Of a stretch of DNA of 64,000 bases, positions 1-64,000 are shown one piece after another. The notes beneath the pieces were generated by a model. It did no database searches and was not told the origin of the DNA. It worked only from the letters and a program-made list of their open reading frames with translations. This DNA comes from Amphirosellinia nigrospora. Its lineage: Eukaryota > Ascomycota > Sordariomycetes > Xylariales > Xylariaceae. Each line of letters opens with the position of its first letter. Positions within the stretch are counted from its first letter, which is position 1. The stretch spans positions 3,960,001 to 4,024,000 of the forward strand of contig SCHM01000001.1 of NCBI GenBank assembly GCA_004123355.1, in the 5' to 3' direction. The position numbers and the translations under genes were made by a program.

Positions 1-328
1 ATCGTGGAATGTAGTGCTGGCTCTTGAACCACTACTAAGCTGACATGACGTTGAAAACACGGGGTAGATCCTGAATTATCAGTGAATGTTCAATCGGGGA
101 CCAGTCTCAATTGTGGAAGGCCATACACCTCGCTGTGTAAGTAGGTAGGTATGTATTCACAACGTGGTACTCGGAATACCAATTAATTAATCACATGATC
201 TTGAACTTTTAACTTTCCCAATTGCTTGATGGTGGTTTTTTTTTTTTTTAAATCATAACTCTCTAATTGGCTCCCTGGACCCCATTGCCCCTGTCCGCCA
301 TAGCCATGGTCTATCATAAACCCAACTT
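1..328. other. intergenic, no gene seen
   Basis: This is the 3' flank of the epoxide hydrolase gene. It holds a GTAGGTAGGTATG tract near 140 and a short homopolymer T run near 238-250. I see no coding signal. Confidence 0.6.
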
Positions 329-1511
329 TTACAGAGCTGCCTTAAGGTCATCGCCGAGAACGCTCTTGATAAAGTCACCGATATGCTTGTTCACCTCGGC
401 AGGCTTCTGAATCATAGCCCAGTGCGAGCAATCCGTCAGGATCTCCAGCTTGAAAGGGCCAGCAAAGTGCTGCTCCTGACCATTCGCCATCCAAGTAGGC
501 AGAGCGGAGTCCTTATCTGCCATGAGTAGCATGCCAGGCATGGGGAACTTGAAGTTGTCGGCGGCCATGACCTCCTCGTCGGCCCCGTTGAGCTCACGGG
601 TCCTATACCAGTTGCAGGGGCCATGGAGGCCGTGGCGTGAGAACTCCTGCACATAGTGGTCGATCATCTCCTTGCTGACGAGCGGGCTTTGGCCGATGCT
701 ATCGATGTTCTCCTCGAGGACGCCGTGGCTGACGGCGAACACGGGCTTTCCCTCCGGCGTCGTGCCGCCGTACAAGCCGTTGAGGAAGGCTCGAAGACGC
801 TCGGGCGACTTGGATACGATCTCTTCTGCTCCGCCACCGGCGAGTTGCAGCTGGTATGTGAAGTTGGGCATCTTCGCGACTAGCTCCGGAAGGGACATCG
901 AGACCGAGGATGGCGGTAAGAACGGCACGCAGACCGAGAAAACACAGCGGATCAGCTCTGGGTAGTACTGTGCCATGCGCCTGTATTATTTTATTGTTAA
1001 TTATCAACTCCAGGCAATTTACGAGGGATCAGCATAAGTAACAAGCCATGGCTCATAACGCAGCGCTCAAATGTAAGTGAAAAGGGGGATACGTGGCTTA
1101 CCAGACGAATAGGCCACCCCAATCATGTCCGCCTAGGATGATCGGCTGTCAGTGACTTGTTTGATGACCTGAACCATCTGAGCCGTCATCTTCTTCATCG
1201 AGTACTCTTTATATGAGTCCGGCGCATCGGTTTGCCCGTAGCCCAGCATGTCCGGCACGACAACCTGCAGGTTCAGAGATAGCAAGTAAGGCACCTGGTT
1301 GCGCCATCCCATTCCAATATCCGGCCTATATACACCAGTCAGCTTCCACATAATCACTTGATAGGACACTAGCATACCAGCCGTGAATGAGCAATACTGT
1401 AGCCGTTGGCGTGCCAGCAGGTTTCGCTAACATGTAGTGGTATTTGACGCCATCTACTTCAGCGAACTTGTGCTCGACCCGTGGGTCGTTGGGAGCGAGG
1501 GAATCCACCAT
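329..1511 (-). CDS. soluble epoxide hydrolase-like alpha/beta hydrolase (one apparent frameshift)
   Basis: Alpha/beta-hydrolase of the epoxide hydrolase type, which opens epoxides to diols, probably cytosolic. Three exons: 1511-1378, 1325-1102 and 980-329. Introns have GT..AG ends. Joining exons 1 and 2 gives HGWPDIGMGWRNQVPYL, the oxyanion-hole HG motif region. Exon 2 ends in GGHDWGG, the nucleophile elbow with Asp. Near the C-terminus MLLMADKD supplies the acid-loop region and DCSHWAMIQKP the catalytic His. The ATG at 1511 precedes MVDSLAPNDPRVEHKF, a usual N-terminus. Read with one base restored the protein is about 336 aa, normal for the family. Anomaly: between QVTD and PIILGG (about 1145) the frame slips by one missing base, and no plausible intron explains it. 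It is either a recent lesion or a sequence error. Confidence 0.85.
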
Positions 1512-2367
1512 CTCGTCCTTTGGAACAGCGGTACTTGGTGAATGAATTAGTACCTTATCGAAAGAATTCCATCTCACGAGATAGTATGAAGCAGCAATGT
1601 GAGAAGGATAAAATGTTACAAGGGAAATATGGTTCGTTATCATATCTCATGTGTTTCACTCACCTGGGATCGAATAAACTCATGGTGAAGAAACGAGAAG
1701 GGTGGGTAAGCGAGAGAGAGAGAGAAAGACAAAATTACCATTAATATGACGGATCGTATTATATGTCAGCTTGGCGAATCAAACGACACCGCCCTACAAA
1801 GTCAGTCTCTATGTGGGCTGCTCGATTTTATATCATGCTGCGGTGTTGCGGGCAAGAGGGGGCGCTCTGAGCTTGGCCTGCATATTGAGGCCGACCCGAG
1901 GTTCCACCCATGATCATGACTGCGGGGAGCTGCCTTTCCCAGACGACCCATTTATTTCTCGTAGATCGTGCAGTGGCAGTCCCGAGGTAACCTATTATGG
2001 CCTTGGCGATGTCGGCTTCAAAGGTCTTTTACTAGTGAGTAGGTTGCTATACCGTAGAGAGCAGCTGGATGACTGTGCCACATCAAGTGAGATCGTAGAC
2101 AACGCTTAGATACGACATCTATACGACAACATGTTTTCTGATGCGCCAAAATTCACGACGACAGGTAGTGAGTTCGTCAAAGCTCAAGATATAGTAGAGT
2201 CAGTAATTCCAACTACAGCTCTTACTAGATAACATATGTTGCACTTACTCGGGCGGATCGTCCCTAGTCCCTCACCTCGAACCAACCAGAAGCGCCCCTA
2301 ACGCCTTTGTAGATGCCATCCAGTACACGAGGACTAGCATTGCCCTCATTAACGAAAGATAACCCGG
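1512..2367. other. intergenic, no supported gene
   Basis: Contains a GA-rich tract (about 1716-1732) and a plus-strand ORF at 1771-2109 that has no recognisable domain and no splice support. I do not call it a gene. Confidence 0.5.
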
Positions 2368-3466
2368 TCAGTAGATTACAGTGTCCTCATCCTCCTCAAT
2401 CATGACATCATCAGCTCTATCAGAATCTTTATCAGGTCCGACCTTATTAGTAGCGCGTGAAGAGGGACGATTAGTAGACTCAGGTTGTGGCTTGTCAGCA
2501 GGTTGTTCATCATTGGGTTTACCCACTGTCTCGTCTTTCTCTGGGAGCGATGGTCTTGGCGCAATGCTCGGGCTATGCAGGCGCGGTTCTTTGCGCTCTT
2601 TGAATTCCAAAACCTCTTTCTTGATGTTATTTTCGACCTGCTGAATCTGGTCCTGTATTCTGTCTTTCTGCGACCTGGTGAGTTCATATGGCCGGTAGAA
2701 CTGTTATGATCGTTAGTAGCTACCAAGATTATACATGTTAGGCTGGCTGGTGGACATACAATCTTTGGTTTGGTTTCTGTTTGCAGATACTGGGCCTTGG
2801 CTAGCATATCGGCGTGCTTGGTTTTCATCTACATATTCCAGTAAGTCATGCGCTCTCCTAGTTGGATCGAGCCCCTGAAAGACACGAGGAGAGGTGGGCC
2901 ACATACAACTTGTTCGTCGAATTTGAGTTGCTCAGCTTTGCGCACAGCTTCTAGCTTGGAAAGCCTCTGCGTGCGCAAACGGTCTTCTTCGGCTCGTTGT
3001 TGCGTCGATTTTGCCTGCTGTCGTCGCTCAATGTCTTGACGCTTCCTATGTTGCGAGCCAGCACTGGCCTGGTTTAGGGTATTCATCAGACCGCCTAGTA
3101 ACCGTTTCCCACGCTTCTTCTCTTCCTGACGTGCTATCTCTCGGCGGTCCGTGCCTGGGGCTACTGTAGATTGAGGTCGGGGCTCGCGTCTCGCGTCCAT
3201 CTTCTCGCCATCTACTTTGGCCCGTTTGGCGGATTTAGGGGTCTCGTCGTCAGGCGAAGCGGGTGGTGATGCTTTGCGCTTCTGTTGCGCATCGGTGGCA
3301 GGAGGGCCTTGGTTGTGCTCGTCGGTGGACTCATGTCCGGATTCGGCCAATTTGCCATTAGCATCGCGGCGGACCGGGGAGCTAGATGTTGACCGCGCGG
3401 TTAGGATGCCGCATGGAGCAGGATAATATGAAGCTAATTGTCTGCTTACCCTTCGTAGGCTGACAT
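2368..3466 (-). CDS. pinin/SDK/MemA domain protein
   Basis: Four exons: 3466-3450, 3381-2907, 2828-2760 and 2700-2368, which join without a break to 297 aa. The first exon is only 17 nt (MSAYEG). The N-terminal ~75 residues are acidic and low-complexity with a basic KSAKRAKVDGEK patch. The pinin/SDK/MemA core follows: a GKRLLGGLMNTLNQ box, then a long basic/acidic coiled coil (about residues 100-165), then QTETKPKIFYRPYELT, where the family has its TKPPLYYRP-like motif. The C-terminal ~80 residues are disordered and Ser/Pro/Asp-rich. The family is nuclear and tied to pre-mRNA splicing and the exon-junction machinery. Introns 2 and 3 have clear branch sites (GACTTAC, TACTAACG). It is divergent to the PHF5A gene. 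The exact partner complex is inferred. Confidence 0.86.
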
Positions 3467-4213
3467 GGCGTCGGAGGGCGGAGATAATGCAAAGGTAATG
3501 AACAACTCGGACCTGAAAAGAAGGCTATGTATGCTGAACTGGGTTAGAAATTAACAATGGAACACCCCGCGAGCCGTCGACGTTTCCGGTTCTGGATGGG
3601 TTTAGTTCACAACAATTATTTGTGGTTGGAAAAGCGAGAATACCATGTGTAAACATCTAGATGGTTGTTCAATACATATCTACCAGTCTATCTACAAGGC
3701 AGGTAGTTGGAGATTGCGAGGGGAGAAATGTCAAGAGACAGACGTTAGGTACTTGGCAAGTAGCGTTGCAAGCCGAAACCCAGGCGCGGCGACCTGGTGT
3801 ACCCGCTACATATGCGGCCTGTAGCAGGAGATACAGCACGCTCATCCACATATTCACAGTGGATCGAGTGGATCTCATCAGCATATTTAGCGGCATGAGA
3901 TCAGCCCCAACCCCTGCTTATCGCCTGCCTAGGTACTTAGGACTGCCCCACCACAGCTGTATGACCTTCAAGGTTATTTAGAAAAGTTAAGCAAGTGGCA
4001 AGGCTGAGAAATCCAAAACACCATTATCGCATTTACTGTCTCGCCTAGGTAGCCTTACGGACCCTTCCCTTCTTTCTTCCTTCACTCATTTAAATATCGC
4101 ACGACACCTCTCTACATCCACATCCACGTCCACGTCCGCGTCCACGCCCCATATCTAGATTATCATTAATCAGTCTTCATCAAGGCTAATCTAACAAATC
4201 ACGAAAGACAAAC
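3467..4213. promoter_or_regulatory. shared upstream region of the divergent pinin-like and PHF5A genes
   Basis: This 747 bp stretch separates two start codons that point away from each other, so it must hold both promoters. It contains a pyrimidine-rich stretch and a degenerate TCCACG hexamer array at about 4114-4148, just inside the PHF5A 5' leader. No other coding signal is convincing; the ORFs at 3661-3981 on both strands look like chance. Confidence 0.45.
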
Positions 4214-4713
4214 ATGTCGCGCCATCATCCGTAAGTATCCACCCATGGTCGCTCTCAAGGCCCTTAGAGGCGTAGCTAACACCTGCTCCTTACAGCGATC
4301 TCGTTATGTGCCGCAAGCAATCTGGCATCGCCATCGGTCGCCTGTGCGACAAGTGCGACGGCAAGTGTCCGGTCTGCGATTCGTACGTGCGCCCCACGAC
4401 GCTGGTACGCATCTGCGACGAGTGCAGCTTCGGCAACTACCAGAACAAGTGTGTCGTGTGCGGTGGCGAGGGTATCTCGGACGCGTTCTACTGCTTCGAG
4501 TGTACGCGCCTCGAGAAGGACCGCGACGGGTGCCCCAAGATCATAAATCTTGGTAGTTCACGGACAGACGTGAGTGTCCCTGTCCCCTTACTTTCTTTTC
4601 CCCCTACGCCCGGTCACGTGCGTAGTTGGTCGTATTGGTAGACACTTACTAACCGCTTCCCTTCTTTACCACAGTTGTTTTATCAAAAGAAAACGAATCG
4701 GACGGGCTACTAG
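4214..4713 (+). CDS. phf5a: PHF5A/Rds3, SF3b splicing subunit
   Basis: Three exons: 4214-4230, 4296-4569 and 4675-4713, giving 109 aa, essentially the universal length (110). It is a zinc-cluster protein with CxxC pairs at [27 protein letters not shown] and CFECTR, and a basic C-terminal tail ending [11 protein letters not shown]5A/Rds3 is a core subunit of SF3b in the U2 snRNP. It contacts SF3B1 next to the branch-site adenosine pocket. Exon 1 is 17 nt, and both introns have standard ends. No frame disruption is seen in this very conserved gene, which makes it a useful quality control for the window. The extra plus-strand frame across 4574-4879 is intron and 3' UTR, not coding. Confidence 0.97.
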
Positions 4714-5092
4714 CCCTTGTGCTGCCCGGGTCTGGGCTGCTGAGGATGAGGATGAGGATGAGAAGCACAAGCAAGCGGTTGAACCATGTAGCTGGGATAG
4801 AGGTTTCCATCATACCCTCATATTTTGCATTTACGTAGGCGTTTTATGGTTACAGTTTGATTTGCGCGGGTCAAGTTGATACCCCCAGTCAGTATAATAG
4901 ACGGGAATGACAAAAGATGCGTATCACAAGTCAGGTTTTCGAGACTTAAAGGGACCAATTCGGTCCCAAGAGTAATACTAAATCTAAATCATAAAGCATT
5001 CAATCATTCATAATGTACAGGATGCTGCTAAGCTACGACGACGTATTACCTGTGTGCCATTGTATTTTCGGGCCTCTTCTGCTTCAACTTGA

Positions 5093-6628
5093 TTAGAGAT
5101 AGCTGACTTTGACGCCCATTCCAGCAGTCTGTTTGACCTTGCTCCACCCTGACCCGAGGATACGCTGTACCCGCTCTCGAAGGTTCTTCCGACTAAACAC
5201 TACTATTATACTAACAAGAAAAGCAATCAGTCTTATGAGTAGCATGGGGTTAGTCCTAAGTGAACCCCCAGCTGCTCAATGATATTTCGGAAATTTGCTA
5301 TAATCATAACAGCTCTTGTTCCAAGGCTTGGGGTTGCCACAACCTTCTTTGATTTAGAGGTAGATGAAGACGATTGGGCGGGTTTTGACAAGGCAGAGGC
5401 GTTTCTAGGGTTTCGTGCCTTGCTGGGAGGCGGAGGATGTGGCGACTGTTCGATACCATAGTCCACTTCACTTGCCTCTCGCTTTGCATGCTCCTCTTCG
5501 AGTCGACGACGTTCTTTGGCTTCGTTTTCTGTTCTCAGCCTCCGAGCCTGTTCAATGTCCCTTCTCAACTCATCGTCTTGTCTCTGCTGTTCCTCACGCT
5601 CCCTTTGTAGAACAGCTTGTTGTTCTTCTTGGAGGCTTTGGAGAGCCTGTAGAAATGCCTCCCGCCTCTCCTCGTCGAGGACTGAACTAACACTAATGAA
5701 CTCTCTTGCATAGTCCCATTCGTTGTTTCGCAGTAGGACATGAAGAGTATATAGTTCGAGTATCTTGACTCTTGCATTAAGATCTCGTGGTGTATCAGCA
5801 CCGCCAGTGGCACCTTTTGATTTTGGCCGGCCACCCCGTGACGAAGGCCGGTGAGAGCGCGCTGCTTCCAGCTGTCGGGATATATCTAGGTTTGGTGAGT
5901 TTGAAGCAGCTAGGTAGTTTTCTAGTCGCTTCTGGTTTACAACCTGAGACGGAGCATGTGAAAGCAGAAGAGTGGCTCTTTGAGAAATAGTTAGCTGGGA
6001 TTCATGGAGGACGTTTCAATCGGCCATTGGAGCCTCGGAAGTCCTCAGCGGCACACTTTACTTTGCACAAAGAATGACCAACTAAAAAGCATGCGGAGCG
6101 CAAGCTTAAAAAAAATCAAGATTGCAAAACAACTCACAGATTTATGACCACGTCGGAGTCAACATCCCCCTCAATACCGTGGTAGCCAAATTGCACGACC
6201 TCCTCCCAAACATCGCCATTCCGAACCTTCTGGCACAGCGTCCGCCACTCCTGTGTCCCAAAGGCCTCCTTGCCCTCTTCGGGGTCCAGCTCCAGAATGG
6301 CATTGAGTATTGTTAGATACAAGCTCCATACCTTGATTCTCGTGCCACGCGAGGACCTTATGACGGGTGCAGGTTCTGTTAAGCCGTTGACATCGCTCCC
6401 TTCGGTCGATGGAGTGATTAGTGGCAGGAGGGTTGAGAGGGCTTCGGGCAGCCGACGCGTAAGAAACAACTGTGACGCCTGCCGATAAGCCTTGGAAATT
6501 TGCGACGGCGCCGCACGCGGACTTGGCGACGAAACGAGGGACGATATCGAACTCGAGAGCCCATGGGATCCGAAAGCCTCTGAAGCCGTCGGGCTCAAGG
6601 TAGCCGAGAAGGAATTGTCGAACGCCAT
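5093..6628 (-). CDS. pex26: PEX26-like peroxin, tail-anchored (one apparent frameshift)
   Basis: Two exons, 6628-6138 and 5977-5093 (donor GTGAGT, branch GCTAAC, acceptor AAAG). The N-terminal part begins [20 protein letters not shown] and contains a helical [19 protein letters not shown] repeat. The centre reads [15 protein letters not shown], followed by [20 protein letters not shown]. Then comes a long Glu/Arg/Gln coiled coil ([17 protein letters not shown], then [12 protein letters not shown]). The C-terminus has a hydrophobic segment ([18 protein letters not shown]) and a basic tail ending GMGVKVSYL. That layout fits filamentous-fungal PEX26/PEX15-type proteins that anchor the Pex1-Pex6 AAA complex at the peroxisome membrane. 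Near 5255 one base is missing just before the membrane anchor, so as written the tail would be lost. The name rests on remembered family resemblance. Confidence 0.7.
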
Positions 6629-8533
6629 CGGTTTGCTCGGGCCGGCTCTGTGGTGGGAACAAGAGATGGATTACTGCTATGCCTCGTCTGCACTGGCATG
6701 GACACGACAAGGCGCCACATCAACTGCGACAGCGCAGGCGAAAAACTAGGTGCCAAAGGAAGTCAAGAAATTAATTGCCAAACATGGAGGCTTGCGCACA
6801 TAGGAAAACAGTCATTGGCGTTTAGAGTGTTCTCGTGGCATGTGGAACTTGGCAGCCAGTGACCGCAAATTGCGTCGGTCGGTTGAGGAAAGTCAAGTCA
6901 ACACCTACATGCGCGAGTCCGCGCCGTCCGTACCTAGGCTAGGTAAGTTTGGCAAGTCGGTGATTGCATGCCGCCATTTTGCCTCGGCCCAGCGTTGCGC
7001 ATGCTCCACCTGCCTGCCTAAGACAAGTCCACAGGCGTTGCTACGTAAACGGGTGCTAGTACGGCTTAGGTAATCCTCGCAGCATACCTTACCTACTACC
7101 TACCTAGCAACTATTTTATCCAACCACAACACTAAAAACGACCTGAGATGGTAGGTAGGTAATGTTTAAGTTTAAGACCAGGTTAACAGCGCCAGTTTTT
7201 AATGCCTTTCAAATTACCCCTAAAGCCTACTCAAATAATTAAGGGAATATAACGAGCATATTGTTCTATATTTTAACTGACCATCCCATATCTCACTACC
7301 TAGGTAAGTGTACCTAATTAAAGGCTATCAAGCAACAACAAACCGCAGGCCGCCTTTCGCCATATAAAGATTGTATTCGCTACGCAAGCACAGCTTTCAG
7401 TTAAGGATAATAATTCGTGATTCTAATTCCTGTGGGAAGCCTTGTGCTCAGAATAACTAAACATGTGACTTGTTACTCGTTAAAGACCTCGAAAAACAAC
7501 CTTACAAGCTACTACTCATCATCTACCAAAAGTTCCTTGCCGTGCAGTTGATAGTTATCGTCACTAAATAAAGAGCGAAGCTTTGGCAATAGTTTGGCCG
7601 CGTTAATAATAAACGTTAAAAATCTTTTTCAGATAGGACGGAAAGACGGTCTATTCGTTCACCTTGTTTGTCACACGGACCTTGGACAGTGCGCAATACA
7701 GTGCCACACAGTATCCCACACGGAGTTCGCTAGTTACTACCCTACAAGGCTGGGGCAGTCGTACGAGGTTATCGTAAGTCTCAGAAGCAGATACCGAGCT
7801 GAACTCGAACACCGAGACACTCGCCTCACCGGCTACAGAGGTCTTTCCTTTCGGTACCGTAGAGGTTGACGAAGCTGTAGGAAAGGAAAGGAAAGGAAAG
7901 GAAGGGAATTCTGAGCATAAAAGGCAGCGAATCCTCTCTTCAAACAGAATAAGGAACTTAGATCGATATGGCCCCTTTGGCACCATAGTTGCTTATTACT
8001 CAATTAAACCTATTCCAAGCCCTTAATCAGAGCCCTTGTGACATCGTTCGCCTGTCCTTCAATGATAAGCGTAGTATCAGAATAGTGTTACAGTCCATTT
8101 ATATTTTACCATAAATAGGAGAACCAGCTCACTACTACATAGTTATATCGTATGTGAAGCTACATAGTTGTTGAAACTATCAGTGGTTATGGGAGCTGTC
8201 TGATTTCAGTGTTTTTGTTGAAAACACTACCTGTGGAAGGGCGCTGTTATCAGGGACTTATACAACTTCGTGATTGTAGGTAGATAGGTGTATGACGTTT
8301 CCCTTTAGCAATCGCGAAAAGGAAACAAACTACTTCCGACGTTAAAACGCCTTTGCACAGAAACAATCCAAAGTGATCGCCACCACGCTTGCTTTCTAAC
8401 CCAAATTACATCCAAAACATACCTACATCGTGCACACTGGTTCAAGGTCCCCGTTTATACACTCCATGATGGTTGTTCATGCTCCCTTCTGTTTCTTTTA
8501 AGTCTACTCCTAAACTCTAAGACCTTCCTGATC
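6629..8533. other. intergenic with TACCTAGG-type motifs
   Basis: Repeated GTAGGTAGGTA/CCTACCTAGG motifs occur near 6930, 7080-7160 and 7300. A (GGAAA)n purine tract lies at about 7879-7903. Several chance ORFs (7594-7869, 7651-7986) show no domain. It includes the 5' flank of the CAF1 gene. Confidence 0.5.
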
Positions 8534-10468
8534 ATGGAGGTGAATTCCACCACGTTTTGGACTATTTTGCCTGAGCTCATGGGTGCCTTGGTCGACTCAC
8601 GTTGGGTAGCAATAGACGTTGAGATGACAGGAATCTCGACAGACGGCCACTTCATACCCCCGGGCACAAACCTTCAAGAGGCATACCAGTCGGTCAAGGA
8701 ATCCGCCGAGTCCTACCAAATCCTTCAAATCGGTTTCACGTTTTGCAAATATAACAAGGAAACCTGTAAGATTCTCGAGGTCGATATGGCGATATGGCTT
8801 GCTAACCTTATACGCCAGCTGAATATGAAACAAAAACAATCGAATGTCCTATCAGTCCGCTCTTCCCTCCTGGAATGAGCTCCGCGGCTCTCACACGAAT
8901 TCTTAATCGCAATTTTACCACGTCTGTATCTTCCTACGCTTTTCTACGGAGCCACAAATTCCCGTTTCACAGGACGCTCGACTCGGGAGTTCCATATCTA
9001 AGTAGAGAAGAAGAGTCATATGCGAGAAGGCGGGTTATCCAGATGTCAGACGGCGACTCCATTGACATCCCCAAGCTTAGCGATGAGAACATACAGTTTT
9101 ACTTGTTCTATAAGAGCAAAATCCAACGCGTTGTAGAGCGTGCACAATCTCGCGAGGTAAAGGCTAGACTGGATTTCCTCAACATCCTACCAAAGACAAG
9201 AAATCCAAAACTAACATGCTTTCGTAGCACATATGTGTACAGGTTATAGGCCAATCTAAACAGCCATTAAACGATCTCGAGACGAAGCTTATTTGTCAAA
9301 TTCTTCAAGATGACTTTCCGTTCCTAGTTGCCACGGAGCCGGATGGTAGTGGTCGCCTCAACATTGTTTGGGAGTTTTCTCCACGGTTTGTCAATCATTA
9401 TATCGCAAACCCTTCTTTCAGCTAATATTCGGTCGATACTGACTATTGCTGCTATCAGGCTCCCAAAAAACGGCGGCATAATACAGAAGCGATAAATAAA
9501 TTGATAGGCAAGCCGAAAATCATCACTATTTACACAGCTTTTAGTGCTAATCTCACGCAGGTATTCGACATGTATTCGATGCTCTAGCGGGAGGAGAGTT
9601 CGCATCAAAGATTCAAAAAAGTTGGATTCCTACTGGGACCCCAAACCGCCACATAGATCCTCTCAATGTCAACAACGGACCAGGATTCAAATATGCCCCC
9701 GACATGTCGCAAGTTGAGGCGATGTGCAAAGCCACGAGTCCTATCATTGTTGGGCATAACCTGTTCCACGACCTCGCCTTCATATACCAGACGTTTTTTG
9801 GGCGTCTGCCCGAGACTTTGGATGGATTCCTATCAACGATACACAAGTTATTTCCCCGGATCATAGACACGAAATATATGTTCCTCAGGGCGCAGGGACA
9901 GGCGCACCACGGCCAGGCCGCCACGAACAGATCGTTGTCAGAGTTGTATTCTCTATTCAGTGAAAAACAATTCCCCTTCATCCAATCGACTGACAACTTC
10001 ATCGAGAAGAGCAAAAATCCCCACCATGCTGGCCGCGATAGTGAGTTGTCCAGAATGCCTGACGCTGTATGATCGAGTGCTACATGCTAATTTGACAAAG
10101 GCGCATTGACCATGACCGTCTTCCTCAAACAGGCTGTTTATCTCAAGGGGTACTGGTCTCAGCCCCTTTCCGTTCCCGAGTCGCTTCGCAGGCGCCGAGA
10201 AAACATCTTGGATGAGCAAAAAGAATGGGAAAAGGCATCAAAGGATGGCTTAGATCGCTACGAGCCATTACATCCAGACCAGCCCGCTTCTTTTGTGCAC
10301 AATTCCCTTCCTAAGCTTGAACCTCCACTTCAAGACTCATCGACCCAGCGCTTGGAGAACTATTCTGCGAAGGAAGCGGCAGTCATACCGCTATGGAGTG
10401 AGGCGTTCTGGCGAGAATTTGGCAACAAAACTCGCATTGGTAATGCTGGTGTTGTGGAATTTCAATAG
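8534..10468 (+). CDS. CAF1-family (PARN-type) DEDD ribonuclease
   Basis: Six exons: 8534-8765, 8819-9156, 9243-9389, 9459-9507, 9561-10040 and 10101-10468. They join without a break to 537 aa. A CAF1 deadenylase removes poly(A) tails 3'-5'. The DEDD residues are visible: D28 and E30 in AIDVEMTGI, Asp in HNLFHDLAFIY, and Asp in HHAGRDSALT (the H..D pair made only by joining exons 5 and 6). YLSREEESYARRRV and IGIRHVFDALAGG are further family blocks. The order and spacing fit PARN-like fungal proteins more than Pop2/CNOT7. No R3H or RRM domain is obvious, and the C-terminal ~80 residues look disordered. Intron 4 (9508-9560) starts with GCAAGC and ends CACGCAG, a GC-AG intron. Intron 3's donor (GTCAAT) is weak but keeps the frame. 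Confidence 0.9.
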
Positions 10469-11193
10469 TTATATAAGCCCTCGAGAACAACGATAATCGG
10501 CTCTTGATATCATCGAATTCGTGGCATACCATTATTCTCGCGGAATCGAGGTAATTACTTGGGCAAGGTTTGGCAATGGTTGTGTCAGGGACCTCGCAGG
10601 GTTGTCGCACGGGGAACCAGTGAAGCCATCTCCGTGGGCTCTATGTGACTATATGACTATATACAGAGAGTCTCTTTCTCTAGTCTATTCCTGTGTCTAG
10701 ATCCCTGTTCCTGGCAGCCTGTATATTGCCTCGTCATTCAGTGGGAGATACTATGGCGTGTCACGAGGCACGGAACACTCGGACAAAGAGATAAGAAGAC
10801 AACTGTATATAGTTAGATGGCCTCCACGAGGATAGGACCAGAGCTTCGTGCAATAACAAGTGTCTATTGCCTACCATATACTAGATTCATGACAGGGTGT
10901 CTACAATTTACCATCATGTGATAGTAGGGCGGGTGTGCACATGTAGCATTAGGCCAATGTTGAGCTTGTGCTGACTCAAAAGCACATGTGTAAGTGTCGT
11001 CTTGAGCTCGGGCGCTTCACGCCCCTGCCTGCATAGTTTATCTCTATGTGATGGCCGTAGTACAGTGATAAGATACAATGCGTAGATACACTGATGGGTG
11101 TGCGCCCCTTAAGGTGTATTACAATGGGTAGTACTGTCGTACCAGGATTTCTGACTGTTCGCCACTGCTTGTTCTTGGTTCTTCGTATGCCTT
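10469..11193. other. intergenic between convergent CAF1 and mL46 genes
   Basis: This is the shared 3' flank of two convergent genes. It has GT-rich stretches and no coding signal. Confidence 0.6.
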
Positions 11194-12352
11194 CTACCTG
11201 TCTGCCATCATATTTCTGAGGGCATAGAAGTAATCTTTGTCTAATTTGGTCTTGAGTTCTTCCTTGGTCAGCCAGTTGAAGTCCTTCAGCCCCATTTTGT
11301 TGCCTTTTAGGTCAGCCTGGCCGGCCATGATCCGGCCCTTGTGGAAAAATGTCTTCTCACCACGCTGCCTTAACGATGTGTCTTCGTTGAACTCGGGCTG
11401 CTTGACGATATGCGCTACTGGCACTCGCCCCACCATCCATGTGTTCATGTTGACTCCGGCTGCCAATTCCAAAACTCTCGCGGCGGTCTATGTTATCGTT
11501 GGTTATCAGCTTCCTAAATAAGAGAATGTAATACACTCTGTTTGAACTCACCTCGTGCAAATGTTCGTCCGTTGGGACGTCTTCAGCTGGGAACAGCCAC
11601 TGGCCATCTGTTCGCTGCACAATCAAGTATAGCGTGCGATCCAACGCCCGGTCTAACCGCCGAAATCATTGGTCTTGTGGCCTCAGTGATTCTGTTCATT
11701 GGCCGCTCAACCGGCACAATATCATCCGGGGCGGCCTCCTCGCCATCCTCCGTCACTCGCAGCTCCGCGTCCTTCAGGAGGATATCACGTATACGCTCTT
11801 CGTTGCTTAGCGTACTGCCGACCAGTAGCTCGTCGTTCCAAGCATTACGTCCCTGTGCGTAGTACCGACCCAGCTCCTTAGCAGCGATCCTGCCTCGTTC
11901 GTCAAACTTGATCCGCCAATCGAGGTCTGAGGCTGTGTCCTTTTTGAAGTAGAAGGTATGTCGAAAGGGGAGTACCAGTCGCTCGTTGAGGCGCTTTTGG
12001 TAGAAGAAGAATGAATTTTCGAAGGGAGTGAGGGCACGGGTGATCAACGGCGCCCTCGTGAGAATTACGCCACTTTTTATTCGATACTCGGCTCGACGTG
12101 ATGCTGTGACGGGTGGGTGTGGGTGTGATTCGGTTGGTTTGAGATGGTGAGCTTCGGCTGTGGCCGCTGCATCGGCGCTGGCTGAGTAGGGGCGGAATTG
12201 GACATTTCTGCAGTTGGCGCATATGTTTTTGGCTTGTCCTGAAGGTCCAAATGTGAGCTGGCAGCCTTCTCGATTGGCTGGCTACCTGGTTTGAAGGGGT
12301 ACACACTTTTTAATAAGGTTGCAGCAACGCTGCCTCTGCCCGGCACTGACAT
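11194..12352 (-). CDS. mrpl17: mitochondrial large-subunit ribosomal protein mL46 (two apparent frame losses)
   Basis: Three exons: 12352-12286, 12238-11552 and 11487-11194. The first intron is only 47 nt. The N-terminus (MSVPGRGSVAATLLKSVYPF, then NCRNVQFRPYSASAD) is basic and Ser/Ala-rich like a mitochondrial presequence. Then come YRIKSGVILTRAPLITR, TPFENSFFFYQKRLNERL and FKKDTASDLDWRIK. The NUDIX-like second half has RLDRALDRTLYLIVQR, WLFPAEDVPTDEHLHE and AAGVNMNTWMVGRVPVAH. This matches mL46 (MRPL17/MRPL46) throughout, with about 349 aa expected. Between EAT and RRLDRAL (about 11657-11678) two single bases appear to be missing, so the written frame runs into nonsense for a few codons. 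For an essential single-copy ribosomal gene this is more likely a sequence error than a pseudogene. Confidence 0.88.
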
Positions 12353-13514
12353 GTTCTGCGGTAGGGTGCTGCGCCTTCTCCGTAGATTGGGAGAAAGGGA
12401 CTGGACTGCAGCAATGGGTCGTCGTCCAAATCACAAGGGTGCAGTTTAGATGGCCTGCGACCCGAATTGAGTCGTTCACTTTTTTTCGGAGCTTCCCTGA
12501 CTAGCCGTGGCTTGAAGAGGGGCAGGTTGACTTACAAGCCACAAGTATAAGAGGACAAAGTTGGACTGGCACCTGGCAGATTCTTCGCTAAGGGATTTTA
12601 GGCAGAATTTATAGTGCTTAAAGTATTATTAAGTATGTGTGTTAGGTTTTTTTAGTACGTAGAAGGTTTCCGCGGGCTAGGTCGACAGAGCTTTATATAC
12701 GTAGGTTTATTAAGGTTTGCGCGTATGTTCGTATGTTCGTAGAAGTTTGCTTTGTAGGTGTATATGTGTGGCACCTAGTGTGGCACCCAGGTATTGGGCG
12801 CCACAGTGGATGGTTGCCCGGCAAGCAGGTCTTTGTACCATGACTTGCCCACTGTAATTAGGTATATATATTTGCCTTTTTTTCTAGAGTAGAGGTTAGC
12901 GCAGAGCGCATGCCCCCCCAAAATTTAAAAAGAAACCAAAACTGTAGTTTTCGCGGTGTAGCCGCCTAGCGCTAAAGGCAACTCTAAATCTATATATAAA
13001 ACTGCTAGGCAGCGATGTACCAACCCATTTTCTGTAGGTAACTCGTGCACGGATAACCTCAGGTAAGCTACCTAGGAGGGACTACCCTCAGTTGATATGT
13101 AGACTCAAGCTGGGCAATGCATAAAAGTCGATTTCCGGGCTTGAGAAATTTCAACTTGGTTAGGCAAATAACCTGCAATACATAGGTTAGGCTTTCGCAA
13201 GGCTATATATAAGATAGATGATTTAATCGGCCCATGCCCTGGTCCTCGGTGTTACCTACTTACATTTTACTCTGTCTACGACCAGTAAACCCTTCTACAC
13301 CAACGATTCTCGCCATCCTTCCAAGTAGTATCTTCAGCCTCAAAGAATCCGCTCCCTTTTTGCGACCCGTCTCTCAAGGTGGTTATTTTGGCACCACCCT
13401 CCGTAGGTGCCTCGAGCGACACCTCTGGCGAAATCTCTGGGCACGCATACTTTCACCAACCCTCTCGCAGGTTCTATTTTCCCTAGGATCGGTTCTCCCT
13501 TCTACTACGATACA
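12353..13514. other. intergenic with a repeat-like TACGTAGG/GCGCGTATGTTCGTA patch
   Basis: AT-rich DNA. Bases 12650-12780 carry degenerate TACGTAGG and GTTCGTA units, including a 15-base string (GCGCGTATGTTCGTA) that also occurs in the foldback element near 58624. Around 12880-13010 is a C-run and TATATATA-bearing stretch of unknown origin. An ORF at 13234-13734 overlaps the 5' end of the next gene in another frame and is not supported. Confidence 0.4.
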
Positions 13515-14686
13515 ATGGCCTTCGTCAACCGAGATCAACACCAGTACAACAGCAGCGACGATTACAAGCGTCACACTCTTTTGCCAAAAGACTCACCTCT
13601 ATAGACATTTTTCAATCTACTTTGCAGAGTTCGGTATTTATTGCATTAGATACAGAATCTTTCGGTCAGGACGATCGCGTGCTCTGTCAAATAGGCATTG
13701 CCTACACAGGTTCCTTAGTCCCGGTCTTAGCTGACCCGACTTGTGGCAAAAGATCACTACGGAAGTTTGTTCAACAGAACGATATTTCTTCAACTACCAT
13801 CAATGTCGCATCAAGCACACAAAAAACACAAATATCAAAGCGAATAAAATCACGTTTTGGAAATGACTACGATGCTGATCTCGATTGTCTTAACGCGCTT
13901 ATCGACAAAATACTGCTTGAGTACGATACTCGACGTATCGCCGACAACAAGGATCGGCTTATCCTGGTCGTTTTCGAATATCGGGCAGAATGGTCGTATA
14001 TGGCCCGTTTCTTCCTTCCGCTCTGCGCTACTTTTCTGCATGGCTAGATGTTATAGACTTTTCTCGTGAAGTTGCCCCAGGTGGAAATGTACCAAGCCTC
14101 AAGAAAACCCTGAACCTTTGGGATACAGTCTTCGGGACGTTACCCAAGATCGCAAATCGGAGGGCGCGGCTCACAATGCCGGAAATGACGCCGTAATAAC
14201 ACTTGCTGTTCTAGAAGGCCTCCAATGGCCTGCTAATCAAGCCAAACTTCGATCTCTACAAGCATACTGGCGCATTATTTCAAGCTATCGAGGGTCGCCC
14301 AATCTTCTCAGGATGCCTTTTACAGCTAACATTCAAACTCTTGATCAAACTTTACTCCCGAAATCTCTTGACTCGGCGCTTTGTTTATCGCGAATGTTCT
14401 TCGACGAGTACCATCCAAAAATAATCTCCGTTTTGGCTGAAACCCCAATAGCGCCTGGGTTGCTTTAAATTCCTTGCCGCAGCTAAATCGTTTTGTCGAC
14501 AAACTTCACGGGACCACAGTTTACGGGAAGCAATTGGTTGTTACAAGTTTATACGACCCGGCCCTGGCCCTGGCCGAAACGGAGTCTACCTTTATAAAGA
14601 ACCAAGCGATCAAACAGCAAAGAGAGGCGCTGAGGAATACAGTTATTGCTGTAGAAGAGCCCGACCTCGAGACGCTGTTTTCTTGA
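13515..14686 (+). CDS. Gfd2/YDR514C-like 3'-5' exonuclease-fold protein (about four frame losses)
   Basis: A DEDD-like nuclease fold is recognisable. FIALDTESFGQDDRVLCQIGIAY is motif I (D-x-E), AEWSYMARFF is the helix before motif II, and AAHNAGNDAVITLAVLEGL is motif III (H..D). An RRM-like tail follows (LNSLPQLNRFVDKLHGTTV). The order matches the Gfd2/YDR514C-like C-terminal domain found in many ascomycete proteins of unsettled function. No intron is needed from the ATG at 13515. The frame slips near 13582, 14015, 14118 and 14441, each consistent with one missing base next to a short T or C run. Adding four bases makes the length an exact multiple of three (391 aa). As written it is broken; whether in the organism or in the assembly is open. 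Confidence 0.68.
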
Positions 14687-16130
14687 ATGACCTCGTGCAA
14701 TGGCACCAACGGGATATAATTATTCATATCCAGAACCCCCTCAAACTCCAAAGTGTCTGTAGCCTATCTATTGGTCAGTTCACTGATAAAGAATCAACCA
14801 CAACTCTAAATATAGAGTTCGTGGCTTACGCACTCGAGCTTTTAAACGGCAGTCTACAGCGTGTCGAACCTCCTAAAAGCCCCAGGATAGTTAAAAAAAG
14901 GAGGTTTACATAAGTAAGCTTAGGCGAAGGGTTCAGGAGGCCTACACCTAAAATTTAAGTGCCTTAAGGCACTTGGATTTACAGCGTATGTAAAATAGAG
15001 CTTCGCCGGCAAAGCTTTCTATTTTAGGGACAACTTGCTTGGCTCTAGAAATGAAGACAAAGCGGTCAGATAGGACCCGAACCCTCAATGAAGTATTGAG
15101 GTTGGTCTGTTCGGTAGTGGCGAAGACAACCATGTTGCAGCCAGGACACGTCGGGCGTGGTGCGGCTAAGCCGCGTCGGGGTACCCTTTCCTTGCCCATC
15201 TCCTAGACACCGGTCTCATTAAGGATGATGATTTGCACCATAATGGAAGCAGTCAACCAACTTGGAGCGACGTTGTGCAAGGCGTACTTTACCAAGGGCT
15301 GGGATAAACGGCCAACCTTGGAAAGCTCTCGAGCAGTAAAGTTTACATTATTATATGCTGAGCATTGTAGTTAGCTGAGCATTGCAGTTAGTTAAAAAAA
15401 AGAGCTACACCAACTCTCTCTTGCTGAACCTACCATTTTGTTACAGTAAAGCTTAGGAAAAAGAACGGCAACTTGCTAGGACATCCATATAAACAATAGA
15501 GCAACAACAGATAAATATTGGTGTTGCGGACCGAGGAGCGACTTCCTAGGAAGTCATTAGTCCTATCAAAACCGTTTTGGATTAAAAACGGTTACTTCAA
15601 GGTTTTTATTTATTGTGGTGCATTTACGGTACCTAGGTAAGACCCGTGACGTATATTAGAAGTTATGCAAGTTTATTGTGCAGAAGCGGGTCTTGCTCAG
15701 TCCACTAGGAGGTTCCTGCATCACACTAAACCAACATGTCCATCCGAACCCACCTCACCACACCTGCAGCCAGTCGTCGTCATCTTGCCAGGAAACGGGA
15801 ATCGATAGATAGATACTAATACCTACTACACTAACTATCTACGAAGTAGACTGCCGATCGTCCATTCCGAGCAACACCTTCGTTTGTTGTCTGCCCTTTT
15901 CTCTCCTTGTCCCCGTCAGAGCAGCAGCTTCACTTCCTCGCTGGCCTCTGCGGCGTCTGCTGCCAATATGCCAAAAAGAACCTCCAAATGCATCCATTAG
16001 TTAGCCCGCCATAGCTGACAAGAAGCGACATTCCCTCTCGTCTCGTCTCGTCTTCCCCTCCACCCTCCACAGTGTCCTGCGGCAGATCGGCTTGCTCGCG
16101 CGGCCACCAACCTGTAGTCCTCTTTCCCAG
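14687..16130. other. intergenic, no assigned gene
   Basis: Holds a minus-strand ORF (14948-15199, 83 aa, with one CPGC motif) that I cannot assign. It might be a remnant of a mobile-element protein. The plus frame 14683-14913 follows the previous gene directly and could be a lost extension of it, but has no recognisable domain. The rest includes the 5' flank and probable pyrimidine-rich leader of the next gene. Confidence 0.35.
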
Positions 16131-17756
16131 ATGCGAACCTCAGATTGCGACGATGGTCTCTGCACAGCACCGGGTCTTGCCGCCCACTCGGTGCTGTCAA
16201 CCACGATATCGTTGACGCCGTTCATCCTCACGTTCATCCTCGTCTCTGCCGTCGTGTCGCGTAACATCTTCCCTCAGCTAGCTCGCATCCATAATTCGCG
16301 CGATGGCGATGACCACTTCCTCCCCTCCGATGCCCTCTGGCTTTACAACAAGCCCATGCCGAACACGGCGCCAAATCACTACGCCGACGTGTTGCCGCCG
16401 GCGCCTTCGCGACCACCATCGGATTAGCATCCGTCCTAGCGGAGCTGATTCTGTGCGAGATATCTGAGCTAGTCAGCCCTCATGCGCGAGCGACCGCGCT
16501 GCGTATCACGGTTCCCACACTCTTGTTTCTCCTCATTGTCCTGATACCATTCCTGGAACTCCAGTCGCTTATTTCTGGATCGGGATGGTCTTTCCAGCGA
16601 ACTGCCAGGGGGCGCCTACCGCGAATTCCGTGGGTCCTCCAATTCGGGCTCTTCGGTACTTGGCTCTTTCTTTCTGGAGCCTGGGGAACTTAGTTCCTGT
16701 TAAGGATGAGATCATGCACCAAATGGCAAAGGCCCGATCAAGCACGTCCTCGAATGGACTGGCCCGTGCCTGCCTTGAGCGTATTGGTGTTATTGGTATC
16801 TCTCTCATGGCGCTTTTATCGGGCTTTGCCTCTGTTTCATCACCATGGCATACCTTCGGCAGTAAAGCCTCGCGGAGACCTGTTACGGACTCTGATATTG
16901 CCCGCAAGCAAGCCGGTTTAGATGCTACCAATGAGATGCTACTTACCAAGCGACATCGCCTGCAAACTTTGCAGCGCAAAGTTGCTGATGCCTCAGCCGG
17001 CGACAAATCGGGTACTTCACGAAGTTCATCGGTAGTATTCGTGGCGGAGGTGATGCGGCTGAGATCCGTAGCCTACGCCTGGATATCCGGTTTGGAGACT
17101 ATGGAACGAACCTAGCGTCTTCGCTGAATGCATTGCGGTCTCGACAAGCCGACTCTGAACGCGCATCAACCCCAGTTGGGAAGCTTCTCCTAGTACCGAC
17201 GTATGCCTTCAGTGTCTATTGTGTTTATCGAATCTTGGCCACTACTCTTACAAACGCTCCGTCGCCTATACTATCCTACAGCCTCATTCTCCTCTGCTGA
17301 CCCAATTAATCGATTTCTGGGCTCTTGGCCAAACACTGGGACCCCAAGCTTGATCAGATTGCTTGGGCAAGGCAGATTTCTTCTTGTTGTCCGGAGTTAT
17401 CTTGGCGGCCAGCGCAAACAGTGTACTGCAAACATTCCATCTGTTCGCAAAATGGACCCCCGGACTGTTATCAGGCTCAGGCGAACTTGGCTTTACTGAT
17501 TGGACAGATTAGCGCAATATGTGATCTCCGCCGCATTGCTCCTCCGAAGCAATCTTCCGAAAGAAGTCAGCAGCGCTGTAGGAGATGCACTTGAAAGCGC
17601 CTTGAGCCTAGCTTCGTGGATAGATGGTTCGAAGGTTGGTTTTTGCTAGCAAGTGCAGGTACCGCTGCCGGAATCTGGATAGGAGGCAAGATTGGTGAAT
17701 GGGGCGAAGATTGGGACGATATAGGGATGGAAGAGATGGGCCAGAAGCGCTCATAA
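16131..17756 (+). CDS. Golgi pH regulator (GPHR / ABA-GPCR family) with about nine frame changes
   Basis: Multi-pass membrane protein of the GPHR family, an anion channel-like regulator of Golgi acidification. Conserved blocks in order: TPFILTFILVSAVVSRNIFP (TM1), LASVLAELILCEIS (TM2), PTLLFLLIVLIPFLELQSL (TM3), GLARACLERIGVIGISLMAL with LSGFASVSSPW (TM4 and the family signature), then DIARKQAGLDATNEML and a coiled coil. KLLLVPTYAFSVYCVYRI, NSVLQTFHLF and ASAGTAAGIWIGGKIGEW form later membrane segments. The end is MEEMGQKRS. The ATG at 16131 and the TAA at 17754-17756 are in register overall. The frame changes near 16335, 16668, 17010, 17251, 17321, 17380, 17468, 17520 and 17602, usually beside a homopolymer, with protein similarity intact on each side. 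I see no intron. Confidence 0.85.
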
Positions 17757-18240
17757 GCGACAAGGTGACCGATAGTCTCTCAATTCATTGCAAGGAGTTC
17801 TGGGCGTCTGTATGTGGTCTTGTTGGAGTACTGACAGGTAGTCCTGCAACCTAGTTTCCGTTGTTAAACAAATATTAGTAAGCTTGTTGGAGTAACATTC
17901 CGTCAGACTACCGCCCAGGATTGCTGATCCAACATTAGTGTCCCCTTGTTCAAGAATCGCATCACAAATCTTTGGGCTGAGCGAATTTGGTCTATTATCT
18001 AGCCTGGCCTTCTATGTAGGAAACAACGAGTTTCTCAGTATTTATCATCTATCCCCAGTCGCGCCATGAGCAATTCTATATCGAGTGTGCGCTTTTCCCT
18101 AGAAACATCAACGACACGAATTGTATCCGCAATTTCGAGGGTCTTAACAATGCGTCGTCGCCTTAGGTGGCGTAGTGGCCGAAGCAATGAAGACGGCCGT
18201 TGTCATTATCGATAAAGTCTCCTGCGTATTCCGAAGGATG
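17757..18240. other. intergenic, no gene seen
   Basis: Between the 3' end of the GPHR gene and the 3' end of the convergent CVNH gene. No coding signal was noticed. Confidence 0.6.
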
Positions 18241-18833
18241 TTAGCTGGAAGATGGCCTTCTACGTGGACATGTTACTAGAATAGGCAAATGATAGGACTG
18301 GGTGCGGCTTGAACGGTTAGAAGGCAACGTACCCAAGTCGATGACGGTCTCCTCGGGATACTTTCCGTCGGAGCAGAAGGCGTACAAGATCGGGCGGGCC
18401 CCGTGGATCAGCATGCGGTTGCAGGTCTGCGCGAAGCCGCCGTCATCGCGGGCCGCCATCTTGCGAAGTCGTTGCGATGCAGGCTGGAGGAGCGGGCGGA
18501 GAAGTGTTAGTTTTAGGTATCGAGTTTATCTGGTGTTGGATGGAGGAGGGAGGTTGGTCGGAAATGGACGTACAGGTTGAGGTTGAGCGTGGAGTAGGGC
18601 TGGGATCCGTCGTGCGCTTTACAGTCCGCGCTGAGCCAGGCGTCGGTCTTGACCTGATGCACGGCGTACTCGGTGCAGGAGTCTGCGAAGGAGTTGACGG
18701 TGCCGGTGGTGTTCGTGCCCGCGGGAGCGGTCGTGTTGGCCGCATCGCAAGTGACGGGAGCACCGCCGATGGGAACCGCGAGAGCGGCGGCGCCGATGCT
18801 ACTGATAGTAGCGATGGTGGCGAGGAAATGCAT
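18241..18833 (-). CDS. secreted CVNH (cyanovirin-N homology) domain protein
   Basis: The N-terminus (MHFLATIATISSIGAAALAVP) is a clear secretion signal. A Thr/Ala/Asn linker follows, then a CVNH domain: SFADSCTEYAVH, WLSADCKAHDG, YSTLNLNL in the first repeat and GGFAQTCNRMLIHG, LYAFCSDG, ETVIDL in the second. The internal two-fold repeat with one Cys pair per half is typical. CVNH proteins are small carbohydrate-binding lectins, and this one is likely extracellular or cell-wall. Best exon model: 18833-18574, 18483-18333, 18275-18241. At the start of exon 2 the frame into NDFAKMAARDDGG needs one to three single-base corrections, so the second half is only partly in frame as written. The 3' exon is the least certain part. 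Confidence 0.7.
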
Positions 18834-19995
18834 GGTGAAGAAGAGTGGTGGGCAAGTGACTTGTCAAGGCAAGGGTGGTATCTGTGGGGTCTGAAGGTTG
18901 TTGGCAGGAGTGAAGTTCTACTATTGACCTTGGGGGAAGAAGAAAGAGAGTGAGCTGGGGAGACAGCAAATGGGAATGGGAAAGGAAGTAGGTGTTCTTA
19001 AGTACAGTGAATAGAGCTACCTACCTAGGTGTCCCCTTTGCTCACAACGACCAGAGAATTACTTCGGGAAGTAGCCTAATTCTAATGTGTAAGTAAGTAT
19101 GCATGCTTACTGGAGGAGATTCCCTATCGTGAGGTATTGTATAACCGTATAAACGTACCATGTTGGTTTATGATGGGACAGTTATTGAGTACCCTTTTCG
19201 AAGCCAACTGCTTTTACTGTTGCTAGGCATGGACTTGCGTTAATCTGCCAGAGCGAGATAACTTAGGAAAATTCTAAGTTTGCAGATGTTGTAGTTTTGA
19301 TAGGATGGAGACCTGTACTGTGCCCCTTTTGACCGGATGCAGAAGTGCTATCACTCTATATAGCGATTCCGTTTCTAAAGGAACTATATTGGTTCTACTA
19401 TGCCCTGCGCGAAGATACTAATATGACGACGAGTTAAGTAAGTTATGAATATGATAGGATGCGGTGTTACAGCCCAACATGTTGTATGGGAGCAGCAAAA
19501 TGGGTGACGTCTATGTCAGATGTAGTTCAGTTATACAAGAAATCCTTGCGTTGTCCTCACTGTACATCACGGTGAAACTCTTGTTAGTTGTGTTTATGTT
19601 CTAAGAATCATTTGCTCCAGTGTAACACGCCTGCACGGAGTCTGTACAACTGCAGCCATTGGGTCATCTCATATCAGCAAACCGAAACATGTCCGACTTC
19701 TGCATAGGAGGGAGCATAATATAGATCTATTCATAGTGATCTATTTATCTATCTTGGGGAGTCTTGATATCGTTCATCGATAACCAATATCATAACTCGT
19801 ACTCCGCCGCTCCGAGAAGAAAAATGGAGGCACGATGTGAGTACATCAAAGTCCGGTGTCCTCCAACTAAGGACTCAAAACGTGAACGACCCAGAGCTGA
19901 TACAACCGCTCTCTTACGGAGTCGCTATGCTGCACACAATTCAATGCTGCCGCTGGCTAGTGAAATGGGCAGAATGGCCAGGGCGCGGAGTTTCT
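18834..19995. other. intergenic, no gene seen
   Basis: Contains a CTACCTACCTAGG motif near 19020 and no domain-bearing ORF. It is the upstream flank of the CVNH gene and the downstream flank of the NACHT gene. Confidence 0.55.
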
Positions 19996-22900
19996 CTAAA
20001 AGTGTTGATACCCCGTATTATTGTCGGTTAGATCAATTATTTCGGAGTTGCCTCCAATGGCACCAATATCCAACATAGATTCATCTTCGTCGTCTTCATA
20101 AGTTTCTTCTTCATAAGCTCTTTCTTCATAAGTTTCTTCTGCCCCATATCGCTTGAGTAGTACTCTGATGTTTTCCCGGATCTTGTCTACATCAGCTGAA
20201 CTATCCTCAATCCAAGTGGGTTGGGTGGAACGACAGATTTTCAGAGGCGTTTGTTGGCCTATTTCATGTAGGTCATCGCAATTTGAAGCGGTACTATCGA
20301 AGCTGGAAGGAATCACGCCGCCTGACGTAGTAGGCCTATTGACATCGGCGCCCTCCTCCAAGAGCAACTCGACCCAGTCATATTCCAGCTCAGAAATGGC
20401 ATACTGTAAAGGCGTAAAAGCAAAACCTCTATTCACATCTTGAGGCGTTCCGTCGCTACGAGCGATTGGTGCGGGGTTGGGGTAAGCACCAGCGCCCAAG
20501 AGAAACTTGAGAGCTTCGAGGGCCTTGTCCCGATCCTCGTCAAAGACTTTCATCGCCGTGTAGAGAGCTTCAGGTTCGTGATCAAATGAAGCTCCATGGC
20601 GAACAAATACACGGAGAAAGTTGAGTTGGTTTTCGCGGATGCAATATCCTAAGACCGTTTCAGTCTTTCTACCTTTCAGTGTAAAAAGTTTAGTCCAGAC
20701 CCGTCTTTTTTCATGCCTTGATAGGTCCTTGAACTCAGGGCTCTCCAAATATTTGTTCGCAAGCTCCCGCCATTTCAAGGCAGCTAGGTTCACCATGAGG
20801 CCAGTAGGCGGATGATCGTGGAAAGCTGAATCCGAACTGCAGAGCATATGCCAATTCGGGAGCTTTTCCTTCATGACGGTCTTGATCCCATGAATATGGT
20901 TCAAGTATAAAAAATGGGTCGCTGCTGGGGTCAGCGATTTTATGACCATTCCTGCGGAAAGAAAAAAAAGGCATATTAGTGACAAGGGCCATAGAAATAA
21001 TATACACCAGATGGCATAAAATGAACGGACTGCAATGGCATGATACATACTCATAATGTCTTCATCACGTAGGATGTCGCTACGGCGAATAGACAGCGCT
21101 TTCTCTGTCATCTCTAAGCAATACCCTTCGTACCGAGTCAATCGGATTTGCGCGGCCCGCATACGAGAGGTATCGAAGACTCTATAACGGCCGAGATGAT
21201 CAAGACCAGCAAATACGACTTTTAAGTCTATATTTCCGACTATCTCATCGGATAAGGCAAAGAACTTGGCTTCTCCCTTTGCTACATCGGGAGAGAATAG
21301 ATACTCCTTCACTGTGTAATGAGCCAGAGCGCAACGGCGGAATGATGTGGTCTGTTCATCACTATGGGTGAACACGGGCGACGGGATTTTGCTTATGTCC
21401 GTGAGTGAAATCAAGGATCCACAGCATTCTTTAAGCGTCTTTACCGTATAACTGCTAATATCATTGAAAGGAACGTTCGCGAGAGAAGCGTTTACGAGAA
21501 TTTCAGCTGTGCGAAAGTTTGCTGTGTTGCTGCAGATCAATGCTAAAGCCGTCCTTGCGAACTCCTGGTTGGTCTGGGGAATATTTACGAGAATTCGCTC
21601 ATATGTGGCAAAGATGTCCTTTGGTAGTTTTTCAAGCGCTGTTCGAACGCTTTCGCGGCCTCTTGTCCGCCGCAGCACATCCAATTGGCAGACAGCCCAG
21701 CGAAACCTAGCAGCATCAGAATTTAGCAAGATTGGACAGTACGGATAGTTTAGGAGACTTACATCCCCTTTGATTTATTGACCAAACTGTTCTCAACCTC
21801 GCTAATCAAGCTCGAGTCGTAGTTCGCAAAGGAAGGAATCGTGGTTAATTGGCTTGGATGTAGCGTTTTATGTCATCGCGAACGTGTCCATTTGACATGG
21901 AGATGCTAATGACGGAGTTGCCTAGTTGCTTCATAGACTCCATGATATCACTTTCCTCGCGGCTGGTAAACAGCAAGGATACTTTCCAGAACCGGCTATC
22001 TGTCCCAATCTGACAGAGAACGTCGAGGAGAGTTTCTCGAGGTTTGCTTTCGTCAACTGCATCAATGATGATGTGCACGCCATGATCGAATGCAAGAGAC
22101 ACTTGCTCTAAGCAATCGAGGAGATTTTCCACGGAAAGCGCTTCCTCGGAAGCGTGAGCTTGGTGAAAGCTCGGTAGTACCATGCATTGTTTCTGTTTGC
22201 ACAACATACGCAGAATGAATTGAAGGAAGGGGACGGTTTCATCTTGTTCCCGGCTGTATAAGCAATACTACATTCCTCGGAGTCAGTTACTTTCGTTTTA
22301 ACTGTACTCTCTAGGGCTTTTAGCTAGTTTCGAGAATAACTCACGTAGTATGCATACCCAAGAGAACAGCAATTATTCGCGGCTCTTTCGATAATTGATG
22401 ATGCCAGAACTGTAACAACCAGAATTAGTCATCGTCATTGGACTGCGTTGATGGGGGTTATGAAGCTCATGAGGGTTCCGGAAGCTTTGAGACACTCCCC
22501 TATCCCAAAAAGTGAACCCCGTGCTCTAAAAGTTGCCAAAATAGAAAGGAAATGCCTGATTTTAGCTCACCACTCTTCCCACATCCCGGGATGCCGTAAA
22601 TCCAGAGGAATCGAGATATTTGACCGGAGGGATCTCGTTTGCTAAGCCAGTCGTTAAAACTCTTGTCCCGTGTTTATCCAATCACACGTCCGGCTTCCTG
22701 TTGCCTCTTTCGATCTTTGTGTAATTCTGAGATGCTCCTATTTGGTGGCAAGCAGTGCTTCAGGATCGCTTGCTTCTCGATGACTGAGAATGTTATTAGT
22801 GAATTTTCAAACATATGATATTTTGCACTCTTACAGTCAAGTCTGTTGTTGAGTTCGGCAACGGTACCCAAAATCTGGTTTGCGCGGCTGTCATCGACAC

Positions 22901-23376
22901 TAAGCTTGTTGGCCCTAAATGATAGATATCAGCCTGTGCCCTAGATACTATCGACTTTGATACTGACAGGAAAGCAAACAGCGCAGTGCCAAATGATGCG
23001 TTAATGAAAGTCATATGGCGCTCAAGCTGGCTATGAATTTCTTTCAATCTCGGTTCTTTCAAGGGCCACTTTATTCTTTTCCATTTCGATACCGCGGTAG
23101 AGAGGTCAGTGAGATCCCCGCCGACAAGATCGTGAAGTTCCATTAGCGTCTGTCTTGCTGCAGAAAGCACATCACTTTCGAAGTGCATAGCTATGTCCTG
23201 ATTTTCCTGAATTAAGCTATGCACACTCTGGATAAGTGCAAAGTGACGTGCAGTGTCGTTTTGGACGATCCGCATAGACTCCGTGGCATTTACCGACTGC
23301 ATCGATATAGTGGAAAAACCTTGACGACTTTGGATGCCAATTCGATAGAATCATTGAGGATGGAAATTGGGTCCAT
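19996..23376 (-). CDS. NLR-like NACHT-ankyrin protein
   Basis: Best model has seven exons: 23376-22968, 22914-22835, 22783-22571, 22409-22345, 22267-21763, 21706-21051 and 20951-19996, about 961 aa. The N-terminus (MDPISILNDSIELASKVVKVF) is the helical fungal STAND N-terminal domain. The NACHT NTPase has Walker A GIPGCGKS in exon 3 and Walker B IIIDAVDES in exon 5, then the LFTSREESDI sensor region. WAVCQLDVLRR, LPKDIFATYERIL and ALAHYTVKEYLFS form the winged-helix part. C-terminal repeats look like ankyrins (FAFTPLQYAISELEYDWVEL). Such proteins act in fungal non-self recognition. The final intron (21050-20952) is 99 nt, free of stops and in frame, so the uninterrupted ORF also encodes it. 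Apparent single-base slips lie near 23321, 22680, 22640 and 21848. Confidence 0.82.
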
Positions 23377-23433
23377 CCTGCAATAGTGAACTGACAGTAG
23401 AATGGGGTTGACTGGATGCGATGATTGATGAAA

Positions 23434-23503
23434 GATGGGTTGACTGATTGATGGGTTGACTGATGATGGGTTGACTGATTGATGGGTTGACTGATTGATG
23501 GGT
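23434..23503. repeat. minisatellite, ~16 bp unit
   Basis: Four tandem copies of GATGGGTTGACTGATT plus a partial copy. It lies just upstream of the NACHT start codon, in what is probably a 5'-leader intron: in the minus direction a donor-like CAG|GTAACG lies at about 23598 and an acceptor-like CAG just before the ATG at 23376. Confidence 0.8.
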
Positions 23504-25434
23504 CAGGTTGATGAATAGATAGTAAGAAGGGGAGGAAAAGATTGAATGGTCGACACGCAATAAATAGAAATAAGTGAGCAGGCAACTATACGTTACCTGA
23601 GGCCCTGCGAGAATTGCTTGTTGCCAGGCAATATTCATCACTCAACAACTGTTGGCTGCAGACCCATCAAAGGCCACTCAATTATGCCTGAAGGGCTAGT
23701 TAGGCAACTATGGGTAGTTGTCAAGGCCCGATAACGTGTGTTTTAAAGCAATGCAGTGAAACTAGTGTTGCTACAGCTTGCTGCTGTTGATCCATGCCTA
23801 CCTAGTTCATTGTTGCTCTTCGAGACCAGCTTACACACAGAAACGCTACAACCATTCCTCCAAGAGAATGAGTGTGAAAGGGGTGCCTAAAATATTTCGA
23901 ATCCTGATCTCAACTCGGCTCGCATCCGCACATCAGATATACTCAATTGCCTAGGTAGGTTCTTGAGGGAAGATGATATTTGTTCAAAGATCCTATCACC
24001 TGAGAGGCGGATAGATATGTGATCAAAGGTATCCTTCTGATCCACAAGCGCCTCGTTTAGCAACCTAGCAACATCGAAAGACACTGGCTCAAATATTGCC
24101 ACTTACCTCAGTAGCAAGAACCTAACACTGTCTCCCAGTTGCCTGTTATGGTTGCCACAATTCGGTAACCCTTCAATAGCTTACTCCTGCACAATCATGA
24201 GCGACCACATACCTAACTTCTGTAGACCTCTTCTATGGAGGTAGCCGGCGCTACTATTGTAAGTAGGAGATTAAAATAGAGGGTTCTCAGGGCATTAAAG
24301 GACTATATATCTAGGTAACTTAGATATGAAAAGCAGTATGTTCTTCCAAGTTGTTCCATCCAAGGAGTTGGAATTACACAACCCTACTGCATGATTAATA
24401 CCTACCTAGGAGGTAGAATGGAAGGCACATATATACCTACAATAGGCACCTGCTCATCTTGAAGTGCACTGGGAGGTACTTACCTACGTTTAGATGCATG
24501 CTTAGGTATCTACCGTAGGTACCTGCCTTGTATATGTGCTCTGGAGATACTAGATCACCTCGGAGACGCGTCCTGGATAATAGTACTCGATGATTCACAC
24601 ATCCAACTTACTCCAATTTTTCCTAGCCTATCATAGGTGAGCCTGGCCACCGAGACCTAGAATATTATCATTGTTTTCAGTGTAGTGACCATCTCACCTT
24701 CTACGTCTACCGTCATCTCGGAGGCTCATTAATTTGTGTGTGACAAACTGTTGTTCAGTTGGACCAGTGTCTGCCTCCTTCTCTTCTGCTCGTCTGATCA
24801 TACATCCAAAAGGTATGCATAACCCCAAGCTTCTGTAGCACCATTGATATCAAGAGGTCCAGCTACCTACCTAGGTAAAAAATAGTACCTTCTCGACACT
24901 ATACATCCTGGTATTACGGGTATTCATGCCTGATGGATTGATCTTCTTATATAAGACTTCCAAGTTGTTCATGTTTTCGGCTAGAAAAGGAGATTGGGAG
25001 AGCACGCCTTGCTATCTTCAACAATTGTCGACCTGTTGCGTTGTAAGTGGTTAGAGTTAACTAGAGCATGCTACTACGGCCGGATAACTCTTGCTGTTTC
25101 GATTCACTCTCTGGCCTGTCATCATTCCTGCCGAATCACCAAGGGAATTGCCTCGTCGAAACGCTTATGCTAACGTGATTCGATGTAGGTATCGTAACCC
25201 ACGTAATCGCGTTAAAGGCAACGTACCTACCCACATAAGCAGTGACCGGACTGCTGGTCCTGTAAGTACCACCCCCATACCTGTCTTGTACCGAAAACCG
25301 AGGATGCAGCCAGTCACTTTTTTCCCCTAGGCATCTGGCGCTAGCTCAAGTATCTAGAGATAAAGATTATTAGCTTGCCTAGGAGCCACTTTGCCACAAC
25401 TTACTAACCCGTTAGGAAAGCGTTGTCCTCCACC
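23504..25434. other. intergenic, rich in CCTACCTAGG motifs
   Basis: Dense TACCTAGGTA/CCTACC motifs at about 23950, 24400, 24480-24530 and 24860. A minus ORF (23887-24102, 71 aa) has no recognisable domain. Near 25400-25415 the string TTACTAACCCGTTAG is an intron 3' end just before the next ATG, with a GTAAGTACC donor near 25263. The next gene therefore probably has a 5'-UTR intron. Confidence 0.5.
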
Positions 25435-27415
25435 ATGTTTCAGAAGTACCTGCAGGAGATGAACGGACAGTCACTTGATAAGAAGCCTGAACGTCAGGGT
25501 TCTAGTATCGTACTGCCACACCAAAGAACCGGTCTTATCAAGAAAGAGTCTGTGACCCAAACTCCAAACAACGTTCGCAATGGGCCGGTTGGAGATGTGG
25601 TCATACATAGAGATATCCCAGCCCCGATTCCAAATATTTCGAAGAACACCGAGTTGCTACATAGCAAGGAGCCATCACCTGAGCGTAATCGAGGACTAGC
25701 GGCGAGCCGTTGGAATGATCAAAGCTACCAAGGTACACCAAAGAGCGGGATCGGCTATTCTTCGGCTACCCCTAAACACCATAATCAAAAGCAGCAACGA
25801 GGAGCAGTCGAAACAGGAATTGTGACACCCTCTAGCAAGATTATCGATCAGAATAAATACTGGACGCCAGGTCAGGAACCTGTCTCCTCAGCGGGAAACA
25901 AAGTGGATGCTCCAAAGTCCGGACTCATTCCATCTAATAAGCAAGATGACAGTATCTGGGGTTCAGACCACCAGCCATCGGCAGCTATACCTGAGGTATC
26001 AGCTGCTAAAGCGGATCCAGGAGCTGACACAAAGATAAGCTCCTCCTCTCTCAGGTCGAAGTACCAAGCGAAGATGAATGGAAGGGTGATATCATCCCTG
26101 ACCCAAGAGGCGAATGGCCGACCGAATTAAGTACCTGGGACCAAGTCAAGCAAGACATGGCGAAACAGGAGTCCTTAGACAGGCTCTCGTTGCCCATTGA
26201 TACGTTTTCCACTGAAGGGGAAGATATCATTCCTCAGCACGCGACTAGTTTCATCGAAACTTGGATCATGGACACGCATCATGTATTCGCACATTTCCTG
26301 ACCCAAAATATAGAGCATCACGAGGACTGTGATGTCGATACCTTCAGTGGTGTTCTTATGAGTCCAGTGGAATATCCAAGGACAAAGCCAGGTGAGTTTG
26401 AAGCTTCTTGATGCATCTATCTACCCAGTGCCACTATTAACGGCATCGGCCAGAGGGATTAATGTCACGTAATCAAGCCCAAATGACGGCTGCAATCTTG
26501 ATGAAACAATTCGTAGCTGAAACAACACGCAAGCATCGAAAAAAACAAAAACAAGAGAAAGTTGTCACTGAAGCTCCAGAAGTGGAGGCTGAATCCGCGG
26601 TGGTGGAATGTCCCAATCCCAATGAGGTCCAGATCCCATGCCACCTTCGTCCTGCAATTGAATCAGATATCCAAGCCATTACAGCTATTTATAACCGTGA
26701 GATATCAGACGGTTACAAGGTGATGGATACTGAGCCCATCAGACCAGACGACTTCCATACGATTTACAATCAATGCCAGGCCGCAAAAATGCCGTTTTTT
26801 GTGGCTGTCGAAGGTTACCATGGACTGGTAGACACGCCATACCGAAGAATCATCGGTGTAGCTCTGGTTACTGCAGTTAATCGTGGGATATCAGGGTCTT
26901 ATGATACGCTTTCTAGGTGTGGGGGCAAACTACTGGTTATTGTTGAACCTGAATACCGTCGCAAGAAAGTCGGCACGGCACTGATTGATCTCGTCATAAC
27001 CAATTGCACGGGTTGGTATCTTCCAAAAGGGGGCTACGAATTCGTTAACAATACACATGATTGGATGTCGCACGAATTCGGAAACAGTCCTCGCAAATGG
27101 TGGTATCTTCAGATGGAAGTCATGATTCTTTCGGGTGTCAACGAAGAGGAAACCCGTAATGGGGAAGAGTTCAAGTGGATCTGGAACTTTCTTGAGGCCA
27201 AATTCAACATGATTTTAAAGCACTATGACGAGAAATGCTTCTACGAACCACGCCAAATGAACTGGCTTGATAAGCTTACCTTCCGTTGCATCTGTCGTAA
27301 ACTGGGGAGTGACAGCATCCCTCTATTTCGTACCGAATCGTTGCAACGTTGGCCTGACTTATTTGCGGAGAGTCTGTCATCTCTTTGTTGCAATATCCAA
27401 TTCGAGAGAATATGA
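25435..27415 (+). CDS. large GNAT-family N-acetyltransferase
   Basis: Three exons, 25435-25995, 26055-26391 and 26454-27415, join cleanly to 619 aa. The first ~190 residues are disordered and polar (Lys, Ser, Pro, Gln). A middle block (EWPTELSTWDQVKQDMAKQE, DTHHVFAHFLTQNIEHHEDC) is followed by a Lys-rich stretch. The GNAT domain begins at HLRPAIESDIQAITAIYNRE. Motif A is VEPEYRRKKVGTALIDLV with the R-x-x-G-x-A acetyl-CoA loop. Conserved HDWMSHEFGN and WWYLQMEV follow. Substrate is unknown; the domain order recalls filamentous-fungal-specific GNATs. Intron 1 (25996-26054) reads open in another frame, so a naive ORF call would end early at 26130. No frame disruption. Confidence 0.85.
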
Positions 27416-28044
27416 GAATGTGATAAGGAACGATATCAATTAATTGGCATGGTCTCAATCGTACTCTCAATCTCTCCTGTGGGATTAGCTACACGACGTA
27501 GGCTACTCGAACATGCTCGTTAGCTACATGTACCAGGAGATTGGTATGACATCCTCGAGTGCTCCTTTCGATCACCGTGTATTCTTGTCAAACCGGGAAG
27601 AGGAGATCGAAGGTGTCATGGAGATTGCACCGGTCGCTTGAGGTTCCAAGACAGAGTTTGCTTTGTGGTCCAACAAGTGTTTCCATTTGCGTTGAATATT
27701 GATGGGCGATCGCATACTCATATCAATGTATTAAGGAAGGATCGAAAAAAGGAAGACGAGGAGATAAAAGGAAAACATATTTGCGGCTTACGGGTCCTCA
27801 ACTAAATGTAGTGGTAAGAGGTGTGACCCGGGTTGACCTATCGTTTCCTCCCCACGAAGTGTAGAAATGCAACAAACTAGCTTGAAGCTACGTTTGTTGA
27901 CAAATATATCCATTTCCATGGGCGGAATGCGACTGGTCTCTTCGGTAGCTGAGTAGATTAACCCATGAATCGATGCCTTCGCCAATGCTTTCGTCTTGGT
28001 AGTATACACCGAGTCTGACGTCTATACTAGCCTAGGCCTTAACG
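27416..28044. other. intergenic, no gene seen
   Basis: 3' flank of the GNAT gene. Only short chance frames were seen. Confidence 0.5.
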
Positions 28045-28690
28045 TTACACCGGTGACTCTGACCTAAAGGAAACCTCAGTTTTGGCCAGCTTGTAGTGAG
28101 GATCTTTGAACAAGGGCTTGCTGTGACATTCACAATCTTCTATAGCGTCAATGTCTCCACTCCTTTGGTGGTCTAGGCGGAGGATCTCTGGCCCTATATT
28201 TGGGTTGCTTCTCTTTGATATGACTGTTTCGGGGGCGCAACGAAGACTAAGTAGTTGGAGGGTGCTGGCATAGGTTATCGACTTTTTGTCTCTGCTTCCA
28301 AGTTTTAGTATTAGCTGCTTCGCACTGTCCCAGGTATGTCTGAATTGACCGAGATTGAAAATCGCATGCTCAAACCCAATTAAAGGGCGGACTTTCATTC
28401 ACAAGTAACACTAACATGTGACTGAAACATCAAAATCTTGATAGCCCTTGTGGCCAGTGGAACTTCTGGGTAAGATGTTTGTGTGATTGGTATTGTACAA
28501 CATAATTACTATAGGACATGTGGAATCACGTTGTATGGGAATACGACAGGAAATTACGAAAGTATCTTCCTGGGCTTGCAGCACTCGTAAACTTCGACAT
28601 CGCTGCAGATCGCCGCGCAGCATCTCAATTGCGGAGAGTTTTCTTATTAGAGATGTATAATATGTGTCTGGTGGCATCGACGATGAGTCG
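28045..28690 (-). CDS. unrecognised minus-strand ORF pair, possibly one spliced or decayed gene
   Basis: Two adjacent open frames (28677-28411, 88 aa; 28398-28045, 117 aa) have protein-like composition: YYTSLIRKLSAIEMLRGDLQRC in the first and FEHAIFNLGQFRHTWDSAKQL in the second. The gap between them is only a few bases, so either a frame slip or a short intron could join them. I recognise no domain. They could be the tail of an older gene whose N-terminal half is gone, because a further open frame lies just upstream (28892-28647). Confidence 0.3.
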
Positions 28691-31600
28691 TTCCTAACCT
28701 CTCCGTAAGTATGGGATTAACGATCATATCAGAATCGTGGAAGAGCCCTTTGTATGATCGCACAGAATTTCCCAGCAGGCTTTGTTTTCTTTTTAAAATT
28801 CGATGATATGCGCACGGGCAAGGTGAAGATGACGATGGAAATCCCTTAATATGGGTAGCGCTATAATGTGATCGTCGAGTATACCCGGGCAAAGTAACAC
28901 CCAGGCGAGACAGATAGTGAGGATGGTAGCATCTGAAGATTTCGAGATATGTCTTTACTATATGCCTATGCTGCGCATTGAGTTAGTCTAAACACGGATG
29001 GGGGTGTTAAGATTGCTGTGATCATATTAGTTATCATAGTAGGACGTGCAAGTTTGTGGCTCGTGGAACGATGGTGACTTTATAAGAAGAGGGCTACCTC
29101 TTCTGGTTTCTTCACGTATCTATAAGTCTTTATAGTCGCGATATTATGCCAGTTATAGTTGGCGCAGTCGGCACTAAGATGAGAATGCGGTGCCACATGA
29201 AAGTCCGGAAGGCTCAGCTAGCCTAGTGGCAACTCGACGACGGAGCCTCTGAAGTGATGCACACCTAATCGCAAATCGCAGGGGCTGGTATGTAAGGTAA
29301 AGCTCCTAACATATTGTTACTAATTATATCAGATACTCCGCATCCTAGCCCCGGAAAGTGCCTAAGGTTAGTCTTCGCCTTTCACCTCACCCGAGTGCCG
29401 CGCAGCGGCTGCTCTGTAGTTTCGTCGAGCTTGGAGTTCGGACACCAACCGCGAATATAGTCAAGTTACTCCCCGTCCTCATTGACGTTTTATAGCACCA
29501 AAGCGGATCGGAAAAGAGCCGTGTCAAGATTGGCAGGGGCAAAGGACCTAATGAGCCTGCTATAGATGATATCAAAGAAACAGAGGCTTTAAAGACCTCG
29601 TGTTGACATGTTGGGATTCATGCGACAATGAATAGTCGATCGAACGGATCGGTGCCAGCTAGCTATATAGTTAACAGGGAGAAATATCTCCCGCTTCGAT
29701 AAGTAAAAAAGGTTTACTTTCTAGTCAGAGCCCACTACGACCCTAGTAAGTTCGAAATACCGCAGGCTTCGACATAGAAAAGGACGAGGGATAACTAATC
29801 AGCTCCTCACATGGATTCAATCACTCATTGTGTCTATACTGTGGAAATCAGTGGATCCAGTCCCATAACCAGTGACTCGGCGTGTCTGAGGCTTGCTTGT
29901 TTCAAAGTCAACGTCGTTTACCTCGGAAGTAACATCGAGACTTGGGTGCCAGATACAGCTTATGCCACGGTAACTGGGGCTCTTCAGACTTCGGGTACTA
30001 AGATAAATACCCGGCGGCGGGCTGGGTCAAATCGGAACCGGCACACCTCTGGATCGGGCGCTGTGGCTTTGGGTATACCTATCGTAGGAGGTGATTGTTA
30101 TAGATTTATCATCTGTTGAGAATTGGCGGGACGACACACACGAGGTTAAAGCAAGCGCTTGGTGGATGGTAAATCGAAAAGAGGTGGGTCAGCTGTCGAA
30201 ACTTGGCACAGGCACAACTGACAGATCATGAGTCGGGTGCTGCAGGTGGCCTTGTGCCATGAATCAGTTGAAAATCTTGGGCGTGTGACCATCGTCAACT
30301 CTCAACTAGGTACCTAGTGAATGAAGATCTGGGAGATAGGAGATTGTTGTTTGTTATCTTGATAAGGGTTCCATGCTGTACGGCGGGAAGGTTTTTTTAC
30401 CGGATAAGAAGTCTATCAGATGGGCAACTCGTGCCAGTGAGCTCGGCAATGCCCTGAGAGTTTGCCGTTGATTGCCCTACAAGTTTCTTGATATGAGAGA
30501 GCATTACTGAGTAAAGTAGGTACCAAGGGTAAGTAGGTAGATAAAAGATAATCGGTGTCGGCTAGACTATTCCAAGTTGGTTAAAATGTAACTATACCTA
30601 TTAGCTAGACTAGAATCTAGCCAATAAAAGTGCTAATTAGAACAGCGGGCGAACGCGGCTATCGGAATATGTACGAAGGGCCTTTTAGTCTCCCTTACAG
30701 TCGCAGGAGGATCAAATCGGCGCATGGGATCCCGGTAGTACTAGTATACAGTAGTGTCGCACGCTATATGAATGAAGGGGAAGGTCAACCCGCCAAAGCA
30801 AACTGCTCGTTTGTCTGCCTGTTCGGTGAAATCTAGTGGGTCTGTTTAGAAGTTCTTCAGAACCCGTCTACTGTACCGTGTAAGACATAGATAAGTGTAC
30901 CCGGTCCTGCCCGGTAGTGAGAGTTTGACAGAGTGCCTTGTCGGCTGAGTGAAATTCTCGAGTATACCTGGGTAGCTTAGCAATGACATCCCAACGATCC
31001 TAGGTGTGTGTCTTACTATATAGTTCGCGTACGCCTGATGCGTGCAGCCAGCGATACGCATATGCAACCTGGTCGGTTTAACATAGTCGCGATGCAGACG
31101 TAGTCTTGTGAAAATGCTTCGCCCGTGTCGGCATGTTTCTGGTGCCACGAAAATCGATCATCCAGCACCTCCCGATACCACATGGGTTGACGATCTATGT
31201 CTATTCCACTCGCTGTGGCTCAAGGTGTGGGTTTACTAGTGAAAGGCGGGGGCGTTGGGGAGGGGCAGTGAGACCACCCATAGGTATCCACTGAGGGGTA
31301 GTGGTTGGCATGTTTATAGTGGCTGTTCGGCGGGCTGGACCCTGAAGGCATGGGTAGACTGGGCCCTGGACAGGGGGCAATAGCAACTGGGCTGCAGTTC
31401 CGTTTGACTGCGGTCTCCACTCCTCTTGGTTAATATGGCGTGATAAGGATGATAAGAAACTGATCTAAAGTGATCCCTGGTGGGCGTTATGGGGGGGTGC
31501 TCGAAAGGGTTCACATGGGCAAGTCAGCTTCGCTTTACTATCCATCTTTGAGACATAGGCATTTTCCATTTGTTGAAACGAAATGTTGGTGTGGCCATCC

Positions 31601-32500
31601 CTCGTTTGTCGCTTTACCTACTCTCAACACTTAAGACCATTGACGAGCCAACAAGGTGGATTGACACGGAGCCACGTCTTGTTATTCATCTACTTGTACT
31701 GGTAAACCTAAACCACCTAAACCTAAACCTTTTCCCGAAGTGCTCGGGGATAGACCTGGCGTCGCCCCAGCTTCAACCGGGACTTATCGCGTTACCCAGA
31801 GCCGCTATACGAAACCTTTAGTCTTTGTTTCTGCTGCGCCCTTGTTTGCTCGTATCTTGCACGAGTCACTGCCGGATTACCGGACTACTTGGCCACTGGA
31901 CGACACTATATTACTTACTGCAAGGTATGCTTACTAGATAGAAAGAAAGAAGACCGGCTTGGGGTTTTGCACAACCGTACGCCGCATCCCAGGCTGACCC
32001 GTCGCCCCTCATAGGCTGAGAACATTCGAGGCTCTTTGCCCAACGGGATCAGCGAAGGGCACGAACCACCGACCGACCGAGCTTGACTCGTTTCGAACAT
32101 AATAAGCAGACACTGTCTGGCCCAGTCTAATCCACCGGTGGCCAAAGTGAAATCGCTTTGTCCATTCGTTCCAGTCCTCGGCTCTTCTCTTCACTTTGAG
32201 CTTTCAATCTAATATCTACCTCCCTCACTACCGTCGGCCGGTGTTGAGCCACGGCACAGTCACGCACTCGTTTTTCACGCCTATCCTTTCCGCTTTCCCT
32301 TTCTTTGTTTCGAAGTGGGTGAGAAGGCCATGCATAGGTGACCTTTCCAGGCACGATACCGCCATAAACCCACGGCATACGAATTGTTACGCTCTGGCCC
32401 ACGATACCGCACGCTGGTATAGCGTTCCTCTCCGTCCCTCCATCCATCCATCTCTCCGTCGCTTCTCTCTATCTTTCGTTTCTAGAGACGGCCGAGCGAG
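28691..32500. other. gene-poor stretch of 3.8 kb
   Basis: No domain-bearing ORF. Short frames (29811-30119 plus; 31314-31514 minus) are compositionally odd and probably chance. CTAGGTACCTAG occurs near 30308. The pyrimidine-rich last 100 bp (CCATCCATCCATCTCTCCG near 32440) is the likely leader of the F-box gene. Confidence 0.5.
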
Positions 32501-34509
32501 ATGGCTCCTATAGCGCCGGATGTCTCGATTGAGGCCATTTCTCCCTTAGCTCCAACCAACGAACTCACGCCGCCATCCGAGAACGCATCCAAAGATAGGC
32601 TTCGCCAAAGGCTGCTTTGTGGGATACAGCGCATGTCATCGTCGCCAGCCCTGCCTCACGTTGGTCGCTCTCGTTCGTCTAGTGCACCGTACGGAGTCCG
32701 ACCCAACCTGTCCTGTGCGAGCCTTGCGCCAACTGCCTCGGGTAGTCTCACGCCGGGCTACTTTTCCAGTGGCCATGGATCGCTTGTGAGCACGCCAGGT
32801 CTCGAGATACCACCAATTAATGGCGGTGAAGCTCCTTTAGCACCCCGTAAGACGACCAATATCCCCGCTGCTGCTCTTGTCCAACTACGGCTTGTCTGCC
32901 TGCCGACGTTACGGTTTCGCGACCAAAGTCCCGCAAATGTCTCTACGATTTCTGGTCTGCCATGCCATCTGAAATCAGAATTTTAATATTCTCCCACTTG
33001 AGACCGAAGGATCTTGTTCGTGCGTCGCGCGTGAGCAGGGAGTTCCATAAATTCTGCTTTGATGGCCAGCTTTGGACTTGTTTCGATACTTCCGAGTTCT
33101 ATAGTCAGATACCGGTAGAATCCTTGGCTAAAATTATTGTCTCGGCGGGACCCTTCATTAAAAATCTTAACCTCCGGGGCTGTCTTCAGATTGAGCACTA
33201 CCAGCGTGCTGACGTTCTCGTTGCGGCCTGCAAGAATTTGGTCAACGCTTCATTGGAGGGCTGTCGAAATTTCCAACGATCAACCCTTCATGATCTCATC
33301 AGATCGAACAACAGACTTGTCAACTTGAACCTGACAGGCATGTCGGCTGTGACCAATAGCACGTGCAAGATCATATCCCAACATTGCCCCCAGTTGGAGA
33401 CTCTCAATGTGTCTTGGTGCAAATTTATGGACGCTAAAGGAGTCAAGATATTGGTTTTGGGGTGTCCCAAACTAACGGACTTGCGGGCTAGTGAGATCAA
33501 AGGCTTCAACAATTTTGAAGTCGCCAAAGCCATTTTCAAGACCAACAATCTTCGACGTCTAATTTTAAGTGGTTGTGACGATCTAACCGACGATATCCTT
33601 AAGACCATGATCCACGGGTTACATCCTGAAATTGATATCCTGACTGACGAACCACTTGTCCCACCTCGGAAACTTCGACACTTGGACTTAAGCCGTTGTT
33701 CACAATTGACAGATCGGGGTGTCAAGGCTCTCGGTCGTCTTGTACCCCATCTTCAAGGCCTACAACTCAATGGGTGCAGTGAGTTGACCGACACGGCTCT
33801 TGAATCGATTATCGCCTCTACTCCTCATCTTACTCATTTAGAGCTCGAGGATCTCCCAGAGCTCACCAATGACTTCTTCTCCAAACATGTTGCTAAAGCA
33901 CCGTGTGCCTCAAAGCTACAGCATCTTTCTGTGAGCTACTGCGAGAATATTGGCAATGCTGGCATGTTGCCTGTCATGAAGAATTGTGTCAGTCTCCAAA
34001 GCGTGGACATGGATAACACACGAATCGGCGACCTTGTTCTCGCCGAGGCTGCTTCCATGGTCGTTTCTCGAGCAACTCGTACATCAGTCCGCGGACAATG
34101 CCCTCACGTGGGGCTCAAGCTCGTGGTTTATGACTGCAGCTTAATCACTTGGACGGGAATTCGCGAAATTCTGTCTTGGAATGCCGAGGTTCGTCACACA
34201 TCCGGTCAAATAACGTATCCTACCGAGGTCATCGGTCTCAAATGCTACGTTGGTTGGCAACAGACAGTAGAGCAGCACACGCAGCGTGTCTTGAAGGGCG
34301 ATTTCGTTGCGGCGGCAAGGCTGGAAAGGAAATGGGCAGATTATATGCAAGCGGTAGAAGAAGCAGGTGCTAGAGGTGCCGGTCATCGTCGTCGGAGACG
34401 CCGGGCTAGGGAAGCTCAATTGCTCCACGCAAACGAGGAAGAGGAAGGCGTCGGTGGGTTCGGACGTCGGAGAGCGAGGACAATGGCAGCATCCTGCGCT
34501 ATTATGTGA
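32501..34509 (+). CDS. F-box / leucine-rich-repeat protein (one apparent frameshift)
   Basis: Single exon of about 669 aa. Residues 1-130 are disordered (SISPLAP-type, Ser/Pro/Arg-rich) and end at PPINGGEAPLAPRKTTNIPA. The F-box follows (DFWSAMPSEIRILIFSHL, then DLVRASRVSREFHKFC). Next come about eight AMN1/GRR1-type cysteine-containing LRRs, e.g. NLNLRGCLQIEHYQ, LNVSWCKFMDAKGV, LDLSRCSQLTDRGV, LQLNGCSELTDTAL and LSVSYCENIGNAG. The end is a basic RRRRRRAREAQ stretch and SCAIM, a possible CaaX box. The family acts as the substrate adaptor of SCF ubiquitin ligases. Near 32898 one base is missing between AALVQL and LPADVTVS, so as written there are two overlapping ORFs. Confidence 0.88.
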
Positions 34510-36624
34510 TGAAGAGATGTTAATACGCCCATATACTTGCCGCTCTTGTGCGACAGGATCGCAAATTTTCCCAAGAAGCGTGTCTTATGACCATGGTCTG
34601 GAGTTCTAGAATACAGGTGTTGGGATGTCTCTTAACTTAGTGCTCGGGTTTTATGGGGTCACCCTTTCGGGTACCGGGTTTCGGCGGAAATGGGTAGACG
34701 TTCTGGGAATTAGATTGCCCGAATTTTTATACAATGCTGGAATGCATACTGTACATTGTGTGGCCATGGTCCATCGTTTAGTTCGCTCTGCAAAGAACTC
34801 GAATTTACACATGTCTTATATCTATCTAACTATTTGAACCTGCCATTACACCAACTTAAGCACGTAGATCCGGTGTATCAGTACATAAACTTGACCTTAT
34901 CACTCCTATCAACAAATTCTAATTTGGACTTGATTGCCTAGGTTCATCTACATTCATATGCAATCGGTGGATTTGAGGGCTCTAGAACTAGGTCTCCTAC
35001 GCGTGGTCTATGACGCCGCCAACCCAAACGGGCACCAAGGATGAGGAAACCTAGCCAACCCGGCACGATGCGCGTTGTCAGAACTAGAAGTCGATATTTT
35101 AGTTGGCGTTAATGTTGTAACCCAATTTTCTACGCCAGGCACTTGGGCTGTCTATGAATAGCTAGGTAGGTATTCATTCGAACTTGGCCCAATCCTAGGG
35201 AATACACACAAGGCTAGCTGTATCTTCTTTTTAACAATGGCACTTTAAAAAATAGTAAAGAATAGTTCCCAAACTATTTTCAGATAGTTTTCTGCCTCAA
35301 GTCGCTTTTCAAAAGGCGCGAATGAGTTATATTAGACACTCACGTCACTTGAGGTTGGTAATAAACACTTGTTGTTGCGCGAAGATTTTTAAACCCGCCT
35401 TCATCGACTATAATCACACTGGAAAGGGGGTCGAGCTTCATATTGTGTTTGGCGTACCCTAGCCGATGTGACTACCGAATTAAATACGAAGGTCTCTAGA
35501 TTTAGTGTGGTAGATATTCTCTATGATGTATATGGTGTTTTATCGTTGCTCGTCAGACATTGCAAAAGGGGCGTTGGGGGATATCAGAGTCATGGCGCAG
35601 GTGATACTCATGAGATGTTCATCGAAGAGTTACTAGCATGAACTGATACCGTAGAACTACGAGTATATATGATCCGTCGCCGAAGGGTGGACTAGATAAA
35701 CTCGTAGAATACTGGCTTCGTTTGTTGAATGTCTAACAAGTCATTATCTAGATGTTTCATATAAGTCTAAAGGAGGTATCGTCCATACTCGACTACAACG
35801 TATTATGGCCCTCAGTATTCTAACTAAGCCAATATCAAATTTACTCGACATGAGACAAGACTGTTGGGTGGCCATCTCAGTAACCTCAGCCTCCTCACGT
35901 CGCAGTCCTTCCTAGCTTATTTTCATTTATGCTCTCCGCATGTTGAAAATAATGTGATAATAGTGAAAGCCGTTAGTTTCATCATACACTCTTTAGAGCA
36001 GTTACATATATGCGGGTGTGAGTGTGAGCGTATAATTCTAATCTATGAACGTGCCGAGAAAGGAGGCTTACACAGCTACTAGATTCCTGATGTAAAGGCT
36101 GGCTAGCATTACCATATTTTGAAGCTTCAGATCTCCTCGGCGGAGTAACCCAGTTATCCTCGATACCAACGAGCAATGATCGGAAAAGAAGACGCGGCCC
36201 GCGTTGCATCAGCTCCGTTGGTGCTGCATCTGAGAAGCTTTACGCGCGCTTGGCTAGTTGTCTCGGCAGTCTGACCGCATGCCTAGCGTCGCTGTATAGC
36301 CCCGAATCAATAGAGCTTCCCCAAACAGTCAACTCATTGACGCCCAACAAATTCCTCCCCGCCTTACCTCTTCCTGGACTGATCTGCCAGAGGTCCCGTG
36401 AGGCAGTCCGGTAGTTGGTATGCGTTGTTGATGCCCCCGGCATTCCCTTTAGATGGGCTTGATGCGGGGGCATCGTCCTCTCTCCTGGGTGTTGGCTGTG
36501 AAATATTCGTTACTCGAACACGGTCAATTGTTATACCCAGCCGGCTTCGTGTTGGTCCCTTAGTATACGATAGTACGGTGATTGAACGAATCACTGGGTA
36601 TCGCTAGACTCTGCAATAGTGACA
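34510..36624. other. intergenic, no gene seen
   Basis: Only short frames. Includes AT-rich sequence and a TAGCTAGGTAGG motif near 35160. Confidence 0.55.
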
Positions 36625-38650
36625 ATGGTTCTCTTGGGCCGGATCATATTCCTCGCCGGCTTGACCTCCTCTCAGACGATCCGGAAGGATGGGCAGATTG
36701 TTTGTACGTAAGGTGTTCTAAATTAGCAGTTGAATTGAAACTGATGGAACACAGTGCTCGTCGCTGCTGAAGAGATCGACAATGAGCTTGTTCTCACGGA
36801 CGATATACTTGCTCAACTAGCCAGTCAGGAGCTGAGCAGTGTTGAGCTCTTTGAGTTTCCGGAGAACATTGAGGCGATTGGAAATGATAAACGATCGTTC
36901 TTCACTGGTTGCAAGACGTACCCAGGTGACTCGCATTGGCCGCCGCAGCCTGTCTGGAAGGTCTTCAACCTCCTGACAGGCGGTGCCTTATCACGACTGT
37001 TCCGATTGGTGCTGTTTGCTATACTAATAGCGAGCACTACGACGCAGATAAATGCGAAGAGGTTCTCGCGCATTGGCATGAGTCTGCAACTCAGTATGTG
37101 TTGTTGTTAAGTCATAGCACCACATGACGTTAGCTAATTCTGCCAGCGCCGGCGACCCGACTTCTATCATGTCTCCTCTATACCAGGGCAAGACCTGCAT
37201 GCCTGAGAACGGCAATAACAGCACATGCGACATCGGCGGCTTCCCAAGCTACGCCGTAAACATCTCTACCGTTTCTCAGGTCCAACTGGCCATCAACTTC
37301 GCGCGTAATACAAATGTTCGTCTTGTCGTCAAGAACACGGGACACGACTTTCTCGGTAAGAGCACTGGTGCGGGTGCCCTGTCGATATGGACTCACAACC
37401 TGAAGTCTATCGATTTCGTCGAACGCTACACTAGCGATGGCTATACCGGCCCCGCCATGAAGCTTGGCGCTGGTGTCGAGGTTGGCGAGCTATATGCAGC
37501 GGCTGATAAGTACGACGTCAGTGCAGTAGGTGGTGAATGTAAAGGCCCAGGTGTCACCGGCGGCTACACTCAAGGTGGTGGTCACTCGCCGCTCAGTTCC
37601 CTCTATGGCTTGGGCGCTGACCAGGTTTTGAGCATTGATATCGTCTTACCCAACGGCCGTTTTGTCACCGCCGACAAGGATCACGATGCGGATATCTTCT
37701 GGGCTGTCCGCGGAGGTGGCGGGAGCACATTTGGCGTTGTTATTAGCATGACGGTTAAAGTGTATCCTAAGATGGTCTTTTCTGGATTAACCTTCTTTAT
37801 CACGACTGGAAACGACCCGCTGGCTAATGTCAGTACCGAGGCTTTCATGGCCGCGCTCGAGGCTTATTGGCGCAGATTCCCCGATTACGCCGCAGCAAAG
37901 GGGCACTACGGTTATTCCAGCGTGTACCATCGCTCCGACGGCATCCCAGGCTATACTTGGCAGTTCCACCCCTGGCTAGCACCCGGCACAGAGCTCATCG
38001 ACTTCAAGAAGACCATCGCGCCCCTTTTAGCTGAGTGGCAGGCGGTTGGCTTCGACGTCGAGCCAACCTTCTTTGAGCATGACAACTTCTATCAGACTTG
38101 GAATTCGCATTTCCGTACCGAGTTCGTCGCCAACGCCAATATACGTCAGAGCTCGCGACTCATTCCGGCCAAAGCCTGGGAAGACGCAGCGACGCTAAAC
38201 CAGACGATCACGACAGTGCAGGATGTCTTGCAGAAGAGCGCGCTGATCATGTACAACATAGTCGGCAAGGAGCAGCAGGGCGTCGACAACGCCGTCAACC
38301 CTGCCTGGCGCGACAACCTGTTCTTCGTCATCGCCGCCTCCGCCTGGACGGATACGAGCACTCCCGCCGAGGTCGAAGCCGCCAATGAGGCCATTACTTG
38401 GGACATTGGGCGAAGCTGCGTTCCGTCTCCCCAGGAGCGGGCACTTACCTTAACGAGGCCGATGTTGCCGAACCCAACTTCCAGCCAGTCTTTCTGGGGC
38501 ACCAAGTACGATCGCTTGCTGGCGATCAAGAAGAGAGTCGATCCCTGGGACACTTTCTGGGCGCCCACGGCTGTCGGCAGCGAGAATTGGTACGTCACGC
38601 GCCAGGAATCGTGGCTGCGGGGTCAGAATGGTCGTCTGTGCCGCAAGTAA
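36625..38650 (+). CDS. secreted FAD-linked oxidase (PCMH/BBE type)
   Basis: Three exons: 36625-36703, 36755-37093 and 37147-38650. Exon 1 encodes a short hydrophobic leader (MVLLGRIIFLAGLTS), a likely signal peptide. Exon 2 has CKTYPGDSHWPP, typical of this oxidase group. The PCMH FAD-binding domain includes VVKNTGHDFLGKS (the His that can hold FAD covalently), GGECKGPGVTGGYTQGGGHS and AVRGGGGSTFGVV. The C-terminal BBE segment ends NWYVTRQESWLRGQNGRLC. About 640 aa. Relatives oxidise alkaloids, sugars or secondary metabolites; the substrate here is unknown, and no biosynthetic cluster surrounds it. Near 36989 a single base is missing between GGAL and TTVPIGAVCYTN. Confidence 0.87.
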
Positions 38651-38729
38651 AGTGTAACTATATGAAATAGACACGGAATCTGTTAAGCAATGACTTCTCT
38701 TTCGTTAAAACTATCTGATACACTTAGTT

Positions 38730-38775
38730 ATATCAGCTATTGATAACTATACAGCTAGCTGTATAGCACTGATAT
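38730..38775. terminator. palindrome downstream of the FAD oxidase
   Basis: A perfect 20 bp palindrome (38747-38766, CTATACAGCTAGCTGTATAG) is flanked by ATATCAG and CTGATAT arms at 38730-38736 and 38769-38775. It lies 80-125 bp after the stop codon of the FAD oxidase. A hairpin is possible; a role in 3'-end formation is only a guess. Confidence 0.45.
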
Positions 38776-41700
38776 CCAGCTTCCCTTCTACCTCAAACTT
38801 GTTAGTATTATAGGAAATAGGTGTATAGTTAGTTAAACTAGGCCCGTTAGACGGCAGAAGACTATCTTGAGAATGATTGGATGATGTAGTGAGCATAAGC
38901 TAGAAAGAAAGGTGATTAGACGGGATCTCCTGAAGCATTTTTGCCTCAAGATTGCAGCTAAGAAAACCATCTGTTATAACTATCTCACGCACCGATGAGC
39001 AATTGAATAGAATACCATTAGTTATGGCCACTTCCGTAACCGTAAATTCCAACTTTTACCCCTTGACGGGACTGTGTCGTTTATTCTAGAGCCGTGTCTC
39101 AATAACGAGTTATCAGGCCCTTCCTAACAGAGACGCATTTTCTACAGCTCCGAGCCAAGGCGCCACGACAGCGCACGTTCATTTATGCTTACTGAACAGC
39201 TGAACGGGCCCTAGCATGATGACGAGATATCGAGGCGCTCTATTTGATAGAAACGTCTTTTATAGGCATACCCTTTCGGAAAGCGTTCAAGCTTTGGACG
39301 CTTTGGTTCGCTCGGGCTAGGTGAGTGGTACCAGAAGTAATATCTTCGGGCATGATGTCGTATGACTTGAGATCCATCTTCCTCCTGCCTTTGGCATGAT
39401 GTACTGACGCCGTGGAAAATAGCTACTACCGCTTTTCTTTATCGCCTTCAACAGTTGTAAGGGATAGTGGTGATATAGTAAAGGTGTTAGTTGTCAATTC
39501 AGCGGGTTCAGGAGCTCATTAACGTAGCACTATTGAGTCGCTGATAGTCTACACTAACGGGTGCGAAGCGAGGATCGGGGAGCGAGATGGCCGGCGATCT
39601 CTTACGTAGTCGACATACAGATGTAACTACCAACAAGCTCGTGTTCAACAGAACAGGGATCTCCAGAAGAAAAGAATGGTGCAATCTAGCGGCTTATACT
39701 TACCTAACAGTCGGGACGGAACTCAGACACCCGAGTGCGTGCTACCGAGCTACCCCTCGTGACACCTGCCGTTCACGTCCACGTTCCGTCCGTCGTGTCA
39801 CCGTCCGCCGGAGAAGTCATCGCGAAATCCAACATTGAGAAGGCGATATTGAGTTATGGTCCGACCCTCGAGGTCCACAAGTCCATTGCAGGTGCGGGCC
39901 GAAGCTCATATCGTCCTACGTAGGCGCATGGCTATTATGCTAGCAGGCAGTCTACTACTACCTGCCATCCAAGTAGATAAAGTCATTGGGGTTAGCCTTA
40001 CTAGACCAACAGTATTTCAAGGCCAAGTTAAATGTGGCTAAGTCATGCAAGTACTGATACAAGCTGACAGTCACTCAGTCCAGATGTCAGCTGTCTGTTT
40101 TTCTGTCTATACGCCTGCCTGCCTGCTTGCCTGCCGGCGGGATGAAGCGAAGCCTCGTTAGGCAGTTTAGATATGGAAATAAAGGTCAATAGCACAGCCA
40201 TTGATATCTAGGCAGCGTGGTATTCGGGAAATCGTTAGATACTCGCCAACAATAACGAAGGCAAAAGCATACGTGCCTGACCCAGTATACGAAGCATGGA
40301 AACGTGGTGGACGCTAGTGAAGAGGTGGGCCCCCGTCACGACTACCGCCGCCCCCAACATCGAGACTAGTACCAGGTAGGCAGTTAGTTAGTCCCAGCAG
40401 CTCGGTACCCATCGGCTTGGCTGGGACGGGAGACCCAGTCTCTTAAGCCAATCATGCGGGAAGGGCGTCGTTCAGGCCGAATTTTACTTGTACTTACAGT
40501 ACCTAGTTCTTCGACATCGAAATGCAGGCCTTTACTGATGCCCATGCCTAATGAGGCTCAGATATGCATGCAGACGCCTCGACAGAGGGTTATATCCGGA
40601 TTATCTTCAATATAATGATGCATATCATATAAAATGCTCCATCAGGCCGCAGTGCGACTCGGGCGGCTATGTCGTCGGATTACATAGGTACTTTGTCATA
40701 TACTTGTAGATCGCCTCCCCCGTAAGGTGACCAATAGGCAAGGCCGCTGCAATGGAACCCACCCCTTCTATTCCAATGTAACATGATGGGTGCAACACTG
40801 TAACTACTTACATAGGGGCTGGTTAGAACTCGACGGCAGGCAGCATGCATCTGCATCGGCTGGGTACATACTAGCATATGTTGTGCACGTGTACACGGCT
40901 ATGTGTGCTTGTAAATATGCCATAGTAGCACTGTACATACAAGCTTTCGTGGGTGTTTCCATCATCGTCGGAGTGTGTGGGATAACCCCTCTCTCAGCTC
41001 AGGGGCAGATGTGCTTCTTACTGTTGGATCGAACCGGGTAAGCAGACTACCTAAGTATGCACCCGGCCTAGATTGCCATGTACGACTATACCTACTGTAG
41101 AAAACCTAAGAGGCTCAACTCCGAATTTATGCCATTTTAGGCAGGATTCAGGTAGGTGTGTGAGAATGCGAGTGCGAGGGATTACACTAAAGCAAAGCAC
41201 CAACTTACACAACGTGTAATCAAGGGCTGGTAATAGCTGACTCACGTACCCATATGTATTTCCGCGTACAAAGCTGCTTCTTTATCAATATAGGCGAAAT
41301 GACAGATCAATTATACATACTGCTTGTACCTAGGTAGAATAGGGTGAGGTTTATCGAGGCGGCCGTCCTTAATCAATTCCTACCCCTTTCAAACCCCTCC
41401 ATGCCCCCTGCAGGGCGACAACCCCCGCGCATCCCGTGAACTCGCCGAATAAGCCGGTCGTAGGGCTGTAACAGCCAGGGGAGCAGACAGGGCCCGCCAA
41501 GCCCACCCTTCGACCTCGTACCCGAGCAGGTCCTGCCCGAGGCTTCCTATCAGCGCGAATAGTAGAGAGTAGCTTAACTTGGTATACCGGATCAGAGCAT
41601 TTCACTTGCAAGGAATCTTAGGCGCGCGCCGAATTCGCGCCGCTAAGAAACTTGCTCAAGCTGTTGGTTTTTGTTTCAAGTTGTTCGACATGCTCACTAA

Positions 41701-43817
41701 CAACACAACTGCTGAAATCAACTTCGTTAAGATGGCCCATTTCGACTCTAGTTCGCTAACATGACGACCTACATACGTGATGTCGATTTGCGCTTGATTC
41801 TTCAGACATGAGGTATTAAAGAATGGTTGAGAACTAGTTCACCTGACCTCTTCCTCGCTGACGCGGCTGCGCGGCAAAATACCCACATTGCGCCTAGTAT
41901 TGTTCCCAGGTCATAGCAAAATGACATAGTAAGCTGACCATGCGCTTCAATCCCTGCATATTTGCGAGTTACTCTTTTATACCTCACCACTTGCTCCTGT
42001 CAATGTACCAATACTCAATTCGGTGGGAGATGAAGATATGAGCTATCTACGAGAGGAAAATTAGATCACGGCTTTTACTTGAAATAGTTAAGATGATGTT
42101 TATATTTTGCACATCTTTTTGTATATTTCTCTTCCATTAACTACTACTACGTGACGAGAAAACATAACGAAGCAGGAATTGAGTGTGGGGTGATAGCGAT
42201 GAAACCCCAGCCAACGAGCGCCGCCAGGGCGGATCCCGGCCAGGGTTGACGCTATCAAAGACCAGCATCTCATGTCAACACAACATCGTACGACGATGTT
42301 TCCCCAGTTTTGGAAAAGGTTTGGATGATATCCGCGCAGCAGACCACCCAGTTCCTTGCCTAGGAGTGACTTTTCTTCACTCCTCATCCATAGTCGCAAA
42401 TGTCTCATTGGCACTGTCCCTTGGAATGAGGAAGATCCGAGTGCAGTGAGATGATGCTGCGGTCTGCCATGCACCGTTCCTGGCTCAACACCGTGCGAGC
42501 ATACTGGTATGCACGCACAGGCGCCTACAATATCCTTCCTTCTGAAGCGTGGTCCGTCAGTAGTGAAGGTTGTTGTAATCGAACACGGCGCGGCGCTTCG
42601 TTGGGACCCCGAAACCAGTTGGTCGAGGGGTCATGGAGCCAGGATGGCGATAACATTAACGGCGAGTAAAGGGCTCTATGTGTCCGTCCAGCGGATAGTC
42701 ACATATTGATACTCGACTTCTTTTTCTGTTTTTCGATCGTGAGATCCGTCCCCGCTCGCTCTCAAGTCCCACAATTGCACTCGGAACAATCAGCTCGCCG
42801 ATCTTGCCACGGCTTGCATGATGTACCTAGGTCAATCAACCTTGGTGGGAGGATAGACAGCCAGTGTCATCCTTCGACAGCAATATCACAGATACTGTTA
42901 TTAGTCTGTCGTTTTCTGAAATGATGGAAATAGTCGGCCTTGGATACGGATGTCGTCCGGATCCGGTCCGTGCGCTGTCCAGTGAATTGTCCGTCATTGC
43001 TTATTTGATTTTGATCGTCCGATTGAAAAGTTCAACTTCAAGTTGAATGTTCTTCTTTCTGGAGGTAAAATCTTCATTAAGCTTGTGGCGACATTCATCG
43101 TTAGGTCGTTCAATCATTCGTTAATTATTAAACCAAGGGTTGGGTTAGCTTGAGTTTGGGAGAAATAGCCAAATCTTAAGCGAGTGTACCGGCCGGCGCA
43201 GGACACCCAGAGTTTGTCCGTGTCCAGTCAGTAAGTTGGGGACCGTATATTTGTAAGCCGCTTTATGCCGTTAGATGAATAAAAAAATTTTAGGGTGAGC
43301 CCCGAAAATCCGAATAGCCTGTCCCGGTTTTTGTCGGGAGATATGGGGTGCATTGCTGCTGTATCTCTTTCTTTGAACGTATGAAAAACCCAGCCTCACT
43401 TATGCTGTTGAGGCCTGCCCTGAGTGTAAATGCAATCAATCGGCCGTCCCGGTTCCTGCCATATGAGATAAACAAAAAAAGAAAAATGGAAAGAATAACG
43501 ATAAAGAAACAAGGTTTCGACCGGGCTTGCGGTTGCGATAATGTGAGAGTATTCTCAAGTAAAAACAGACGCTCGCTCGCTTGAAAAGATTGACGAATTT
43601 GAAGAAAACCCAAACTTAATGCCGCCTAGAAGATTGGTCGCGAGGTCAGACTCTAGCCGACACAGAACGCACGAATGCTCTGGGATGCGATAAGATATAC
43701 GCCGTGCTTGCTCTGTCCAAGTCGAGGAATGAAGCACCAGACCGCTAAATTGATAAAAAGTGACACTCATGAGGTCGTCACTACAGGGTAGTGGTCCCTC
43801 GGCTTGGGCGGTGGTTG
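38776..43817. other. gene-poor stretch of 5 kb
   Basis: No domain-bearing ORF. Features seen: CCTG-type microsatellite at about 40113-40135, TACCTAGGTAG near 41330, and scattered short frames. The last 500 bp lie 3' of the ORF at 43818. Confidence 0.5.
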
Positions 43818-44864
43818 TCACATGGTCGTAGCGTACTCTTGATACCGATCCCAACCAAAGCCACCGCCAAAACCACCGTAGCCCATGCCCATGTTGACAC
43901 CACAATGTGAGGCTAACATACTCGGGAGCGGTAGTGCAGGGATGGGTGAAGTAACCATCGGCGAGCTGTAAAAGAGTCCTGCGGAAGAATACGGCTGACT
44001 AAAAGACGGAGAGGGGGACGGCAATTCTATCTCGTGAAAAGACATGTTTGCCCAGACTGGCGTAGAGTCCGTTGAGGTCGAAGTAACGGCAGGGCTTGAA
44101 GGAAGGACCCGCCACGAGTCAACTGGAGCTGGTACTCCCGGCGAGTGGCTCGTTTGCGACCACATGGCACTGCCAACGGGAGAGCTAGGTAAGAGCGGCG
44201 GCTGGCGGATCACATCGATGATCTTGGGTGGTGGTGGAAGCAGGGGCTTGTTTAATAATGCCATGACGCTGTTCTTGACTTCCTCGCTCTTCCCACAAAG
44301 CAACTCCCCAGCACCCTCCTCTTCTAGGCCTTCCAAGGCGGAAACATGCGTCCTGAAGACATACTTGTTGATTGCCTGAACAAATTCCTCGTGAAGTTTC
44401 TTGGCATGCTGCTCCTTCTCGGGCCAATCATATGAGCTGGCCTTGGCATCAACGCAAAAAACGTCCTTGTGATGCTCAATGAGGGCTTCTATCGTATCGG
44501 GAGTTAACTTGAAGGCGACCTCGTTTCGCAAGACCATGTCGACATGAACTATGTATGCTTCGAGATAGATAAAATCGTAGTTATGAATGGCCTCGACGAG
44601 TGGATTGGAATCCCTGCGCAATTCGGTATCTGGGTGTTTAGGGAGCATCAAAGAAGCCAGTGTCCATATGGCGTTTGTAGAGGACAAAGTTTCGGTGAGA
44701 CATCTCTGGTGTTGAGGCACACTGTTGAGGGGCCGCTTCACCCGATTGATGCGCTTTAGAGTCTGAGTTAACCAGGGTTCTATCTTGGAGCCGAGAACGA
44801 CGTTAACAGACGAAGCCCGAGGCGCGAAGGCGGCAGCGGATGCCGGTAGTAGTTGTGGAGGCAT
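43818..44864 (-). CDS. hypothetical protein, unbroken 348-codon ORF
   Basis: Uninterrupted frame. The first reasonable start is the ATG at 44864 (MPPQLLPASAAAFAPRASS). An open extension to 45029 has a hydrophobic run but is probably 5' leader. Residues 1-190 are globular-looking, with helical segments (NAIWTLASLMLPKHPD, NYDFIYLEAYIVHVDMVLRN, DTIEALIEHHKDVF). The C-terminal half is Pro/Ser-rich and disordered, ending in a Gly/Met/Phe-rich stretch (MGMGYGGFGGGFG). I do not recognise the family; no signal peptide, TM or zinc site. Long codon-biased frame and domain-like halves make a real gene likely. Confidence 0.65.
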   Translation of the reverse strand: MPPQLLPASAAAFAPRASSVNVVLGSKIEPWLTQTLKRINRVKRPLNSVPQHQRCLTETLSSTNAIWTLASLMLPKHPDTELRRDSNPLVEAIHNYDFIYLEAYIVHVDMVLRNEVAFKLTPDTIEALIEHHKDVFCVDAKASSYDWPEKEQHAKKLHEEFVQAINKYVFRTHVSALEGLEEEGAGELLCGKSEEVKNSVMALLNKPLLPPPPKIIDVIRQPPLLPSSPVGSAMWSQTSHSPGVPAPVDSWRVLPSSPAVTSTSTDSTPVWANMSFHEIELPSPSPSFSQPYSSAGLFYSSPMVTSPIPALPLPSMLASHCGVNMGMGYGGFGGGFGWDRYQEYATTM

Positions 44865-47800
44865 ATTGCATAGACTGTCTTGAAGACCAGAGACAGACAG
44901 CAAAGGATATAAAAGGAGGCGGCCGTGAGGACTAATATCTAGGAACAGCGGGGAGGATCGAGGGAGCGAGCGGGAGGTCAAAGTAAGCAAGTAAGTAAGT
45001 AATATGAACAAAATGGAAAAGGGCGGCAACGGAATGAGGCGGTTCCCCAGACAGGGTTATTAGCTAAGACGCCTACAGCCGCGACTAACAAGAAGAGAAC
45101 GTGGACGATATCTCGTGAAGAAAGAAAGAGGAGGGTGAGACAAGCCGCGGTGTGTGGGTGGTGGGGTGAGTTATCTATAGAGAAGTCCTAGGCTAGGTAG
45201 GAAGCAGGAAGCAGGCAGTACGTATCGAGAGCGATGGTCGCAACAGGCTTCTTTCTAGTGTGGTCGCCATAGTTCGGATCGCCTTTTTAATATGGCGCGT
45301 GGATTAATTGGTTTTTGCTCGATTAGGCCGCTTCTCGACTAGCAGAGGGAGGAGGGCGAGGATTGCAGAGGCATGGCCCGCTCCCGTGCATGAGTAGACG
45401 GTCGAAAAGTTGGCAGGTTGCATCGCATCGCATCACTTACTCGCTGAGTGGTATCGGAGTCTGCGAAAGGCGAGGTACTTCTGCTCCCGCAGGTACCTCA
45501 CCACACGCTGTGGGTGTGCCATGCCCGCTGTGCTTGGGCTGCACATGCGCTGTGCTGCGCTATGCTGTGCTGTGCTATGCTTTCTGCGGTAGGCTGCTGC
45601 TACCTAATAGGCCACTAAGTAAGTAGGTACCTTAATGGCAGGGCATTTTAGGCCGTGGGGCGTGGGTCGTGGGCCGTTGGGCCGGGTCAGAGTAGCAGGA
45701 TCAGGACATTCCCCCGCCTGCGCGACCGATCTGCCGCGGACTTGGCGCTGGGAACAGTCGCACACTATCCAGGTCTGTCCAGGTAGGTCATGCGCAGCCG
45801 GGTGGGCTGTGTATCGGCCTGCAGATGTCGACCCAGACGCAGCAAATAATAGTCCTGCATGCTGACAACCCAAGCTGAAAGTTGCATGTGTGGTCTGTGG
45901 CACTAATCGCACCACTGCACAGCGCAGCGCCACCTTTCGCCTCGTACAGCTGTACTCAAGTACCGGTACAACCACTCCGTATCTCCATATTTGTATGTGG
46001 AGGAAGCCAGCTTCACTTCTCACATACCTCACCTCGGTGCGGTGCGTTGTCCTCAGGCTAGGCCAGACATCTACCAACTACTACATAGTACGTCTACCGT
46101 CATAGGCATTCGTACTGCGATGCGTGATGACGAATTCAGTTCCCGAGAAGAAGTGAGACAAGGCCACATGGTGGTTGCAGGCGGGAGAGTTTCTGTCGCC
46201 GGTTCAGTTCGTCTCATTCGGTTATTCTAGGATAATCAGAAACTGCTCAGAACCTACACGAGCGTCTTACAGATAAGCCGATATTGGCCGAAATACTATG
46301 TACACATATTCATTTGCACATTTTTGACGGTAGCTTATGCCTTCCGCAGACGGTCCCTTCTGATATATATGATCGTCACATATAGGGACTAGAAGATCCG
46401 AGCACTTGCCGGCCAAAGCATATTAAACAAGTCACCGAGGCCGTCATGGCCGTACTACTTACTGTATTGCTACCAATAGTGCCGTTATTAGACCGGTAAC
46501 TTCATCTAAGGGTACCGCACAATCAACAAAAGTTGCATACGATCTAGACCTCCTTATTACCCCCTTATACAGATCATCTTACACCTACAAATCTTGGGTG
46601 ATGGCTCTTCGGTTAGTAGCAAGCTCGTTCAAGGAAATCATGTTGATATATAGTCCGAATTACTAGATATACCCTACATTTCAGATCTCAAGACTATAAA
46701 TCGGGGTCTCGGCGTCTTCTCAAGCTCTGGAAAGTTTTAAGACTCAGAACTAGGTCAGACCTCCGCTCCATGGTATAATTGGAATAGTCAAAAGTCTTCT
46801 CACGATAGGTATATGAGCTGAAGCCACCAAGAGATAATGATCCCCTTTATGGTATCACATGCCTTGGGGCTGACTCCAAGCGCCCTCGTTAGTAAAGGAA
46901 CATCACGGAGTACTGTTACCTTCGTCCAATGTTTCCCCAGTCTGGAGCTAATTCGCCTATATCTTCCATTGTGCAGATCGCGAAACATAGCACGTCCGTT
47001 ATAGGTTTATCTTTGGAGCGTCAATGGCTACGGTTACTTGGATCTCCATATAGAGAAACGCAACTTATTTAATCAATATGCAGGGTGTTTCGCCGAGTTA
47101 ACCAGAAGACTACTGAGGATTGGTCTTCACTGATGGTTCGTCCTTAGCTATCGACTCCCGTTCAGGTATGGCGACTCATAGGCACAGCAGCACGCTGAAG
47201 CTATCAAGAAGCACCCACAACGCTCAGGTGAACGAGTTGCGCTAGGGACGATAGATCAGGAGAGGAGACTCTAAAGGTATGGAATGACCTAAGATTATGC
47301 AGCTATTGCCGAAATTGGGAGCAGGAAACCCAGGGTGACCTTGCCTGGTAAAGGAAGAAAAGGCCGAGCAACATTGAGATTTAATGACAGCCTGTAGACA
47401 GCATATCTCAAGGTTGCGACCCTGGCTAGTGGCGGATGATGAAGTGAGGTGTGTCTACGAGATTTAGCACTTCTGGCATTTCATTGGCTAGTTGCTGTTA
47501 AGCCGGAGGGTAGTTCGAAGTGGAACTGAAACAGCTCCAGATTTTGATTGGCCCAAAATTCAAAAGGGCCATGAAGGTCCAAAATGAATGAAACCTGGGC
47601 CTCAGCACCTACACTAGACGGGAGATGAGTAAATAGAGTGTACAGAGCGAATGGAAACAATGGGAAAGAGCAGTTCGATTCATAAAAGGACATATAAGGC
47701 CGCTGCCAACAGGGTCAGGGACCTCCGGAAGACAGACTCCTAAAAAGGGGACACAACCGTAACACCAGGCTACTGGCATATTTGTGTACGATTTCCTATG

Positions 47801-50800
47801 TGGTAAGATCAACGGGTGTAACTGCCGTGGAGTGGTCCGATAATATAGTGAGTCGTCGTCACGATGGCCTAGTGAGTATCGAGGCCGATCCAGTGAAATT
47901 CTATGGGCTTGTAAATGCAGTCTTGTATCAGGTGTGGCCAGAAATCGATGGCGGCAGCACAACTACAAGTACAAGCGGAGAACATCCTAGGCGCATCTCG
48001 ATATGAGATGCATTCGGTGCGAAACCAAGCCACACGAGTATGATGAAGAGAAGAGACAGTAGGTAGTTGCCGAAGCCAAACGGGGGGATCCAATACTAAG
48101 TAACGAGAATGGGCGCCAACGTTGCATGAGGATTAGTCGAGCCAAACAACCGGGTTAGATACCTACCGGCGTGTGGCTGAGCGCATCTACATCAATACCT
48201 ACCCACTGTAAGAGCTTCTATCAACTTGCTCTTGTGGACGATAAGGCAATGTACAGGAACAATCGATGCACAAGTGGATACTTGCAGCGAAACCTACAAA
48301 GGTACCTGTTCATTAAGAGGCACAATACTGGCTCCGGGCGGGCTGCCATACCCAGGACCCATATCTTCCGGGTTAGCGAGGACGGGAATCCATCAATCAG
48401 TCTCTCCATTGCGGCAGGCTAGCAACGGCCTCTCCGTTTTGTGCATTTCCACTGAGGCAACGTCGCGCCCGCTCTTTGCCGCCTCCTCTCACCGCGTGTT
48501 ACACGGCGACGAAATTTCCCAGCCGGCATGAATGGCACGGTACTGCATCGTCATCGACTGGACAATTGGATTTCTTGCTTGCGGGCCGAACGCCTTCAAG
48601 CCCTCGAACTCCCTGGCCCTGACCCCTTGATCTCGTGATCACCCGACCTTCGTCACATGCCAACTGCCTCTCGCAGCCCGCTGACCTCGACAGCCAACGG
48701 AACCGCGCACAAGCGCGACAAAACTCCAATCTCATGACAATCCAGAACCAGGTTTGCCAATGCACTAAGCCGCCGCAGTTAAACAATGGGCAGCGACGAC
48801 CTGAGCAGAGACCTAAGCAGAGACCTGAGGTCGTAAGCGCAATGGACAGATTCGCATAATTGGCGATGGACGGTCGTGTAAGAGTAGCCGCTTTCAGAAA
48901 ATGCAGGGTCTAATTGGGTGGAATTGATACCGACGGTATTCCACAAGAGGGAAGTGCCCTGATCCCGGCTCCCGCCCACCTACCGGACAATAGTAGTACA
49001 CCGTGTTGAGACATTGCGGTCCAAGCAAACGATGTGCACGAACCGCCCCTGTATTTCGTCACAGGAGGCAAAGAGGACAGCAAATGGGACGGTTTTCGAC
49101 GTCGTCGAGTCATCATATGTGATACCGTTGCAGTATACGTTCTCCCTTTACAATTCTATCGAAACGATACAAACCAAAGGAGCTCGTGATGGCCAGCAAG
49201 CCTGGCCATGAGAGAATCAACGATGTCGAATGATGCTATAACTCCTAGGCCAACGTGGTACACATAGCTTTTAGGCAACTCCCAAATATGAGGCGGCTAT
49301 GGATAGTTGTTTCTCTACCTACCTAGGTACAAGCTTGGGATAGTTGATTAATTCTAATAAGTGGGATTGAAAACGTGGTTAATAGGCCTGAAAGTGTAGC
49401 GACGATGCGCAGACTTCCAATCGGCAGTTCTACGGAACCCCGGCGTTTCAAACCCCGCTACAGCATGCAGCGTACAGCGAGCGAGACCGGCGTGCTGCGT
49501 TCACTTACTTGTACACGATGAATGTTACTGGAGTATAGCGGCGCGGCTGGAGCTATAGTATAGGTCAACACACGAATATAGCGTAAATCCCGGCTTCAGT
49601 TAGGCCTTTACAAACTTTACAGGAAAGATAGTATATACTGTACTATTTTTGGTGCGAGTCTATCTACAGCAGGACGTAGGTAGTGCCAACATATTCGGGC
49701 TACACAGTATCCGGCATCCCTGTGGAGCTGAAAGACCGTATTGCGGGGTGGCAAGGTGAGGCGAGCCGAGGCGAGCCTTCTGTACAGGTGGCTAGTGAGC
49801 GGCCTCCCACTGCATGCGCCACTATGCCAGCACATCAAAAACCCCAATCATTACCCTAACGAGCCCCATATTAGCCACAGGAGTAGCTCCGAGGGGAGAC
49901 CAAGTCAACAATGACTTCATCGCCAGAGGCCAAACTTCTGAAACCTCCAAGATTTCCAACTAACAATTAGGCACGACGAAAACTTTTTCCTCATGTACCT
50001 ATACGATTGCATGGGTTAGGTAGGTATCTACCCTACGTCTGCGGCGGCTGAATTTGGCCGTTCTAGCGGATCGCTGATTGCACAACGGCCAACTCACCCT
50101 GACTCACATGCGTCGTCCATCATCGCGCCTCACTTGGTTTCGCAAAGAGCCACTCTATTTACGTGCCACTTCGATGTCATCTGAGATGCAAGCGTCGTAG
50201 GAGCCGTTTTGAAAACGATGGTCCGCTCTTTGGGCGCTCTTGTGTATGCGCCATGGTCAATCTTCATAGCTGAATATTAGGTTTTGTTGGGCAGGGAACG
50301 CCCAAGCCGAACCGCCCGGCCTGAACGTCTAGCTAGGCATGGATTCTCTCTTGTCGAAATCTATGCTTGTCTATCACACTCTAGTAGTTGGTCATCTGAT
50401 ATCGAGTGTCTTGTGCCGACATACCCTGCTCACAAATGTGCTGAGATGGCGGTGAACAACCAGCTTGGAAGCTAATCCGCAAAGCGGCAAATTCTACCAC
50501 CAATTGTTGCGCAACCTAAACATGGGGTTTCGTTTTATTTTGTTAGCAAATGTAGCAACTTGAATCCTTCTTTCGAGCATTGTGTGAAGTGTTCAAACGA
50601 CCCAAACTGCTGCACCATCAACATGCGACTCGAGTATGCGATTGAAGTATGTAAGTCTAGGAGAAGCCACCTCGCCCGAGATAGATAAAAACACTAAGGC
50701 GCTGTCAATAAGAATACTCATATCAATTAGAGGTCGATGATAATAGTTATCAGTTATAACTAAATGTGTGATGCGAACTTCGCAAAATAAGAGACTGCGT

Positions 50801-51109
50801 CCATTCCACGCCACACGCCAAGCCCTCCTTATACGGACACAACTATCTCCAGACTAATCCCCTTCCTTTTTGGGGGGTTACTGCGGAGATCATCGTGTAT
50901 GAAATCCTATACTAAAGCATAAGCTTCTTTTATAGGGAGAGAATGCGGATGTTTAACCTGATTCTAAGGCGGTAGTGTAATAACGAGGAATAATCTTTTA
51001 TTTAAAAGGATACGAGAAGAAGAGCAGGATGGCAACTCAAGAAATTATCCTGCTAGCATCGCGGCAACATTGTGATGGCAGTGTGGACGACTCCGCAGTG
51101 CTCGTGAAT
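44865..51109. other. gene-poor stretch of 6 kb
   Basis: The longest empty stretch. It has a GCTGTGCTATGCTGTGC-type microsatellite at about 45551-45590, a CTACCTACCTAGGTAC motif near 49318 and a pair of AGCAGAGACCT direct repeats near 48803. ORFs such as 45604-46077 and 47609-47962 are Cys/Arg/His-rich and look like chance. Confidence 0.5.
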
Positions 51110-52826
51110 ATGAAGCCTTTATTTTGGAGATCGGCTGCGGTATGCTGTGTCGCAGCGTGTGCCACGGCTCAACACGTTAGTCAAAACTTACAGTGTGTAA
51201 ATCAACATATGCCCCGAGTTTGGTAAGAAGAAGAGGCAGTTGACGTAGGTGATGACAGTGTAATGCGCTTTCGGCCAGTCCGGCCCTTCGCAACAGAGTC
51301 TACCACCCCAATTCCACAGCATACACCGAGCATATTGATAACTACTAGTCTGCAAACGCTGCCCGGAACCTTGGTGTATGGTTTTGCCGCTCACCGCGAA
51401 CGAAACCTCGAAAGTGGTGCAGATTATTGTCGAGAATCAGTGTCCATTTGGCATCCGGAGCGGCTGACATGCCGTTTTCGCAAGCTCAAGCAGCACCGAT
51501 AAAGGTGTTACGATGGTATGTGTTAGGTAGACACAAAACTTGATGACTGACCTAGGACAGGACACAGGGTTTATCAATGGCACGACGTACGACCCGGATA
51601 CAAAACTCGCCTCCCTAGGCCCAGGTGGTACTTGGGGCTCCGTGTACGAAGATCTGGCGCCATACGGAGTAGCCGTAACCGGCGACCGCAGCGCCCAAGT
51701 CGGCTTTGGGAGTTTTCTTGGGGATGATAACTCGTTCTACGCACATTTTGACAGCCTAGCGTGTAATAACGTAGAGAATCACGAGGTCGTGTTAGCGGAC
51801 GGATCGATCGTCAACGCCAACGCGAAAGAGAACGCAGACCTCTGGCTCGGACTCCGCGGTGGCTCAGGCAATCTAGAGCTCGTCACCAGATTCGACATGC
51901 GCACGATTGAGTATGCCGATCCGTCGAATCCCGTCATCTTGGGCGGGGGCTCTTCTGGCCTCAAAATGCGACAGACACTGTAGTCGATGTTCTCGTACAC
52001 TTCGCAGATCATATTCCCGACGACCCGGCTTCGGGATCATACTGTTTGTTTGCTTGGGTACCTGGCTACCCCTCCCGGATATACCGCGATATCCTGTGCA
52101 TTGGACAATATTGTAGATAAGGTCGCGCCCCAGCTTACGATAGCTACTTTGCTATTGAGGCTGTACGAATTAACACGCCGGGGTCGCAAACTCTCCTAAA
52201 CCGGACGATCGAGGGCAATGCCGCAGAAGGCTATCAACAAGCGATTATTTCAAGTCACAAGGAAACATGTTCATGACAAGTATCATTAGGAATGTTCCGG
52301 TTCATATCTGAATGACGCGCATGTGATACATTTCGCTCTACAGAAACGGCAAACAGTCATACAACAGATCAAAAACGAACTCGGCGAAAATAGCGACGAG
52401 GGGCTCAGCGCGACGCTGCAATTACACCCGCTCACGAAGCCAATGGCAACCAACGGCGACGGCCCCAACATCCTCGGACTGGAAAAGCATGTCGCGGATG
52501 GGAAAACTGGAATGCAGACACTCCTTGTCCTCATGGCGAAGAAACCTGAGGGTTGGCCAGCATTAGAGCTTTTCGGACAGCAATTTCAGGCCGACGTCGA
52601 TGCATACGCGACTGACCTGGTGGCGAACTGGAGTTTGGATTATTTAAACTGCGCAGATGCGTCAGTCAACCCATTCGAGACCTATGGCGAGGATACTGTG
52701 CAGAAGTTGAGACGCGTCTCTCAGCAGTATGGTCCGCATAGGGTATTTCAAAAGCTGCGCAAGGCAGGAATCAAGATCTTTCAAGGCACAGAAAATAATT
52801 CACAAGGGCAACTCGCACCGACCTAG
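51110..52826 (+). pseudogene. decayed berberine-bridge-like FAD oxidase with RIP-like changes
   Basis: Pieces of a PCMH/BBE oxidase lie in order: a signal-peptide start (MKPLFWRSAAVCCVAACATA), the FAD His region, ASLGPGGTWGSVYEDLAPYG, CNNVENHEVVLADGSIVNA, WLGLRGGSGNLELVTRFD, and a BBE-like tail (YLNCADASVNPFETYGEDTV). The frame is interrupted many times and includes stops, such as a TGA where the family has the second Gly of RSGGH. The FAD-binding Gly run that should read LGGGNS reads LGDDNS. The changes G-to-S, G-to-D (twice) and D-to-N are all G:C to A:T, as repeat-induced point mutation makes. It is not a copy of the oxidase at 36.6 kb; the two differ strongly. Confidence 0.75.
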
Positions 52827-53144
52827 AATATGTATCTTCGTAGTTACTTGGACTTCTTCAGCCCTTGATAGGTATACCCTTAGACATCCACGTGTGCGTG
52901 TAGTCACTACATATAATGCGAGATCCGCCAACACTATAGAATATAATGCAATAAAAGTACCCGTGAATAGAAATACTTTGCTTAAGATGAGTATGCGTCG
53001 TGAACCAGGTAGAGTATTTCTCCCATTTCTCTTCCTTTACAAACCCTCCCCCCCTTTCTTCTCTACTAGCGCGCCAAGATAATATTCTGATCATCGTGCA
53101 GCGTTCGACCCATCAACACGATTCTGTGACAAGGTCTTAATCTA
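52827..53144. other. intergenic, no gene seen
   Basis: AT-rich spacer between the FAD oxidase pseudogene and the DUF7580 gene. No coding signal. Confidence 0.55.
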
Positions 53145-55060
53145 TTAGAGGGAATGTATTGAAGTAATCTGGGCGTCAAAGGTTGCCTGGACTGGAGCAA
53201 CCACGCCAATGAAAAATTGCTTTCGAAACCCCGAATATAAGAAGTTCTGCGTGGACTCGCTACCTAGGAAGTGGCATTGAATGCACCGTTGAACAGCGTT
53301 AGCGTATGACTCGCCTAGTTCAAGCTCTAGCACTTCACTGTCGATGACCTGTTTGGCAGTGATGTAGTCATCTTGCACTGATGTGTTCCATGTTGAGCCT
53401 CCAGTATTACTATCAGCACGGATTTGCTGGAATGTCTTGTTAAGCCCCAGCTCAATTAGCAAGATGCCTAGCGCAAATAGGGTTTTGTGTCGTATTTGGC
53501 TATTTGGATAATCATTGGGGAATGGTTTTCTGGTCTCTTGTTCGCGGTCTCCTGCTGCGACGCGAAGGTATGCGAAAGACTTGGATAAGTCTTAGGTCGG
53601 TCAAAACGGTTGCCTTGCGCGAGAACCTCGACCAGGAGGGTGATATCTTCTTTTCCCAGCCAGCGCTCTTCTAGCCACGGCGTACCGCAAAGTATAAGGA
53701 CTGCCCAGACGGCCCCGGCAGCGACCCCCAATCTTTCTTTTCTAGAGAGGCGTACATTGGCAACTTGCTTTCCTTTTGAACTCCCGTCGTGAGGGTTCGA
53801 GATAACAGCTTCCAATGAACGGCTCGAAAACTTAGAGCAAGGAGACAGTACCCTTTTCATGTAGATGACCTTCTCGTTGGCTATGTCTGGGTGCAGTAGA
53901 TAGCCGTTCCAATCTTCATGGTTCATCAAGTTGCACAGTCCTGTAATCAACTGACTATCTGGAGTTTCATCCTGGTTACATCCGAGGGGTTTCGATTGTA
54001 AAGACGTGACCTGCATTAGGGGTACAACTAAAAAGGGTCAGTATATTTATTGGGCTCAGTCGGTTGGACAAGCAAACCTAGTAGCTTTCCAGATTTCAAA
54101 TCAAGTGGAATCATGTTCCTTAGCCTGCCAGTTGATCGTGGTTTTCGTGCACTGGGCGCTACCGACAAAGAATCGGGCACTGCATTTGTCGCTGATGACA
54201 CGTTTGGGAGGTTGGAGGTAGGAGTTCTTCGTCTTTGGTCGATATTGATAGAAACTTTCTGCCAATGCTTGTCTGTCCCGTTCCCTCCAAGCGCGGGAAT
54301 CGACAGTTGCAGCTGACCGGTCTCTTTTAAGCCCGTTTGTTGCCAAATCAGTTCCACGTTGCTAGGGTGCTGATGGTCGTTACATTTGCTCCAAGCTTCT
54401 GCTAGGGCTCTGTGAACCATCCGAACATTGTCGCGAGCCTCGTCGCAAGATTTGAGGTTAAAGAGCCGTACGAGCTCCGCTATCATAGGATCGGCGTGAT
54501 CAGAGGAGATTTCTCGTCGTGGTTCTAAGCAATTCCTGAGTGCAGTGTTCCAGTATTGGAGCTCGTCGAATAGCTCCTTTCGGTACTTATCCCCGAAGCT
54601 ACGCTTAACTCTCCTCCATTCCCACGAAACCCGTTCAGGCATCTCGTCAGTCCATTGTGGCTGAAAAATATAATGTTAGCATGTTCATTTCCATCTTCCG
54701 AGCCGCGCCAAGTCGCGTGGCCATACCTTTCCCTTGCTATCGATTTCAAGCTTATCCATCAAAACTGATGTGATGCTGCCCATGTGCTCTAGAATGTCGA
54801 TGAACTGATCGGAGCATTCCGGTTTGTGCTCACGTAGTTTTTGCTGTACCTCGAGCAACGTTGGCTTCATTGACTTTGTCAATCCAATTCTCTCAAGGGT
54901 ATCCCGAAGCTGCTCTTCTTGTACGAAAAGATTTCGATGAATCCCCTTCAAGGTTTTGTGAATAGTTTTTATAACACTTAATCGGCTTGGGTCCGTTGAT
55001 ATAACACTGAACTGCAGACATTGCAATAGGCAGGGCCCCCACCACACCAGCAACGTCCAT
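53145..55060 (-). CDS. DUF7580 / prion-inhibition-like protein (about three frame changes)
   Basis: Two exons, 55060-54727 and 54660-53145, about 616 aa. The N-terminus (MDVAGVVGALPIAMSAVQCY) is the hydrophobic helix typical of fungal STAND-like and DUF7580 proteins. Then IHRNLFVQEEQLRDTLERIGL and the central WEWRRVKRSFGDKYRKELFD with ELQYWNTALRNCLEP. The C-terminal DUF7580 region has RLSRKERLGVAAGAVWAVL, LCGTPWLEERW and LFALGILLIELGLNKTF, a kinase-C-lobe-like layout. Such proteins occur in fungal heterokaryon-incompatibility-like gene sets, but a molecular role is not established. Frame changes near 54985, 54017 and 53517; the last two are single losses in T and C runs. It is divergent from the zinc-finger gene. 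Confidence 0.75.
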
Positions 55061-55405
55061 GATAGCCTGCTCTAAAGACCCGCATCAAGTAACGTCTCTT
55101 GGAGAAAAATATATACTTCAAGCAGGCAAGCCGTTTCTGGCAGATTTGCCTGTTGATGGTCTACAACCAGAGGATGTTGGCTCTTTGAATTGCTTAGTCG
55201 CTTACAATGTTTCAAGATAAGTTCAGCTGAGCCTACCGTATTGTGATACATAATCTAGTCTGATACGTATACGCCAATGAGCTTTTCGCGACCCCGCACG
55301 CACTGGTACGACATACATATCCCTTCCACTTCGCGAGCATTTCCATTTCAGCGGCATTTCCATTTCATTTGAATCAAATTCGATCTGAGCTGGTGGCCTA
55401 GCAAT
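55061..55405. promoter_or_regulatory. divergent intergenic region, DUF7580 gene / zinc-finger gene
   Basis: A 345 bp space between two start codons facing away from each other, so a shared or back-to-back promoter is likely. It has an imperfect direct repeat of CATTTCCATTTCA near 55338-55372. No TATA box is obvious. Confidence 0.5.
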
Positions 55406-57331
55406 ATGCCTGAAGAACTTGATAAACTATCTGAATGGGGCTTGGCTGAGAAGGTCGAGACAGCCCAGGACACGGCCATTAATTCGGGAGTCATAGCAAG
55501 TGATCGACTGGGAACACTCTACTCCGAATGCTTGGCTTCCTTCCAAATGTTCCTAGTTCGATGTAGTCAGTCTGATGCATTAAATTCGAGTCTAGGGCTT
55601 CACAAATGCTTCGAAGAGTACAGTAGGCTAAAGATTTGGGGCCATCAGAAAAGAGCTGCCCTCAAATCGTCAGTGCCTGATTCCTTAGCGGCCAGGACGC
55701 AGGGGCGCCCGAAGCTTCAAGGGGTGCTCTTCGAAATATATGAGCAGATGATAGGTGGTCTCCATCAAAGTATGTTCTTTTAATAGCATCATGTAGATCA
55801 AGACTAACCGTCTAGTTGATTCTATGTCGTTCTCATCTGTAGCAGAATCTCTAGGTTTTCTAGCAGACGAGTGTCAGAACGATAGGGTTTCAGAGGCGCG
55901 ATCCGATGTATCCGACGACCTAAGCACCGAAGACGAATCGGATATTGTCACACAAATCATGAAATCCATCTTCGAGAGCATAGAAGAACTATATCGCGTC
56001 AGCAGCCTCATCCGCCGACCCCGGCTAACTGGTCGCTATTTACGCAGTAATCTGCCGATCCTTGACCCAATCTGCCAACAGGAATATACGACTATGTCAG
56101 GCAGAAGTTCTTACTATGGCAAAAGCAGCAAGAGTATGAAAATTTGCAAGATCAAGCCATACAGATGACATCTCAGACTGTACGCCACTTCCAAGGCGAG
56201 ATAGCAACCCCTGAGGTTATAGCAAAAAGACGCTCTGCAGAAGAGGACAGTAATTCTCAAGATCAGATTCTGTTGCACCGACTGGCTATAGCCAACACAA
56301 AGCGCCGTCGGCAACTCAGCTATTGGGACGCATATGCGTATAGATAGACGTCGAGGCATCCGACCCAGTCGACACAAAACCAGCAAAACTAGCATCCACA
56401 GTAATCACTTCCTCAACAGTACCTATGTCCGCTATCTTTCCCCATCAAGCCGACCAAGATAGAAACGAGATCACGAGGATCCTTTATGCGCCAACTGAAG
56501 TCGGAGAGAATAAAACACTACGGGTCCCCGCCCCAAAGGTGGATAATACAGAAAGCTTATTTGAGTGTCCTTACTGCCATATGAACCTTGATATTAAAGA
56601 AATGAGTATAAGAGCAAACTGGAAGTAAGTGATATGATGTGTTGTGAGCTACTATAGTATACTGATTTAATACAGACGCCACGTATTCCGAGACTTGCCC
56701 CTATATATGCACATTTTCCGATTGCCCAGATCCCGAAAGACTTTTTCTCACGCGGCATGACTGGATATATCATGAAATGCAACTACATCGCCGAAAATGG
56801 GTTTGCCAGTCGTGTTCTCGCGATTGTGCGTCCAGAATGGAGATGGTAGAGCACCTGCGACGTGTTCACAACCCTTCTATTAGAGACCGCGAACTGACTT
56901 CTCTACTGGAGATAAGTGAGCGGCCAATTGAACTGACTTACGCTGATAAGTGTACGTTTTGTCACAGTTCCATGAGCATGAAGAAATTATTGGACCATAT
57001 GGCAGCCCACATGGAAGAGTTGGCTTTATTCTCGCTGCCACCAAACCACGAAGACATAAGAGAAACAAAAAATGCTAAGCCATACCATGCCTTTTCACAA
57101 CACTCTAAAGATGTTCACTACGGAAATCTAGAAATCAATTCTTCTGCACTTCTAGCTTTCGAATCCTCGGGCGGCTGGCCTGACGACGCCGAATCCAGGT
57201 TCTCAAAAACGGGAGTAAGGGGAACATATAGCGACGCGTTAGGGCAAGCAGAACCCAATGAATCACATTACGCTAAACCCAAAAATAAATACATACATAA
57301 AATATACTGTGTAGGTTTTCTCCATCTCTGA
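55406..57331 (+). CDS. acuF-like C2H2 zinc-finger protein (about three frame changes)
   Basis: Three exons, 55406-55769, 55816-56624 and 56676-57331, about 610 aa. The N-terminal helical part (SECLASFQMFLVRCSQSDAL, EEYSRLKIWGHQKRAAL) is typical of fungal proteins with the 'oxidoreductase acuF-like C2H2-type zinc-finger' domain. That domain follows in the last exons: FECPYCHMNLDIKEM, CTFSDCPDPERLFLTRHDW, WVCQSCSRDCASRMEMVEH with LRRVHNP, and CTFCHSSMSMKKLLDHMAAH ending in MEELALFSLP. The zinc-finger spacing supports nucleic-acid or protein binding; the function is unknown. Two single-base losses (about 56085, 56346) and one frame change in a C run after RDL (about 56703) interrupt it as written. 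Such genes often sit beside STAND/DUF7580 genes, as here. Confidence 0.78.
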
Positions 57332-57473
57332 TAATTTATGGTCGAGCTTACATACATATTCAAGTGCAACTGTTGTCAAGGCCCGTGGAACTCCCATCTT
57401 GGCCTTCGTTGTGGATCTTGCATGCATGCTTTCTGTCACGGTTGCCGCACCGAGTAGCGAAAGAGCCATTATA

Positions 57474-57561
57474 CACTAGTTTCCAATCGAAATGTCGCGC
57501 CCCACCCACACTTTCTGTGGTGTGTGTGTGTCATTTTGGGAAACACATCGACAATAGCATT
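57474..57561 (+). repeat. left terminal inverted repeat
   Basis: About 88 bp, ending near ACAATAGCATTTTTT. It contains a (GT)n stretch (57520-57531) one GT unit longer than in the right end. Confidence 0.88.
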
Positions 57562-57787
57562 TTTTTTTTGTAAATTAATACAATTAGCATTTAATTATTT
57601 AAAAATACGTTTTCTAGCTCGGAACAGCGATTCTTGTATATCTAGAACTTTTATAGCCCTCGAAAACAGCGTTTTTAGTACTTATACCTTCGAAACAGCG
57701 TATTTTATGCTAACAGCTTTAAAACAGCGTTTCTACGCCCTCAGAGCCTACGAAGCCCTTGAACACGCGTTTTACGTGCCTTCGTAG

Positions 57788-58247
57788 CCCTTACAGACCT
57801 ACGAACACACACGCAGACCTCTACAGACCTACGAACACGCGCGTAAACCTCTACAACCTACGAACACGCGCGCAGACCTCTATAGACCTACGAACACGCG
57901 CGCAGACCTACGCAGACCTACGAACACCTACGCAGACTTCTACAGACCTCCGAACACGCGCGCAAACCTACGCAGACCTACGCGCACAGTGGCAGAAGGT
58001 CTGGCGAAGGGGCTGTTGATCTAGCCACACAGACCTACGCGTACGGTGGCAGGGTCGCGAAGGGTCTGGCGATCTAGCCACACAGACCTACGCAGACCTA
58101 CGCAGACCTCTACAGACCTACGAGTGCCTACGCAGACCTACGTAGACCTACGAAGACCTACGCAGACCTCTACAGACCTACGAACACACGCGGAGACCTC
58201 TACAGACCTACGCGTACGAGGCTATCAACCTAGCCCCGCGTAAACCC
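57788..58247 (+). repeat. left tandem array, CAGACCTACG units
   Basis: About 20 variable copies of CAGACCTACG, alternating with CAGACCTCTA and linked by AACACGCGCG or CGCGTACG. Two copies of a module GTGGCAG...CTGGCGA...GATCTAGCC lie at about 57987-58025 and 58048-58082. Reading frames through the array give repeated DLRTRAQT-type peptides, an effect of the repeat and not a gene. Confidence 0.85.
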
Positions 58248-58296
58248 ACGCGCACGGGCCAATACGCACAGACCAGTCCTTTTTTAGTACGCATAG

Positions 58297-58650
58297 GGTC
58301 TACGCGGGGCTAGGTCTGCGTAGGCGCTCGTAGGTCTGCGTAGGTCTACGTAGGTCTGCGCGCGTGTTCGGAAGTCTGCAGAGGTCTGCGTAGGTCTGCG
58401 TAGGTCTGTGTGCTAGATCGCCAGACCCTTCGCCAGACCTCTGCCACTCTGTACGCGTAGGTCTGCGTAGGTTTGCGTGGGCGCTCGTAGGTCTGTAGAA
58501 GTATGCGTAGGTGTTTGTAGGTCTACGTAGGTCTGCGCGCGTGTTCGTAGGTCTATAGAGGTCTGCGCGCGTGTTCGTAGGTCTGTAGAGGTCTGCGCGC
58601 GTGTTCGTAGGTCTGTAGAGGTCTGCGCGTATGTTCGTAGGTCTATATAT
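58297..58650 (-). repeat. right tandem array, inverted (CGTAGGTCTG units)
   Basis: The reverse complement of the left array, with one inverted copy of the GATCTAGC...CCAGACC...GCCAC module at about 58414-58450. The inner edges pair closely: TAGCCCCGCGTAAACCC at 58231-58247 against GGGTCTACGCGGGGCTA at 58297-58313, leaving a ~49 bp loop. Confidence 0.83.
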
Positions 58651-58800
58651 ATACGTTTAAAACAACGTAATATAGTAATTTATTCTTCGAATATAACACA
58701 TATAAAAATAAAACTTATTTCTTTAGATAGGTAGTAAAAAGAGCTTTATTTTAATATATTATATTTGTTTTTAGGATTATTATTCGTTCAATAATGTTAA

Positions 58801-58888
58801 AAAACGCTATTGTCGTTGTGTTTCCCAAAATGACACACACACCACAGAAAGTGTGGGTGGGGCGCGACATTTCGATTGGAAACTAGTG
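58801..58888 (-). repeat. right terminal inverted repeat
   Basis: Reverse complement of the left end over about 88 bp, finishing GGAAACTAGTG at 58888 just before TA. Confidence 0.87.
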
Positions 58889-59112
58889 TAGCCCCAAATA
58901 GCTAGCTTGATCAGACGCATGCCCACTTCTCTATCCTACCTTGGGCAATATAACCACCATAAACATTATGGAGAATTTCCCCCTATTAAAATCATGTGCA
59001 GATGGTACTGTGTGACTGTGCTCTTACAGCGAAGCCCGCGGCCTACAATTCCTCAACTCTCTAGAAATGCCTCTGGAGATATAGTCCGCAATAGCCACTA
59101 CAACATTCGGGG

Positions 59113-61920
59113 TCAGTTATCGTTGTGGATCATGAAGGTTTCAGAGGCTCCCGACGTTCTCTTATCCGAAAAAAAAATCCGATGCTCTGAAAATACCAAA
59201 ATATGAAGAAATTAGTTTCAAGACTTACTATTGGTGATCATGGGATTAACACCGCTCGCTGAAGGAAAGACGCTTGCATCCGCTACGAATAGATTCCGAG
59301 TGCCCCAGACCTTGCCCCTGGGATCGACAACACCATCCTGAAGCTTCGCGCTCATCCTGCAAGAGCCCATCTGATGCGCACACGCGAAACTCGAAAGAGG
59401 CGAGCTGAGCCCGGTCTCCTCGATCAGCTTGATCCAAGCTGAAAAATCTGGATCGTTAATTCCTTGATCGGAAGTCCTCTCATCGGACGCGATAGCGTCG
59501 GCATCAATATCTGCGGGTATAGGCTTCGTGCGCTTGAAAGATGGTATGCCTGGAACCGCTGCCCAGATCTCCGTCGCGCCCCTATATCATTTTAGAGTTA
59601 GACACCATCGCGTACCGCCTCATTCAGTAAGCGGTATATAGGGGCGCGGCTTTTGTCAGATTGAAAAAAAAGCTGTTTGATACTTACTGGATGTAGCATA
59701 GCTTTGCAATGGCGACCAGACCAACAACTATATTAGCTCGGTCAAATGCCGATGTCGTGTATGCGATGCGTGGTCTGCCGTCTTCTGGGTCTGGATACAC
59801 CCGTCCTGTGTCCCTATCACGCTAGAACACCCAAAGTCAGTTACGACCATTCGGAGGGTGAGAGTTTCCAAAGATATTAGGCACTATCTCAGCCCTCAAA
59901 AAGGAATATGATTTTCTGAAAGTTGCCACCCCGCCACCCAGCCTTTCAAAAAAAAAAAAAAAAACACAGGTTTCTGGGAATTCTTACGACGATAGAGATA
60001 AAGTTGCACATCTGTCGGGCACGCAGCGCATCGAGTTTCCACTGTAGGCCACTCTCATAAGGGTGATTGTAGAGAAGAACGTAAGGCTATGATAGTAGTC
60101 AGTTTCCATACTCAGTCGGATAAAGACGAAAAATCGGAGTGGTTTCGAGAAGATATACATACAAGCATGTTGTTAGTTTCAAGCTTGGCGCCGTGCCCTT
60201 TGCCATCCAGATTTTCAAATGTTGTACAAACTGAGGTTATGATACCCCCTTCCCAATTCTTTAGATCTTGGTCAAAGGTAGCACGAACGCCGGCGACAGG
60301 ATGAAGATGGAGATTCTTGCCAATTTGGGGATTCTAGCAAAATTGGGAGTGAGGTTAGTAACATGCTCTAGTCTGCCAGTGGAAATGACTAGGTTGCTGT
60401 ACCTTCAATCCACTCCTCATCAACAATAATGGACTTTGAAGTGTGCCGCACGAGACGATAACTTTCTTCGCCTTCACTTTGACGATCCGCTGTATCCTCT
60501 CGGATTCGGGCCTTTGAAGACCGCCATCTTCATCTCTCGATGTCCATTTACCAACGACACCAATCGCCGTATTTGAACCATTCTTTTTATCAAACAGAAC
60601 TCTGGAGGCCTCCATCCCTTCAATGAACCGGGCACCGGCGCGCGAGGCAGCAGGCAGCCAACATACTGCGGGACCCTGTTTCTCGCCGGCGCCGCAGCCA
60701 TGATGACATCTCCCACAGTAGTGCTCTGCCCCGTTAGTGTTCTGCGGGCAAGGCTTTGCATGCCACCGAGTTTCCGCGCCCCATCAAGGATAACCTTGGC
60801 GCCGTGATTATGTCGGATGTGCTGATCACTTACGCCCATGACGCCGCAGACGCGATCTAAGGAGTTTTGAAACTCCTGTGTCGTGAAGAAGTCGAGTCCC
60901 GCAGCTGCCCACTCTTCGCGAACGTACCCTTGGGGTTGAAGGGATACGCTCCAATTGATCGTACCACCACCACCCCAGCTACTCCCGGCGAGGATGCTCA
61001 TGCGGCGATCGTCTGTCTGCATAGGTACTTTTCCTTCATAGAGAAATTCATTCGCCGCACTAGCAGTCATGGGTAGCTGAGAGGGAGGGAAATAATAGCC
61101 CTTGTCGACTACCAAAACATCGTAGCCGGCTTCCGCGAGATTTTTGGCTGCCACCCCTCCCCCACACCCTGATCCAACAACGACTACATCTACATTAACT
61201 ATGGCTGGCTCATCGTCGGCTGGGAATTGCATGAATCTGTAATCGAACGCAGGGCCAGGCATATAGTCTTCTATCGAGTCTGTGTAACCGATAAGTTCAC
61301 GGAATAGCGGATCGAGTTGTGTGAAAGCGATCTTCCCCATTACTAGAAAACTCTCTGCTAGCTGCGGGAAGATGTTCGACCACGAGCTTTGCCATGATTG
61401 AAAAATAGCTTCTCGGACCTGGAGAGGCTGCTCTTTAACTGGCAGACGGTATCCTGTTACCAGAAGGCTACCCAGTCGAGTGCTTGACCACGAGCGTCAG
61501 AGACTGCTCGCGAATGCCTCACGGTAACGGTAGGTTGAGGTCACACGTACTTTAGAAGCGTCAGAAGGCGACCGAGATCCTTCTGGCCTGATTTGGGGAG
61601 ATGCCCGATAAAACGTTTGGTATGTGCAATATACTCGGGTGAGTTTACCGGCCGGGAGCGGAGATAGTCCTTGAACTTCTCGTAGTCGGCGCATTCTTCA
61701 GATTCTTCTTTGTGTGCTCGTAGGCTTTTGAACATTGAGCTTCCGTGATCTGCAATTTTTTTACCATCTGTAACCTCCGAATCGATGACGATTGAAGGCG
61801 TGACCGCGTCGAGCAAAGCAAACAGTGTTTGCCAATGCTCTTCGCTATAACCTTCCACCTCGCGAGGGACGGGAAGCTTGACTGGGATTGGGCCGCAACA
61901 TGGGCCGGCTTATCAGACAT
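59113..61920 (-). CDS. long-chain fatty alcohol oxidase (GMC oxidoreductase), two apparent frame losses
   Basis: Seven exons: 61920-61551, 61482-60403, 60333-60163, 60086-59988, 59821-59688, 59581-59229 and 59186-59113. About 760 aa with two bases restored. It oxidises long-chain alcohols to aldehydes and makes H2O2; relatives are peroxisomal or membrane-bound. The N-terminal block (EHWQTLFALLDAVTPSIV) is typical of fatty alcohol oxidases. The FAD dinucleotide fold is VVVVGSGCGGGVAAKNLAEA. SSWGGGGTINWSVSLQP and HYCGRCHHGCG are family motifs. The catalytic end has SSFACAHQMGSCRM, DASVFPSASGVNPMIT (His and Asn-Pro). Frame losses near 61880 and 60745, the latter in a C run. The last exon is uncertain. 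Confidence 0.86.
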
Positions 61921-64000
61921 TGCGTGAAGTTAGACGATTATGCAGTGTAAGTTTGTTGCTCTTGATGGTGTCACCTGTGCAACCTTCACAATCACGCTCA
62001 GCATTGGGCAAAATTCCTGGAAATTAGACACTATGCAGTCGCAATCGTAATCGCAATCGCAATCGCAAACAGTCGTTTCTTACCAATGACGTGCTACCAT
62101 TTATACGACGGGCAGAGTAGAATCTGGGGTAGCTTCGGTGCTGTTAGTCTGTCGCTAATAAACATCACCCCAAAGTGACATGCCGAGGCGAAAAAGCACT
62201 TGGCGCTTGTCCAATGTTGCCGCGACTTGTACCAACACTACCTAGGTTTAGTAAACCCTTGAGAACTTTCTATTATAAGGAAACAATTGGACTGCTCTTA
62301 CGTAGTGCCAGGTACACTATTATCAAAACATCAAATTAAACACCATAATAAGCTATTCACTGTCAATGAAAGTGTTTCGTCCGATCCCTTCAGACATCTA
62401 CTGTAGTTTACTTTGTGAGAGTTGGCGAGTCTAACTGTAACTACCAATTAGCGAAGAGAACTCGTCCCGAAATACAGAGTTGGCCCCGCTGCGGGTAGGT
62501 CATGTCTCGCTCCCGCATATGTCTCCACAGGCGCCACAAAAACTCTTTGGTGTTGATACAGACACCTTCTTGCTAGCAAAATAACATATATCTGAAAATA
62601 GAATGCTAGCCTTTAGTATGATGTAAGTAAGTGACTTCTAAGAATATGATTAACGTATATTGATCTGTGGAGCGATGTAAACATCCTGCGTCTGTCCTAG
62701 ACTTAGAACAACTGCGGAACGCGGTAACGTAGAAACAAATAATTCCATACAATGTAGATTGAATATTGTTCCCAACGGAGGAGGTGAGGTAAGAGATATA
62801 GATCCGATCCCGTCCATCTCGACATACGGTATTATCGATAAGATAGCACAGTTTAAAAAGTACGTGCACTGTATATCTGCTACCAGTTAAGCGCAAATGC
62901 CGAGTTCTAACGTTTAGCTTAAAGTGCTTCCAACAAAGATTTGAGGCTGAATAATTATATCATTCCATACCTAATCTGCCGGATCTCAATACTTGTAGTT
63001 ACAGGGAGACTTTTAGATATCCAATGTTTCAGGATACATATCATTGACAAATAATGTCTCCTTTTTTCCCCCCATTGTACTGTCCCCTCCCAAGTTTTGT
63101 TCAAGAGTGCAGGTTACCGGCAGGCCGGGTTCTCGTTTTTGATGCACATATCTTGCTACAGTAGCCCAGGCTCATGCATGCATACGGTTACAGTCGTGTG
63201 GTGGTTATGTCCCCAACAAAATTTAATCTGCGTACTGGGAACTAAAATTTTGCTTGGTTTTCGCCTTCTTCACCGCCAAAAGTTGGTTTAAAGTGTGAGG
63301 ATAGAGAAGGATAGACTAGCTGCCGACTCCGCATCCATTCCCAATTAGCTCTTCTACACTACCTATCTGGTACTAGTATAATGGCGCGAGCCTCGGATAA
63401 CCTTCCCACCAACTACTCGGCCTCCAAAACGGGTTATAGATTCGTTAGACGAGGTGCATCTGATGTTTGTGTTACGTAGAGGCACTGTATCAGTGTCCAA
63501 GTACACACTACCAGTAGGTAGATAAGATATTGTAAGTACTCTGCACGTTGAGAGCTTCAACGCTTGGAGCACCATGTGCCTGCTAGGTACTTACCAAGAT
63601 ACCTACGTAAGCAAGCATCCTGGAAAAAAAATATCCCAAGAAATAGGTATAGTTGGAGCTGCGCATTCCCGTCCGTCGTGGTTTCATATTTATTCGGGCA
63701 TGTGAAAATGGTGTGAGAAGGCTGATAGGATTGTTTATGGATCGATTAGACCAGTCAAAGGATTGTTCCCTCGATCACATGCAAGCAGGAGCTCTAATTG
63801 CAAAACCTATAATACAATTTATATTGAGTCCCATGTTGATAAGATGGATCACAGACAGCTTCCCTATTAGTACTGTTGCACTAGGTTTCAGTGAGCCTAG
63901 CTATATTTGGTAGGGACCGAATTGTTGGGCCTCTCAGCATTGATCTAGAGTACAGGTCTCCAGGATGATAATCGTGTAGCGCCGTGCTAAAACTAGAAGA
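61921..64000. other. intergenic, no gene seen
   Basis: Contains (AATCGC)n at about 62041-62069, CTACCTAGG near 62239 and a poly-T stretch near 63060. No domain-bearing ORF. The right edge is not closed by any gene in the window. Confidence 0.5.

Follow-up and report, generated by a model that had tools for sequence, protein, structure and literature searches.

Anatomy of the element

The element lies at positions 57474 to 58888 of the window, by which we mean the whole 64-kb stretch of DNA analysed here (positions 3960001-4024000 of contig C1); the genome searched comprises 48.1 Mb in 11 contigs. It is 1415 bp long, starts with CACTAG at 57474, ends with CTAGTG at 58888 and is complete, being bounded by inverted ends (TIRs). 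The window holds the following parts of the element and, further upstream, a relic of its family.

12647-12765, plus strand: degenerate half copy of a family member, retaining some array units and a portion of an apex
57472-57473, no strand: TA target dinucleotide, left flank, read from the sequence
57474-57566, plus strand: left TIR, 96% identity to the right TIR
57567-57790, plus strand: left subterminal region with repeats of about 29-30 nt (..CGAAAACAGCGTTTTTAG..), common to the long mates
57791-58228, plus strand: left arm of tandem 10-nt (CAGACCTACG) and 30-nt units
57989-58028, plus strand: GTGGCAG..GATCTAGCCAC module, copy 1
58046-58081, plus strand: GTGGCAG..GATCTAGCCAC module, copy 2
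58212-58317, no strand: hairpin apex region, found by DNA search at 15 loci
58299-58644, minus strand: right arm of inverted tandem 10- and 30-nt units
58410-58447, minus strand: GTGGCAG..GATCTAGCCAC module, inverted copy within the right arm
58645-58797, plus strand: right subterminal region, AT-rich (18% GC), at 11 loci, all of them array elements
58797-58888, minus strand: right TIR
58889-58890, no strand: TA, right flank

The two TIRs match in 96% of about 93 bp. An earlier note on this DNA had described a TIR transposon with near-identical ends of about 88 bp, a TA on each side, no transposase of its own and two opposed arrays around a loop of about 49 bp, and this description holds in all parts. 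The arms are indeed inverted copies of each other (for example 57856-57989 and 58449-58582, 134 nt, 93% complementary), the loop measures 48 nt (58248-58295) and is closed by stem halves of 19 nt with one mismatch (58229-58247 and 58296-58314), and the module occurs twice in the left arm and once inverted in the right arm as claimed. Inverted tandem-repeat arms around an apex are found in the element as well as in other copies, which bears out the proposed foldback anatomy. Spacers of about 225 nt on the left and about 150 nt on the right, which are not inverted copies of each other, separate the arms from the TIRs. The further statement that the repeats belong to the cargo and are unlike the ends is correct for the element itself but has to be qualified for its family, as the long mates carry tandem arrays in their left subterminal region.

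The predicted RNA fold of 57790-58650 reaches -666 kcal/mol; 20 dinucleotide shuffles average -326 (sd 9), and none of them equalled the real sequence (z -36). Scans of the 64-kb window for Rfam families and tRNAs gave no match.

Copies in the genome and variation of the arms

Searching the genome with the element we found at least 148 matches; this number is a lower bound since 40 of the 60 candidates were scored. The apex region is present at 15 loci (16 matches, two of which lie within one element), and 11 of these loci also have the right subterminal region. Nine array copies, the window copy and eight others, have both TIRs and measure 875-1908 bp; in one of them, L036, the match to the right TIR spans 46 nt only. 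L035 is a tenth, nearly whole copy whose left TIR was not found by blastn. Thus, both the search for other copies of the ends and the look for varying array length that the earlier note had proposed were successful. TA stands on both sides of all 12 elements inspected (the nine array copies and three long mates), and among the 18 flanks of the nine copies, taken with up to 380 nt per side, no similarity was detected at E 1e-5. The dimer AGACCTACGNAGACCTACG has 76 exact occurrences in the genome at 12 loci, all within array elements; allowing one mismatch raises the number to 114 places, of which 100 are among the matches listed, and the reversed control gave 0. A 28-nt piece of the apex is also present in L027. 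Two family ends at C1:7811939 and C1:7839848 (L020, L021) face each other at a distance of 28 kb and could belong to two elements or to one very large composite.

Inverted arms are a known source of fold-over joins, so that the apex might be suspected to be an assembly artefact. Nothing was found here that speaks for such a join. The same apex recurs at 15 loci and in two orientations, the flanks of the nine copies are unshared, and TIRs and TA stand outside both arms. The identical architecture recurs elsewhere in the genome between other flanking sequences; it is therefore no product of chance, and as a general explanation an assembly fold-over can be dismissed. We regard the probability that such a join accounts for the element as negligible.

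In two pairs of closely related copies, length differences by whole blocks are confined to the arms. Between the window copy and L029 there are 10 substitutions in 784 nt of arm sequence together with block differences of -43, +11, +10 and -30 nt and seven gaps of 1-2 nt, whereas the 633 nt outside the arms show 4 substitutions and no gap beyond 1-2 nt. In L031 and L032 the arms (903 nt compared) show 2 substitutions and two blocks, -228 and -20 nt, and the 661 nt outside show 13 substitutions, again with gaps of 1-2 nt only. The number of whole modules changes as well: in the left arm a single one is found in L029, the window copy has two there and L030 three; the right arm of L030 holds four. 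A fold across the apex is predicted for all ten copies, with 185-653 pairs.

The apex can point either way relative to the ends. Its orientation is plus in six of the ten copies (the window copy and L029-L033) and minus in the other four (L034, L035, L037 and L036, the last called from its right end alone). When L036 is compared with L033, the shared 20-mers are more frequent crosswise (0.66 and 0.47) than in parallel (0.39 and 0.10), as would be expected if arms and apex had flipped together. This joint flip is seen in one pair only; the 20-mer sharing among the ten copies gave no clear arm swap in any other pair. The sharing between left and right arms amounts to 0.32 within the same element (n=10), 0.35 between different elements of the same lineage (n=24) and 0.12 between lineages (n=66), a comparison which is partly circular as the lineages were assigned from the same table. 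Judged by these values, arm likeness follows lineage. Since the arms within an element are no more alike than those of sister copies (0.32 vs 0.35), arm conversion copy by copy is not demonstrated; L030 with a within-copy sharing of 0.67 is perhaps an exception.

For five lineage representatives the mean pairwise identity is 0.90 in the apex, 0.88 in the right subterminal region, 0.84 in the right TIR and 0.73 in the left subterminal region; the value of 0.67 for the left TIR is distorted by L035, which lacks the left end. In this alignment the apex is at least as well preserved as the ends. With five sequences as the basis, its conservation may reflect a function or merely repeated copying.

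Long mates, transposase and RIP-like decay

None of the 25 genome matches to the transposase falls inside 57474-58888, so that the element is indeed without a transposase of its own. We found, however, long mates which have the TIRs and the left end of the array family, namely L010 (4364 bp, on the small contig C9), L009 (5155 bp) and L011 (4948 bp). Both ends could be read in these three, and L015 likewise shows both ends. For L010, L009 and L011 the sharing of the left subterminal region is also backed by a purine/pyrimidine comparison. The TIRs of L010 are 93% identical to the left TIR of the window element, and its open reading frames match HTH_23 (PF13384, E 1.8e-7) and DDE_3 (PF13358, E 1.4e-7 and 4e-18), the latter of which we take as a marker of the Tc1/mariner (IS630-Tc1-mariner) superfamily. 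All 25 matches to the N-terminal part of the L010 transposase lie within 13 loci, and at each of these the left end of the window element matches at a distance of 22-2289 nt. Hence the longer mate with a Tc1/mariner transposase that the earlier note had proposed to look for does exist, with 13 of 13 DDE_3-type loci at most 2.3 kb from a left end of the family. A PDB sequence search with the N-terminal part gave no match at E 0.1.

L010 is the sole copy with a largely open transposase, which is split over two overlapping reading frames. The position at which we would expect the third acidic residue of DDE-type enzymes carries none, and because of this absence the L010 transposase is probably damaged catalytically. 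Two other mates on C9 (L059 and C9:532011-532462) miss a stretch of about 440 nt (1429-1869 of L010), which holds the C-terminal part of the transposase; this may be a shared internal deletion that spread afterwards. Beside the transposase gene L010 has open frames on the minus strand at 2727-3275 and 3775-4407, partly kept in L059, which possibly represent an accessory gene of the Tc1/mariner element. The two frames gave no Pfam match. Between L010 and L059 the differences at codon positions 1/2/3 number 24/22/33 in the first frame and 30/31/37 in the second (14/10/24 in its upstream part), with several gaps; for the N-terminal part of the transposase the counts are 26/15/45.

The 13 fetched transposase loci fall into two groups by GC content, flanks included: the ten on C1, C5, C6 and C8 have 14-28% and the three on C9 have 47-50%. 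The low GC of the ten loci looks like the outcome of RIP (repeat-induced point mutation; for background see PMC4994206). The mates on the small contig C9 keep their GC, as if this contig had escaped RIP. An escape of the array copies is contradicted by L026, an AT-rich array copy at 2589-3417 (C6:112588-113416) in a locus of 16% GC. Its apex and both arm orientations become visible only in a purine/pyrimidine-coded alignment, in which the apex scores 95.5 (shuffle maximum 47.5), the arm 235 and the reversed arm 251 (shuffle maxima 141.5 and 145). As L026 is an array copy, RIP-like decay appears to have affected the array elements too. In the six closest array copies the variable columns of the left subterminal region comprise 24 transitions and no transversion; the corresponding counts are 8/4 in the left TIR, 4/2 in the apex, 12/7 in the right subterminal region and 6/7 in the right TIR. 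By these counts a RIP-like pattern stands out clearly among the surviving copies in the left subterminal region alone.

The right subterminal region might be taken for a mate end altered by RIP. Coded as purines and pyrimidines, it scores 42.5-57.0 against the right ends of four mates, which is within the shuffles for all four (means 46.6-47.0, maxima 59.5-64.0), and this candidate was rejected. Since the region does not appear to derive from the mates compared, the element would be no simple deletion derivative. Together with the apex it is nearly confined to the array copies; the small exceptions are a stretch of 33 nt of it in L028, which is a fragment that includes an end of the family, and some short AT-rich matches that several mate loci gave (E 6e-4 to 4e-6).

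Class of the element, origin of the arrays and role of the hairpin

Tc1/mariner elements are known in fungi (PMC4188875). The TA found to either side of all 12 elements inspected and the TIRs in common with the DDE_3-coding L010 place the family there. The ends begin with CACTAG, but CACTA/EnSpm elements have a CACTA-type transposase and a variable target duplication of 2-3 bp; this class is ruled out by the 12 of 12 TA sites and the DDE_3 transposase of the mate. Like a MITE the element is non-coding and has TIR and left end in common with longer mates, yet not the right subterminal region; with 875-1908 bp the copies are larger than most MITEs. It has the long inverted tandem-repeat arms around a middle segment of a foldback element, but the tandem repeats are no part of the TIRs themselves, from which the arms are separate. 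MITEs of the Tc1/mariner type and Tc4 of C. elegans use TA-type targets and a Tc1/mariner transposase, and the present family resembles them in its TA targets and, probably, in its use of such a transposase. MITEs are short, however, and Tc4 has long plain arms; we know of no opposed short-period arrays in Tc1/mariner MITEs or Tc4-like elements.

Foldback elements with repeat-bearing arms are already known from Tetris (PMC4079207) and Galileo (PMC3688188). As described in PMC4079207, Tetris of Drosophila virilis is a non-autonomous foldback element with varying numbers of tandem repeats in its inverted arms, a middle segment and no conserved ORFs, all of which also holds for the present family. 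In the same text, however, Tetris has units of about 220 bp inside its TIRs, target duplications of 8-10 bp, an assignment to Mutator by its authors and no autonomous mate found, whereas in the present family units of 10 and 30 nt lie inward of short TIRs, the target sites are TA and the mates are of Tc1/mariner type. Galileo, too, is foldback-like with tandem repeats near its ends; as far as described in PMC3688188 it belongs to the P superfamily and its repeats contain tested transposase-binding sites, while the present family is of Tc1/mariner type and known from sequence. In CMITE of corals the internal region is better conserved between families than the TIRs, which recalls the 0.90 of the apex and the 0.84 of the right TIR found here; CMITE is related to piggyBac, and its abstract mentions no foldback of opposed arrays (PMC2872659). 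Searches of open-licence papers turned up no description of this foldback family. What sets it apart is the combination of Tc1/mariner-type mates, TA sites, opposed short-period arrays apart from the TIRs, an apex and a right end of its own, and inverted centres.

We suggest, with good though not full confidence, that the element is a copy of a non-autonomous foldback-type Tc1/mariner subfamily which is moved in trans and carries as its cargo a hairpin that changes through slippage and through recombination between its arms. The transposase of the long mates would recognize the TIRs of about 93 bp, perhaps also the left subterminal repeats, and would insert the element at TA sites, acting in trans. 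The non-coding interior would have arisen when a short-period array was once duplicated in inverted orientation around the apex. Slippage or unequal exchange within the arms could then alter the array length, and recombination between the complementary arms could invert the centre relative to the ends and keep the arms alike within a lineage. From sequence comparison we demonstrate a family with TA sites, transposase-matching mates, length variation, inverted apices and lineage-wise arm likeness; from these we infer that mobilisation is likely to occur in trans and that recombination probably shapes the arms. The split L010, the two C9 copies without part of the transposase and the ten RIP-like loci count against this reading, as none of them is an evident present source of the transposase.

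For the origin of the arrays there are two rival leads. The left ends of the mates carry tandem arrays just inside the end, in L010 units of about 30 nt with 9-nt units (AGCCCTCGC), a plan resembling the 30-nt and 10-nt units of the cargo. Hence the arrays could be amplified binding sites for the transposase or an accessory protein which would raise the recognition of the short element, as has been suggested for Galileo and Tetris; for Galileo, binding of the transposase domain to repeats within the long TIRs is reported (PMC3688188). The 30-nt unit aligns with the L010 subterminal region in 18 columns with 16 matches, one mismatch and one gap, a score reached by none of 500 target and 1 of 500 query shuffles; among control stretches of 350 nt from the window the sole higher scorer contains the family's own relic. 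Arms compared with the L059 subterminal region were equalled by 0, 0 and 2 of 300 shuffles. However, a profile of 49 distinct array units found no match at E<10 in the 13 transposase loci, a 180-nt arm stretch was matched in score by 9 of 500 target shuffles and by 4 of 500 in which the query was shuffled, 1-18 of 300 shuffles did as well as the arms when these were aligned with L010 and L012, and the purine/pyrimidine-coded arm scored within 20 shuffles for L010 (132.5, maximum 137.0) and L016 (137.5, maximum 139.5). At the level of letters the link is suggestive only and the two sets of repeats are at most weakly alike, so that we consider an origin from mate repeats unlikely. A better case, albeit one that we still regard as doubtful, can be made for an exchange of the array, in either direction, with a short LTR element of no relation to the family, so that the 10-mer array would move between transposon classes; this concerns the origin of the array and is compatible with a foldback element mobilised in trans. 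A TRIM-like LTR element of about 1.2 kb (L072-L075, L077, L078) has an interior array of the same 10-mer, and three left arms compared with its arrays in five copies gave z values of 10-22 with 0 of 300 shuffles equal in all 15 tests. In L078 (60-1294) the array-bearing interior lies between LTRs of 233 nt (TGACACAG..CTGTGTCA) and 220 nt, which have 92-93% identity to the query LTR. On the other side, all 76 exact copies of the dimer are confined to array elements, tandem arrays inflate alignment scores, and convergence on one 10-mer is possible. Module and apex, a candidate for the shared part, were rejected, as the best of 36 tests was equalled by 11 of 300 shuffles. By its alignment scores the sharing of the 10-mer is likely real. 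A repeat with AGGTCTGCGT-type units and seemingly repeated flanks at C6:5047200-5048800 (L044) is perhaps a second LTR family of this kind.

We infer that the hairpin has no selected role of its own, and two readings would give it one. On the first, transcription of the element might yield an extended hairpin RNA, and dicing of this RNA would release small RNAs that silence the element's own family or some other repeat. The extreme predicted fold (z -36), kept in 10 of 10 copies, would suit this, as would the exact matches to the LTR-element copy L074, which run to 24 nt with the window arms and to 26 nt when all arms are taken; for the remaining four of the five LTR-element copies compared they run to 15-18 nt. 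But the tandem 10-mer alone yields long matches, arm likeness is lineage-wise only, and the longest exact match of all arms to the mate loci L010 and L059 (2 of the 13) is 12 nt, which makes silencing of the mates through the arms unlikely. Altogether a silencing role of the RNA seems very improbable to us. Replication stalling, which the earlier note had also put forward, would be a further conjectural effect of the hairpin. Scarcely better is the prospect that arms and apex form a functional, self-renewing hairpin cassette, with arms kept by recombination, a constrained apex and the 10-mer as a site for a host factor or small RNA in common with the LTR element. If this should be true, the working cargo of a DNA transposon would be a hairpin rather than a gene.

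The bulk of our finding is ordinary mobile-element biology. Here the ends of a foldback family link it to Tc1/mariner mates of its own within one genome, with ten near-complete copies and relics, enough to follow how inverted arrays grow, shrink, come to resemble each other and flip. As sufficient copies and their mates are present in one genome, the origin of the foldback anatomy becomes testable; since an LTR element contains the 10-mer array as well, it may also be asked whether arrays of short repeats are exchanged across classes of transposons.
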